64,000 nucleotides of DNA from positions 13,011,001 to 13,075,000 of the forward strand of contig NC_060026.1 in assembly GCF_021134715.1 (NCBI RefSeq), read 5' to 3'. Below, piece after piece: positions 1 to 64,000 of this stretch (positions are counted from its first letter, which is position 1; the number at the start of each line of letters is the position of its first letter). The notes beneath the pieces are model-generated. The model was not told the DNA's origin. It did not search any database and was given only the letters and a program-made list of their open reading frames with translations. A program made the position numbers and the translations under genes. The stretch comes from Daphnia pulex (Eukaryota > Arthropoda > Branchiopoda > Diplostraca > Daphniidae).

Positions 1-950
1 AGGTGCGCTCACGTCATCGCAAAAGAGACGGACCCGTGCGGCGTTAGCGCCCGAATCTATTTTTAAACTTATGACATCCGCCCGTGACTACGGCCGTTAG
101 GAACTCTCGGGAGAGCTTCTCTCACGCTGGTGGTAACCTACACCCGTCCGCCAAAATCTATCCGACCCGTTACCCTTTCTGATCTGCTGCCGCTTTCTGA
201 TCCCGTTCTTCTTCTTTTCTATTTTGTTACAAATCGTCCGCCAAATCGAAAAAAACAAAACAAAATTTCCGTAAAAATAGAAACGGACCGAATAAAAAAA
301 ACCGTGAAAGATGTTCAAAACAAATACAAAATGGTTGGTGAGCGTCACGTTCTCTCATTCAACACTTCCTGGATGGCGTAGAGCTATTTCAGCCCATTTT
401 CTTCTAGAATTTTTGCTTGTTTGGTTCACCCAATCGATCCAACGGCGGATGGGATGACATCATCGACACGGAGCACTTTCTTGTTTTTTCTTTCACGCTC
501 GACCCTTCCTCTATTAGATCTGCACAACGTATACGTATACGTAGTATATACAACGCGATGAGCGCGAAAATCTAAACTTAGTTTTTGCCTGGCGTGTGTA
601 TTTTGACACACGGCGCATGGCCGGTTGGTGGAAAATTTATGTTTTTATTTCATTTCACGACTGTGTCGGGTGGGGGGTGGGGTGGTGGGGTGGGTGCGAT
701 GAACGGATGAGTCGGACTGGACACGTGTGTCTTGCCTGGCTTCTATTTCCGGATATCAAAAAATATGAAACCGTTTTTCACCAACTCTCTTCTTTTTTTA
801 GTTTTGTCATCTTTTTTAAAAAAATGTTTCAACTTTTTCTTTCTATTTTGAAAAAAAACAACAAGTCCCGAGTGTTGTTGCGTGTCATATTAGCTGAAAC
901 TAATTTGCGATTCATCTTTTTTTGTTTGTTTTTGTTTTTTTTATGTACAG
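1..950. other. 5' region upstream of Mp20, no exon identified
   Basis: No coding exon could be supported here. The first recognised Mp20 exon begins at 951 in phase 0, so an upstream exon carrying the start codon must exist, but no ATG exon ending in phase 0 at a good donor was found. It may lie left of the window. The stretch holds many A and T runs and G-rich tracts (about 665-700). Confidence 0.5.
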
Positions 951-1848
951 GCACTCGGCAAACGCGAGCCGGAACAGGAAAGCGAAGCCCAAGCTTGGAT
1001 TGAAACCATTACGGGAGAGAGCTTTCCCGAAGGTGATAAAAACAGACATAATTACAACCATTGCGCTTTTTGACTTTGACTGGCTGGGAGGTTGGTGGTG
1101 GGGGGTTGGACTTGACTTTATGATTGATCAGCTGTTTTATTAGATACAGCAGCAGCAGCAACTCAGAGTTACACGGCACATGGGTTGCCTAATGTTGCTA
1201 ATAATAACCGACTCTCTTGTCACTCTTATCTCATTTGTTAGGTGTCTCGTATGAAGACGCTTTGCAAGATGGCGTCATCCTCTGCAAATTGATGAACATT
1301 ATCTCCCCTGGCTCCATCAACAAGATCAATCCCAGTGGCGCTGGTCATTTCAAAATCTGCGAAAATCTCAACAAGTATGAATCCAGATTACATTAAGACA
1401 ATGTGTATACTAAGTCAGAGATCTTATTCAAATTTTTTAATTTTTATAATTTGATTTACTTACAGGTTCCAGGAAGCTTGCAAGAAATACGGAGTGCCTG
1501 AAAGTGATATTTTCCAAACGATCGATTTGTCTGAGAAAAAGGATATCGCCATGGTCACTTCGACCATTTTCGGTCTCGGAAGCGCCGTAAGTCAATATAT
1601 ATTTAATAACAATAAATAACTCAATAAATATTGATGTTCGTTTATGAATCATCAAGACTTACAAGCACCCGGAATATCAGGGACCCAGTTTGGGACCTAA
1701 ACCGTCGGAGAAGAACCAGCGCAATTTCTCCGAGGAGCAATTGAAAGCCGGACAGACAGTGATCGGACTTCAAGCTGGAACCAACAAAGGAGCCACCCAA
1801 GCTGGTCTAAACATGGGAGCGTCACGAAAAATCCTTCTAGGCAAATAA
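951..1848 (+). CDS. Mp20: Muscle protein 20 / transgelin-like calponin-family protein (5' end not located)
   Basis: Actin-associated muscle protein of the calponin/transgelin family. Coding exons are 951-1032, 1242-1374, 1466-1586 and 1657-1848, with GT-AG introns and a stop at 1846-1848. The order of motifs matches arthropod Mp20: a calponin-homology domain (KREPEQESEAQAWIETITGE, DGVILCKLMN, KYGVPESDIFQTIDL, KKDIAMVTSTIFGLG), then YKHPEYQGPSLGPKPSEKNQ, then a single calponin-like repeat (TVIGLQAGTNKGATQAG) and the C-terminal GASRKILLGK. The first residues are missing: the first exon seen begins in phase 0 after a good acceptor and has no start codon. An AATAAA at about 2319 fits a 3' UTR of roughly 470 nt. 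Family identity is very secure; the 5' boundary is not. Confidence 0.93.
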
Positions 1849-2452
1849 AAGGGGAAAGATTATGGATTTTAAAGAAAGAAAAAGAAAGAAAACTAATCGA
1901 AATTGGAAAATTCAAAAAATCTATGACAACAGAAAGAGAAAAAAAAAACGAAACTTCTATGCGCTTTGACTTTTATTACGTCTATTTTGTCTTTAATCTT
2001 TTTAATCAAATTCGCGCCCACAGCATATCTACCGCTCTTTCTCATTCGTTCCACGGAGGGCAAGTTTAGTTCCAAGGGAGATTTTTTTGTTTATTAATTC
2101 AAATTTAATATTAACTCTATTTGATTAACCACGAAAGAAAAAAAAGACCGAATGTAATTGTAATAGAACAGAAGCTGAAGCAATAGAAATACACGGGAAA
2201 TTAACTTAAAAAGCGTTTAATCAATCGTTACAATCGACCGACGAAGTAGAATATTTTTTCTTGAGTGTATTTTATTTTATGGAATGTTCATTATAATGAC
2301 ATTCAATTTAGTTTAAATAATAAAATAAAACGACATTATTTCCCTACCTTCGTAATCCCAGCCCAGCCCTACTATTTTTATCGTTCCCTTCCTCCTTATT
2401 TCTAAACCACCAGCCGCAACGCCATCTCTGGAGCTTGCCATGCGTCCTATTA

Positions 2453-2482
2453 TCCCGCCCTGACGCCCTGACGCCCTGACGG
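2453..2482. repeat. Short tandem repeat, unit CTGACGCC
   Basis: About three consecutive copies of a unit close to CCCTGACG, lying between the Mp20 3' end and the zinc-finger gene. No function inferred. Confidence 0.6.
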
Positions 2483-2668
2483 TCCTGACATAACCGACCG
2501 TGAACACGTGTGTTAAAGCAGGTTAAAGAAAAGATTAAAGTTGAAAAATGGTGGTTGAAATTCAGTAGGCTTGAAGTCACGGTAGGACTGAGCGGACGAG
2601 AGAAATTATTGAAAGATTCCCATCAATTTCCGAAGTTAAAAGTGAGAAGAAATTAGTGACGTTGAATC

Positions 2669-3884
2669 ATGTCTAGTAGAGTGAGTTAATCTTTATAAAA
2701 ATGGAAGTAATTGAGAAAAAAAAAGATTGACATTTGTTATGAAATGCTTATTTTTAGTTCATGCTTTCTCGGGTCACAAATGGAGGCTCATCAGGAAGTT
2801 CCGAAAATGGTTCTGATAACGAAAGTAGTTCCTACCACTGTCATTACTGTTCTGCTGTAAGTTTCAAGTTCTCTGATACTTCAGTTAATGTGTGACAACA
2901 TGTCTTCTAGCCCGCCTTCTAGTTTTCCAGTAATCGTTTTTATATTTATAGCAAAGCAGTCATGGTGCAGATGACTTTGAAGCATTGTTTGAATGCAAAA
3001 TATGTTCTAAGGTAAATAAAATATATGCTAAGGTTTCTTTCTTTGATTGATTTGTGCTGTTTCTGTCCCTCATATTTTTTTATACTGTACAGAAATTTAG
3101 GCAGCTTTCTACCTACACACGACATAAGAAAATGCATAACCCTGAAGACAAAGTATTTATTTGCCTTTTGTGTACGCATGTAAGTTACAGCTTAATGTGT
3201 CATCACATTCCTAATCATGGTTCAGATGCTTTTTCTAGAACTGTGAATCTGAATTAAGTATGAGAAGCCATGTAACTGAAGCACATGCTCCAAAAAAGTC
3301 TTTCTATTCAACAATACATAATAAGGAAGAAATTGATCAGGATTTAAGAAATCAGCATACTTGCCAAATCTGTTCGAAGGTATATTAATTTATATGTACT
3401 ATTTTCTTTACTTTCATTCAATCCTCTAATTATGTTTTGTATAGTCATTTAGATTCAAATCTCACTTACAAAATCACATTCGCTGTCATGCTCCAAAACT
3501 GGTATACATTTTAAATGCTGCATGTATAAAAAGTTTTTTCAATTTACTTAATTTTTTTTTTTTTACTAATATATATTTGTTAGAATTCTGAAAAAGGGTG
3601 TGGTTCATCTTCTAAACACCAGTCCACCTACAGGTAAATTTTTAAAAACACTATTTTCAATAATAATAATAATTAATAATAATAATAATAACTGTCGAAA
3701 ATTTAGAAACGTTAAAGAGCTTTCGCAAAAGGAGAAAGGTACTGTAGGCGAGCCGCATCTGAAAAATGGATTGCAGAAATCAGGGATATCCGGCAGCACT
3801 TCAGTTCGTCAAGGAAACTTCTGGCCGAGAGTTGTCCTCTCATCTCACTTAAACATTCTTTTGTCGAGCAGGACTGAAAAATGA
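2669..3884 (+). CDS. Three-finger C2H2 zinc-finger protein, many tiny exons
   Basis: Likely nucleic-acid-binding protein; I do not recognise a named orthologue. Coding exons: 2669-2680 (MSSR), 2758-2856, 2952-3011, 3093-3179, 3239-3379, 3445-3501, 3584-3633 and 3707-3884, stop TGA 3882-3884. All introns are GT-AG and the frame closes to give roughly 227 aa. Three C2H2 fingers are visible: ECKICSK/KFRQLSTYTRH with H-x3-H, ICLLCTH/NCESELSMRSH with H-x4-H, and TCQICSK/SFRFKSHLQNH with H-x3-H. An N-terminal CHYC pair has no matching His pair and looks like a degenerate finger. A slash marks a phase-0 intron two residues after the second Cys, the same place in all fingers. The N-terminus is Ser/Asn rich and the C-terminal 75 residues have no recognised domain. 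Expression is unproven, but the coherent splicing argues for a real gene. Confidence 0.72.
3660..3691. repeat. AAT microsatellite in intron
   Basis: A run of AAT units with one interruption, inside the last intron of the zinc-finger gene. Confidence 0.8.
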
Positions 3885-5360
3885 GGTATCGAAGAATATT
3901 GTACTCAACTAGTTGGTTTAATTGGCATGGCTTCGCATAGTTTTCAAGTCTAACCTAACCTCTATAGTTACACAAATTAATTCCCTTTTTTTTTGCATGT
4001 ATCGAAATTTAAATTAATGGCATGCTACCTGTTTTGTATTTTCCAACAACTTACATTTTCTTTAGTTAATGAAGTTGTTAAATTGCTGTGTAACATAAGT
4101 TTTTTTGGGGGGGTTTGTTTTATCCCTGGGAATATCAGTTGCCTTTGTTTGTTGCATGTTAGAAAAAAATCTGCACTTTTCCTTGAACGAAATGGCCATT
4201 TTGGTGTTTTTTTCCCCATTTTTCCCATTTTTGGGGGGGTTTCTCGATTAGTTTTGCCGCGTTTATTTGACGACAGAACTACCAGTTGGGCTTCGAATTT
4301 TACACCATTTACAATTTTAGATAGTGAGAGACAAGATTTTTTTCTGTCTATCTTTGTTGGGCTAATGTTACACCATCACTTAGCTCAACTACAACAAGTT
4401 TAGTCCTTTCAAGTTAAGTGTGCATGTTGAACTTGTCTCCACTTATGGATAATCCCGTGATGAAGTAAATTTGAGCGTTAAATGTCAACCACATCCACTT
4501 CATCCGGGTGAAATGGTGGATCGTGTACTTGCACTCTAAAGAGCCACACATGTAAATAACCTTCGGACTCAGGATTGCCATTATTAGTCACGGCATATAT
4601 AGAAGGTAACTAAATTTTGTAGTTTTTTTTTTAATTATTATTTTATTTCTTCAGTAGTCAATTTACCAATATATTTTTCATTAAATTATCTTTCAGGAAG
4701 CCGCGTGTCATGTCGAAGTTGATGACCTGTGTGCCTGAAAACCTCCTTTAAGATCAACTACCATGGATTGGCATGAGTACTCCTGATGGAATGGATAAGG
4801 GTATGTTCTTTGGCAGTGCGGCGACTCCTGTGGCGCATGAGCCTGCCGCTTGCGCATGAGCCGCTAGCAAATGATGCCTCAAAATTAATTAGCCACGCTT
4901 GTCTATAGATCTGCCGATTCGTCTGGTCTTGCTAGTGGCATGGCTTTTGGAGGTCCGACATTCTCTCTGTCAGTGGCACATGGTGATTGTGGTCTACCAC
5001 CAGCCTCTTCTCCAGCTTGGTTTTGGTCTGATGGAGCCGTAGGAATTCCTGGAAAACGACAAGCTGGTCTTCGGATTCAAAGGAGAAGGACCAGGTACTT
5101 ATATAATGGACGGAATTTGTTTGATTAATCGTATATAACGGATTATTGGAAATGGTTGTTGAGTTAAATTTAAAACTAACTCGTTTAGGGTTAGTTAGTA
5201 GACATGTTAGTAGATCATGTGTTTTAAACTTAGATAATGTTGCAGGGGAATATTTTCAAAAAGCCGACTGTCCTTCAAAAGGTTCAAAATAGAAGATTTA
5301 TTCATTCACCGAAAAAACGAGTCAAATGACTCAAATTTCAATTGGTTTAAAGTGAGTTTT
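3885..5360. other. Intergenic, no confident gene
   Basis: AT-rich DNA with T and G runs. Around 4,690-5,120 base composition rises and a short open frame at 4940-5128 (+) has a Gly/Pro-rich translation, but I recognise no domain and no flanking exon pair, so it is left unannotated. It could be 3' UTR of the zinc-finger gene or a decayed fragment. Confidence 0.4.
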
Positions 5361-5364
5361 AAAC

Positions 5365-5765
5365 CTTAACCATTTGGTGTTCATTTTGATATTGGTTGTT
5401 GTAGACCCATCCCCAGCAACGTCAAACTGCAGAAGGAAATGCCAGTTTGCATGTCTGAAGGTCACGGAGATCATTACGTAAAACAAGTCATGCAGCGGGT
5501 AGAGGTTGGGTGAGAACGGCACGTGTTACATCGTTATCAATAAGGTACAATAGCCACAAGGCTTAGCCATTTGGTATTCATTTTTATATTTGTAGACCCA
5601 TCCCCAGCAACGTCAACCTGCAGAAGGAATGGCCAGTTTACATGTCCTTCACACTCGAAGGTCACGGAGATCATTAGGTAAAACAAATCATGCAGTGGTG
5701 TAGAGGTTGGGTGAGAACGGGGCGTGTTGCTTCATTATCAAGCAGGTACAATAGCCGCAAGGCTT
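5365..5765 (+). repeat. Two tandem copies of the upstream region of the YYT-rich gene cluster
   Basis: Two direct copies of about 190 bp, near 5365-5560 and 5565-5765. Both contain ACCCATCCCCAGCAACGTCA, then GAAGGTCACGGAGATCATTA, GTAGAGGTTGGGTGAGAACG and GGTACAATAGCC. They differ at scattered positions and by small indels. A shorter third copy (GTGTTGC... GCAGGTACAATTGCCGC) lies at about 6430-6475. The second copy runs directly into a TATA box, so the unit is a duplicated proximal promoter. Confidence 0.75.
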
Positions 5766-5791
5766 AAGAGGTAAGGGCGAGGAAAAACTCG

Positions 5792-5827
5792 TATAAAAGG
5801 AGAGAGAAAAGGCTACAGAAATCAGTC
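5792..5827 (+). promoter_or_regulatory. Core promoter of YYT-rich copy 1: TATA box plus initiator
   Basis: TATAAAA at 5792-5798 is followed about 30 bp later by an arthropod initiator, TCAGTC at 5822-5827. A leader then runs to an ATG at 5912 that is immediately followed by a GTAAAC donor. The two later copies keep the initiator (about 6258 and 6540), but the TATA has decayed to TTTAAGA and TATTAAA. Confidence 0.65.
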
Positions 5828-5911
5828 GAGTGAGCATCTCCGACACGGCAACAACTGCGGCGCACTATTTGTCACCAACTGCCTTCTTCATCGCATTACC
5901 AATTCGCAATC

Positions 5912-6236
5912 ATGGGTAAACATTCTGTGTTTGACATGGAGTTTTGTATTAATGCAACTTTACTATTTGTTTATATGCCAGTTATTGCATACTAATGTTT
6001 AAATTTATTCATTGTCTATTTAACTATCACGTTGTGCTGCTGTTGGATGTTGATTCGTTGATTGCTGGATCGGCCATTGGTGTACTGATGTCTCTGCCTC
6101 TCTGGTTACGGCGACTATGCAGACTACTTGTGCTGCCCCTGCCTGCTACACCGAGGCCCCTAATTTTTACAACACTCAAGTGCCCAAGTACTACTCTACA
6201 TATTACGGTGCCCTGAGCTGCTCCAAGTCGTTTAAG
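5912..6236 (+). pseudogene. YYT-rich structural protein copy 1, degenerate
   Basis: Remnant of a tyrosine-rich secreted structural protein. Exon 1 would be the short leader with ATG at 5912, followed by GTAAAC. A hydrophobic signal-peptide-like stretch (VLLLDVDSLIAGSAIGVLM) lies at about 6035-6090, in a different frame from the Tyr-rich body CAAPACYTEAPNFYNTQVPK at about 6125-6190. Only two YYT-type repeats remain before the sequence runs straight into the leader of copy 2. The frame break and truncation argue for a pseudogene. Cuticle or other extracellular matrix use is inferred from composition only. Confidence 0.6.
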
Positions 6237-6420
6237 AGGAGAGACAAGGTGGTAGAAATCAGTCGAGTGAGGATCTCCGACACGGCAACAACTGTCGTGC
6301 ACTATCTGTCACCTACTGCATTCCTCACCCTGTTAATCATTCGCAATCATGGGTAAATATTCTGTCTATACATTGAGTATCGTATCAATTCCACATTTTT
6401 ATTAATTTAGTTATGATTGA
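6237..6420 (+). pseudogene. YYT-rich cluster copy 2: leader only
   Basis: Second copy of the promoter/leader: initiator TCAGTCGAGTGAG at about 6259, the GATCTCCGACACGGCAACAA leader, and ATG at 6349-6351 followed by GTAAAT. No signal-peptide exon or Tyr-rich body follows before copy 3 begins at about 6425. An open frame reads from the copy 1 body (about 6117) through this leader to 6356, a chance fusion created by the truncation. Confidence 0.6.
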
Positions 6421-6424
6421 AAGG

Positions 6425-7684
6425 ACACCAGTGACAAGTGTTGCATCATTCCCAGCAGGTACAATTGCCGCTAGGTTCGAGTTGGATGGTGAATGAGGAA
6501 GGGAAAATCGTATTAAACGAGAGAAAGGGAGAACCGAGTCAGTCGAATGAGCATCTCCGACACGGCAACAACTGCAGCGAAGCAGCGCACTATCTGTCAA
6601 CTGCATTCCTCATGCTGTAACCAATTCGCAATCATGGGTAAACATTGAGTGTTTTTTAGATAGAGAGCTGTTTGAGTTTTGTATCAAGCCTACTTTTTTC
6701 TATTCGTAAATATTCCAGTTGTTATTGAGTATTAATGTTTAAATTTAACCATAGTGTCGTGCTGGTGTTGGGTGTTGTATCGCTGATGGCTGGGTCGACC
6801 ACTGGTGTACCGATGTCTTATTGCTATGGCGAATACTGAACCGCACTGCCACCGCCTTACTACACAACAACAACTTACGCAATGACCAGTTACTACACCG
6901 AGGCCACCAAGTACTACACCACTAAGGCACGGGAGTACTACACGACTAACTAATCATGCTGCTCCATCCTACTATGTACAATAAGGCTACCAAGTACTAC
7001 TGTTCCCAGCTACTGCACCGAGGTTCCAGCTCATTACTCCACCAAAACGGTTGAATACTACACTGAAGCACCAAAGTACTACTCTGCCCCGATCTACCCA
7101 ACCACAGCTGAGGCGGCCAAGTCTCAGCCCCGACTTACTACACAGAAGCTGCTCCCTCGTACTACGTTGCACAGAAATACTACCAGTTAACTACACCACA
7201 ACCTACGCTACACCTAGCTACTACACCGAAGCCCCCAAGTACTACACCGGCAAGGTCGAATATTACACAACCACTATGCTGTCCCAGTCTACTACACCGA
7301 AGCCTCCAAGTACTACCTAGTCAAGGTCGAATATTACACAACCGCTATGCTGCCCCAGTCTACTACACCGAACCTAAGTATTACTCTGCTCCAAGCCTTT
7401 ACTAAATAGAGGTTCCTGTTTACTACACCACACAGCCCCCGAAGTATTATACTACAACCTACGCTGCCACCAGGTACTACACTGAGGCTCCCAGCTGCTG
7501 GGGATTGGACATCACCAAGGAACCCGAGTATTACACCACTACTTACGCTGCTCCGACCTACTACACCGAAGCTGAAGCTCCGAAGCACTACTCTGCTCCG
7601 AGTTACTACACTACTAAGGCATCTGAATATTACACCACAACCTACGCTTCCCCAACTTACTACAAGGAGGCTCCTAAATACTAG
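6425..7684 (+). pseudogene. YYT-rich structural protein copy 3, many stops and frameshifts
   Basis: The longest copy. Its leader repeats the CATCTCCGACACGGCAACAA block with ATG at 6634-6636. A signal-peptide-like stretch VVLVLGVVSLMAGSTTGVPM sits at about 6755-6815. The body to the TAG at 7682-7684 encodes repeats such as YYTEAPKYYT, EYYTTTYAAPTYYTEA and SYYTTKASEYYTTTYA. These are spread over all three frames and broken by stops (about 6828, 6951, 6991, 7318) and indels. The terminal repeat block (about 7480-7684) is the best preserved. AATAAA at 7779-7784 could still serve polyadenylation. I infer decay of a once functional secreted repeat protein. Confidence 0.72.
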
Positions 7685-7784
7685 ATCCGAAATTTCTATA
7701 TTATTTAATCATGTTTAAATTTGGCGTTTATCTTCATGGTTATTAGACACTGGGAATTGATTGTTGATCTTTATTGAAAATAAA

Positions 7785-8220
7785 TATTTGTAATGCGGTA
7801 AATTATCTTTTAAGACTTATTCTTAAGCCTTTCAACATTGCGACAGGTATTTTCATTCGTGTTGGACTTCTTCAAGACCTGTTCGCTGCGCTGTGATTTG
7901 TTTGTTTCATGTTTTGGAGGTGACTTACTGCCTTGGTCGCTCTGCATACGGATATTGTGCTTCGGCGATTATGTTTTTAGGGTAAGTTGTGAAAGAGTCG
8001 TAAATACTTAACTTTACTCTATATTTTGTTTTGAGTTGCATTTTTTCGTTAATGGAATTCATTTTCAGAAGGAAAATATTCTAAAGTTGTGAAAGTTGAT
8101 TTCTTTAAGTAATAGGCAAGCGTCTGAGTCTTGTGTACACATGAAAAACTTTGAAATTGTAAGAAATATAGATACCTAGACAAGACTTGGTAAAAATTAA
8201 GAGACAATGAACAAATAACT
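7785..8220. other. Intergenic, nothing recognised
   Basis: AT-rich stretch between the YYT cluster and the mobile elements. No exon with convincing splice sites and no recognisable protein was found. Confidence 0.5.
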
Positions 8221-8288
8221 TATAAAAGGAATTGCTTTATTGTCCCACCTCCACCCACAATTCCTCCACATTTTCCAATCACACAAAT

Positions 8289-8322
8289 CATACATACATA
8301 AATACATACATACATAAATACA
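8289..8322. repeat. TACA/TAAA tetranucleotide repeat
   Basis: Imperfect run of ATACATACATAAATAC units immediately left of the piggyBac-type element. Confidence 0.8.
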
Positions 8323-8332
8323 CTTAAGTTAA

Positions 8333-8661
8333 CCCGTTGGCTGCCACGCCATACAACCCGTAGGTTGCTCTCTACTACTCTACGCGCCATGTCTGAAGGA
8401 TCCATGACCAAGGTGGGACTTGCCATTGCTGACAAGTCCGGGTTGACACGGTGACAGGAGAAGATGGAATGCACGCCTCTAGAATCCATCACCGTATCGA
8501 CAAGGGGGAAGTCCCTATGGTGCACTGCCTAACAGGCGCCTTGCGGCGAATCTTGGGCTGGTGCGACTCTCCGATCCCGCGGCATGTAAACCACGAGACC
8601 GAACAGCGCGGCCCGTGCTAAGGAGCTACAAGGGGGAGACAAAGGCGTGGCAGCCAACGGG
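8333..8661. mobile_element. piggyBac-type MITE (329 bp) with TTAA target duplication
   Basis: The element begins CCCGTTGGCTGCCACGCC and ends with its exact reverse complement, an 18-bp perfect terminal inverted repeat. TTAA flanks both ends (8329-8332 and 8662-8665). TTAA target sites and termini starting CCC are hallmarks of the piggyBac superfamily. The interior is more GC-rich than its surroundings and has no transposase, so it would need an enzyme supplied in trans. The match of both tips and both target sites makes the boundary call firm; the superfamily call rests on the tips alone. Confidence 0.85.
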
Positions 8662-8934
8662 TTAACTAACACAAACAACAACAAAAATATTACCAACAAC
8701 AAATGATGATCCGCGCTGACATATTGGAGATACCGGCGATGTTTTGGTGTCCATCTTCTCGAAGTCTCCTCTGCATTACCTGAATAAAGACAAAACAATT
8801 GTTATTAAGTGAAATGCCAATAAAAGTTACATAATACATTAAGGTTCATTGATCTGTTTTTTTTTTGCTCAAAACTTTATAGGCGCTTAAAATTTTGCTT
8901 AAAATTAGCTTTCAAAATTAAGAACTGTACACAG

Positions 8935-9323
8935 AACAAAGCTCACTTGCTAGTTTCATGAAAATTTTCCGGAACTAAACCGGAAGTAAGCTATAGCGCC
9001 TTAACCATTGATCTGATGTCAAATTAAACCATATATTCGTGATCTCCATGAAATTTGGGGTCGATTTGGTATGATTTAAACGAAATCCAAAATTTGGCCA
9101 AAATCGAGAATTTTCCTGAACTATAGTTCATGAAAATTCTCAAAACCGGAAGTACGAAAACGTACAAAACAAAACATGAACTTTACCACAAATTTGACGA
9201 GGATCACGAATGTGTGGTTTTTTTGTACGTCAGATGAATATTTACTGAACTACTGACTGAAATGAGCAAACCGGAAGTAGAAAAAAAAAGCAAATATCGA
9301 AAATTTAACAAGTGAGCTTTGTT
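8935..9323. mobile_element. Possible small inverted-repeat element (389 bp)
   Basis: AACAAAGCTCACTTG at 8935-8949 is the exact reverse complement of 9309-9323. The interior is AT-rich and repeats short motifs such as AACCGGAAGTA and CATGAAAATT. No target-site duplication could be seen, so a non-autonomous transposon is only one reading; the ends may not be the true tips. Confidence 0.4.
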
Positions 9324-9507
9324 GGTGGAATAGTAATCGTCAGTTTTCACTAAAAAATTTCCACAAAATAGCTCCCGATGCTTTTGCAAAGTAACTGAAA
9401 CTGACTGTTTTGACAGCTAAAATTATCGAAAAGCCATCTAGCGTTAGAAACAAATAACACATCTGAGTAACACTTAAGTGCGCAAGAAGGGCCTGATTTT
9501 GAAATGA

Positions 9508-10008
9508 TTACACAGACAGAGAGTTTAACGCAAATAGATTACTAGTAGATAATCTACGAAAATAAGTCAATTGTCCGGTACCTGGCCATAATCCCGTGGT
9601 GAGTGACTGAAGGTGTGTCACAGCAAATGAAGTGATCCAACTCGCCAGTGAAGCAAGAAAAGTTGTGTAGTAGGCTAGCAGCATAAGAAGCACTGAAGTA
9701 GTGAAGCTGGATGAGCGAGCGTACGTCTTGAAGATAAGGATGGAGAAGAACGTTGGTGGATGTCCTTCTTCTGTCATGAACAAATCCAGCATTGGCTCAA
9801 GGATGTCCGTGATCTTTAGTGGATCTTTAGTGCTCTGTAAAAAAAAAGTGTGTTACATTAATGAAAATATAAAAATTTAAAAAGCATATCAATCTTTTAT
9901 TCTTTACCTTTACTAAGAAGCACACTGAAATGTTCATGATGAAAAACCGTAATAATGGAATTACAGCAACCAACTGCACTTACTCCTCAGGTGGGATACA
10001 TTTCCTGA
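9508..10008 (-). pseudogene. Ionotropic-receptor-like fragment
   Basis: Two minus-strand exons are suggested: about 9908-10008, and 9508-9834 after a TTTTTACAG acceptor. The second ends in a stop and holds a hydrophobic run MLLAYYTTFLASLASW preceded by ARSSSF and followed by a threonine/leucine-rich segment. This resembles the third membrane helix and SYTANLAAF-like region of ionotropic glutamate/chemosensory receptors. The first exon, read in the compatible frame, has an in-frame TAA after KCIPPEE. The fragment lacks ligand-binding lobes and the rest of the pore, so it is probably a broken gene. The family assignment is tentative. Confidence 0.38.
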
Positions 10009-10009
10009 T

Positions 10010-12888
10010 GCTAAAGAGAGTGTTATGAGTTATTGCAGTAGTGTGGTGATAGGCCGATTATTGACGCTTACCTTTATCACTTGGGTGATGATTTAGTAAG
10101 GCATCTGATGTGGTGTGGTTGGTGTGGTAGTAGATGGGAAAATACCTTATCTCCGCACATTGGTATTCCACTACATGTGTGCTTCAAACATGAGTTTTAG
10201 GCTTTTGACAGCATGAGGATCTAATGGATGGAAAATGACTGAGCGCTAAGTCAACTTGTTGGGATGAAGATGACTGACAGTAGCTATGCATCTAAAATTT
10301 GAAGAAATAAGTTGGTAAAATAGAAAATAAGGAAACCAGGATAAGATAAACTTACATAAGAATTTGAAATCACAGGAATAGAAGTATAATTAGCAAACAA
10401 TTTGTTTCGCCCATTTCGTCTCGTTTGTCGTTTCATGACAGACGTAGGAACAACAAGTACGACAGTGGCGACATCTAGTAATGAGTTTTGAATCTTATGT
10501 TAGTTGCACAATCACAGTTGCTCATACATGACATTACACGTCGTAACTTTCATAAGTTACTTCAAAACAAATTTAAAAATTAAACAACGGAGATCGGATA
10601 ATGAGTTAACTGTTTTTAAGTAATTGATCACACAATCTTTAGCTAATGATTCTTACTGCATTCTTGACTAAATGTTTTCAGATAATTTCAGCCGAAGTTT
10701 TCGTGTAGCTGTAGCCTACCTGACAGGTGCTCGCGGGTGCTCGTAACAGCAGAAATAAAATGGTCTAATCCAATCCAATAGTGCATACAAGCTCCGAAGC
10801 TCGCAAGCTATGTCTTCTGAAGCTAAATAATTTCTGCTTCAAGGTATTTCATCATATTATGTTGCAAAAATTTAATCAACTGTGTTCTTTAAGGTTTAAA
10901 ATGTTCACGTTAAATTTTCCCTGTCAAGTTTTTGAATCTTCAAGATGTTGATGCCTTCGCCAGATCCAATTCTTAAGTGCTATCGATTTTACAGACAACA
11001 GCAACAAAATGTTGTTACTCAAGATTTTGTGGTGATCACCACTTAGTTCTAATTTAGGACAATGTAAGATTTGAGGTATTGCTTTCTGTCACTACAATAT
11101 GGTTTGAAAATTATACCTAAATGGTAAATGTACTTTTCTTTCAGGTTAATCCCTCTGCTGTTATAGTTGTTTGGAAACTGACAAGAGATTGCTGGAATTG
11201 AAAACTGGTATAATTTGTGTAGACATAGATAAATTACAAGTGCATATCTGGGCTCCCTTTTCTGTGACCCCAGCTCCCTAACGGGCATCAAGACCGTGTC
11301 TTCCCAATCCTCTCAGCTCAGCTTGACCGACGGGTTTGAAGTCGAATCTTATTGAGTGTAGGTATACGAGAATAGAAAAACACGTTTTCTAAAAACAACG
11401 AAAAAACGTGTTCCGTCAAGGATATCAGAACAGGGTAAGGCCAGCATCTGAGAGTTATTCATTGTTGTTTTCACATCTCCCAATTCTCTAAGACATATAT
11501 TGTGACATGTCTTCTTTTCATTTTCGAAAGCCCCCAACACCAAAAGCTTGACTTGCTATTAGAAGTTTCTTTTTCCAATAGCTTTGTTTCATCAACCAGC
11601 ATTTCACTCGCCCCTTGATTCAGTTGCTATATCCCATGGATCATAAAAGTTTTACTACAATTGTTTTTTTAATTGGATAATATGTAAAGTAAAAAAATTG
11701 TTGTTTACTGTTCGATGCCATTTTCAATAATTGAAGATTTCGTCTGTTAAAGAAATATCCACACCCCCGTCTTCAGTCTAGACCGCTAATCAAAGGTAAT
11801 CTCAATTCTTGATGCTCGCGAGACGTCGGAAAACCTCGTGTGTTACTGGGTCTGTGAAAAACTGTGACGACGCTGCTCCAATGAATACTGAGCAAGAAGC
11901 CATGGAAAATCCTGCGCCAATTATTTCCCGGTTTCACTATTATGTATTAAATTCCATCAACAAAGAGAAATAAAGCCAGACAGAGACTATCTTATTGTTC
12001 TTCACTTGGAGAACCAGCGCCAGTCGGAGTAAGGAGCTTTGTAGCGTTCCGTCGCCGAATCAGCCTCGGCAGTAACCATCTTCCGCGTATGGCACCAATT
12101 CTGATAGGAAAGCGGCAGAAATCCGCTCCCTAAAGTCAGGTGAATAGTTAATATAATTAATAATTAAACGTTCGATTGAAACTGAGTTGGCTTCCACCTT
12201 CCAGGTAGAACTTTTCACTAGCTAATTGCCCACTTCCGTGCTGACAAAATCAAACAATATCTCCAGGTTGTAAAGTTAAACTCAATGCAATCAGCTGCCC
12301 CAATATATTGTTAATATTTGTTTCAGTTAGATGACCAGATTATTGAATAAGTGGTATTGGATTCAGTACTTTTGTTTTGCATGGCCACTGTGTGTATGAC
12401 ATTTTGGGTTTAAAAAGCCTAACTTAACACACCCTAATAGAAATCCTCAATAATAGTCAATCCCTGTTGCAGACTCATATAAGAACAAAATATTTGGATA
12501 GCCACGGGGATTTTGTTTCCGGTTGTTTCCGGTTGTTTCACTTTCGGTTGCAAGGTTTGTTCGCAAGGTTAACGTACGCATTGATTTTCTGGTACAGGCA
12601 ACCTTCTAGGCTTCTAGCGATGGGTGGTGGGTTGATCAAGTGGGTAGGAAGTCGCAGTTTTGGCTGGGAGGTTTCGTTTTCCTCAGGCGCTGGCGGGAGT
12701 GACCGTGAATATTATTTTGCTGAGCACGAACGAGAAAAAAATAAGAGCTTCTTGGCGGTTAAGCCCATCGCATCACAAAACCTTCGTGGCAATAGATTTC
12801 ACCTTCAATTTATAACGTCACATCTTCAGCTACTGTTGCTGAAGCACACCAAAAGATCGGCGTTCTATTTCAAAGGTAATAAACACGG
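10010..12888. other. Intergenic, no confident gene
   Basis: Mostly AT-rich DNA without a recognisable protein. A possible lone minus-strand terminal exon at about 12009-12103 reads MVTAEADSATERYKAPYSD and then WRWFSK and a stop, after a CTATCAG acceptor, but no partner exon was found. An open frame at 12467-12934 (+) overlaps the C1q gene 1 promoter and has no recognisable domain. Confidence 0.4.
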
Positions 12889-12895
12889 TATAAAA
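12889..12895 (+). promoter_or_regulatory. TATA box of C1q gene 1
   Basis: TATAAAA about 80 bp before the start codon at 12970, a plausible spacing for a short 5' UTR. No clear initiator motif was picked out. Confidence 0.5.
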
Positions 12896-12969
12896 CAAAT
12901 AATTCTAAATGTTTACATAACTATTATTGGCTAAAAATCATGATTGGAAAATTTTGATGGCAATTACAG

Positions 12970-15270
12970 ATGAGGATTTTGTTGTCATGGCAACTGGTGA
13001 TTGTGTTGGCTCTTTTTCTGTTCGGCTTTGCTTCTTCAGAATTAGAATCGCCAGACGATCGTGTAACTGATCCCATCCCAACCTCAATTGACTCTCGAAC
13101 CGCTTCAACGAAAAAACCGGCGCCGACTAAAATGTTTTCCATGCAGCACGAGTCCTTCTGTATCAACATTTACGAAAGTCAAGAAATTAGTAACAAGAAA
13201 AAAGAATATTTCCACTCGCCGATCACTCTCCTAGAGCACACCAATGTTACTCCTCTTCAAAATAAGCTCCAAGTCCGTTTTCACATTTCAAATTCAGAAG
13301 TCCTCAACAAAGTGTTAGAACGCCTCAACCTCAAGCTGCAGCTCAGTAAAAAAATCGAGCTCAATCAAGTGAAAGTCCTCCCTTACGACAGCGTCAGGCT
13401 GACCAGCAAAGTACAATCTCCTGATTTCTCATTGATTGATGAGTGGATTCTGTATGACAATCCACTTAGATTTTCCTTGATCTGCCCGACACGAGAAGAT
13501 TGCAATCGAGTGAGGAATCAAATACTTGATAACCCCAAAAAATTTGATCATTTACGACTTGAATTTAAGTCTCAATTTAACGACGGTATGCTGATTTGAA
13601 AGAAATTTGATTTAAAACAAACAAAAAAAAATATTTAATTTTACTTTTGCATTTTTAGATATTTGTTCCATTGGTAGTCATGAAACATCTCAAACAGTCA
13701 ACAACAACGGTATTTAAATAGATTAATTATCTAATTTACGAATAAAATGGCATAATAGGATTTAATGAAAAACAATCAAAACATTTCAAGATTTATTCAT
13801 TAATCTTCGAGACCAATTTGAGGCACAAGTGACCAGCATTAAGGAAGGTAGAATACATAAAAATGAATTGATTATTCGCTATGAATTAAGCTTATCAACT
13901 GTTGAAACTAAAAGGTTTATCGGATAAAATCCAAAACATGGAAAGAAATCTTGCAGGTAATTTTTGTTATCATTGGAAGAGATATTTTTCCCACGTAAAA
14001 TTCTAAATTGTTTTTAATTCAACAACGGGACTTTTTATATGATAATATTTGATGATTGTCAAGTTCAAGTCAGATTTTTTAACCTAATAGTAAATTAAAA
14101 ATTTAATTGGTTTGCAGAGACACGAAATAAATTGGAAAGCACTGAAGCAAAACTAAACGCAGCTAGCGAGTTGATTAACAACGTCAATGATCTGACTACC
14201 AAATTAAATGGCAAAATTACAAAATTTGAATTTTTTTTTCTATCTAAATAATGTAGATTTAAAGTTTTATTAATTGTGTTTTCTGTGATCTGTAGCAAGT
14301 TTGGAAAGAATCGTTCAAGACCAAAAAGCCGTAGAAGACAGTCTGAGAAAAGAACTGGGAGGTAGGCCTACAATTTATTTTAAAAAAACGTGAAACCCCT
14401 TTCTAACCTAATGAAACGGTTCAGCAACCTCAGCAAATTTCGACTCAACGAAAATGAAGCAGGATTTGGGAAACGCAATTGATGCCGTTGCTGAGTTGAC
14501 AAAACAATTAAATGGTAAAATTTTGTGAAGTTTGTTTACAATACGACAATTATAGAATAATTTGAATTTTGTTTCAATAACAGCCCGAACGAATGAAATA
14601 GTTGACATTGGTAAAATGCCAACTTCATGTTCGGATCTGCAGCGAATTGGACATAAACTGAACGGATTTTTTATGGTGAAAAGTGTGAGGAAGATGGAAA
14701 CAGTTTACTGCAACTTTTATCCTAATAACAATTGTACGACAAGTTTTTTTTTTTTTTAATTCATTATTGATTGTCTAAATTGTCTTTTGATTTGCAGATA
14801 TACAAAAATGGATCGGGTACGCCGATGTCAAATCGGAGCCCGTTTATTTCTTCGTCAAGAGTAGTTCCAAGTTCGACACTATCAACAGCCCGATTCAGTT
14901 CAAAATGCAGCGGGAGAACGAGGGAAATGCCTTTAGTTTGGAAACAGGGATATTTACGGCACCACGACCGGGAATTTATTTCTTCTCTTTCATAGGACTG
15001 GCGGATTTTCTAACTTCTTCATCTAAAGTTTTGCTAGGAGTTAGCCTTCAATTGAACAGGGATTTCAAGAGGGATTCAGTGGGAATGGCTTATGTTGACG
15101 ATTTAAACACCACTGATCGAAAAAATACAGTGACCATTCAGTCTACGCTGAAATTAAAAAAAAACGATCAAGTCTGGGTGGAGATTACGTTCATGGAATC
15201 GTCAAGTCTATTTGCCACCTATTTTACCGGTTTTCTGCTGGAGGAGGAACTTTCCCCATTTCTAAATTGA
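12970..15270 (+). CDS. Secreted coiled-coil / C1q-domain protein, gene 1
   Basis: Predicted secreted C1q-like protein of about 545 aa. Exons: 12970-13585, 13659-13709, 13791-13847, 13915-13956, 14118-14210, 14296-14361, 14425-14514, 14584-14733 and 14798-15270; the frame closes throughout. Residues 1-24 are a signal peptide (ILLSWQLVIVLALFLFGF). Residues about 50-205 form an N-terminal region shared with gene 2 (YFHSPITLLEH, LTSKVQSPDF, PKKFDHLRLEF). Exons 3-7 encode a charged helical, probably coiled-coil stalk that would drive oligomerisation. Exons 8-9 hold KMPTSCSDLQRIGHKLNGFF and the C1q domain (GNAFSLETGIFTAPRPGIYF, NDQVWVEI, YFTGFLLEE). C1q heads act as extracellular recognition modules; the ligand is unknown. 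The intron after 14210 starts with GC rather than GT. AATAAA lies at 15484. Confidence 0.88.
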
Positions 15271-15489
15271 GTGTTGAATTGTTGATCATCCGACATGCAC
15301 AAAGCGATCATCGACTGTCAGAGGACAGGAAAACGAATTTTTCATTGGACTATATACAATAGGGAATGGAAGGAATATGATGAATTTTCCATTTGATTAA
15401 TAGATGGAAATTTCGCTTGAAAATTTGACTGCTTATGCAAATGGCCTAACTGAATACAATAGATTAACAACGTTTCTATCTGAAATAAA

Positions 15490-15956
15490 ACATGAAGATG
15501 CGATAAGTAAAAAACTGGCTTTGATAGCCAGATTTCTTTTTTTAATTCTGAAAGTTCAGTCAGAGAAGACCAGACTGGTTTGAGGACTGGATAAATATGT
15601 TACGAGTTTGGTGATTGGCTTATAGTAAGAAAGAAAACCCCAATTCTAATTCCTCAACAACAAACCAAGATAAAAACCGGCATAACGTATTCAGCACAGA
15701 ATTTACTCATCTCACGCATAGTAACAACGCCACCTAATAGTAATAGCACGAACTTTTTATTTTATGGTTATTCGGGATAGCTTTTACGGTAAAAATCCGA
15801 ATGTTCTGCTTCGAATCGCATAAATCAACGCCAGGAATATCAAATGACACTCCTGCTTGATCACCCACTGGACTTTAATCGCACGAACCCATACTTGCAT
15901 ATGCAAAGCCAAGACTGAAAAACTCAGATTCGAAAAAGCCTTCCCTCATATTTCTG
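15490..15956. other. Intergenic between the two C1q genes
   Basis: No exon recognised; ends at the TATA box of gene 2. Confidence 0.5.
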
Positions 15957-15993
15957 TATAAATACGCAGTAATTTGTGCGTGGATATTCAGTT
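15957..15993 (+). promoter_or_regulatory. Core promoter of C1q gene 2: TATA box plus initiator
   Basis: TATAAATA at 15957-15964 and an initiator TCAGTT at 15988-15993. The initiator A at 15990 is 33 bp from the TATA start, the usual arthropod spacing. Transcription would start about 200 bp before the ATG at 16192, with a possible intron in the leader. Confidence 0.72.
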
Positions 15994-16191
15994 CGGAATA
16001 TGCGTCAACAGTCTTGTCTTAGATAACTAATACCAAGTTCTCGTATATTTTCATCTTAAGTAAGTTCGGCCTATTACTTGATCTATATATGTTTTAGAAA
16101 ATTGGTTCAAACATTCCCTCCTTTTAATTCAATTGCAATTAAAAATCAACTATCTTTTTCCCCCACAATTTTTACAAAGCTTTAATTGAAA

Positions 16192-19100
16192 ATGGCAACG
16201 ATTCCGGTGAGGTCCATACTCGCCATCTTTTGGGTTTTTGTCGTTTGTTGTAACTGCCAATCAATTGACCCCGATGCTTCCTCTTCTTGGGCGAAACTCC
16301 AAATCTCACCGGACACGTTAGGTTCCATGGAGTACGGCAACTTTCTCATTGAAATTTACGAACACGCCAATAACCATAAAGCATCGACGACCGCCAGCCA
16401 GAAAAAATACTTCTACTCTCCCCTCGCGCTATTGGACCACAAAAGTGCCGTTAGTATATACAACAACGTTACGAAGCAACCAGAGATGAGATTTCGTGGA
16501 ACGCCAAAGTCCAAAATGAAGTGGTCAAACATTTAAACAAATCTATCGGTCAAGAAATACAATCCGATAAAGTGAGAGTCATTCCCTTGGAGAAGGTCAT
16601 TCTCACGAGCAAAAGAGTAAAGACCCACAGCAGATTATTCGCTATCGCCAGTGTGGACGAATTATGACAAGAGCACAACCCTGAGGCTTTCTCTGTCGTG
16701 TTCTGAGCAGAAAGTCTGCGACGATCTGGCTAACGAAATGCGATCCAATCCCGAACAATTCGACCACTTAAAACTCCTCTACAGTTTGTCATCACAGACG
16801 TCGCAAACCAAACAGACGACCATCAGCATCGACAGCATCACTTCCGGTGAAATGGTTACTGCTCTTTTACAGAAATTTGGAGACAAAAAAGAAATTTTTC
16901 TGACGGCCAACGACGAGAAGAAAATGCTGACGGAAATGGCCACCAAATTCCGAATGGACACATTCGACGACTCTGAGGTCGAGTCTCCTGACACGGAATC
17001 GCAAATTTTAAATATTTTCAAAGATTTGCTGGCCACGTCTAGGGCGACCATCAAAGATCAAAGCGACAAAATGTGGAACTCTGTTTTCTGGAATGAGGAC
17101 AATTACCGGCCGGACAAAACGACGAAAACTTTAAATGAAATCATAAACAAACTGGACAAGGAAACTCAAAAGAAACTGGCGGATATGTTTCAAAAAGCGG
17201 AGAAGCAATCGGAAATAACAGAAAAATTAACTTCGACTAATAAAGACGCGGAGAAAAGACGAGAGGAACAAACTCGTCACGAAAATCAATCGAAAGATAC
17301 AAATGAAAAGGAAATGAGAAGATCACAAGCCACGGATCGAGAACAATCTAGTCGCAATCAAACTCGCAATGACAAATCTAAAATCAACAAAGTTGACACG
17401 GAAGTCACTGCCAGTGGGTTGGGTGTTAGTTTAGGCGCCAAAGTCGAAGTAGAAAATACTAACACGCACAACACCGAACAACAAAACGAGAATACTGAAA
17501 ACGTAAAAAGAAGTTCGGATGAACATAAAAGAAATTTCAAGAATAATGAAAAAATCCAACACAATTACGACTCAAACAGTTGGGCTGACGTGGACAGAAT
17601 CAGTTCAACAATTTCAGGGAAAATGGCAATCGATTCAGACAGATCCCGTCGAGTCGAAATATTGAAAGAAGACGTGGAAAAGTTATTGCAAGAAAGTAGA
17701 AACCACGTGGAATGGGACGGAGAAAAATTTGTGCCCAAACCCATGCAACTGAGTAGAATCAATTTGGGCAAATTTCGTGATTCTCAATCCTTTCAGGATC
17801 GCAACGTCCGTGTCCGTTACACGAACGCGGAACTGTCGGCTCCAATCAAATTTACAGACAACACTAAATTGGCTGTCACTGACGAATGGAACAATTTAAA
17901 GGACGAACTCAAAGGTTTTTAAAAATTTCTTAGATTACAATGAAATATTTTTACTTTAATCCTAAATAAATTGCAGACCTTAGAGAACTTTTGGTGAAAA
18001 CTAAAACCGAAATGGAAAAAACAAAGGCCCAATTAATTAAAGGCACCAATGATTTATCAAAAAAATTAAATGGTATTTGATTATTATTACTCATTCACTC
18101 GTCATCACGTATAGATTTAAGTTCGACATCTTCTCAATTCTTTTTGCAACTGAAAAATAATTTATATCAGATTAATTGTTTTCTGCGATTGTGTAGCAAA
18201 TTCGCAACGATTTGCTTACGTAATAAAACCGGGAATAAAACCAGCTAAACAGCCGAAAACAGTCTGAGAAAAGAATTGAGAGTATAATTTACATTTAAAA
18301 AATCTGAAATCATTTAAATTTTAAACATATTCGAATGAAATTATTCAGATACTTCACGTAAACTGGAAACAACAACAACAAATTTGGCCTCGGCGAGAAC
18401 GGAATTGAGCAGCACAAGGTCCGCCGTTGCGGATTTGATTAAAAAATTAAATGGTGCTGAATTAGATCGCTTTATCAATTTACCTATACAGGAATAAAAT
18501 TGTTTAATTTCTATTCAACAGCCCGAACGAGTGAGATGGTTGACATTGGTCAAATGCCAACCTCGTGTGCGGATCTGCAGCGGATGGGTCAAAAAATCAG
18601 CGGATTCTTTTTGGTAAAAGGAGCGAAAAAGATGGAAGCGCTATACTGCAATTTTTATTCTAATCAAAATGGTACGCAATCTTTGCCTGTATGGTATATC
18701 ATATGGCCACGTTTGCCGGTTATTAATTGCCTAATTCCGCCTAATTCTTTTAATTGCAGACAAACAAAAATGGATCGGATACGCCGACGTGAAATCAGCG
18801 CCCGTCCATTTCTACGTCCAGAGAAATTCTTCGTTCGATACAACTAACACTCCGATTTCGTTCAGTTCGGCGCGGGTAAACGAGGGAAATGCTATGAGTT
18901 TGCCAACGGGGAAATTCACGACACCGCGTACGGGAACTTATTTCTTTTTCTTCACCGGAGTGGCGACATTTCCAGTTTCGGCAGGTCACGTTCAACTTGG
19001 ACTTTATCTGAACGGTGGTCAAATCGGTAAGGGCGTGATTGAAAAGTCAAACGTCCTTCTTCGTCAGTGGAGTCTGTTGTCTCTCCAGTCAACGCTGTAC

Positions 19101-19232
19101 TTGACATCGGGGGATCGAGTCTGGGTGCAGATTGATAGCCTAGCATCAGGGGTGATTTTGTATGGCAACAGTGACCACCTGACTCATTTTACCGGTTTCA
19201 TGTTGGAGGAGGAAACTGTCACCTCCTTTTGA
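16192..19232 (+). CDS. Secreted coiled-coil / C1q-domain protein, gene 2 (two compensating frameshifts)
   Basis: Paralogue of gene 1. Exons 16192-17914, 17977-18072, 18349-18453, 18522-18671 and 18760-19232; the last two match gene 1 in length (150 and 473). The start at 16192 is chosen for its signal peptide (SILAIFWVFVVCCNCQ). The shared N-terminal region is followed by a long insert absent from gene 1: FDHLKLLYSLSSQTSQTKQT, a Lys/Glu/Asn-rich coiled segment, and VEWDGEKFVPKPMQLSRINL. The C1q head shows GNAMSLPTGKFTTPRTGTYF, DRVWVQI and HFTGFMLEEE. Relative to gene 1 there is a 1-nt loss near 16497 (stop follows at 16534) and a 1-nt gain near 16625 that restores the frame. The homologue of gene 1 exon 6 (18197-18281) is dead. 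Either a recent pseudogene or assembly indels; the rest is intact (about 848 aa). AATAAA at 19328. Confidence 0.78.
18197..18281 (+). pseudogene. Decayed exon of C1q gene 2
   Basis: Lies where gene 1 has its 66-nt exon 6 and keeps the acceptor (GTGTAG), the tail GAAAACAGTCTGAGAAAAGA and a GTATAA donor. It is 85 nt, is not a multiple of three and contains an in-frame stop, so including it would break the protein. Skipping it keeps the neighbouring phase-1 exons in frame. Confidence 0.65.
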
Positions 19233-19334
19233 GAATTTGTGTTGATAACGTGAAATGCACAAAATGGTTATCGACTGACGGCGCAGTCTGAGGATTATTC
19301 TTTATTCCTATCCTCGCAGACATGGGAAATAAAA

Positions 19335-20081
19335 ATCTAAAATTTGATTGTCAGATTTCTGAAAAGGATAGAAAGTTTTTGGAGTGTTTTCGATGACGAT
19401 CGCATTAGATGCGATCACCTGAACCGAAAAAATAACGAAGGTCGGATTGGAATGAAAAATTCACCATTGACAAGTCAACGCAAACAACAGACGCACACAA
19501 TCAATCTCTAGACAAGAAATGGTCTGTGGGTATGCCAGACAAGAAAACGTATTGCAAAATGATAGACAAACTTGCTTAACATTATGACTCATACAATGTA
19601 TCTGGAGCACGAAAGTGTTAAGAACATATATTATTTGTTTTAAACTCACTACTTTCAGAGAGGGGTGACGCGAAGATTAGTGTTGTGGTTTGACGACTGA
19701 ATACGATTTTGGGTTGATGATTGATGAGGCCATAAGGGGTGCATCCGCCATAGTTGATAGTTTCGTGGCTGCCGGAATTTTGATCGACATCTGGTATCTG
19801 GTCAACACTCAACAGGGATACGATTTTGGTGACTGGCAATTAAGATAAGAAAAGCCCAAAACAAGGAATACAGTTAAAATTTTACCTCAAACAGCAAAAA
19901 TTAATAAGAAATATGTCATCACATTCACAAGAAAACTTCAAGCACCTCATGCTACAAAAGTACAAGAAAAAGCTTCATGACTTCGTCTGCACAAGAAAAG
20001 CCATCTAGTGAGTAATAGCATCAACTATTATTTTTGAAATTATTTTTGCGCATGAGAACATTAAGGTGTACCACCTACCAC
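19335..20081. other. Intergenic, nothing recognised
   Basis: AT-rich sequence between C1q gene 2 and the palindromic element. No supported exon on either strand. Confidence 0.5.
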
Positions 20082-20088
20082 CTAATAC

Positions 20089-20772
20089 CACAGACTAAGA
20101 GGGTAAAGACTACGAACGGCTATAAACCCCTTGAAGCGATGCGCGTCCTATGCCGTATGGTGGCGCGTCGAGCACACTCTACCAAAGCCATTATTTTTCC
20201 TTTTTCCCTACTGATATGAGTCTTCACACACCGTAAATTTGTAAGTGAACCATTAACATTTCAATAGTGAATTTTTGTTTAAATAAAGCTTAGATATCCC
20301 CCATGTTGTGTGAATTTTTTCAAATTTCTATGTGATCTCTAGACACAATCTATAAATTCCTTTATTAAACCCCTTTTTTGCCCATTTTCAGGCCCAAGAA
20401 ACAGCGTTTCACGATTTTCAGGCCCATTTCAGAAAATCTTGAAACGCTGTTTCTTGGGCCTGAAAATGGGCAAAAAAGGGGTTTAATAAAGGAATTTATA
20501 GATTGTGTCTAGAGATCACATAGAAATTTGAAAAAATTCACACAACATGGGGGATATCTAAGCTTTATTTAAACAAAAATTCACTATTGAAATGTTAATG
20601 GTTCACTTACAAATTTACGGTGTGTGAAGACTCATATCAGTAGGGAAAAAGGAAAAATAATGGCTTTGGTAGAGTGTGCTCGACGCGCCACCATACGGTA
20701 TAGGACGAGCATCGCTTCAAGCATTCCTCTTAGCCCTATCCCCGATCGTAGTCTTTACCCTCTTAGTCTGTG
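20089..20772. mobile_element. Foldback element: 684-bp near-perfect palindrome
   Basis: Arms 20089-20411 and 20440-20772 are inverted copies around a 28-bp spacer. Reading both arms inward, about the inner 250 bp appear identical. Near the tips a short patch differs (ACGAACGGCTATAAACCCC against a longer diverged block). The tips begin CACAGACTAAGAGGG. CTAATAC flanks both sides (20082-20088 and 20773-20779), a likely 7-bp target-site duplication. No protein is encoded. This fits a foldback or long-inverted-repeat MITE; the superfamily is not assigned. A transcript across it would form a hairpin of more than 300 bp. Confidence 0.85.
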
Positions 20773-20779
20773 CTAATAC

Positions 20780-21508
20780 TTTCCACGATCTGATCATGAC
20801 CATCAATCTGTGATTATGATTTCCCATCTTTCCCCCATAATTATTTGGGACAACCTGCAACTATTTCAAGTTTGACAGCTGATTTCCGTAGCCAATATTT
20901 TCGCCCGTGAATATTCTTAGCCCTTTGTGTGTATATCTTTAGCATTTATAGCGAAGGCTGGCTTTATTTTTGCAATTTGATCAATTAACTTTAGCTCACA
21001 TTTTCTTAATCAACAATTTAGGCTGTTATGCTTTCCTCAATTTCTTACAATTTGGCCAAAAAAACACTGCTGATCAAAAGTTGAGTAAAATCTAAAATAA
21101 AACTGCTCAAATTCATGGTTTATTTTATTTACAAAATATGCGCAATCATCTACGAAACATGTTGCATGTAAAAACCTTGAAATACAGGTAAATTGGAAGA
21201 CAACTAATCATACATACACAGCACAGAGAAATCCCCGATGATGACATAAAACAAAAAACGAAGCACTAAAATTAATTCCGGAATTGGTTGCATTAGTTCC
21301 AATGTCCGTGTTTGGGCGGAATTGTTGGTATCAAAGACTTGATGTTTTGTTACTTGTTTCAAATTCTCACAATTTGGCTAAGAATTAAAGCAGCAAATAA
21401 GGCAGCTTAGACGTCATGGAATCATACCAAATTTGAAAACACGACTATGGAGTTTAACTTCCATACAGTATACAAATCAGAAGGAGAGATCATCGTCGTG
21501 GGTCTTTT
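20780..21508. other. Intergenic and bark 3' UTR
   Basis: No coding signal. On the minus strand an AATAAA (plus-strand TTTATT at 21119-21124) about 390 bp after the bark stop codon is a plausible polyadenylation signal for bark. Confidence 0.5.
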
Positions 21509-24500
21509 TTACATGTCCGTCTCGAGAGGCGTACTCTTGGACCGATGGGGTAAGAAGAAATTTTCGTTGGATGAGGCCAAGTAGCCGGTGGTGACTGCGT
21601 GTCGTGGCACTTCCGGTACTCCCGTATCGAAATTCGTTTCCAGCAGCGTTTGCGAACGCGTAGTCATTGGTGGCCTGTAAACATTCAACATTTTGAGTTA
21701 AGGAAATGAATTTTATGCAAGTTTTTCCTTTTTTGTCATACCGGTTAATTAAAGGTTGCATTTTGTTTTGGCCGGATGCGTCATCGGGTCTTGGTCTGGA
21801 TTGAGGCAAAGTGACGGCCGAGGCGGCATCCGAATCGTCCAATTCGCGTTTCATGGCCAAAGTTGAATCAGTTATCACGCTGGCCGTCGAATAGTTGTCC
21901 ATAACACCGGCTTCGCTCCTTGAGCGGATTCGGCTGTAGTCTGGCTCGTTTATGGAACGGCCTGGCTGCGGATGGTAACTCACCTGGAATTGGAAAAGCC
22001 CAAAAAGAATGAAGAAAAACAAATTTACCATAAAATCATAAAAATGAATCAACTTACGGCTCCATTGTGATGATGAACGCTAACGCTGGTCGTGATATTG
22101 CTTTGGGCGTCGATGGAATAAGAATCTCCCCACATGTCGGAAGGCGGTCGAGATTCCGGATGTGAAGCGTAGGTGGATGTGTCCCGGAATCCCTGGTTTT
22201 CAAAAGTCAACTGACCGCCGTTCGGATGGTGATTAACCACGGCCGTTTGACCCGCTGGACGATTGACTCGGTGATCCAATTGGGAATAGGAGAAACCTTG
22301 TTGCGGCGGTTGAGGCAAACCCACCGTGTTGGCCGGATGTTCTTCCGCGTCGTAAATGCTGTAAGAACGATTGTCTTCCACCGAAGATTCGAACTGAGAT
22401 TTGGCGATGGAGTCGACACTGCCTCCATTACGGGCGGAGGGGGGCACCAAAGGCTTCCGCCGAGCGCCGGCCGTATCCAAGAAACCGGAACTCGAAGCCA
22501 ACGAGTTAAAGGAGCGGATGGAACGAATCGATCCTCGGATGGAATTCCGTCTCTCAAACCGCTCTTCGGCACGGTGTTTGGATTTGCTGGCCCAAAAAGC
22601 CACGCACAGGATAATCAGGAGGAGAGCAGCTGCTGAGGCACCCAAAAGGGCAACTGTCAAGGCGTCGTCCGTCCATCCAAGGGGATCCAAAATTACATGA
22701 GGATCTGTTAACAAAATCAAAGAATTAAACAACAATTCCAACAATACATTTTTGGATAAGCTCAAACTCACCGGCTTCGCAGAGAAACGGAAGCAACAAA
22801 TCACAAGGGGACCTTTCCACTCGACGGTTGACGAAAACGACACACTGACCGATCATGTCCAGGTGTTGAACCCAAACTCGGGCGTAGTAATCGAAACCGA
22901 CTTGCTGCGAAATGAGGAATTCCATGACGCCGTAATAATTGTTCATCAAGTAAGGCAACGAAGCGTTATCCTTCTTGCAGAACTCTTTGGCGTCCGAGAA
23001 GTTCATGGGTACGCCGATGTAAACGTAACAGGTGTCGCCGACCTGCGTCCAGCCTGGATCGCATTTGCCACTCAGAACGGTGCGGTTGTTCAAGTAATAC
23101 GGCTCGAAGCGAACTTGGAGCAATTCCGGTATGTCCCGGAAGTCGCGGATGCGACCAACAACGGCCGTCGTCGTGTTGTATCCCCACCAGTTAGTTCCAG
23201 CTTCAATGGCCGTCCGTTGCATCTCCAAACTACCGCAATAATTAGATAATTAGAAGATTAATTTTTAAAACATTAAACATTTTGATGAAAGGGTTTCATC
23301 GTTCAACAAAAACAACAAACTAGACATTCAACATGCAATCGAGACGAAGAGGAAGATTAAAGATTACCTCGCTTCCCAAGTAGCGTTGCTGGATAGGTTC
23401 CAGGATAGTGATAGGAATAAGTGAATAATAAATAAAAGAGAAATAAAACAAAATCATGCAAAAAAAGAACTAAAGAGAAATCCAGAATGAAGATTCAAAA
23501 TACCCAGTCCAATTCAGAGCGATCATTTCGTAATCATTGTCCGGATTGTAAAAAACGTTGTTGATGTAGCGCTGCCCGCTGCTTCCGGCGATGACGGTTC
23601 CACGGCTGTCACGATCCATGGCGTAATTCCTGTAATCCAAACATGGTGGGCCCGTTAAAAAAAATGTTCAAAATCCGATTGATTCGATGATGAAAAATAA
23701 ATTACTTGTGAAAGCTGTTGTGGTAGAAAGTCTGGTAGATGGGCAGACGAACGCGTCCGAAGCCGTAGACTTCCATAATGTGGTAGCCAAGGTTGTTGAA
23801 GATGTGATTTTCGGTGAGGTTAGCCACCACTTGATCCAGCAACATGACGTTCTTGTAGCGGACGTTGCTCCTCGTGACATAATTGTGGTACAGCGTGACT
23901 TCCTGATAGGGACTGGAGCGACGGCCTTGCAAGTAAACCGTTTCCGTCACGTTGTTGTCGGCAAAGACGTTGTTGTGAATAACTGCTTTGAGCGCGGTCG
24001 GAACTCCGTTGGAATCCGATTGAATTTTTAATCCGCCTTGATTGCGCCGGATCAAATTATTCTGAAAAAAAAAACAAAAAAACAGACGGAATGATTAATA
24101 CGAATTAGTTTATCGTAAGAATAAAAGAGAAACTTACCCTGAATAAGAGAGAATCCATATTCTGGACGTCCAGGGCTACAGCCGCTTCTGATGTGCTGAA
24201 ATTGCCATAGAGCTGGGCTCCGTTGTCGACAATCTGATTCCACTCCATCGTCAAAATAGGATTGATCTCGCCGGCGCTTGAATAGTACACAGCACCCGCT
24301 CTGTTGTGGAAAAATCCGGAAAAGGAAATGTTGTGGCGGATGTCTCGACCTGGTAATAAAAAATTTAAAAATTCCGTTACACCTGCCGCTAAAAAGTGAA
24401 AGTCAACCATAAATTATACCGAATCCTATAGCTGCGATGGGCAGAGTGATAACCTCCGCTATGAAACCGTACGATCCATCATCGCCGGAAGAATGGATCT

Positions 24501-27500
24501 TCAAACTCAAACTGGGTTTCTTGCTCCGATACAATCGGTTCTCCATGGCCGGCCCGGTGGTGGTGGAAACGATTTGTGCGATAACCGTCGACGTGATGTT
24601 GTAAATGTCGCCGTCGTAAAGCGTCAAGGAGTCGGGGTCCCACGGCTGGTTGGTCGAATTGACCAAATTGAGCTGCAACAGCCGGAAGCCGAAGGTTTTG
24701 ACGCCGTAGCGACTGGTGAAGATTTTCACGCAATCAGCCGGCCGGTTCTCGTAGCGATAATAGACCAAGATACGCTCCTCGACAATCACTTGTTTCCCAG
24801 GATCGCAAGCGTCCAGAATGCCGAATGTGTTGTACGGAAGACCCCGAGCGAAACGAAGGGGACTGAAGGCGCTGAGATCGGCATCGCGGGTCTCCCCGTT
24901 CAACATCAGGACGCTGAGTCCGATTCCGCCGTTGTACTCGACCCGGTTGTCCAGCAATGGCAAGTTGAGCGACGGAGAAACCAGAGAAATACCATCGGAT
25001 GCGCAATGAGTGATGTTGACCTGTTGAATGGTCGGCGTACGATGGACGGACAAGACGGCGGGGCTTCTTTCACCGTGAAGAATTCCGGCGCCAGTGATGT
25101 GAACGTAATAGAGCCGGGAATGGCGCTCCAAGTTGGGATCCAAATGAACGGGCAGTCCTGAACGAAGTTCCACCAAGTTGTCCTCGAACGAGGAGACGGA
25201 AAAGCGGATGCCGCCCCAATAACTGGGCGATGCTTCCGACGTCCGGTTACCGCAATCGACAAAGACAAACTCTTCGCTGTCCCACGGGCAAGAATAGATA
25301 TGATCCCAAACCTGGCCGTTCAATCGAATATCACAGTCGTCCAGTCTCGATTCAGTTCCTATTGAATGAAAAGAATAAATTAAATTGATTGGGGAAACAG
25401 TTAAAAATAAAATCAAACAAATCCTTACCGATGCACTGGATGGGTTCCGGCCAATGACGAACACGACTCAGAGTGGCCAGCTGGAATTCCCAACGACGTC
25501 CAAAGCTCTTGTACTCGTGGAAGGTGTCGAGACCGAGTTGTCGGCAAACGACCCGGGCGTTCTGTTCGGTGAATCGACGGTCACAGACGGGCACCCACTG
25601 CTGCGTTGTCCGGTTGTAAAGCTCCAGATACCCTTGCCGGGCTCCAGGGAGGCACTGTCCTTCAAGGCACAATCGGACATTGTCGTCCTGGCCAGCTGTC
25701 ACTTGACGAGTCAATCGGTAGTTGACCGTCATGGCTGAATTCTGCGCTGCTGGACGCATTCTGATGGGCGCTTCCCAATGTCCCTCGGCGTGGAGGACTC
25801 CCAGGACCAGAATGCCAACGCTGGGAAAGAATTCCAGTTCGACACCAGGCATTATGGTCAGTGTAACGCCGGGCATGACCGTCAAATCCGTGTGGACGAT
25901 GTACGGTCGGTCCCGTCTCAGCAGGACGAGGTCCTGGAAGAGTCGCCCGCCCAGTCGCTCAACGTCCATCATAGGTGGGAGGATATCAGAGAAGACAGAC
26001 TGGCCACCATCCCACGTAGGTTCCAGGAAATAAGGCCGGAATGTAGCGATGGCGTAACTGTTCCAGTCGTCGAAATCGAAAATGCGTTCGCGAATGTGTT
26101 CCAGCTCTGGTGTTCCCCAATAATTGCGCTGGACGTTGACGAAATTGTCCAGTCTGGAAGAGCGAATTCCGGCCAACAGTTCGTAATCCATGGCCGTGTT
26201 GGGGCCGATCATGTTGTCTGTGACGTTCACCTTCTGGACACCTTTCAACGACAATAACAAATTATTAAAATTAATTAAATTAATTATTAATTATGTACAC
26301 AAATTTAATTTAAATTACCTTTCAACGCCACGGCGTGGGAAGCGGCCAAGTGCGGATTGGACATCATGGAACGGGTTGCGTGGCCGTTGTCCTTGACGAC
26401 GTTACGGGTGAAATAGGCGGAGACTTCGCCCAATATTTCCGACTGGCTGTCCATGTCAAATTCGACCATAAAGTTGCCCGTGTTCCGGCGGACAGTATTG
26501 CGCAAAATGAACATCTCCTTCTCCATGCCGCGGAAGCTGATCAAACCCGGCTGGCCTTCGTTATCTTCCAAAATGTTGTCCGTCATGTTGAGTCGGGCAA
26601 AGTGTCCGCCGACGACCATGCCGAACTGTCGATTGGCCGTCCAGGTGCTGTCCGCCACGTAGACGGAGTGGGTGTAATTCTCGTTGTACTGGAGCACGTA
26701 AGGCAGGCGGATGTCGAATCCGCCTCCCCGGTTGTTGCGGATCGTGTCGTTCTGTAGAATCCAGTGGAAGAGGTTGTTGGAATCCCGCAAATCCCGGCCG
26801 TTTTGCACGATGGCCCGTTGATTGTCCGCCACCGTCGTGTAATTCATGATGTACTTGATCTCGGCCAGCGGATGACGTCCGGAATCGCGATAAGGTGTGT
26901 GAACCAGAACAGCTTCCTCTTTGCTCTGGGAGATTTCACATCCGATCAGCTGGATCGTCTCGTTGGCTTTGCGGAGGTAATGATGATTTCCGCCCGGACT
27001 GAGGAACAAATTGTAATGAAGAGATGAGAGACCTTTGCCGTTGCGCCGGATGTTGGTCGACGAGATGGACAGCATGGGAATGGGTCCAGTAAGTAGTCGA
27101 GATCGCTGGACTTGCAAATCCGTCCGCCTGTAAGCTGTCAGTAAGATGAGCATGCCGCCCTTGGCATCTTGTCCACTTTTGTATTTGATCGTCAACTTGT
27201 AGGAGCTGCTGACTGTCGGGAACGATGTCAAATTGACGCGAACGTTCCAGACTTCGTTGCTCAAGTCGCCGTAATCCAGCAAGAGGACGGATTCCGTGCT
27301 GGAATTCTGGATCGGATTGATGACCTGCATGCCGATGACGTTGCGCTGATCCGTCTGGATGATGAGAGTCGATTCCACCTCCTCTTTGGCTTTTAGGCGA
27401 CTCGTTTTCAGGTAGCGGGGCTCGTCCGGCACAAGTTCCAGAGTTCCCTTCGTCTCCGGAATCAGGATGAATTTGTTGGCCTTCAAAATGCTGAGCCAGC

Positions 27501-30500
27501 CGACCATTTCCCGCAATTCCTGACGGGCAATCATCGGATTGTAATGGATGCCCGACTCGACATTGTCTTCGATGTGGCACTCGGCCAGCTGGAGCCCCAA
27601 ACTGCGCAGGCTGACACCATGGCCGCGATTCTGAGAAATGTGGCTGTTCTTCAAGCTGGGAATCCGTTCCGGATAGTAAATATCCGAATACATGATTCCC
27701 AGACCGTCGTGATCGTTGCCGACCAATCGGAGCCGATCGAGGACGTGATGGTGGAAATCGATACGAACGGCCGGCTGGAACGAATGAGTGGCATAATCGA
27801 AGAGCCCGGCGCGCTCGACTGTGGCCGACCTGAGGACGGATTTCTTGGCCGTCATGCCAAAACGCAATCCAGCCCACGAGACGTCGTGACAGCGCAGGCC
27901 GACATCCAAGTCGTGACCGCAATAGTTTTCCGTTTGGTTGACGGTGGGTTGATGGAAACACGATCGAACGTCCGTGTCCAGCACGGAGCAGTCGACGTGA
28001 CTCATCAAGACGGGATCCTCCAGTCCGATGGAAGACTGAAGTTGGCTGGAGTCGATGAACCAGTCACGAGGGTTGAGGACCAGTCCCATCTGGTGGCAGG
28101 CCACAGCGGCTGATTGCCTGGTCCAGCCTTCGTTGCAAACACTGCCCCAACGGCCAGCGATTTTCACTTGGAGGCGACCTTCACCGTTGCTGGCTCCCCC
28201 CACCAGCCTGACGGGCACTTCCACCGTTGTATTCTCTCTAATGGAGCGATCCATCAGCGAAAAAGTGATGCTTCCATCGGTCGAAGTGGACCCCTCGGCC
28301 ACCAATTCACCACCGATCATCATGCCCAGCGAGTGCTCGAAGCGGAGAGTTACCCCAAAGGCGACTGTCAGTCGACCGGTTGGATGGACGACAATGTCTC
28401 GAGTCACGTGATACACACCAGGATCAATAAGCTCTTCCTGTCCGGTAACTTCTCCTCCGATTTCTCGACTGCCCGGCGTGACGAACGTGGGAACGAAATC
28501 CTGAATGTTGGACTCGGCGTCCGTGTCGAAATTGGTGTCGTGAAGGAGGAACGGCTTGAAGGCCACGCGGGCCAAATTGTAGCGATCCTTGCGGTCGAAA
28601 AGGCGGTAGTAGATGTGGCGCTCGGCTTTGCCGCCGAGCCAATTCCGGACGGCGGAGATTTCCAGCTGCTGGTCCTCCAACTGGGATCCGATTTCGTAAT
28701 TGGAGTCGGGATTGTCGATCATGTTGCGGGTGACGTTGACGTTGCTGGAACCGACGACGACAACGGCGGCGACTCTGGAACGCGGGTGGAGTCCGACCGA
28801 ACTGAACGGCTGCCGGATGCTGTTCCGCTTGATCCAGTTGCGAGTGAAAAACAATTTTTGGGCGTCGCCGGAATACTGGGACAGGCCCAGGTTGGCGACG
28901 AACAAGCCGGAATTGAATTCGAACCGGTTGTTGATCACTAAAACATCGCTGGACAGGGATTCCAGTTCCAAAGCGTCCGGATTGCGGATGAGTAGGCAGC
29001 CCTGCTGATGGTTGCGGAAGAGATTGTGCTCGATGACGGCCACCATGGATACGGCGGGAGACATGACGAATCCCACCCGCTGATTGTGGTGGAACTGATT
29101 GTGTCCGACGTGAATTTGTCTCATAGGAGCGGAAGGATTCCAGCAAGAAAGGATCTCCAAGGCGTTCCATTGGCTTTGATTGAAGATGTTGCCGCTGACG
29201 TTGACGCTTCCGGCCGTGCAGAAGTTGCCGACCATGACGGATGTCCACTGGTTGGCCGTCAGGGTGTTGTAGGCAATGATAAACTCCTGATTCAGGGCCA
29301 GCTTCAAGGAGCTCTGATTGAACCAGGCGACCACTCCATGGCCCCTGTTGGATTCGATGACGGAGTAGGAGACGTTGACACGACCGCCGGAATAGGTCAT
29401 GTTGACACCGTCGCCCCAGTTGTATCCGACGAAACTGGAAGTGACATTGACATCGCCGGCGCCGTCCAGGACTTGAACGCCGGCCATTCGGTTCTCTCTG
29501 AGCGTTGACCCCTGGACGTGCAGAAGTGATCGAATGTTCTCGGTCAGAACGCCCCGAGCGCCGTTGCTCGTCACGACCGAATTGGTCAAATTGAGATCGT
29601 AACTTTTGCTGAAACCGGACGTCAATTCCATCTGTAGGACAGTCCGGCTGGAAGCCCGGGCCGTGTACAAGATCCAGATGGCGTTCCGGGTCGTGGTGAC
29701 ACTTTGAGGGCGGGTGCTGTTGGTGATTGAGAATTTGGCGATGAGCGGCGAACGGGAATCCGGTCCGTCGTGGACGACAACGTCGGCGGATGCATCGGGT
29801 TTGTCGGCCATTAAGTAAACAAAATGGAGCGTCAAAACCTGGCCAAGAGTCGAAGTGAATCGCTTCTCGCAGCGGGCATTGGCGATGCTTTCGTGGTAGC
29901 TCTCGGCCAGGATGGGCAGCGGGTAAACGGGATTCGATGTGCTGGCCGAAGTGCAGAGGTCGTGGGTACCGACCACGGCGTCTCCTGACTGATCGCCCGG
30001 TCTGGTGTCGTGAAAGACGTACTTGACACCTTCCTGGCCGTTGTTGGACACTGTGCAGGCGTCCAACAGGACGGAACCGCTGGACGTGTTGACGTAAATT
30101 CCGTATCCGGCGTTGCCCGTCACGGTGGCTCCGCGCATCACAACTGGAGAGTCCGGTGACGTCACATTAATGCCGTTGTAAGCCGATCCTTCAACCCGGA
30201 GTTTATCCATTTGTGGAGCCACTCCGACGCTCTCCAGAGCAGAAACGATTTTGCCGTCACGGTCCACTCCCGCGTTCAAAATGTCCACGTAATGCAAATA
30301 AGATTCCGACATCTTTGAAACCAGAAAAAAAATTTCAATCAAATTAATTTTAATGGTCCTATTATAAGATTATTGAAATACTAGAATAAGGGAAAATGTT
30401 TAGTAAATTTCCGGTCTAGAACGGCCACCATTTGTTACAATCTTATCCTCTAGGGTTATCTGTTGATGGCCTTTATCTCGTTAAGAGATAAAATCCAGCC

Positions 30501-33163
30501 GTATGGTTCAAGGCTTCATAAAACCAGTGCGCAATATCCTTTCTTGTTTGCTCAAAAATGATAGTAAGAAGAAAGAAAAAATAGCTACCCCCCAAATAAA
30601 ACAAATACACAAGTTTTTAAAACAAGACCGGAAATCAAAAGTGATGGCGCGCGCTCTGCGGTTTCCGCTTTTGATTTTCGTTTTCTTCTTTTTTTGGAAG
30701 AAGGGGGAAAAAAGAAAAAGAAACGAGAAGGAAATAATATTATAATGATAATAATTGAACATGTTTATTGAAGGCTCATATTCACCTTGACGTAGAGGGT
30801 GTTGCCCTGCGTCAGGTCCTTCTTGTGTCGGGCGTGCTCGAAGCGGATGCCTCGCCAACGGGTGCCAACAAGACCCGATTCCGCCGAGTAGTAACCCGAG
30901 CACTCCATGCCCAAATCCGGATGGTAATCTGTACGCAATGGTTATAATAATTATAAGGAAATAAAGCCAAACAAAATAATTTATCATTAGCAATTACGCA
31001 ACGTATTTCCGTTGCTTTCCAGACGTTGTTTCCTTCATTTATTCAAATTTAAAAAGAAAACGGTTTTTTTACTGCTGTTCAATGCTTTTTTTGTTCTTAA
31101 CGGAATAAGTCAAAGAAGGGAGGGGCGGGGGTGAGAAGGGGGTTATCATTTTGTTACTTCTCACGACTATTGTTCGGCTCCGTCAGTCACGTTTTTCTTC
31201 GCTTCCCCCCCCCCCTACCTCTCGCAACGTCTTCCGGAAATTGTGTGTTACGTGACACACAGACGGCAACGGCAGACCGCGGTAACAGTCGAGCTATCCT
31301 ATTACGGCTGTGATTTCTGAGTCAGCCATTTCTTTTGTTGTTGTTGTCTTTTTTTTCCTTTCGTTCGCTACACGAGGGCGGTGGTTTTCCAAGGTACGAA
31401 ACCGCACAAACCGCTAGGACCATATTTCATAGGGACCAACCGATTTATTGACGAGACGTCGCTATATTTATAGTACGTGTTATTATTCAAAACCACCCTG
31501 GACCGGATGCGATCGGTTCTACCGAGCGTGTCTTTACACAAGGCACAGGGCGAAGGAGAGGATTGGCAGAGTTCAGTGGCCTGCCGATGGGATGGTCGAT
31601 GGGAAAAGCAACAAGAAATAAATGAAGGGCCGAGTTAAATCGACGGGCTCTCTTACCGCATACGCCAGCGCCGACTCTTCTGGAATTCCAGTCGCACTGG
31701 AAAAGACTGGATCCGCCTGGATAGCATCGCGGGTTTTCCAGTAGGAGAGGACGGCTGGATGAGGAATTGACGCGGTCCATCCATTGGACGTAGCGTCCTC
31801 CTTTATAGCCCATCTGTCGGCAGGTTGTCTCATAATCCGTCACGGTCCAGCTAAAAATTATGGTTGGGGGGGAGGATGAATAAAAGAGAAAAAAGGCAAA
31901 GAATTATGTTTATGAATGAATAACAGAAGCAGCATCCGGCTGGATATTATTATTTTTTTAAAACCACGCCCCAATTCGACTCACTTCCGAGAGTTGGTGC
32001 AAACGGAACGCCATTCACCCAAATGGTTGATCTGCAAACGGCCGGACAATGGAGTAGGTCCATCGACTAACCGGACATCAGGTAGCGACCGAGCAGGTCC
32101 CGTTTCCATGGCGTTCATGACAATCCTAGCGTCTGCATTGCCCTGTGTTAGCAGACGAAAATCAAACAAAAACAAACAAACAAACAAAAAAGGCGAATTA
32201 AAATTATGAACGCAGAGATGAGTCATTCAACTTCCGTTGTGTCGTCCATGTTTTCCATTGCGTGATAACGTGAAATTACTACCGACGATTGTGTTATCAG
32301 GTTGCATAATGACAAAACTATCTTGGCACTCCTCAAAAAAAAAAAATGAACACAAGTCTCGAGACTTTCTCCTCGTTAAGAAATGAAACAAACAAACAAA
32401 AATCAGAGTTCACCTTCACGCCAGGTGGATTTTTCTCAGGCGAAAAGAAACGAACCAAACATTTTCATTTTCGTTTAGGACGTTCACCTCGTTAATTTCG
32501 GACATGTGCTTGTGTATACGGGAACAAACCCGTAACCACAACCGTCATGGACATTGAAACCCGCAGATGATTTACCAATAATTTGATATAACAACCGCAT
32601 TAAAAGAAGGAGAGACAAAAACCAAATTGTTCACAGTACGAGACAGATATCTGGCAACGCTTCAAATAATTTCCAAAGGAAATTTACTTTACCACATCCA
32701 TCGATCAAAGATGGAATTATAAGTGGGTCATTCAAATTAAACCCTTTCATGCGTTGGATTTTGAATCCGAGACAAAGAAGAAAGTTCCCAAACGATACGA
32801 CCCCGCCCGGAACGAATTCAATTCTCTTCACTAAACTTGTAAAATTGTTATAACAAATTTTTAAGAAAATTCAAAATGTGTTACCTTGGCTATGAGGGCA
32901 CCTTTGACGAGAATCCCCGCACCTGGATGGAAGTTGATGACGACGCCCGACTCGATGTTGAGCGAACCCGTTTTTTCGATATGAATCACATCACGAATGT
33001 GGTAGGGACTGTGTGCCCTGGTCATGAACTGACTGTCCGTCACACTTGGGTTGAAGATGGACTCACTCACCGTTCGATGATGGCAAAGAATAACAAGGAA
33101 ACAAGAGACGGCCAGCAATGTGGTCGTCGGCCACTTTGTGAAATGAAAGCGTCCAGGCTTCAT
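21509..33163 (-). CDS. bark: Bark beetle / Anakonda, tricellular-junction membrane protein
   Basis: Large single-pass membrane protein of epithelial tricellular junctions. Coding exons 5' to 3': 33163-32885, 32142-31985, 31850-31657, 30928-30786, 30312-26319, 26241-25429, 25358-24420, 24349-24138, 24061-23706, 23629-23504, 23388-23368, 23229-22772, 22704-22058, 21983-21742, 21674-21509; they total 8,748 nt (2,915 aa, near the fly length). The start is set at a signal peptide (TTLLAVSCFLVILCHH). Domains: SRCR at about 113-211 (VRLVDGPTPLSGRL), parallel beta-helix repeats, a CUB-like segment at about 405-500, SRCR at about 956 (GRWGSVCNEGWTRQSAAVAC), SRCR at about 1773-1905, a C-type lectin domain at about 2466-2563 (GDTCYVY...CDLLLPFLCE), a membrane helix at about 2580-2604 (LLGASAAALLLIILCVAFWA) and a 310-residue cytosolic tail with RPPMTTRSQTLLETNFD, ending in TDM. 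One exon is only 21 nt. Confidence 0.96.
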
Positions 33164-34570
33164 CTCTAAATCGTTTGCAAAATTTTTCTTGTCTAATCGA
33201 CTGGACGTTTTTTTTCTCACCAAGGGCACATTTTCCCTGCACCAGAGATCACACGATTTAGCAACGAAATCGCAATGAGGAATTGGAATGAAATTTTCGG
33301 TTAGACAGTTGCAGGTAGCGCGAGTGTAGGTTGGCAGCACTGTGTCGGGGCAACGGTCGACTCTCAACTGCCCCGCCTCACAACATTTGAAACTCTCCCG
33401 AGTCTTGAATGTGCAGCCAACTCCACCGTTTCTCTCTCCCCCACCCCAACGGCCTCAGCAACACACGAGAGAGGCCACTGTGTAAGTTAAGATGAAAAAC
33501 AGTAAACTCCCTCGGGGCGTGTATACCTGTGGGATGTGAAGATACAAAAAAAATGCGGATGAAAAGGAGAACAGAAGAAAGAAAAAGGAAGGGAGTTCAA
33601 GAGGAGGTATATACTGACAGCACTGGGCCGGCCAACAATGGGGGATTTGTGGAGCTTACGGACGGACGGACGGAGCGCAGGTAGAAGAACAGGTCACGTG
33701 ACTAAAAAGGAATGTGCGTGTGGAGAAGGAGGGTGGTTGAGAAAAACAGGTAGATAACAGCATTCGAACACCATCTAGCGTTTTCAAATACGATTATCGT
33801 GATTTGAAAATTTCAAATTTTGTTATTTTGGAAGGGTTTATTATTGCTGTTTGTTTTGCCAACAACAACAACAACACAAACACTCGTAACGAAACAACAA
33901 TATAAATGTTCCAGTTTTTTTCACGAACTTTTTTACCTAAAAGAGGACGGGATTGAAGTATTCAGGAAGAGGCAACCACGCTAAATGTCTCCACATCGGC
34001 AAATAAACAGCACAGTTAACGAGTTTTCACATAACTATCTTTTAAAAAGTAATAATATGAGAGAGTTTCTGACTTGTAAATCTATTATTAGAACTAAGTA
34101 AAGAGCTGCCAGCCTTTTTTTTCTTTCTTTTTGGTCAGTCAGATCAATAAATCTTCTACTGATCGATCGAAATGTGGCACGGAGTGTGAGAAAACGAGAA
34201 TTGAAAATTGAAATAACAATCTAATAGCAACAACAAGTAGTCCAGTGGAGAAAAAACAAAAACCGACCACAGCCATGTTACCTGGCTACACCTATGTTCC
34301 GTACATAGAGGCGCTATTACGACACACTGATTGAAAGGAGGCAGAAATGCATCTTGAGGATTATGCATTACCTTTCTTTAAAGGCTACCGAAATATAAAT
34401 GGAGATTTTAAGTAATCGGGCAGTACGAGGTAACCAAATAACTGGTGGTACTTATCATAACAGTAAAGATGGGGGTGGGGAGAACTTAATCCAGAACAAC
34501 TGAAAAGTGAGATGGAGAGGAATGACGGCCATACGTGACAAAACCAAAAGTGGGCAAGAGTTTTTTTTTC
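33164..34570. other. Between bark 5' end and Dyb 3' end
   Basis: Holds the bark 5' UTR and promoter region (minus strand) and the Dyb 3' UTR. GC-rich and purine-rich stretches at 33,400-33,750 are followed by AT-rich DNA. No additional coding exon was supported. Confidence 0.45.
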
Positions 34571-37335
34571 TTAAACGCAAGTATTATTCGAGTCGTTTGA
34601 CAACCCGTTGAAAATCCGAGCCGATTCATCTTCGCTAGTATCTGGAAAAATGTATACAAACAAACAACACATTTTAGTCCATCCTTATTTGACTGGTTTC
34701 AAATATAGCATAATCTCACCCCCGTTATATTCGAGAACTAGACTGCTCATGGCGTCCGTCACTGAATCGGCAGCACTCATCAAATCTTGGCGCCAATCAA
34801 AGCTGCCTGTGTTGAAATTACGATTGGGATTATCCATTGACGGGGTGATGGCGGCTTGGTGGGATTCGGCCTCGACCGAAGGACTTTTCCCACGGCTTGG
34901 GGTAGAAGACGTAGATGGAGTAGAACGGGGCGATAGCTGCTGATTCTGGGAATTGAAAAACGAGGAGTCACATGTTAAGAGCCGCACTATTTGAGAACCA
35001 AGGATTTCTCAAATTACTTTGATCATCTTCATTAGCGATTCCAATTGCACCATAAGTTGTTTGCGAGAGTCTTGTAATCCATTCAGTTGCTGTTCAAGCT
35101 CCGATTTCCTCTGCCGCAGAACGCTCAACTCTTCCATGAGGGGATAAGGTCCCGTTATGACCCCTTCATCCATTTCCTGCTCGTGACTGCACAGAGATCA
35201 ATAGAATTTAGGCCAAACTTCTTTAAAATGTAAACCAACAGAAACACGGGGGGTCGTACCGAATACGAGCAATTTCTCTGAGAATTTCTTGGTTTTTATT
35301 CTCAAGCTGAGCCAATAGTTGGTGTGCACTGGTGCTGCTACTCTCTTGCTCCGGACGAGGATCCTTCTGATTTTCTGCTAATTTAGCGGCATAGCGCGCA
35401 ATCAATCCGTGTTCATCATCTCCGCGTTGCCACGAACGACTCAAACTTCCCGTGTTATTTTGCACTTGGCTGGTCTTCCATGTCTCGCTACCTCCCAATA
35501 GAGAAGCGTTGCGTTCCAATGTCGCTGATGGCGTTGAACTATAAAAATGAAAGGAAAATGCATGCATTAATTACTAATTGGACTATGAAAAATTCTAAGT
35601 GGTTTATTATGGGGTAATATGTAATTCTAAGTCTAAAATAGCGATCAGATAATTAAAAAATGGGAATTAAAAAGGTTTCCCATACCGGGAATCGAACCCG
35701 AGCCTCTTGGGTGAAAGCCAAGTATCCTAGCCACTAGACCATATGGGATATACCAAAAGGGCTTCTTACATATACGTGACTGCAACGGGTCTCTCTGGAC
35801 CCTCTAGTGTTCTCCAAACTTTGGTACGATTCTGGTCGTAGTCGGACGTGGGGCTTCTCACGCACTGAAGGGAACGCCTCAAAGATGCCGAAAACACCGA
35901 TTCCTTTGGGGTTTTCTACATTAAACGTCAGGAAATTAAAAAATAACAGTTAATTCTAGCCAAAACGGTTCGTTTAGCTTGCCAATCTATAGCATGCTCA
36001 CTTATATACCTCTTCTGCTGCCTGAAGCATCAGTAAGCGTGAATAAATAAACGAGCATATAATAAGCATATCAAACGGCGTTTAAGAGATATCCCAGTCA
36101 AAAGATTTCGTTATCTAATGCCCCTTTCAACATACCGGCGTGTGATGCTCGCGAATCTCGTGATCGGCATTATGCGACTCCGAAAAAGAAAGTCCACGCC
36201 AAAAACATTCTTGACACTGATGGCTCCATGCCGAAGGACATTTGGTACACTTGTATCGTAAACCGCTGAAACGGGTGCGTCCACAAGAAACGCATTCCAC
36301 GGGATGAACGACTGCAAGCAATTAAAAAAGGTAATTTCAACGGTCAAGAGCATCCAATATGACGTTCTTGGGTATTACCATTTTCGGCAGCTGCGATACG
36401 ATGTATGAGAGGAAGCCAAACCAATGACGGAGCTGCCGCAGGGTCACCCAAGAGGACGTCAAGGAATTCATTTACACTCACTTTGGAACCCTGTTATGAA
36501 AAAGATATAAGATCAAGTTCTTAATAGAGCTGTAAAGAATACAACAAACTCATTAAAATAAATACATTTGGAAAGATTTCTTGAGCCATTGCCGGCCTGT
36601 AATGAAATGAAGGCTCTTCTCCAACTGCAGCTGTTAGAACAAAACACTGACGCATGAAGTCTTCAAATTTTGGGGCAACAAGCTGTCCATTCGAGTCAGA
36701 CATTTGAGAAAAAGCATCTGGAAGCAAATGCATTTGTGTTAAATCCAAGTTTGTGAGTAAGAAGGAATAGGTAGCCTACAGCGAAGCTTATCTGCCAACT
36801 TTCCACCACACAGCACGGCTAAAATCATTTTGATTGTAAAGACAGGGATCCTATCAGTTTCTTCATTCCTGTAAAAGATTGTAATTTTATAGAGCTCCAT
36901 TTGGCAAAGTATTATCATCACTTACAGGTTGTAAACAGACACAATCCACTTGATAAGATACATGGTCGCAGGATCAACATGAAGCTGTTGCCCAATGGGG
37001 ACCCGTTTGTTTAAATGAACATACAGGGTGTTTATCAAAGTCTCAAGTCGACTGAGAGTCATAGGTGTGTAGGGCTCCACCGAATTCAATCCATTTTCTC
37101 TGAAGGCCTCAATTAGATTCCACACATCGATAAGGTGCACTGTAGAGATAACAACCAAATGAATTCAATTCAACTAGAAAATATTTTAGGAATGTATGAA
37201 TGTGTTACAATGAGTTCTTCGCTGAATGAAACGGAATTTGACAGCCGTCCGATAAGAAGCTAGACGAATGACGTTGAAATTCTGCGTGTGGATGTCATTT
37301 GCCAAGTCCAATTTGCCCGACTCATTTTGTTCCAT
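34571..37335 (-). CDS. Dyb: Dystrobrevin
   Basis: Cytoplasmic member of the dystrophin-associated complex that binds dystrophin and syntrophins. Eleven coding exons 5' to 3': 37335-37209, 37139-36926, 36868-36780, 36717-36566, 36490-36379, 36311-36136, 35915-35770, 35538-35260, 35186-35018, 34945-34720 and 34641-34571; the frame closes at 586 aa. The EF-hand-like region (residues about 15-230) has [19 protein letters not shown] and [23 protein letters not shown] zinc finger at 231-290 ([39 protein letters not shown]) is followed by [16 protein letters not shown]. Paired coiled coils lie at about 410-488 ([35 protein letters not shown]), with a dystrobrevin-like C-terminal block [17 protein letters not shown]. 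The ZZ start, AVHPVEC-like VVHPVEC, is a family signature. The start codon is the first ATG of the exon. Confidence 0.95.
35677..35748 (-). tRNA. tRNA-Glu (anticodon TTC)
   Basis: A full 72-nt cloverleaf on the minus strand. Acceptor arms TCCCATA and TATGGGA pair; the D-arm is GGTCTAGTGGCTAGGAT, the anticodon loop CTTTCAC within a CTTGG/CCAAG stem, and the T-arm CGGGTTCGATTCCCG. A TTTTT run follows within about 10 nt, a Pol III terminator. The gene sits in a dystrobrevin intron in the same orientation. Confidence 0.95.
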
Positions 37336-38780
37336 ACTGATCCTAGATATTCAATTATATTCACGTACAACGATCGATTTTCAAACACCCGAGAGGTAGT
37401 AGAGTGAATTAGCTTGGTATTCAAAGCCTGCTAAAATCAGAACTGCTTTAGTGCTACCGCTAAGCCGATCTGTACGACTTCGTGAGAAAGAACTAGCAAA
37501 ACAACAAGCACCCTGCACTTTGATATTATGCAGCACATGCAAAAACAAGGATATAGCTTGATCAGCTGTTTGGAATGCTAAACTAGCTGCAGCGCCTTCT
37601 CTGAAGTTGTTGATACTAAACAGACTGCATGGAGCATGCCCGAGCACGCCACATAACGTCGTAACCCTCGTCTAGAAATTCCCAATATAACGCTTGTGTG
37701 ATTTATTTTCCAAACATGGTTAGAGTGTAAGACGTCTGGTGTGTTGGTCGATAAGTAAATACAAGCGGCAGATTGATATCTATTTGAAGTTTTCAAATCT
37801 CGCCTCAGATTTCTAGCAAGCCATAAAGTAAATGCCCTTAGCGATAGCCATACAACCTAACGTAACTTTGATTAAAAAAGGAGATGTTTTGAGGCTTGGA
37901 GCAAAGGGTAAAAAGACGTCCAGCACACAAGGATTGATTATAACTTGCTAATTCAAATTACTATGCAAAATGTGAAGTAAACCAAACCTCCTGCTGGGAT
38001 TTCAATTAGTAGCACAAGCACATGCGTTTAAATTGCGGATGTTTGGCTACTACTGGCTTTTTATGGGTACTGTAAATGGTGAAAATTCGAAACTGTAAAA
38101 AGATATGTTCACGGAAAGCTATTATTCCAATTTCCGTACTCCACCCACTTGTAGTTTGTTTATATTTATAAAAACGAGGACACGGGATATCCGCCTTCTT
38201 TATTAATGAAATAGCCGCTTGTATTTTAGTAAGTGTGTAAAATATTTGTATGTAATTTACAGCATTTTTTCACTCTTAGTTCTCTTTTTAATATTTATTT
38301 ATTTAATAACACCACTCAGAACACGCTGACTTCCTTCCAGTTTCTCACAAGGAGATACCGGAAACGGTCCTCAATGGACAAGAGTAGATACTACCGAAGC
38401 AGTTACACTCCCGACCTGCTTCACGCTCAGAAGCCAGCGTCGTTACTCCTCATCGTGGGTTGAAAGGAGACAAGTTTCTGGTGGGAAACAAGTCAAGATA
38501 TACTACAGAAATGATCCTGTGAAGTATGATCTTAATTAGTCGTTGGTTTGGCGCAAGTATTTGATGTTTTCATAAAAAGAAACAGCAGTGACGTAACTGA
38601 ATGCTTCAAAATACAATCTGTAGACGTATACACAAATATTTCGTTCTAGTAATTGCACAGTGCACGAAACTGTAACTTGAAGTAGAGTGTTCACTTAACG
38701 AATATTATTAATCTTGATAAGAAAGAGGTATAAATATATAATTCTCAAAATTAGAGACGATACTGGAACCGAGACTGCAA
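37336..38780. other. Upstream of Dyb, no confident gene
   Basis: Contains the Dyb promoter side. Two overlapping minus-strand open frames at 37381-37796 show no domain or convincing splice pairing. A plus-strand open frame at 38233-38463 after a TTTACAG-like acceptor is also unrecognised. Left as noncoding. Confidence 0.4.
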
Positions 38781-39120
38781 ATTTATAGTTTTTTTTTTTC
38801 TATTCCTGCCTAGTGTTGGAATGTTGCCACATTTACCATATTATTACCGCTTGCCGCTTGGAATGTCCAAGACTCCAAGCATGCTCCAGAAGCGGGAACA
38901 TTTAAATCTGGATTGATATCAAGTAATCGACGTGGAAGTTTCTCTTTAGTCTGGCTTTCTAGAAGTTTTTAGTTTTTCTATTTATGTTGGTGTTGGAAAG
39001 TTGCCACATTATCACATTATCAACGCTGGTAATATTCAAGTGGGAAAATTAAAATCGGGATTGAACTCAAGTATCGTACTCGACGTGAAAGTATGCGAAA
39101 ATTGCGGAAAAATGGTCGTG
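38780..39120 (+). repeat. Two tandem copies of a 177-bp unit
   Basis: TGTTGGAATGTTGCCACATT at 38814 recurs as TGTTGGAAAGTTGCCACATT at 38991. Similarity continues for about 100 bp (GCGGGAACATTTAAATCTGG against GTGGGAAAATTAAAATCGGG, then ATTGAnnTCAAGTA and CGACGTGnAAGT). The copies are diverged, so the duplication is not recent. Confidence 0.65.
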
Positions 39121-39690
39121 GAAACTTGTTTCACTATTCTAATCAAAACGTGCTATGATCATCAATACCCAGACATCACTTAGCGGATTACGATTCGTGA
39201 GCCGGGAACTTTCTTCTCGGGAGTTTGAGTCGGATGGAGTAAGCAGGTATATACAGACAAAGTAAAGAGGAAACTTGCTAGCCGGTGCGGGAATGGTATA
39301 AACGGGTGCGGTTTACTCTAAAACCTTATTGACTGGGGTCTGGCAAAGAATAGACAGGGAACTTGGAGGCCAATGGTGGAGTTTACAGGGGTTGTTTAGA
39401 TAACACGAGTGAAATGAGTTGGAAACAGAGGGAGCCGGAGCGGAGTAGAAGGAGAGGGTTTGTATATGTAGGGTTTACTTTGTTTCCCTTTTTTACTTGT
39501 CATCAGACACGAATACCTTCCGTATCCGTCAACCTTGTGGGTAACGATTTCAAGAGCGGGAGACAGGGAGAAGAGTCCGGTAGGAGCCTGTTGTAACCAC
39601 TACTCTCCGAGTGACTGTATGGTTACAGCAAGTGTATAGTCATCCTGGGCTGATCCCTAATAAAACGTCATTAGCAAGAGTTTCTTTGTT
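38991..39690 (+). mobile_element. Possible degraded LTR remnant
   Basis: Begins TGTTGG and proceeds through promoter-like GTATAAACGGGTGC (about 39298) to a polyadenylation-like AATAAAA (about 39660). That order resembles a retrotransposon LTR. No matching second LTR, primer-binding site, protein or target duplication was found, so this is speculative; the 39363-39596 open frame inside it has no known domain. Confidence 0.25.
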
Positions 39691-40253
39691 TCATGATACA
39701 TTTCTAATAGTACCAAATGGTTTTCTGTTTTGAAAAGTTTAAATGTTTTGAGTGCCAACGTGCCACGAGTTCGGGAATGTTTTATTTCATTTGGATGTTT
39801 AGACTAGGTTCAAAGATTGGTAAAACGACTCACACATAAAAAGACAAAGGTTACTAGAGAAAAGGGCAAATAAAAGACAAGTCAATTAGAAAAAATAGGA
39901 CTCGTCTTGAATCATTCGCATAGGAGAGACAGATAGGCACAACACGTCATGGTATTGGTATCAAATGCATTACAAGTTGCACTCGTTTCGGTCATAATTT
40001 CATTTCGGCTCAGAGAAAATGCTGCGGCGATAAAATCAGCCGCAAGTCAATTTAAATTAAACAAAGCAAAGCCTAAACCGCGTTTGGAAGAAAGTCACAT
40101 CAAAATGAATGCACCGGGAACGACTATGCAATTAGTTGCTTTCCTGATTTCCTTGTATCTAGACTTGAATCGATGTATTCCCTATTTAAAAAAAAAAACA
40201 ATAATATTAATAATTTAATTCATCGATTTTTCAATGGAAATGTAATATGGGTA
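39691..40253. other. Intergenic, nothing recognised
   Basis: AT-rich DNA between the repeat region and the 3' end of ABHD12 gene 1. The plus-strand open frame at 39949-40218 shows no domain. Confidence 0.45.
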
Positions 40254-41578
40254 TTACTGAATTATCGATGGCAGTTCTGGAGCTCTGCAGATATATTTGT
40301 GAGCATATCCAAAGTTGTAGTGAAATTCTACGAACTGCACTGGAGGCCATTCGGCAGGACGCTTGTTCAGCGCTACTTCGTAAAGCTAGTCGAAGAGAAA
40401 AAAATCCAATTAAGTTTCTGAAATGACCAAAACAGTTATAATGATAATTACCTTCTTGGCAAGAATAATGGGGATCACTGCATCGTCCTGAGCATGTAGA
40501 ATCAGAATTGGGCTGTCGATTTTGGGAATATGCAAGTCGCTATCAAAGGCAAGATCATTGGCGACTAGAGGTTCGGTGAAAAACCAATCGAATGCGGGGA
40601 TAGGACGGAAGATCTAGTAAAAAAAAGTGTTAAGTTATAGTTTTGAAGATCTTAAATATGTTTATTTTACATATGAAAGTGGGTGATTTCGAATCTCATC
40701 TCGAATGTTGTTGAAGGGGGCTTCCAAAATTAACCTATCGGGAGACCGTTTCTCGCTGCAAAGTTGTCCCACCGTTCTTGAAGCAACACTGTTGGGAAAT
40801 TTAGAAATATTTAACTATAATAATCACATTTTGAGTACTATATAGTCACTTACCCAGTACCAAGTGAATGGCCCCAAACAACAATCATGGCATCCTTAGA
40901 ATGTTTCTTTATGTAATTGTAGACAGCTGTTGCATCAGTAATGACACCATCTTCAGACATATGGGCCTGAGTTGAGTCAGCATATCCTGTGAGTAATAAT
41001 ACAAATTTAGTAAATTACGTGGTCATGGAACTCTTGGCAACACAGATTACTATACCTCTATAGTCCATAGTGACCACATGGTAGTTTAAAGATTGCAGGA
41101 TTTTATACAATTCTATACGATGACTGCCTGCCCTTGAGCCTGAATTTCCATGAAGGTATAAAATAATGGGATGGCCTGAAGAAAAGGAATCTTCTGGTGT
41201 TTCAAACTTTGCATCCATCACAGACTCTGGCAAAATGTGCCTGGTGAAACCAAAATTTGTAATTAAAATAGAAACTTGAAAACCATTATCATCTTGTTAT
41301 TACCAAACTCCCACTTTGACATCTGCATCAGTCTCCAAGTACAGATTACGTGCTCCACTCAACCCTTGGGATTCCGGGTCAGCAAAGTCCACCCCAAAAG
41401 GCCATCGCACTAGAAAACAAACTCAGCATTTCAATTAAACTAAAACGAGATTACATTTGATTGTCTACTCATTACCATATGGTAAGAACACCATATGCCT
41501 TTGGAAAGTAGGCAAAAAGCGAAACGCCAATGGAAGGCAAACATAAAGAATGAAAAAAATGAGGCCTATAATCTGCAT
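40254..41578 (-). CDS. ABHD12: ABHD12-type alpha/beta-hydrolase, gene 1
   Basis: Membrane-anchored serine hydrolase of the ABHD12 family; the human member hydrolyses lysophosphatidylserine and monoacylglycerol. Seven coding exons 5' to 3': 41578-41476, 41409-41304, 41240-41056, 40986-40854, 40788-40671, 40613-40452 and 40385-40254; 312 aa, frame closed. An N-terminal hydrophobic segment ([14 protein letters not shown]) is followed by the oxyanion HG motif ([10 protein letters not shown], residues 98-106), the nucleophile elbow WGHSLGTG (Ser about 171), the acid in [12 protein letters not shown] (about 258) and the catalytic His in [14 protein letters not shown] (about 298). All triad elements are present, so the enzyme should be active. 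The upstream frame stays open, so an extra 5' exon is possible. It is shorter than human ABHD12 because it lacks the long cytosolic N-terminus. Its paralogue lies head to head 1.4 kb away. Confidence 0.92.
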
Positions 41579-43021
41579 GAGGGAGATGAGGGATCTGGAA
41601 TATAAGTTGTCACAAAAAAAGCGTCACTTAATATTGTTGTTGAAGCGCTACTGTGTATATACTTTGCACACGACAAACCAACTGAAAGTATTATTACCGC
41701 TTTAGTAGCCTAATCCTAAAAAATGGTTTCATAAGAAATCGGGTCAGTGCAGATAGAGCTATTGCGCAATTAAAAGTTTCGACTCGAAGTCCTCAGAAAG
41801 TATCTGTGCAACCAGAAGAAGTCAAAGTATATTCATGACAGATATGAGACGGAAAAAAGAAAACAATCATCACACAATTCACAGTGAAGTGAAATGTGAA
41901 TAATGTTGATGGTCGTCTGCTTGAATGGCGGGCAGATTTGGAATTTTCGGATGCTGGCCTCTGGCTACCAAATTTGGAACTGAACTTCTGTTACGCAACG
42001 ACAAAAAAAGAAATAAAATAACAACACAAATCAATGCAAATAATGCAAACATATGCAAAAAACACTGCTATGTCTTCAAAAACATGGAACGACAGCGTTA
42101 AAAAAATCCGTGAGTCTTAGTCATTGAGCTTCCTTTTTACGAAACCCAGGAAATGAGATGTCGTGAATTAAGGTCGGGTACATTCACATATTACAAACAA
42201 AAATAAAATAAGCTGTGCTGTATAGTGTATAACACAGCGAAACATCAATTGAAACATTTGGCTGAATTTGCAGTCCATTTTCCTTTGTAGTTGCATAACA
42301 CATGTTCATAGTTTAGTAAAGCAGTTGAATAGCGTTTTATTAAGTTTTGGCGCCATAGTGCAGTATGGAATAAGGAAGAGAGACTATCACAAAACCGACT
42401 ATAGATATTACATTTTTACCCCGAAATGGTTGACGACATTGCGTTAAAGGAACCCACGCAGAGATCGTGGGAACGAGTTTTTGGTTAGTATGTTACTCGG
42501 TATGTTATTATCTCAAAAACTTATTTACAGGGTAGGTCTACGAGTTGGGATGCGTCCGTGTGGTACACGTGCGATCATTTTTTTACAGGCGTGTTTGTGT
42601 CGGATAAACCTATACTAGTTTCCAATTTCATTCGATCACGCACACATCTGAGCCCAATTGAAATGCAATTATGAATGAAAGTATTAAACATGAAAAACCT
42701 TTGCCGAATTCTGAGCGTTCCCTTTTACAATGCTCTCAATAGAAGAGCGGAAAATGTCGCAGGGAAAGTTTCCAGGTTATTTTCTGTTCGGTTGTTGCAG
42801 AGGCTTGCGATTATGCCTTGAAATTGATAACTAAAGTATATACAGAAATAACCCAAAAGCCTTGAACCTTGTACCAGCAGAGAGCAGACAAACGGTTTGT
42901 TAAAAAATTGGAGTCCTGAGACGATAGATAAGGGCGACTCTTAATAATATTATGACGCTATACACTTGAATTCCAGACTTTGCCTGGGATTATTAGATTT
43001 GTTTGTATTAGACTCGCCTTC
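41579..43021. other. Bidirectional spacer between ABHD12 paralogues
   Basis: 1.4 kb between two divergent start codons, so it should hold both promoters. AT-rich with no coding signal. No unambiguous TATA-initiator pair was identified. Confidence 0.5.
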
Positions 43022-44511
43022 ATGCCGTCTGTCATCGGAGTAGTGGCCGTCATTCTCTTCATTCTCTACGTCGTATTGCCCTTAATATTTCGGTATTCTC
43101 CGGCTTTCCAGAGACAACTTGTGTTCTTGCCCTACACCAGTAAGTTGAATATACCTACATCTCCTTTTACTCTCTACGCCATTGCATTTATGGGCCTGAA
43201 TCATTGAACATAACGACGGGCCTATCTTGATTATTCTTTTGAAAATAAATGATTCAGTTGGTTTACGATGGCCGATCGCAGTGAATTACAGCCAACCTGA
43301 GCTTCTCGGATTGAGTGGGACGAGGAATTTTTACATGCCCACAGAGCCGAAAATATCCGTGGGTGTTTGGTAATTTAAGAAGAAATCTACGTCACATATT
43401 TCCCTTTGAATAATAATTTGTTTTTACTATCGGAATCACAACTGAATTCAAGGCACATTCTACCGGAAAACTTGACTGACAAATCTTTCAAAACCACCGA
43501 AGAGAGTTTAGCTTGCGGAAATCCGGTCGTACTTTACTTGCACGGTAATTCCGGCTCAAGAGCCACTGGCCATCGTGTGGAACTCTACAAACTTCTCAAA
43601 TCTCTTAATTATCACGTGATGTCTTTCGATTACCGAGGTACTTAATTCTGAAAATTTATTTAATCAGCAAAGTATTAAATCATTCTTTAAATTATTCGCC
43701 AGGATTCGCAGATTCGTCCAATGTCGTAATGTCAGAAAACGGAGCCGTCACGGACGCCACTCGAGTTTACCAATACATTCGAAAATTCTCCGGGAAATCA
43801 AAAGTGATTGTGTGGGGCCATTCGCTCGGTACCGCGTGAGTCTATTAAATCCTCCGTCTCAAATTATGTATCAAATCACCTTCTATGTTATATGAATACA
43901 GAGTGGGCACCAAGATGGTAGCCCAATTGTGCGCAGTCAACCAGCCACCTGACGGTTTGATTTTAGAATCGCCGTTCAACAATATCAGCGACGTGTTTCG
44001 AAATCACCCGCTAACTCTCGTAAATATATAAATGTCAAGCAGCGGTTTATTCTCAATGGCTATTGAATAAAGCCCGCGATCTAATTACACGCTTCATTGA
44101 ATTGATCCGATGCTATGGCAGCTCTATCGGCCATTGTCCGTCGTCGACCGGTTTTTCACCGAGAGGCTGCAAAGTAACAACGTGGCGTTTGACAGCGACG
44201 TTCACATCGCCGGCGTCGAGTGCCCCACCCTTATCCTCCATGCAAAGGATGATCCTATTGTGCCCGTTTTCCTAACCAAAAAGGTATGCGCTGGAACATT
44301 CCACCGGTATATGTTTTTTTGATAGAAAAAATCCTGTACAGCTCTAAAATCGGTTCTTTTCTTATCTCCATGTAAACAGCTCTACGAGGCGGGGCTGAAA
44401 TCCCGGCCTGCTGAATGGTCTCCATTACAGATGGTCGAATTCCACGAGGACCTGAACTGCGCCCATGAATACATTTGCCGAGTTCCTCAATTGCCTTCCA
44501 TTATAGAGTAA
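43022..44511 (+). CDS. ABHD12: ABHD12-type alpha/beta-hydrolase, gene 2
   Basis: Paralogue of gene 1 in the opposite orientation. Exons 43022-43139, 43258-43369, 43453-43637, 43703-43835, 43902-44019, 44122-44283 and 44380-44511; 319 aa, frame closed. Exons 3-7 have exactly the lengths of gene 1 (185, 133, 118, 162, 132). An N-terminal membrane segment ([19 protein letters not shown]) is followed by [18 protein letters not shown] with the nucleophile Ser, [12 protein letters not shown] and [13 protein letters not shown] with the catalytic His. Gene 1 has GYAHKYI at the last site, so the residue before Ala changes from Tyr to Cys. The extra length is in exons 1-2. Probable lysophospholipid or acylglycerol lipase of the endomembrane system; substrate inferred from family only. 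Confidence 0.92.
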
Positions 44512-45373
44512 AAATCGAAAATGAAAAATGTTTTTCCCCATCAAAAGGGATGTCTTATATATTCTTATTAAGCCTTTTCTCTTGTACATTTTTCACAGGG
44601 AGTTTCTCGCCGGATGAATATAAAGGATTTGTTCGTATAGGCCTATATAATAATCAGAGTATTATGTGTGTGTGTGCACAAAACACAACATTTTTTCTTC
44701 TTTTCGTCATCTTCTCTCGTGACATTTTTTTTTTTCTTCTTCGTTTCCCAAAATATTTCTTCTGCATGGCTGAACCCGCGTCACCAAAACCTGTAATTCG
44801 ACCTGTCCTTCCAGGATTTTCTACCCTTCCCCCCCTTTCCCTTCCCTATAGATATAGTCACTCAACTGGCAATGGGCATACGATAGGGGTAAAGAAAAGA
44901 GTTGAACCCTTTTTTTTTTTTCTTTGAACAAACTAAAATAAAAAAATAGAAAATTCTAAAATGAAATGCGGCTGTGTGTCACCCCCCTTTTTTTGTTTGT
45001 CCACTGGCTTTTGTCATCGAATATAGTCTGGAACTAAATTTAAAATAAAAACAAATTTTTTTTTGGTAATAGAATGTCAAACACGAAAAAAATATGTAAA
45101 TCAACGATGAGATGAAGAATTTTTGTGTGTTGAAGCGCTTGCGCCGAAAGGAGATGTTTATAGCGGTTACCAAAGTTGTTGGGGGGTACGTGGTCGGCCC
45201 AGGACGCAGTAGGACTGTATACTTTGTAGGCTTCTAGTCTTGCTCATATCACGTTTATAGTACAGAATCCCACAGACAGAAAGAACATTTCAAATCTCTT
45301 CCGCATCAAAGTATCTGTTCTGTTTGAGAAAAATTAGTTAAAATAGTAGAGCGAACATTTGATTTAGGAAAAT
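44512..45373. other. Between ABHD12 gene 2 and GPA2
   Basis: Very T-rich on the plus strand, probably ABHD12 gene 2 3' UTR at first (an AATAAAAAAATAG run lies near 44937). The open frame at 44475-44927 is a low-complexity continuation of the 3' UTR. No coding signal. Confidence 0.5.
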
Positions 45374-46869
45374 ATGGTTTCGACTTTGTACTTTTGGCTC
45401 GTCTTGGCCGTCCTGCTGACCGCGTCCAATGGAGAACCGCGCAACCAACCGAAGGGGTCTATCAGCGTGTCAACCCGTTCGTCGACCTCTCGCGGCGAGT
45501 TATCCGGTTGTCATCAAGTCGGTGCGTATCAATTTCATCTCGATAATATAGTCTGTTGGAAATTGTCTGTGATTCCCGGCAATAGCTAGTCGGAAATCCC
45601 AGTTTTATTATTAAGATGTTCTGTAGAAGTCATAAGGTCTGATGAATAGTGAATAAATCAACAGAGTTGCTAGATTGAAACCAAGGTTCTGTCTTCAAAC
45701 TGTCAAAAATAGCGCTATGTTTTATTTAACTGTCGAACAGAGTTCCGTTGTAGACGACGTCAAGAGCATTTGAAGTATTCAAACATCGATCAAAATCCTA
45801 CAGCTATATATATAACAAAAGACCCTATATATAATACGTCAAATTTTCTTTAAAGAATGACATCAAGATTGGTCTAATAAATCTCAAACGGAAATTTCTA
45901 ATTCTATTCTTGCGCGCACATATAGACGACAAATCGATTATAGACACTTTGAAACTTATTTGTGGCATATTGTGCTATTACCGCGAATGAAGCTTATTGC
46001 TGCGTGTCACATGTATTATAAAGACGCTGGTATAGAGAGGGGAGTCGATTATGGTAATATTGGAACGAGATATAAGATAATGGAAATCTGGTGTGCAGCA
46101 GCGCACATTTTCGCCCTCCTTATATAACGCTTTCCGAGTGACAGATATATAATGCAATGATCTCCGCATAGTCTGACTCATACGTGGGACTTTTATTTTT
46201 ATTTTTTTTTGGCTACATAAGATGGCCATCATGCACTCGTCTATTATTTGTCCCATTATTTTCATCAATATTCTCGGTTGAATTTTTCTGATTATGCCAC
46301 TGGCGTTACATGCCCTCCATGGGGCATGGCGGGCATCCTTCGCTGGCGACAGTCATTTGAAAAATTCAAATATCGAATTACATAATAAATGAAGTCCATT
46401 AAGAACTTTATACACTTTTATTGACAAAAGAATAAAACTTAATTTTTTCTTTTTTCGGCTTCCAAAAAGTTCTTTTTTTTTAAATAATGACTTATAACTT
46501 TGGCGGGTGTGTTAATAAATTTACATAGGTCACACTAGGCGTGTCACTATCCCGGACTGCGTTTCCTTCATGATTACAACCAACGCCTGTCGAGGTTTCT
46601 GCGAATCTTGGTCAGTGCCGTCGTCCTGGGAGGCGCTGCTGAAAAACCCGGAGAAAGTCATCACTTCGGTTGGCCAATGTTGCAACATCATGGCGTCCGA
46701 AGACGTAATAAAACACACAACAGTCCAACTATTGCGATACATTTTTGAATAACAAACATCTTTCTTTCTTTATTAGGTAACCGTTCGGGTAATGTGTCTA
46801 GGCGGTCCGCGTGATTTCACATTCAAATCGGCCAAGACGTGTTCCTGCTTCACTTGCAAGAAGGACTAA
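45374..46869 (+). CDS. GPA2: Glycoprotein hormone alpha-2 (thyrostimulin alpha subunit)
   Basis: Secreted cystine-knot hormone subunit that pairs with GPB5 to activate an LGR1-type receptor; in insects the pair is linked to ion and water balance. Exons 45374-45521, 46529-46704 and 46777-46869 give 138 aa, with a 1,007-bp first intron. A signal peptide (YFWLVLAVLLTASNG) begins the protein. The mature part carries ten cysteines in the family order: GCHQVGHTRRVTIPDCVSF, TTNACRGFCESWSVPSSW, SVGQCCNIM, VMCLGG and TCSCFTCKKD at the C-terminus. The motif ACRGFCESW is diagnostic. AATAAA at 47168 lies 300 bp past the stop. The GPB5 gene follows tail to tail 0.8 kb away. Confidence 0.94.
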
Positions 46870-47684
46870 ACAGCAAACAATTCGAATTCAAATCTTCTAT
46901 GTTATTCTCATCAGTGTTGACAATTGGCATTATCAGAAAAGACGTGTACACTTAATGATCGATCAATCCTTCGCTAATAGACGTATAAACTCCATCAAAA
47001 TCCGACTCAATTACTTGCCCAACAGCCTTTAACTCAATCACGTCAATCAAAGATGATGACTGTCACTTTCCAATCAAGCTCCTCCGGCCGGACGACGTTC
47101 CAGTTTCATATTTGCACATTTCCAATGAAATTGGGGCGATCACCGAAAGACGTGAAAGGGCTTGTATAATAAAGTTAACGCGATTAATTGGCGATTTCAT
47201 GTCAGTCGTGTGTAGAACTACGAATGGCGTATAGTTCATAATTGGCTGCTACTAATAAATTATGAGCTGACGTGGTCCGGGAGTTCGCGAAAACCAATAC
47301 CGCGGGTCGGCTTTCAAATTCGTAATATTGATGCAGTCAAATTATTAGAGCTTGCGAAATTCTTGAAATGATTTCAATATAACAGCTGTGAAAGCTGAGA
47401 CTCTATACGGATTTATATTTCCCGCCATACCGAGAACCCATCAAAATCGGTTGACAGTTTCAAATTATGGATTTGCATGATATGAATTCGATACACCCAA
47501 AATAATAGTGATTCCATTCTAATGTATTTATCTTCAATACAGACGAAATAACGATTGTAATGTTAATTAATCCATTTATATCTGCTTTATAAGCGTATTA
47601 TAGTGAAGGAGATTGTGTTAATCAGAGTATATTTTTTAAAAATGTGCGCTTCCATCTTTTTCACGATTTTTGTTGTCCAGCCTC
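46870..47684. other. Shared 3' spacer between GPA2 and GPB5
   Basis: AT-rich 0.8-kb region between two convergent stop codons. Holds the GPA2 polyadenylation signal (AATAAA 47168-47173). No coding exon. Confidence 0.5.
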
Positions 47685-48290
47685 TCAATTCAGACGGCGG
47701 GTCGTTATCCGCCGATCGTAATGCGGACCCTCGCAATTCGTGGTGTCGGTGCGGCAGAGTTCGCAACGGCATGTTACAGCATCCAAGGCCATGTACAATT
47801 CCCTGTTTGAAAACCAACCAAAAATTGATTTGATTATCTTTAATTAGTGTATCACCAGATTCTTCGCAGACTCACGTTCCAAGATTGACTTCCGGATCGC
47901 AATTTCTCAAGGTGATAGCTCTGGGCAGGATCGAGTCGTGTTGACAGACGGGATGTTGTGAACGTTTGAACGGGAAGCGCCAATCTGCAATCTACAAATG
48001 AAACACAAATTAACATCAAATTCAATTAAATAAGTGTGAAATTTTACCTCGTTAGATGAACAACGTCCCCAACAAGAAGTGACGGTGACGACATCCCAGC
48101 AGGAGCGTCCCTCGGAATCCTCTTGATAGACTTTGAAAGTGTACGGACGCCGGAAGCAGGTCGGAGTAGCATCCATCTGCTCCTTGGACTGAGAGTCTGG
48201 CTGCTCGAACATGGCCGAATTGAGACGGAAGCTGTTGGCCATCAAAACGGCCAAGAGAAAGATCCTTTGGAATAGGTAAGTATTAGCCAT
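47685..48290 (-). CDS. GPB5: Glycoprotein hormone beta-5 (thyrostimulin beta subunit)
   Basis: Secreted cystine-knot partner of GPA2. Exons 5' to 3': 48290-48048, 47991-47876 and 47802-47685, 158 aa, frame closed. The start at 48290 is chosen for its signal peptide (YLFQRIFLLAVLMANSF); an upstream in-frame extension to 48533 is basic and unlike a secreted precursor. Family motifs run CFRRPYTFKVYQED, RSCWDVVTVTSCWGRCSSNE, IADWRFPFKRSQHPVC, LRNCDPEVNLGTELYMALDA, TCRCELC and TNCEG. CWGRC and the WRFPFKRSQHPVC block are diagnostic. The convergent placement beside GPA2 fits two ancient linked genes. Confidence 0.94.
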
Positions 48291-48662
48291 GGTGCAACAC
48301 CGCAAAACGGGAAACAGAACAATCGACAAGAACTTGCGGGATGCGTCTGGCCAAGGATCGACAAATCCTTCGAACTCGACTTTTTTCCCACCTACGACTT
48401 TCGGTCTGCGTACTACACCGGCGCGGTTGCGCATAGCTTTTTTTCTTTTAAACCACATAGAAGCGATCAGCTTCATCTTTTTATTGGTTGAGAAAAAAGC
48501 CTTTGATACATTCACTTGACAAATAGTTATCACAGAAAAATTACAAGAAAATAAAGTTAAGCATGGAGAAAGGCTTTTTTAAAAAAGGCAATCAAAATAT
48601 ACTACCAGAACCAGAAGGAAGGAATATTGAAAAAAAAAGACTAGGAATTAGTGAATGTGTGA

Positions 48663-50028
48663 TTATTTTTTGGGAGCTTTGTAGTTCTCGGTACGGTGAT
48701 GTTTAAGATCGGCGTCTTTGTGGATTTCTTTCCAGCAACGACGGCAGTAGAGATCCCCGTCGCAGTCAAAGCATCGCAAATGAGCATCTCCGTTGCAGAG
48801 CTCACACCAGGGCAATTCTTCTTGGCCAGCAGCTACTCCTTCATCGCATATTCCTTCGTCTTCCAATTCCAAACGGTCTTCATCCAAGACTCGATTGATA
48901 ATCCTGGCCGCTTGTTTGTCTTCGTCTTCAGAGTCTTCGTCACTCGATTTGTCTTCCTTAGCTTCTGGTTTTTTAGTTCCCCTATCGAATCGGAGTTTGT
49001 TCAATCTAAACACAAAAATTGGATAAGTAAAAAATGATTGAGTTGTATTAGAATTCAAAAAACCTTTCTTGGATTTCTCTATCTTTCTTCAGGCCTTCCA
49101 AAGCCAATTGAGCATCAGCCTGTATTGCCTGGGCTTCATTTTGCAACAACATCTCAACATCATCTGTCTGCTAACATGAAAAATTGTTAGAAAGTCTCAA
49201 AATAAATCTGATAAATTTACAGAAATAATAGTTTTACCTCTTCTGATTGATTGGATGGAGTTGCAGAAGGAAGGTCTGATTGCCTGTCAATTGCAACTTC
49301 TTCTCTGATCTGGTTGATAAGATCTGTTGCATCATCGACATTGTTTGTTTTTGGTTTGACATAAATGGCTGCTGGTTTCCGGTAAACTTCAGGATCAATG
49401 CCCTTCAGTTTAGCTAAGCGTTCTTCAATCTCTGACTGGCTGGGGATGTCTCCCTTCATCTCCCGAATCTCACTCTTGAGCTTGGATAGACGATTTACAA
49501 GCTGTTGATCTTCAAAAGATAACCCTTTTTTCAGGTTGGTCATTCGGCTGTCTTCGGTGTAAACTACAATTGGACTTTTGTTGGGGTTCTCCAGTTTTTC
49601 CAACTTCCTAAGGAACAAGTTCTGGTCAATAAAGAAACATTAAATGATATTCTTATTTGAATCATACTGTTCCAAGACAACAGGAGGAATTTGAGTGACT
49701 TGATTTTGGTGGGGGGTTTCTACTTTTCCATTTTTCCTGTACAACAAACAAAAATATTAAAAGCTGTATGATGATTCAACAAAAGTCTTCGTTGTTTCAT
49801 CATACTCTTGCGAAACAACGGGTGGTGGTACAGCTGACTGTTTGACAAAGCAGCTCTTACAGATTTTCTTGACAAGACATTTCGAGCAGAACGAAAATCC
49901 GCATTTTTCACAGCCATACTGAAATAATCAAAGTTTATTGATTAGAGAGTTAATCTAAGCACATACTTTTTTTCGCTTACTTCTTTTGTTAAAAACCCAA
50001 AGCTACGAGCACAGCCATGGCACGACAT
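48663..50028 (-). CDS. ZFYVE19: ZFYVE19 / ANCHR, abscission-checkpoint FYVE-type protein
   Basis: Orthologue of the abscission/NoCut checkpoint regulator, which in vertebrates holds VPS4 at the midbody. Exons 5' to 3': 50028-49981, 49918-49806, 49736-49667, 49621-49238, 49170-49064 and 49005-48663, about 354 aa. The N-terminus is a FYVE-related zinc finger ([39 protein letters not shown]). The middle repeats the family short helices ([20 protein letters not shown]). The C-terminus is a B-box-like zinc finger ([34 protein letters not shown]). The third intron is odd: the frame needs CAG from 49669-49667 to be kept, yet no GT then starts the intron. The neighbouring intron starts GTATGA, so a lost G (CAGGTATGA) is the simplest explanation. 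The gene is otherwise intact. Confidence 0.9.
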
Positions 50029-50511
50029 TGTTGTTGACAAACGTTTGATTAGTTTTTTAGTTATTTACCGTGACACCGATGCCAACTTTGACTATTATTC
50101 TCTCATGCAGTCATGCTAAAACGGGATATTTCAAAATAATTTAACAAAATGAAAATTCAACATTTTGTTTTAAAAATAAAAGAAAGGAGTTTGTTTGGAA
50201 ATTCTGGATTCATTTTTATTCGTTGAATTTTTGTCTAGTAAATATGTGAGTTTTACCGTTAGATAAGTGCGTTAAGGTAACTAATTTATGATTGATAGAC
50301 CCCTACAATCCGTTTCAGGTGAACTAGTGTGATTGATGAGTCAGTACATTTTTCAAGCAAACATTTCTTGTAGATTTTATTCAAGACTTGAACAATTATA
50401 GTAATAATATCCTATACTAAGAAAAATGTAATATCAATATCATGAAAACGACTTTATTTTTTCCAACAAGCAACAAAGCTTCAGTGATAAATATTCAATT
50501 TGTCATTCATT
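50029..50511. other. Intergenic, nothing recognised
   Basis: ZFYVE19 5' region followed by AT-rich DNA. No supported feature. Confidence 0.5.
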
Positions 50512-50829
50512 TTAGATTTTATAGATTTTAGATTTCGGTGCCGGGAAGGATCCCATATTAATGATTTTCAGCATGGCAAATTCATAGGCCCCTGCTTGTG
50601 ATGGAACACAACAAGAGACCAGAGTTCCTATGCCTCCTAACGTAGTGTCCAAGGTTTGGCCTCCTGCAGCAAAACTAACAAAGAACAGATTGGAGCATTT
50701 ATAATACCAAATAATCGATAACAGCAAATTTAGACATACCACGGAGCTCCGAGGGCATTACAACCTTACTAGCAAATGCCATAATGGTCCCAGTTAAGAT
50801 CAATTACAAATCCAAAATGTTTCAATTTC
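50512..50829 (-). pseudogene. Decayed copy of the Cys-rich secreted peptide gene
   Basis: Homologous to the intact gene at 51254-51656. Exon 2 remnant about 50829-50740 keeps LWHLL-adjacent TATGGCATTTGC and GGTTGTAATGCCCT, but the CAATCG between them has become TAGTAA, two stop codons. Exon 3 remnant about 50674-50512 keeps CFAAGG and GGIG, but the second Cys cluster has been lost by a frameshift (SQAGAYEF replaces the CNRGLGNC frame). Splice sites remain recognisable, so decay is moderate. Confidence 0.7.
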
Positions 50830-51079
50830 CTTAAAACGAAATCTATAACAAAAGGGGAACAACGTGTAATATTGTAAAGAGCGGTACTTGTAGGGTTTCA
50901 CGCCGCTGTGACAAAATTGGGTGTAGTTTGGCAGAGCTGCATCAACCAAAAACAAAATATCCAAACATTCAGACAGTCAAAGCCATTTATACAGGACTCG
51001 TTCAACGTCGCATAATCGACGTTGTATACGTATTCTGTACGTAATAATTGTTTATCATTTATGTTGATCAACTTCTCGC

Positions 51080-52010
51080 TAACTTTTTCCAGGTGTTCCT
51101 CAAGGATTCACCCGAAACGGTTCTTTGCCAATTAGCAATTTATTCAGAATTAATTAAAAATAAATATCACGAAAACACTGTATTTTCTCCCCAAAAGGCT
51201 TCATCAGTGTTACATTGACATTTATTTGATATCTTAAAGATATCTTGTGCGGGTCAAAGGCTCCATGAATATAATGATTTCCAACATGCCGACATGCAAT
51301 TTCCTAGGCCCCTGTTGCATGACGCAACAGCGGCCGGAGCTCCTATTCCTCCTATTGTACCAAAGGTGAAGCCTCCTGCAGCATAACTAAATAAGAACAG
51401 AAACAAAATTTTAAAAACTAAAGTAATAATCCGGTGTACATTGCAATTTTATCTGTACCACGGAACTGCCAGGGCATTACAACCCGATTGGCAAATGCCA
51501 TAAGACAGCAGTCCCGCGTTCACAGAGTGCACAGTTAGAACAAGGTAAATGATCAATCCGAAATACTTCAATTTCTCTGTAATGGGTTTAAACGAAGCCA
51601 ATGCGTTAATTCCCCCAACAAAAAGCCAAGAAAAGGGTTAACAGAAACGTACGCATGTCTCGGCGGGGTTTCACGCTGCTTTAGCCCATCAGTCTAAAAA
51701 TGTATTCGTGTAAAAAACGTAGCTCGGCGGAACTGGCTGTACTCTATTCGAATTAATACCAAACAAAAACAAAACGTTTGACACAATTTTTCGTCCGTCA
51801 TTCGTCTTTATTCATCGGAAAAATATTTCGCACATTCGACGTTGTATTGCGTCGTTATAATCAGTTAGATCCAAGAACTATTTTTCGTCAATGCGCAATA
51901 TAAAGTTGGAATCGTCGGACCCCTCGCTGATTTCCTCTCCAGGTGTTCCGCAAGGATTCACCGGAAACGGGTCCTTGCCGATGAGCACAAAAGGCAACCA
52001 GGCGCACCAG
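51080..52010 (+). repeat. Duplicated upstream segment of the Cys-rich peptide genes
   Basis: TCCAGGTGTTCCTCAAGGATTCACCCGAAACGG at about 51088-51120 recurs near 51938-51970 with few changes. On the plus strand both look like an exon after a pyrimidine-rich acceptor; the right copy reads GVPQGFTGNGSLPMSTKGN and ends at TGA 52022, the left copy ends sooner. The duplication that made the peptide pair therefore also copied a piece of a divergent transcript or its remnant. Confidence 0.5.
51254..51656 (-). CDS. Small Cys-rich secreted peptide (84 aa)
   Basis: Complete three-exon gene: coding exon 1 is only 4 nt (51656-51653, ATGC), then 51576-51459 and 51386-51254. The frame closes at 84 aa. A signal peptide (KYFGLIIYLVLTVHSVNA) precedes a mature peptide with the pattern YGICQSGCNALAVPCYAAGG, FTFGTIGGIGAP, SCNRGLGNCMSACWK: six cysteines around a Gly/Ala-rich hydrophobic core. 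I have seen this YGxCQxGC...CYxAxGxxFGT...CNxxxGxC layout in small secreted proteins of several invertebrates, but cannot give a function. Candidate roles (antimicrobial, signalling) would be guesses. A decayed tandem copy lies 0.7 kb downstream. Confidence 0.72.
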
Positions 52011-52029
52011 CATGCAGTCAACTGATACC

Positions 52030-55000
52030 TATTTAAAAGATCGAGTAACCAAATCAACCCTTTCTAGACACGCAGCAACAACCACTACGCCACTCCATGT
52101 ACTGGATGACGAGGTCCTAAAATATGACAGACTTTTGCTGGCCAGAGACAACAATGCAACATGATACGCCCATTAATTTTGATACAATTTAAGGAAAATA
52201 TGTGAAACATTTGAATTTGAAAATGGCGCTAAAATTTACGTAATTTTTTTTTATGATTTTAAAATTACGCGATAGTCAAATCAGCGTTATGGGTGAATTT
52301 GCACGTATACATCTTGCCCTGTACGACCTTGGTCAAACGAGTGAAATCGATCAAATAACATATTCTTGTCCTCATTTCTCGGCGGTGATGACGTCAGTCC
52401 TTTCCAGATCACTCGGCACGACCTACAGCAACCGATTTCTTCTCTGGCATATCCGGCGAAAGTGCCAAAAAAACGCCATTTCCGGTCGATTAAGCAAATC
52501 GGTCATGTCAAATTTTTAAAAATTCCGACCTTTCATTATTACTAGATTTCTACTCTTCCAAAAAGGAAGAACATTATTCTGATGGTTCACATCAAAGTTA
52601 CAAAATGAAATAAAATATCCCTTTGGTTTTTCGGAATAAATTTGTCAATCGATGTGTTGTTAATCAATTTTCATCCGCTTCGATTTTCTATATTTGCGTT
52701 CCAGTTTATATTCACGTTATTTACCCACACAAAAATATCTGCCACTTGCGCATTACCATAATAATGGGGAAAAACCGGAAAGGGAATAAAATGTCGATAT
52801 GATTGCAACTGATTCGTTGTGAAAGCCACTCTGCTGTGTGTACACGCGGGAGTCTCTCTTTACACAGACACAAGCGCTGCATATAAAAGGTGAAAGTTAC
52901 AACGGACTTTTTCCCCCGAGTTCCATATTTTTACATCATCAGCATATTACGTCAAAGCAAAAAAATATAAGAGACAACTATACTACACGAGAGATAGATG
53001 GGATGCGCATGTGTTTTTATATGATGCAGCAATCGGGACGGAGAGAGAGATCTTCCAGCTGTCTACATATAATTGCACAGGATGTGAACCAACTCCATCC
53101 GCATTCGCCATTATGATAATAAAAGCATCTCTCTCTCTATCTCTTCCGTTTTTTAGGAAAAACAGACTAAAAAACCACACAGGAAGAAGAAGAAGTCTGA
53201 ATACCTGGATTATATTCAGTATAAAAACGGTCGTATATATTATTTATGCATGTGTGCTCCACATGTGTGTGATGATGATGTATTGGCTCCGCCCACAGTC
53301 CGTCACAGCACAGCTCTCGGATGAATGGAGCGACGAAGAAAAACGTCCATTGGTTTCTTGTTTTTCACCACTTTTCCTTTTACATGTCGTGTTTTTTGTG
53401 TGTGTGTGGCTGGCTGGAACAGCATCACACACGTATAGTATAATCTCGTCCTGGGAAAATTGCGAAACTGCCATCTCGGTTCCGGGTAGGAGGAGACTAC
53501 CGGTGGGGAGAAGAGTTTTCAATTGAAGAATACATAAGGAACGCCATTATCTTTTTTTGGTACTGCTGTTTTTTTCCCTGGATGGACTCCCTCATCGCCG
53601 ATTTGGCACCAAACGCAATGTGGAAAAAACACATGAATATGAATGGTGATGCCCACGAAGAGAATCTTCGCATTCATCCGGAGAGATAAAAGGTTCTTTT
53701 TTCTTTTGGTAAAAGGAAATATAGAAGGATGTCCAATCTTCTTCTTCATACTCGCCGTCGGTGGTTGTCTAATTTCTCGTCCGAAAAACAAAAAAACAGT
53801 TTGGCGTTTTTATCTGTCCAAGATGCAAAGTTTGTGATGATGGCACCACATCACAATGGCAGCAGCGGATTATTTCTTTCGCCCCGCAGACATTGTTCTA
53901 CTGGCGAAATACGACGACCGGTACTACTACATGATCAAACACATATCCGTTGGGCGTGAGCTGTGTAGTTTTTATTTTGCATGGGATCAATTATGGTGAG
54001 GGACGACAGAGAGCACAGACTCGAATGTAACGGTCACGTTATTATTATTACATCTGGTTTGGCCGTTTGGGTTATGTAGTACGATAACGGCATGTCTGAA
54101 AGTTATTCAATGCCCATATTTTTAAAAAAGGATTCTTTTTTAGCTTTTAGCCGTTTCTGTGTATATTTTGGTATAGATTTGGAATTATATTAAAAAAAAA
54201 GAATTATTATTACAGTCATCATCGGCGTTCACGTTCGATCCATCATCTCAAACGGGATGTCCGTAATGAATAATAAAAAGACGGAGCCGATCAGAATTTC
54301 AATGCATCAAGATTTTATTAACTCTCACGCCATGAAATTTTGAGAATACAAATTCCAATCAGGTCCGGCCCGGCCATCGTCCAGTCATAATAAAAAAAGA
54401 ATTCACAATTATTTTTCCAGCTCTCTCTCTCTCTAAGAAATCCAGACAGTGTTGATCGAGTCTGATTTGTTATCGTCTAGCCATTTCTGAATTGTTTTGA
54501 TGATCAGTCACAAGATACTCAATAGCCGAAAAAACATTTTTAACATTTTTATTTAAAATTTTCGAAATCTTTAAAAATACCCTAAAAAACAAACTATTAG
54601 CTAGGCCAGCACCGTTGTGTTTATTTATGACTTTGCTGATACGGCATAATCTTCTTGCTGGCAGCGTATTTGCTCGCGTGAAAATATCGTAATACAAGAT
54701 TTGGGAATAGTTTATGCTAGACAAATCGACCGTGCCAACCCGTCACTCTTATATATATATGTGGTCATATAGAAGGTCATGTGTCGTGATATAATTTGTT
54801 TTACTGAAAAAACAAACCAGAATTTTATGTTATTTTTAAAAAACTCTTGTCCCCCGCCAAGACGATGGTGACAGTTGGCACAATAAAAACGAGTGAAATA
54901 GGAGACAGGTTTTTCATGTATCAAATCGCACACGTACACATACACTCTCACATATATGCGCATATTACTGAAAATACAATTTTCAATGCCCGCGTCGTTT

Positions 55001-58000
55001 ACAAAATGAACGAATTATTACAGATTTCACCGACTCATTCTATAGAATCACTTTAGAATGTAAATTATCAAAGGTGAAAAAAGGGGGGGGGGGGGCTCCT
55101 TGCTTGTGTGATGGCCAAATGTTGTAAGGTGGGAAAATGATCAACCCTCTCAGACCCCCGTGTGAACTTTGGTGATTGAACGTGTTCCGTTTTTTCTTCT
55201 TCTTACACATGTGCAAAAAAAACACACGCAAAAAACACGCATTGCATTGCAGACTGTGAGAAACCAAGGGAGGGGAGAAAACCATATAAAACCGAATTGT
55301 TTTTTATGTCAATATGTAAAACGTTGATGTAATAAAAAAAGAAGAAGGTGGGTACGACATCATCATCACTTTGATTCGGTGTAATAACAAACGGGGCAAC
55401 CCAAAAAGAAAAAAAACTAGGTGAAAACCAGAATTGCAGATTTGAATAGAGCGCCAATAAAGGAGGGGGAGACATTTGATAAACCCTCCCAAGACTTTTA
55501 TCGGGGGAGAGAAAATAGCTGTGGCAAAAAAAACTAACAAGTGGGGGATGGTGGTTTTTGCATGTCGTTCGCTGTAGACTAACCGGTTTCATTACAACTC
55601 CCAAATAAGTCTTTGTCACGTCAAATAAGGAAATGTGAAAATAAGCAACTATGCAAAAAAACAGAGGGGTCTCGAACGATCTGAATAACTAAAATATTCC
55701 ATTTTAAGAACTAGTAAACCAGCAGAGAGAGAGAGATGGAGGGATGGATGCAAGGCTAAAAAGAAGCGGATTGACTCGCTGGTGCAAGGACACAACAACA
55801 CACATACCGATGGAAGGAATCAAAAAACGAATGGAACCGAAAGTTTTTTTTTAAGGTTTTCATGTATGTGCAACAGAATGTTGGGTGTGTCTCAACTGTA
55901 CTTTCTCTCTTGCATGTTGTATTTTCAACGGTCAAATATTCAAACGAGATGGGAGCATTTTAGCATTTTCGTTCAGCACCCTCGGTAGAGAAAATAAAAG
56001 AATTCGACGGTTTGACAGATCCATCAGCGGACAAACAGCATCACGTAATTGTTGCATTGATGAAGGACGAGATGCATCAATTATTATGGGCCAGACAAAA
56101 TGCGAGAAAACATCTCTCAAGTTAATTTCGGTTTTACTTGCATTCTCGCATACAAAATCAGAAAATTGGGGGGGGGGGCAAATTCAATCAAACTAGCTAT
56201 TTGTAAAACGTGTCGTGTTTTGTCGTCTTCCATCTTTTTCTTGTTTTTGTTTTCAAAGTTATATAATAAGCTAAACACAAAAAAGTGATGATGTAACACA
56301 AATTATCAGGGCGGACAATTTGGAGGGGATGAATAAAAAAAAATTAAACAAAATAAAATACAGGTAAGGGGAATTTTTTTTTTAGTGTAATAAACCAAAG
56401 ACATAAAGATAAATGGGTGTGGTTGGGGAATATGATTTGGGGAAAATTGCGCTCCGAATCAAACTTTTTTTTTTCATCTCCGAGAAGAGAAAAACACGCG
56501 GGGGAGGGGGGGAACTTTCACCGGACCAATTCCGCACATTATGATTATTTTATACACAGCAGAGAGAAGACAAAACAAAAAAAAAAAGATGAACACGTCG
56601 CATCAAGAGAAAAAAAAAATAAAAAAAAATAAACAATTTTTAGGTTTTCTTCCGCAATACACGTCAAACGTGACGGAACAAAAAAATATCTTATTGTTTT
56701 TAATTTTTCAAGAAAAAAAAAGGCCCGGGGGATTAAATTGAATTTTTTCCTTTTTTTAATATTACTATAACGGGAGTTTGAAATGGTGGCGGATGAAGAG
56801 CACTGGGGTATCTTTCCATTTAGCATCCACACATTCAGTTGGATCAAAAAAAAGAGAGTTGAAAAACAATTGCAGAACACATACACATTGGCAGGAAGAA
56901 GGGAAAAAAGAGAATTCAATCAAATAAATGGGGAAGGAAATGAAAAGAAAAACACATTTAGGGGGGAGTGGATAGATAATTTTACCAGGAGAGGGTCACT
57001 CTCCACTTTCACTTAAGTGAATCCGAGACCGAAAATAAAGAGAAAAAAAAAACTATTGATAGAAAAGGGGTGGAGGAATTAACGACCAACAAAGAAAACA
57101 CACACGGGGGGTAGGGAAACATACACGCAAGGCGGAGGAGTTGTCTCAAATAATGTCTCGTCTCTTGTCAATTTCAATTGAACCTCTTTTCTTTAAATGT
57201 ACCGCTACTCAAATCGGAGACGAAAGACTATGACAAACAACAAAAAACAAAAGACGAGAAAAAAAGCGCATTCATAATAATAATAATAAAAAAAAAGTGG
57301 AAGGACAAACTGAATGATCAATTAGAGAAAAAGATGGATAGAGAGGGAGGGGCCGCAGTTTTCCCATCATTACATAACACATTTTCATCTCGAGATGAAT
57401 GAGCCAGGGAAAAAAAATAATGAAAAAAAAAGGGTTTAACGAATTTTAAATGCCCAGTCAGTTGCTTGCAAAATAAAGGGTTGTGTGGAGTGGATTTTAC
57501 TTTTAATAACGAAATGTTGTGGGGACAAGATAAACTGAAGGGTGTAGCAGAATTAAGAGAATTCTCATAGTCGGAAATATTTTAAATGCGTGCAAAAAGT
57601 GAATAATAAAGTTGTAGTAGTTTTGTTAAGATTTTTACTTTGGGGGGGAGATGGGGAGGGAAAATCTAATAAAGAGAAAAAAAACTGCGCACTTTGTGCC
57701 ACTGGCCCCGTTCATGAACGAAGAACGACAAAATGGGGGGGTTTTTGCTTTCTTTTTTGTTTCGCAAATTCAAAACAAAAATCCAAAAAAAGAAATATTT
57801 GCTACAGACTACCGGAAACATTGGTCTACTTGGAGGCTACAACTGTGTGTCTTGTTTCTGTTTTTTTACTAAATAATGTCTCTTTTTTCCTTTGTTATTT
57901 TTAACCGGGAGAAAAATAGTTCCAATACGAATCACTCAGTCTGGATGGGTATTGTGTCAACAATATTTTTTTTTTATCCCTCCCTTTACTTGTCCCTGAC

Positions 58001-59110
58001 GCAATCTCCCTGAAAACCACCTGGTGGTGTAGAGAAACTCCAGAGGAAAAAGATAAAGCGAGGGAGAGAAGAAATGAAGAAGAGAAGGGAATTGAAGAAG
58101 ACGGACATATGAGAGTGGAAAAAGGGTTAATACAGATGCATTATGGGGGTGAGGGGTTGGAGAGGGGGGGGGGATAGAGAGGGTGGCAATAATGGTGGTA
58201 TAGTGGCGTGCCCAAGCAGTTTTTTGTACTGTCGTTGTCTTATCTCTTTTTTTTTCTGTGCTTAAATTTCCAAAAAAAAATTAATTTTACTCCTTTCCTA
58301 AAAGAATTTTCTTTTCCCGTCCGACCGGGCAGAGGGCTTGGCCATGCCCGCCTTAGCTCACAGCTGAGAGATCAAAGAGGGACGATCCTTCCGCGAAATG
58401 CCAAAAAACAAAACTTTAACAATCAAAAAGGAGGGAGAGATAAAGAGAAACAGGGAGGGCGGATGGGGGGAGAATTTTCCGAAAAGAATCGGTCGCAAGT
58501 TGCGCAATCTACGTTCGTTTTTCTTCTTGTTGTCGAGTTTGTTGGGGAGGGGGGAATACATTTGAAAGTAGTGGGACACTCTCTCGGTACAGGGAAAAAA
58601 ACTCTACAACAACGACATGTCTATATGTGTGTGTGTGTGCTGTATCCTAATAATACCCACTACTCCTAACTCTTCTTCTTCTTCCTTTTGTTTCGTTTCG
58701 ATTCTTTAAAAGCTGGGCCGAAGATGAAAGACTGTGAAGATGAACCCAATGGAAAAAGGAAAAAAAGAAAACAAACAAAAGATCAAACCCCAAACAAACA
58801 AACAAACGACGTCTGAGCATATCGAATGGAGCCTCGACGGCATCACAGCGAGAGTTTTTAACCTTCAAACAAGAAAAATTCAAAAAATATAAGGAGAAAG
58901 TGGAGGGAGAGAGAGAGAGCAGAGTAGAGTGGAGAAGGGGGTGAACGGAGTGGTCGGGCAGTGTTGTTGTTGTGTTGCTTTTGGGAGGTGGTGGCTGTTA
59001 AGAGATAGACAGGGGAGGGGGGTTGTAAACGGCCGCGGGCTTCTTTTTCTTGGCTCTTCGTACCCAGACCGGGAGTCGATGATGCAAAGTAAAAAAAGAG
59101 GGAGCTCGAA
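52030..59110. other. 7-kb low-complexity region, possible Syp 3' UTR
   Basis: No convincing coding exon on either strand. Homopolymers and purine runs are dense from about 54,400 onwards (A runs, G runs such as 55085-55096, 56168-56178, 58165-58172, and AATAAT at 57267-57290), which breaks every long frame. The stretch just right of 55,000 lies downstream of the Syp stop codon, so part of it may be a long Syp 3' UTR, as is common for neuronal RNA-binding proteins. Open frames at 53011-53526 and 58208-58669 are Ser/Phe/Lys low-complexity products. Confidence 0.4.
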
Positions 59111-62100
59111 TTAGCTCCACTGAGTGCCGTAGGATTCCTGGTACCAAACGGCATCCTCGGCGCCGCTAGCCCCGCCCTGTTGAGCATCCGCACGCCACGT
59201 TCCCATGGCAACTGAATCGTCTCCACCTCCTGCTCCTGCTCTGCTGTTCAAAGCTCCTGCTCCGAATCCTCCTACGGCATAAAGAACGCTGTCAATTTAC
59301 AACCACGTTCGGGAAAAGAAGAAAAAAAAAACAAAAAAATGAGAGATATTAAAATTTGGCGCTGCATACAAAAATTCAATAATGATTTCTACTACGACTA
59401 CCAAAAAACAACAAGGATCGTCAAATGTCTCTACTACAACAACAAAGAAGAGAGAGAGAGGGACAGAAGGAATTTTATTATTAGACTAAAAAACATAAAA
59501 CTTACTTGAAGATTCGTCCATTTGACGCGATCCATCCCCTCCGCCGGGGCCTTCTTCTCGGGCAGAGTTTTTAGGTTGGCCGGACCTGGGATGAGGCCGA
59601 CCGGAAGACGTTCCTCCACGCGCTCCTCTCCATCCGCCACGGCTTCCACCTCCGCCTCTCGAGTATATCGCCGTTGCTCCTTCAGATCCACCACCACTAC
59701 CACCAGCAGAAGAGCCTCTCCATCTCGAACTTGTCCCGCCAGCGGGGCTAGACGTTCTCTGCTCACTACCTCCACTTCCAGCACCGCGATGGCCACCGCC
59801 CCTGCCACGACCTCCACGGGGTGCCTAGATACAATCAAAATAAATGAAAACGCATTCATAAAGAGATAGAGTGGGAATACAAAAACAACTTACGCCTGCA
59901 GTCGGCCTTCCTCTTCCGCCACGAGCTGGATAGTCGTAGTAATAGTCACCTCCAGTGTAAGGGAAATATCCATTGTAGTACGGATCGGGGTAGGGACCTC
60001 GATATGCTCCGTAACCGTATTCAAAATCAAAATCTAATACAGAGCCAACGATTTTAGTCTGGTTTCAACTCACTGAGAAGGAAAAACACAAAACCACAAA
60101 TGAAGACAATGTTACCTCGACCGTATGCCAGGGCGCCGGAAGCGGCGGCAGCTTGAGAAGGGACGGAACCTCCACCGGCGCGAATGGGCGGACGAGCACC
60201 GCGTAAGGCAGGCGGCACGACTGGAACTAAACCGCTACCAGGACCACCACGTTGGACAAACTGTTGCTGGAGCAACCGACGCTCTCGGGCCTTGAGTATC
60301 TCCTCCTTCTTCTTGCGATCCGACGGCGGTTTGGCCAGCGACACTTCCAAGTTTGCCCCGTAGAGTGTGTGACCGTTGAGGGCATCCATCGCTTGGACAG
60401 CATCATCCCTTTCTTCGAAGTGCACGAAGGCGTAGTCCTTGATCTTCTTGACGCGCTGAATAGGTCCATGGGCCTCAAAGGCCTCCTTCAATTTTTCTTC
60501 AGTAAACTCTTGCGTAAGATTACGCACATAGAGCACCTTGACCTAATAAAAAATAAAGGTTATTAACAAAATACTCGGTGCAAAAGATTCAATTTCAAAC
60601 TAAAAGAAGAATGAATGAAATTTCTTACCCTGGACATTGTGTCGTTATCCGGCTCCTCTTGCGGATCGGCCCAGTCTACGATGATGTCGCATCCAAAAAT
60701 CTTCACTCGGCCGGTACTCAGACGTCGTTTGGCCAAAGATGCCGACTTGTGCGAATCGTACTCCAAGAAGCAGAAACCGCGATTTTTCCGGCGGTCATCC
60801 GGAGAACTGTAAATGATTACCTCCGCTAGGCCGGCTGATGGAAGAAAAAAACCCCAACACCCACCACGAAGCAAAAAAAAAAAAAAAAAACACGACACAA
60901 AATGAAAAGTAAAAAAAATAAAGATTATTCATACGTGCACGTGTCAAATTTCAATAAAGAGAAATCAAATTGGAGGAGGTGCATTCTCTTCATGTGTCGG
61001 GTTAGGTCAGAGTTAGGTGAGAATTTTTGAGGATGTTGGAGAAAAAAGAATCGAGTGAGAGAGACAAAAGAGAGAAAGGTAAGTGATAGGCCATAGGGTA
61101 TTTCTATACGACCATGCTTCAAATAAATAAAAAGAAAAATAAACAGTGGAGAGTCACAGGGTTAGAAGAAGGAGAGAGCCGATACCCGATAAAAAAAATT
61201 TTAGGCGCGAATTGTACATTTTTTTAAAATAATTCCCAAAATAAAATGTTTGTCAAGAAAATGTCGCACAATCTAAAAAAATTTGGCGGGATCCACGCCA
61301 AACGGATCTGTCGGAAACAGAAAGGGGCAAATTATCACACATATGGGAGAAACTTGACACACACTAAAAATGTGAATCCATCGAGCCAGGGGAGGATTGT
61401 TGTTTTAAAAAGCCACACACGCACACAAAACAAACGATAACAATAAATGAAATTCAAAAACAAATCGAGTGTCGGTCGGACGGTAGGAATTGTTTGTGGT
61501 GGTGGTTGGTTTGTTTGTGTGTTCAGGGGGGGAGAGTCGAAGGAACCGGTGTGTGTGTGATTTTGTTTTCTTTTGTTATTTTGAATTGGTGGGACTTGAT
61601 TGTGTATCGATTCGTTTTCGAGCAACTTACGTGCAAACTTGTCAAAGTCCTGGTAGAGCTGGTGCCCGTCCCTGTTCTTGGGGATGTTGCCCACGAAGAG
61701 CCGGTGGTTGTTGTGCGAGATGGTCACGCCCACCTTCCGGCCTTTGCGGATCTCACAACCATTGAGCTGTCATCGCCGAACGGACGGACACAATACGCAC
61801 GCACAGACACACACAAATCAAATCAAAAATCGAATCGTTGATTGTTGTTTTTAAATTAATTAAAAGAAAACCGAATTTTCTAAATAAAGACCCCTCACCT
61901 CCAAATTGACTAAAAGCCGCAAAAATAAAATGAAAAAAGAATAGCAAACACACTCACACACAATCATCACCGACTCATTCATTCACCGGATATTCACTTT
62001 GATCTGTGGGTATACGATTCGCGCGCGCAAATTTTTTTTGAAATAGACGAATCAGAAAAATAAAATGGGAAAAGGACTACCGACAGAGCAACAGCAATTC

Positions 62101-64000
62101 AAAAAAAAATAAAAAAAATTCCGGTGTGGCGGTTGCTCGAAGCTGACCAAAGCCTCCAAATATCTTGACCTCCCGTTTGAAAACGGACAACAAAAAATAC
62201 GAATAATCCACAACGAAACGGAAAAAGTTGTCGGAAAAGAGACAGAGAGAGCTCTGACGATAACAAAGAGTTGAGTCTAAGTGCGTTTGCCCCCTGCTCC
62301 CTCGAAAGAAACGAAATTACAAAGGAAAATAATAAAATAAGAATCGAAATCCAGACGAGAAATAGAAGATGATAAAAGAATTCGAAGCCCCCAAGACGAT
62401 ACAGAATCGATTACGGAAGTTCTTCGACATCAATCCATCATCGAATTGCAGCGTCAGGACTTTTGCCCGCCTTTTCAACTTTTGTGTGTACACGACACTG
62501 TGCCGATAGTTCGATTTTTCCTTTTCAAAAAATGTTAATAATGGACAAAGGCAATTGAAAAAGATGATGGATGGATGGATAGATGGGACCGATTCTATCA
62601 TCTCGTAGATTCAATAACAATAAAAATGGGGAAAAGAAAGAAATCGAACAGCTGGCAATAATCCTATGCTATTCCCGTACGCTGGAGCTAAAGAAAGAAG
62701 ATTGTGACAGAGAAAAAGGAGACGAACGTGCTGTCCAAGAAGTGAATAAACATGTGTTGTTTGTTTTTTTGTTTTGTTTTTGACGATGTTATGATTTCAA
62801 GTGTGAAATAAAAAGTAAGAGGAGGATTGAAAAACACGAAAAAAAGTTTTTGGAGGTTTCTGATGGGAGGATATAATGAAAAAGATTGGGGGTTGTGTCA
62901 TGTTGTGTTACCTGTAACTTTACTGAATTCTTCCATGATCTCGACATTGCCCTTGGACTTGGGAATGTTGCCCACAAAGAGGCGCAGGTTTGGGACGCTA
63001 ACGTTAATTTTCAGGTGTCGCCCGCCTTTCATTTCCAAATCATTCAGCTGTGTGTGTACATAGCAACCCAATCACCGTTAATCTTTGCACAAGAGTTGAG
63101 ATTCTAAACTAACTAAAGCACAAAACAAAACTCGTTCCCTCTCTTTCCCGTTTAAATACCAAAAAAAAAGTAACAAAAAAATTGAAATTGAATAATAAAA
63201 AAATTGAATTTTGACTTTTAACTTAAAAGTGTCCGATTATGGTCAACAGCAACCAGCTTGGAGCAACCAAAAGCATCCACTCATCAGACAAAAAATTGTT
63301 TTAAAAAACCCAAGTATTAAAACTAATATTAAGATCTAAAGGTTAATTTTGACTAAGACCATACAAGCAAAATCGTTCCAACATTACCTGATTCACGGCT
63401 TCTTGAGCTGCTTCAGTTGTAGTGAAAGTAACGAAGGCATATCCACGGTTGAGGTTTGTCAGGGGGTCCATCATCAGCCGAAGATCCCAGATCGTCCCGC
63501 ATTTTTCAAATAACGGGATCAGTTCATCTTCGTAGACGTCTCGAGGAATTTTGCCACAAAAGACCTGGAAGAAAGAAGAATTGTTAGAATGTTGTTCATT
63601 GTCAATTGATGTTGTTGGGCACACTTACCTCACAGCCGTTGGGTGGAGGTGGATCTGCCCAGTTGGGTGGTGGTCCTCCATACTTCCTCTGCCCTGTGGT
63701 GACATCCAGCTTGTAGCCAGTCCTGTCAAGGATTGCTTTGATTTTCTCCTCATCTGGTCCCTTTCCTAGAGGCTTTAAGTCGAAAGACGTATCCACAGCA
63801 CTGGTCCCACTGGCTGTGCCAAGTCCAGCACTGGCAGTCGCTGAGCCTAGGGCTCTGACTTTTTGCCTGTTGAAAAGAAACACAAACATTATAATTTGAA
63901 AGAACTTGGTTGACATCGACAGCGCACTGACCTGTAGGTTTTCATTATACCACAAAGAAAGGCAGACTTGTTTGAGACATGTTCTAGGTTTGATTCTAGA
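59111..64000 (-). CDS. Syp: Syncrip / hnRNP Q-R RNA-binding protein (5' part beyond window)
   Basis: Cytoplasmic and nuclear RNA-binding protein acting in mRNA localisation and translation. Exons 5' to 3': 64000-63932 (partial), 63866-63629, 63564-63388, one of 63047-62912 or 61766-61631, 60834-60629, 60542-60116, 60033-59894, 59824-59506 and 59271-59111. The edge exon reads [20 protein letters not shown], the end of the family acidic domain. [18 protein letters not shown]-like [20 protein letters not shown] precedes RRM1 ([20 protein letters not shown]). RRM2 has RLFVGNIPK and [23 protein letters not shown]3 has [20 protein letters not shown] and [20 protein letters not shown]. An RG/YG-rich tail ([20 protein letters not shown]) ends in [10 protein letters not shown], like vertebrate QEFYQDTYGQQWK. 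The two 136-nt exons are alternatives. Confidence 0.96.

Follow-up and report, generated by a model that had tools for sequence, protein, structure and literature searches.

How did a near-perfect palindrome of 684 bp come to lie in the genome of Daphnia pulex, and what does the difference between its two ends mean? The palindrome is located in a window of 64,000 nucleotides, the whole stretch of DNA that was analysed (C10:13011001-13075000 in a genome of 133.19 Mb and 13 contigs). C1q-domain coding segments lie to its left on the plus strand (14791-15270 and 18735-19232), and segments coding for C-type-lectin, SRCR and beta-helix domains lie to its right on the minus strand. The window also contains genes for tRNA-Glu (35677-35748, minus strand) and U3 snoRNA (38311-38533, minus strand, 146.9 bits). 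The original prediction proposed a foldback-type element inserted in the germline and left its superfamily unassigned. Our analysis indicates that the palindrome is most likely a real transposable-element copy, a relative of P elements without a transposase. Very probably it is a non-autonomous cut-and-paste transposon of the P superfamily, which consists of two long terminal inverted repeats (TIRs) and a centre of about 28 bp, carries no transposase gene and is mobilised in trans.

Structure of the element in the window

A repeat search of the window detected inverted arms of 290 nt with 99% identity (20130-20419 and 20432-20721) and tip arms of 42 nt with 88% identity (20083-20124 and 20737-20778). 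Alignment of one arm against the other revealed 27 tip bases that are (nearly) identical, then a patch in which the arms are unlike in sequence and the right arm is 10 bp longer, and then about 259 bp without a difference (Table 1). This agrees with the original prediction of arms of 323 and 333 bp around a 28-bp spacer, with the inner ~250 bp identical and CTAATAC directly outside both tips (CACAGAC/GTCTGTG). The folding energy of the palindrome is -571.7 kcal/mol, compared with -149.7 +/- 4.8 kcal/mol for 20 shuffles. Because this value is far below those of the shuffles and the same 684-bp unit recurs in the genome, the palindrome is not a product of chance. If the element were transcribed, the RNA would be predicted to form one long hairpin, which in the original prediction is a possible source of endogenous siRNA.

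Table 1. Features of the 684-bp element and its insertion site (window coordinates)
Feature	Position	Strand	Basis
Target-site duplication, left copy, CTAATAC	20082-20088	+	Window sequence, duplication table
Non-autonomous two-arm (foldback-type) element, very probably P superfamily, 684 bp	20089-20772	.	Arms, genome copies, duplications
Left-type (L) end: tip common to both ends, then L-specific patch	20089-20152	+	Arm alignment, divergence
Inner arm beside L end, ~259 bp identical to opposite arm	20153-20411	+	Arm alignment and comparison
Asymmetric centre, ~28 bp, found in both orientations within the family	20412-20439	.	Arm comparison
Inner arm beside R end	20440-20698	-	Arm alignment and comparison
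Right-type (R) end: same tip, other patch, 10 bp longer	20699-20772	-	Arm alignment, divergence
Target-site duplication, right copy, CTAATAC	20773-20779	+	Window sequence, duplication table

Copies in the genome and their target sites

When the left half of the palindrome (20082-20450) was used as a genome query, at least 64 matches were obtained, including the window's own two, and many of them are facing pairs; 40 of the 42 candidates were scored. The search for other copies that the original prediction had suggested thus yielded eight further full-length copies of 683-685 bp, which are 90.6-98.1% identical to the window copy. Two of them, L009 (C12) and L010 (C8), agree in 684 of 684 bases. 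Since they are identical and yet lie on different contigs, their movement appears to be recent, which is indirect evidence that this non-autonomous family may have been mobile until recently.

Target duplications were tabulated for the window copy and for those 17 of the 40 excised loci in which both tips were located (the other 23, among them L047, were left out, and loci L049-L063 lie outside the analysed set). Among these 18 two-ended elements with CACAGAC tips, the duplication is exact in 17, being 7 bp long in 14 and 8 bp long in three; the flanks of the remaining element, L039, do not match. In the 14 duplications of 7 bp, position 1 is G in nine cases, position 2 is T in 11, position 6 is A in 12 and position 7 is C in nine, a GTnnnAC-like preference. 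BLAST also revealed a paralogous empty site for L010: its flanks, minus one duplication, align over 566/616 bases with an unbroken junction, and the target site is present once with one base different. The host sequence in this case is a repeat that also occurs elsewhere without the element. A whole-genome search for an empty paralogue of the window insertion found none, each flank matching its own place only. The dispersed full-length copies, the exact duplications and the empty site of L010, together with window flanks that have no second match in the genome, support the insertion of a foldback-type element with a target duplication. At one end of L039, a two-arm element on C5, two CACAGACTA tips were found in direct succession, 21 bp apart (L039:1857-1899).

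Two long loci, L014 (3.8 kb) and L020 (4.3 kb), were considered as cases of host-gene capture; this was rejected, both being window-type elements into which other repeats have been inserted. The insert of L014 is a segment of 3,118 bp (L014:1787-4904, C10:13455286-13458403) that recurs with 100% identity at C3:11424643, and three more places match 2,855-2,858 query bases at a rounded 100%. It holds Sec1-family coding pieces, which we take to be VPS33-like, and it looks like a recently mobile repeat with host-gene sequence. The insert of L020 is a palindromic repeat of 3.6 kb (L020:1490-5090, C4) with ends CAACTTGATC and the 8-bp duplication ATTTTTCC. Relatives of this repeat occur at many places in the genome, and it contains a cysteine-rich frame of 216 aa in both orientations that has no Pfam match at E<=0.1.

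Assignment to the P superfamily

A degenerate tip pattern of 22 bases matched the genome 71 times with at most one mismatch, against three times for the reversed control. A looser pattern (20 bases, at most three mismatches) gave 62 matches against 22 for its control, and its 3-mismatch matches are mostly uninformative. The tip group includes L038, an element of 6,397 bp with CACAGACTAAGA at both ends and the target duplication GTGGTAA, whose arms are about 375-385 bp long and 97% alike over 328 bp. An uninterrupted frame of 290 aa in L038 encodes a P-type RNase H domain (PF21787, E 7.5e-27). Compared with the structure of the Drosophila P transposase (6p5a), this frame gave a whole-sequence E of 3e-4, no single stretch being significant. 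Later coding pieces give matches to PF21788 (E 0.08) and to PF21789 (E 0.083) that do not reach the Pfam cut-off. Upstream of the RNase H domain, a THAP domain is split over two adjoining frames. The first (2358-2591) covers positions 1-42 of the 87-position profile (E 0.047, 14.9 bits) and the second (2537-2695) covers positions 50-87 (E 9.1e-5, 23.6 bits); neither piece alone reaches the cut-off of 23.9 bits. As expected from this split, a motif scan inside the unbroken frames of L038 found no THAP motif, and L038 is not among the matches listed in a genome-wide THAP search (137 matches; best 150 of 181 candidates). L038 also contains an inverted repeat of 636 bp. The split THAP domain, the later pieces below the cut-off and this inverted repeat suggest that L038 and its transposase may be inactive.

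The arms of L038 match those of the window element only at the tips (30 bp, 90%; for the R arm 72 bp, 79%) and in a block of 50 bp (88%). L040 and L041 (742 bp) align with the L038 arms from end to end at about 96%, and L039 (740 bp) aligns with them at 90-92%; these three are two-arm derivatives of the transposase-bearing L038. Since such derivatives exist, loss of the interior is a likely origin of palindromes of this kind. A window-type arm, 75.5% identical to the R arm of the window element, was found at C11:6335318, about 3 kb from transposase fragments that are 59% and 64% identical to those of L038. The second end of this C11 element was not found in 7.5 kb around the locus, which is the nearest thing to an intact autonomous parent with window-type arms that the genome search produced. 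No intact autonomous parent with window-type arms turned up. A related P-type transposase, 44% identical to that of L038, lies at C9:5547644-5550607. A THAP match is located some 2 kb upstream of it, and this locus is perhaps a more complete P element. Another subfamily is represented by a two-ended element of about 1.6 kb at L047:2250-3857 (C10), which has the tip CACAGACTACGAATG and CTGCTAC on both sides, its right tip being 2 bp short.

In summary, target duplications of 7-8 bp with a GT...AC preference are exact in 17 of 18 elements, an N-terminal THAP domain is present as the two split pieces of L038, and a P-type catalytic domain is found in L038, a member of the tip group, and not in an element bounded by window-type arms on either side. 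The ends, the target sites and the tip-sharing L038 with its RNase H and THAP domains therefore point to the P superfamily, which settles the combination of a 7-bp duplication and CACAGAC tips that had earlier been left without an assignment. Long arms or duplications of 7-9 bp are also known in some Mutator-like, hAT, Dada and Drosophila FB elements, and a foldback element of one of these or another superfamily would share such features. The GTnnnAC-like duplications of 7 or 8 bp and the P-type RNase H and THAP domains of an element that shares the CACAGACTA tip group make this very improbable. An assembly or chimeric-read artefact, in which one unique stretch was duplicated in inverted orientation, would produce inner arms as identical as those of the window copy. 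This explanation has next to no credibility, because eight other full-length places have different flanks and their own target duplications and because the tips differ in a conserved way. The original prediction had already used the patch near the tips as an argument against an artefact, and the patch indeed turned out to be a conserved difference between left and right ends.

Unlike ends

By eye, one L-type and one R-type end were read in all 18 two-ended elements, the left end of L023 being classified from its first ~30 bases. Because this holds for every element, the patch near the tips is not a result of decay. In the nine full-length copies, the end segments have a mean p-distance of 0.02 (L) and 0.00-0.017 (R), and the inner arms mostly have 0.06-0.077, with 0.034-0.051 (R) and 0.043 (L) near the centre; divergence in the ends is thus lower than in the arm beside them by a factor of about 3-4. 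The two ends also differ in length. The window copy has an offset of 10 bp (64 and 74 bp), and the other copies have one of 9-11 bp. In L038, the common subterminal anchor begins after 47 bp at one end and after 59 bp at the other, an offset of 12 bp. This conservation among related copies suggests that an L end and an R end may both be needed for movement.

Exchange between the arms

Large palindromes are prone to recombination. Before the centre, ten alignment columns separate the window copy and L009-L012 from L016-L019, with the same letter in both arms in nine of nine copies, and none sets the L arms of all copies apart from the R arms. The subgroup letters common to both arms and the lack of L-versus-R columns indicate concerted evolution between the arms. 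This process is incomplete: the inner arms of one element differ by 0.7-6.9% (ten elements including L025; 7-9% on average between elements), and an arm's own partner is strictly its nearest relative for only seven of 20 arms. With three further ties among the 20, the statement that the own other arm is nearest in most copies was ruled out. The two arms of L012 show 13 differences, and the nearest relatives of its R arm are the L arms of L009 and L010.

Relative to the tips, the centre is oriented one way in the window copy, L009, L010, L011 and L016 and the other way in L012, L017, L018 and L019 (nine full-length elements; L025 has no centre). At arm sites outside the centre, pairs with the same orientation gave four parallel, no crossed and 12 tied cases of 16, and pairs with opposite orientation gave seven crossed, no parallel and 13 tied cases of 20. 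These pairs do not count as independent, and two of the elements compared, L009 and L010, have the same sequence. Recombination between the inverted arms is the simplest reading; it would flip the interior and leave each copy with one tip of either type.

These results bear on why the ends are unlike. We tentatively propose, with nearly even chances of being right, a P-superfamily lineage with a strict unlike-ends rule, namely an L end paired with an R end at an offset of about one helical turn, which its palindromic derivatives would reveal naturally. It is just as tentatively part of this proposal that arm recombination erases other L/R differences and flips the interior and that only copies with L and R ends spread. 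The patch difference may instead reflect descent from one L/R ancestor whose tips conversion never reached, and not a requirement. This is possible but somewhat doubtful. The elements are related, so that the lack of L/L or R/R elements among 18 is not by itself proof of selection, and the heterology of the patch could stop conversion tracts before the tips. However, L038 and its two-arm derivatives, which are diverged from the window family apart from the tips and one short block, have retained an asymmetry of this kind (it amounts to 12 bp in L038), the ends are less diverged than the arms, and the available text on the P element describes the same 12-bp spacing difference (PMC7776569). Independent origins of the foldback form could likewise stand in for flipping as the source of the two centre orientations, both of which are common (five and four of nine). 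We consider this unlikely, since one and the same centre occurs in both orientations and the arm sites outside it follow its orientation (all 11 pairs without a tie agree; 25 of the 36 pairs, which are not independent, are tied). Returning to the unlike-ends rule, the arms are otherwise evened out, so the L/R difference that survives points to bases at which transposition may require unlike ends.

Proposed mechanism

The two-arm form would have arisen from a long-TIR parent that lost its interior. The transposase would come in trans from a P-type element belonging to this tip group, of which L038 is an example by structure, and the 684-bp family may have been mobilised by the L038-type transposase lineage. 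This P-type transposase would bind the unlike L and R ends and then cut, and the element would be inserted at GTnnnAC-like sites through a cut with a stagger of 7 bp or, in some cases, 8 bp. The arms would be kept alike, and the interior flipped, by recombination or conversion between them.

Comparison with known systems

For the Daphnia pulex PA42 assembly, a table gives three full-length and ten fragmented P elements, and the available part of the report does not mention a palindromic derivative (PMC5427498). No palindromic P-superfamily element of Daphnia or crustaceans was found among the listed open-licence PMC papers at the level of titles and the starts of abstracts. The unlike-ends rule, as proposed here, would have a parallel in V(D)J recombination with its 12/23 rule. 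According to the accessible text, the Drosophila P element has TIRs of 31 bp, and its ends are spaced 9 and 21 bp from the transposase site, a difference of 12 bp (PMC7776569). L038 resembles it in its transposase domains and in its 12-bp end offset, but the P element offset is a spacing to a transposase site, whereas the L038 anchor is a sequence match and a putative site, and the offset of the window copy is 10 bp. The arms are also much longer here, about 323-333 bp in the window element and 375-385 bp in L038.

By structure and target preference, the closest described analogue is Galileo, a P-superfamily element of Drosophila. In the available portions of its descriptions, Galileo has long Foldback-like TIRs, non-autonomous copies that are almost TIR only, and target duplications of 7 or 8 bp with the consensus GTANTAC/GTATTAC (PMC4168063, PMC2775673, PMC3573991); the same portions mention neither a fixed L/R end patch nor a centre inversion. 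The window family and the 2-TIR (2T) copies of Galileo are alike in their long TIRs, their TIR-only copies and their duplications of 7 or 8 bp, and TIRs of at least about 300 bp were found here together with a 7-bp GTANTAC-like duplication. The window family differs in its host, in its CACAGAC tips and in its total length of 684 bp; the 2-TIR copies of Galileo in D. mojavensis average 1.7-2.2 kb in the text available (PMC3573991). Galileo copies are also described, in the part of the report at hand, as having generated natural inversions in Drosophila (PMC2775673). The family described here would extend the P superfamily by a foldback lineage of the Galileo type in a crustacean, for which a relative that bears a transposase and derived palindromes occur within one genome.
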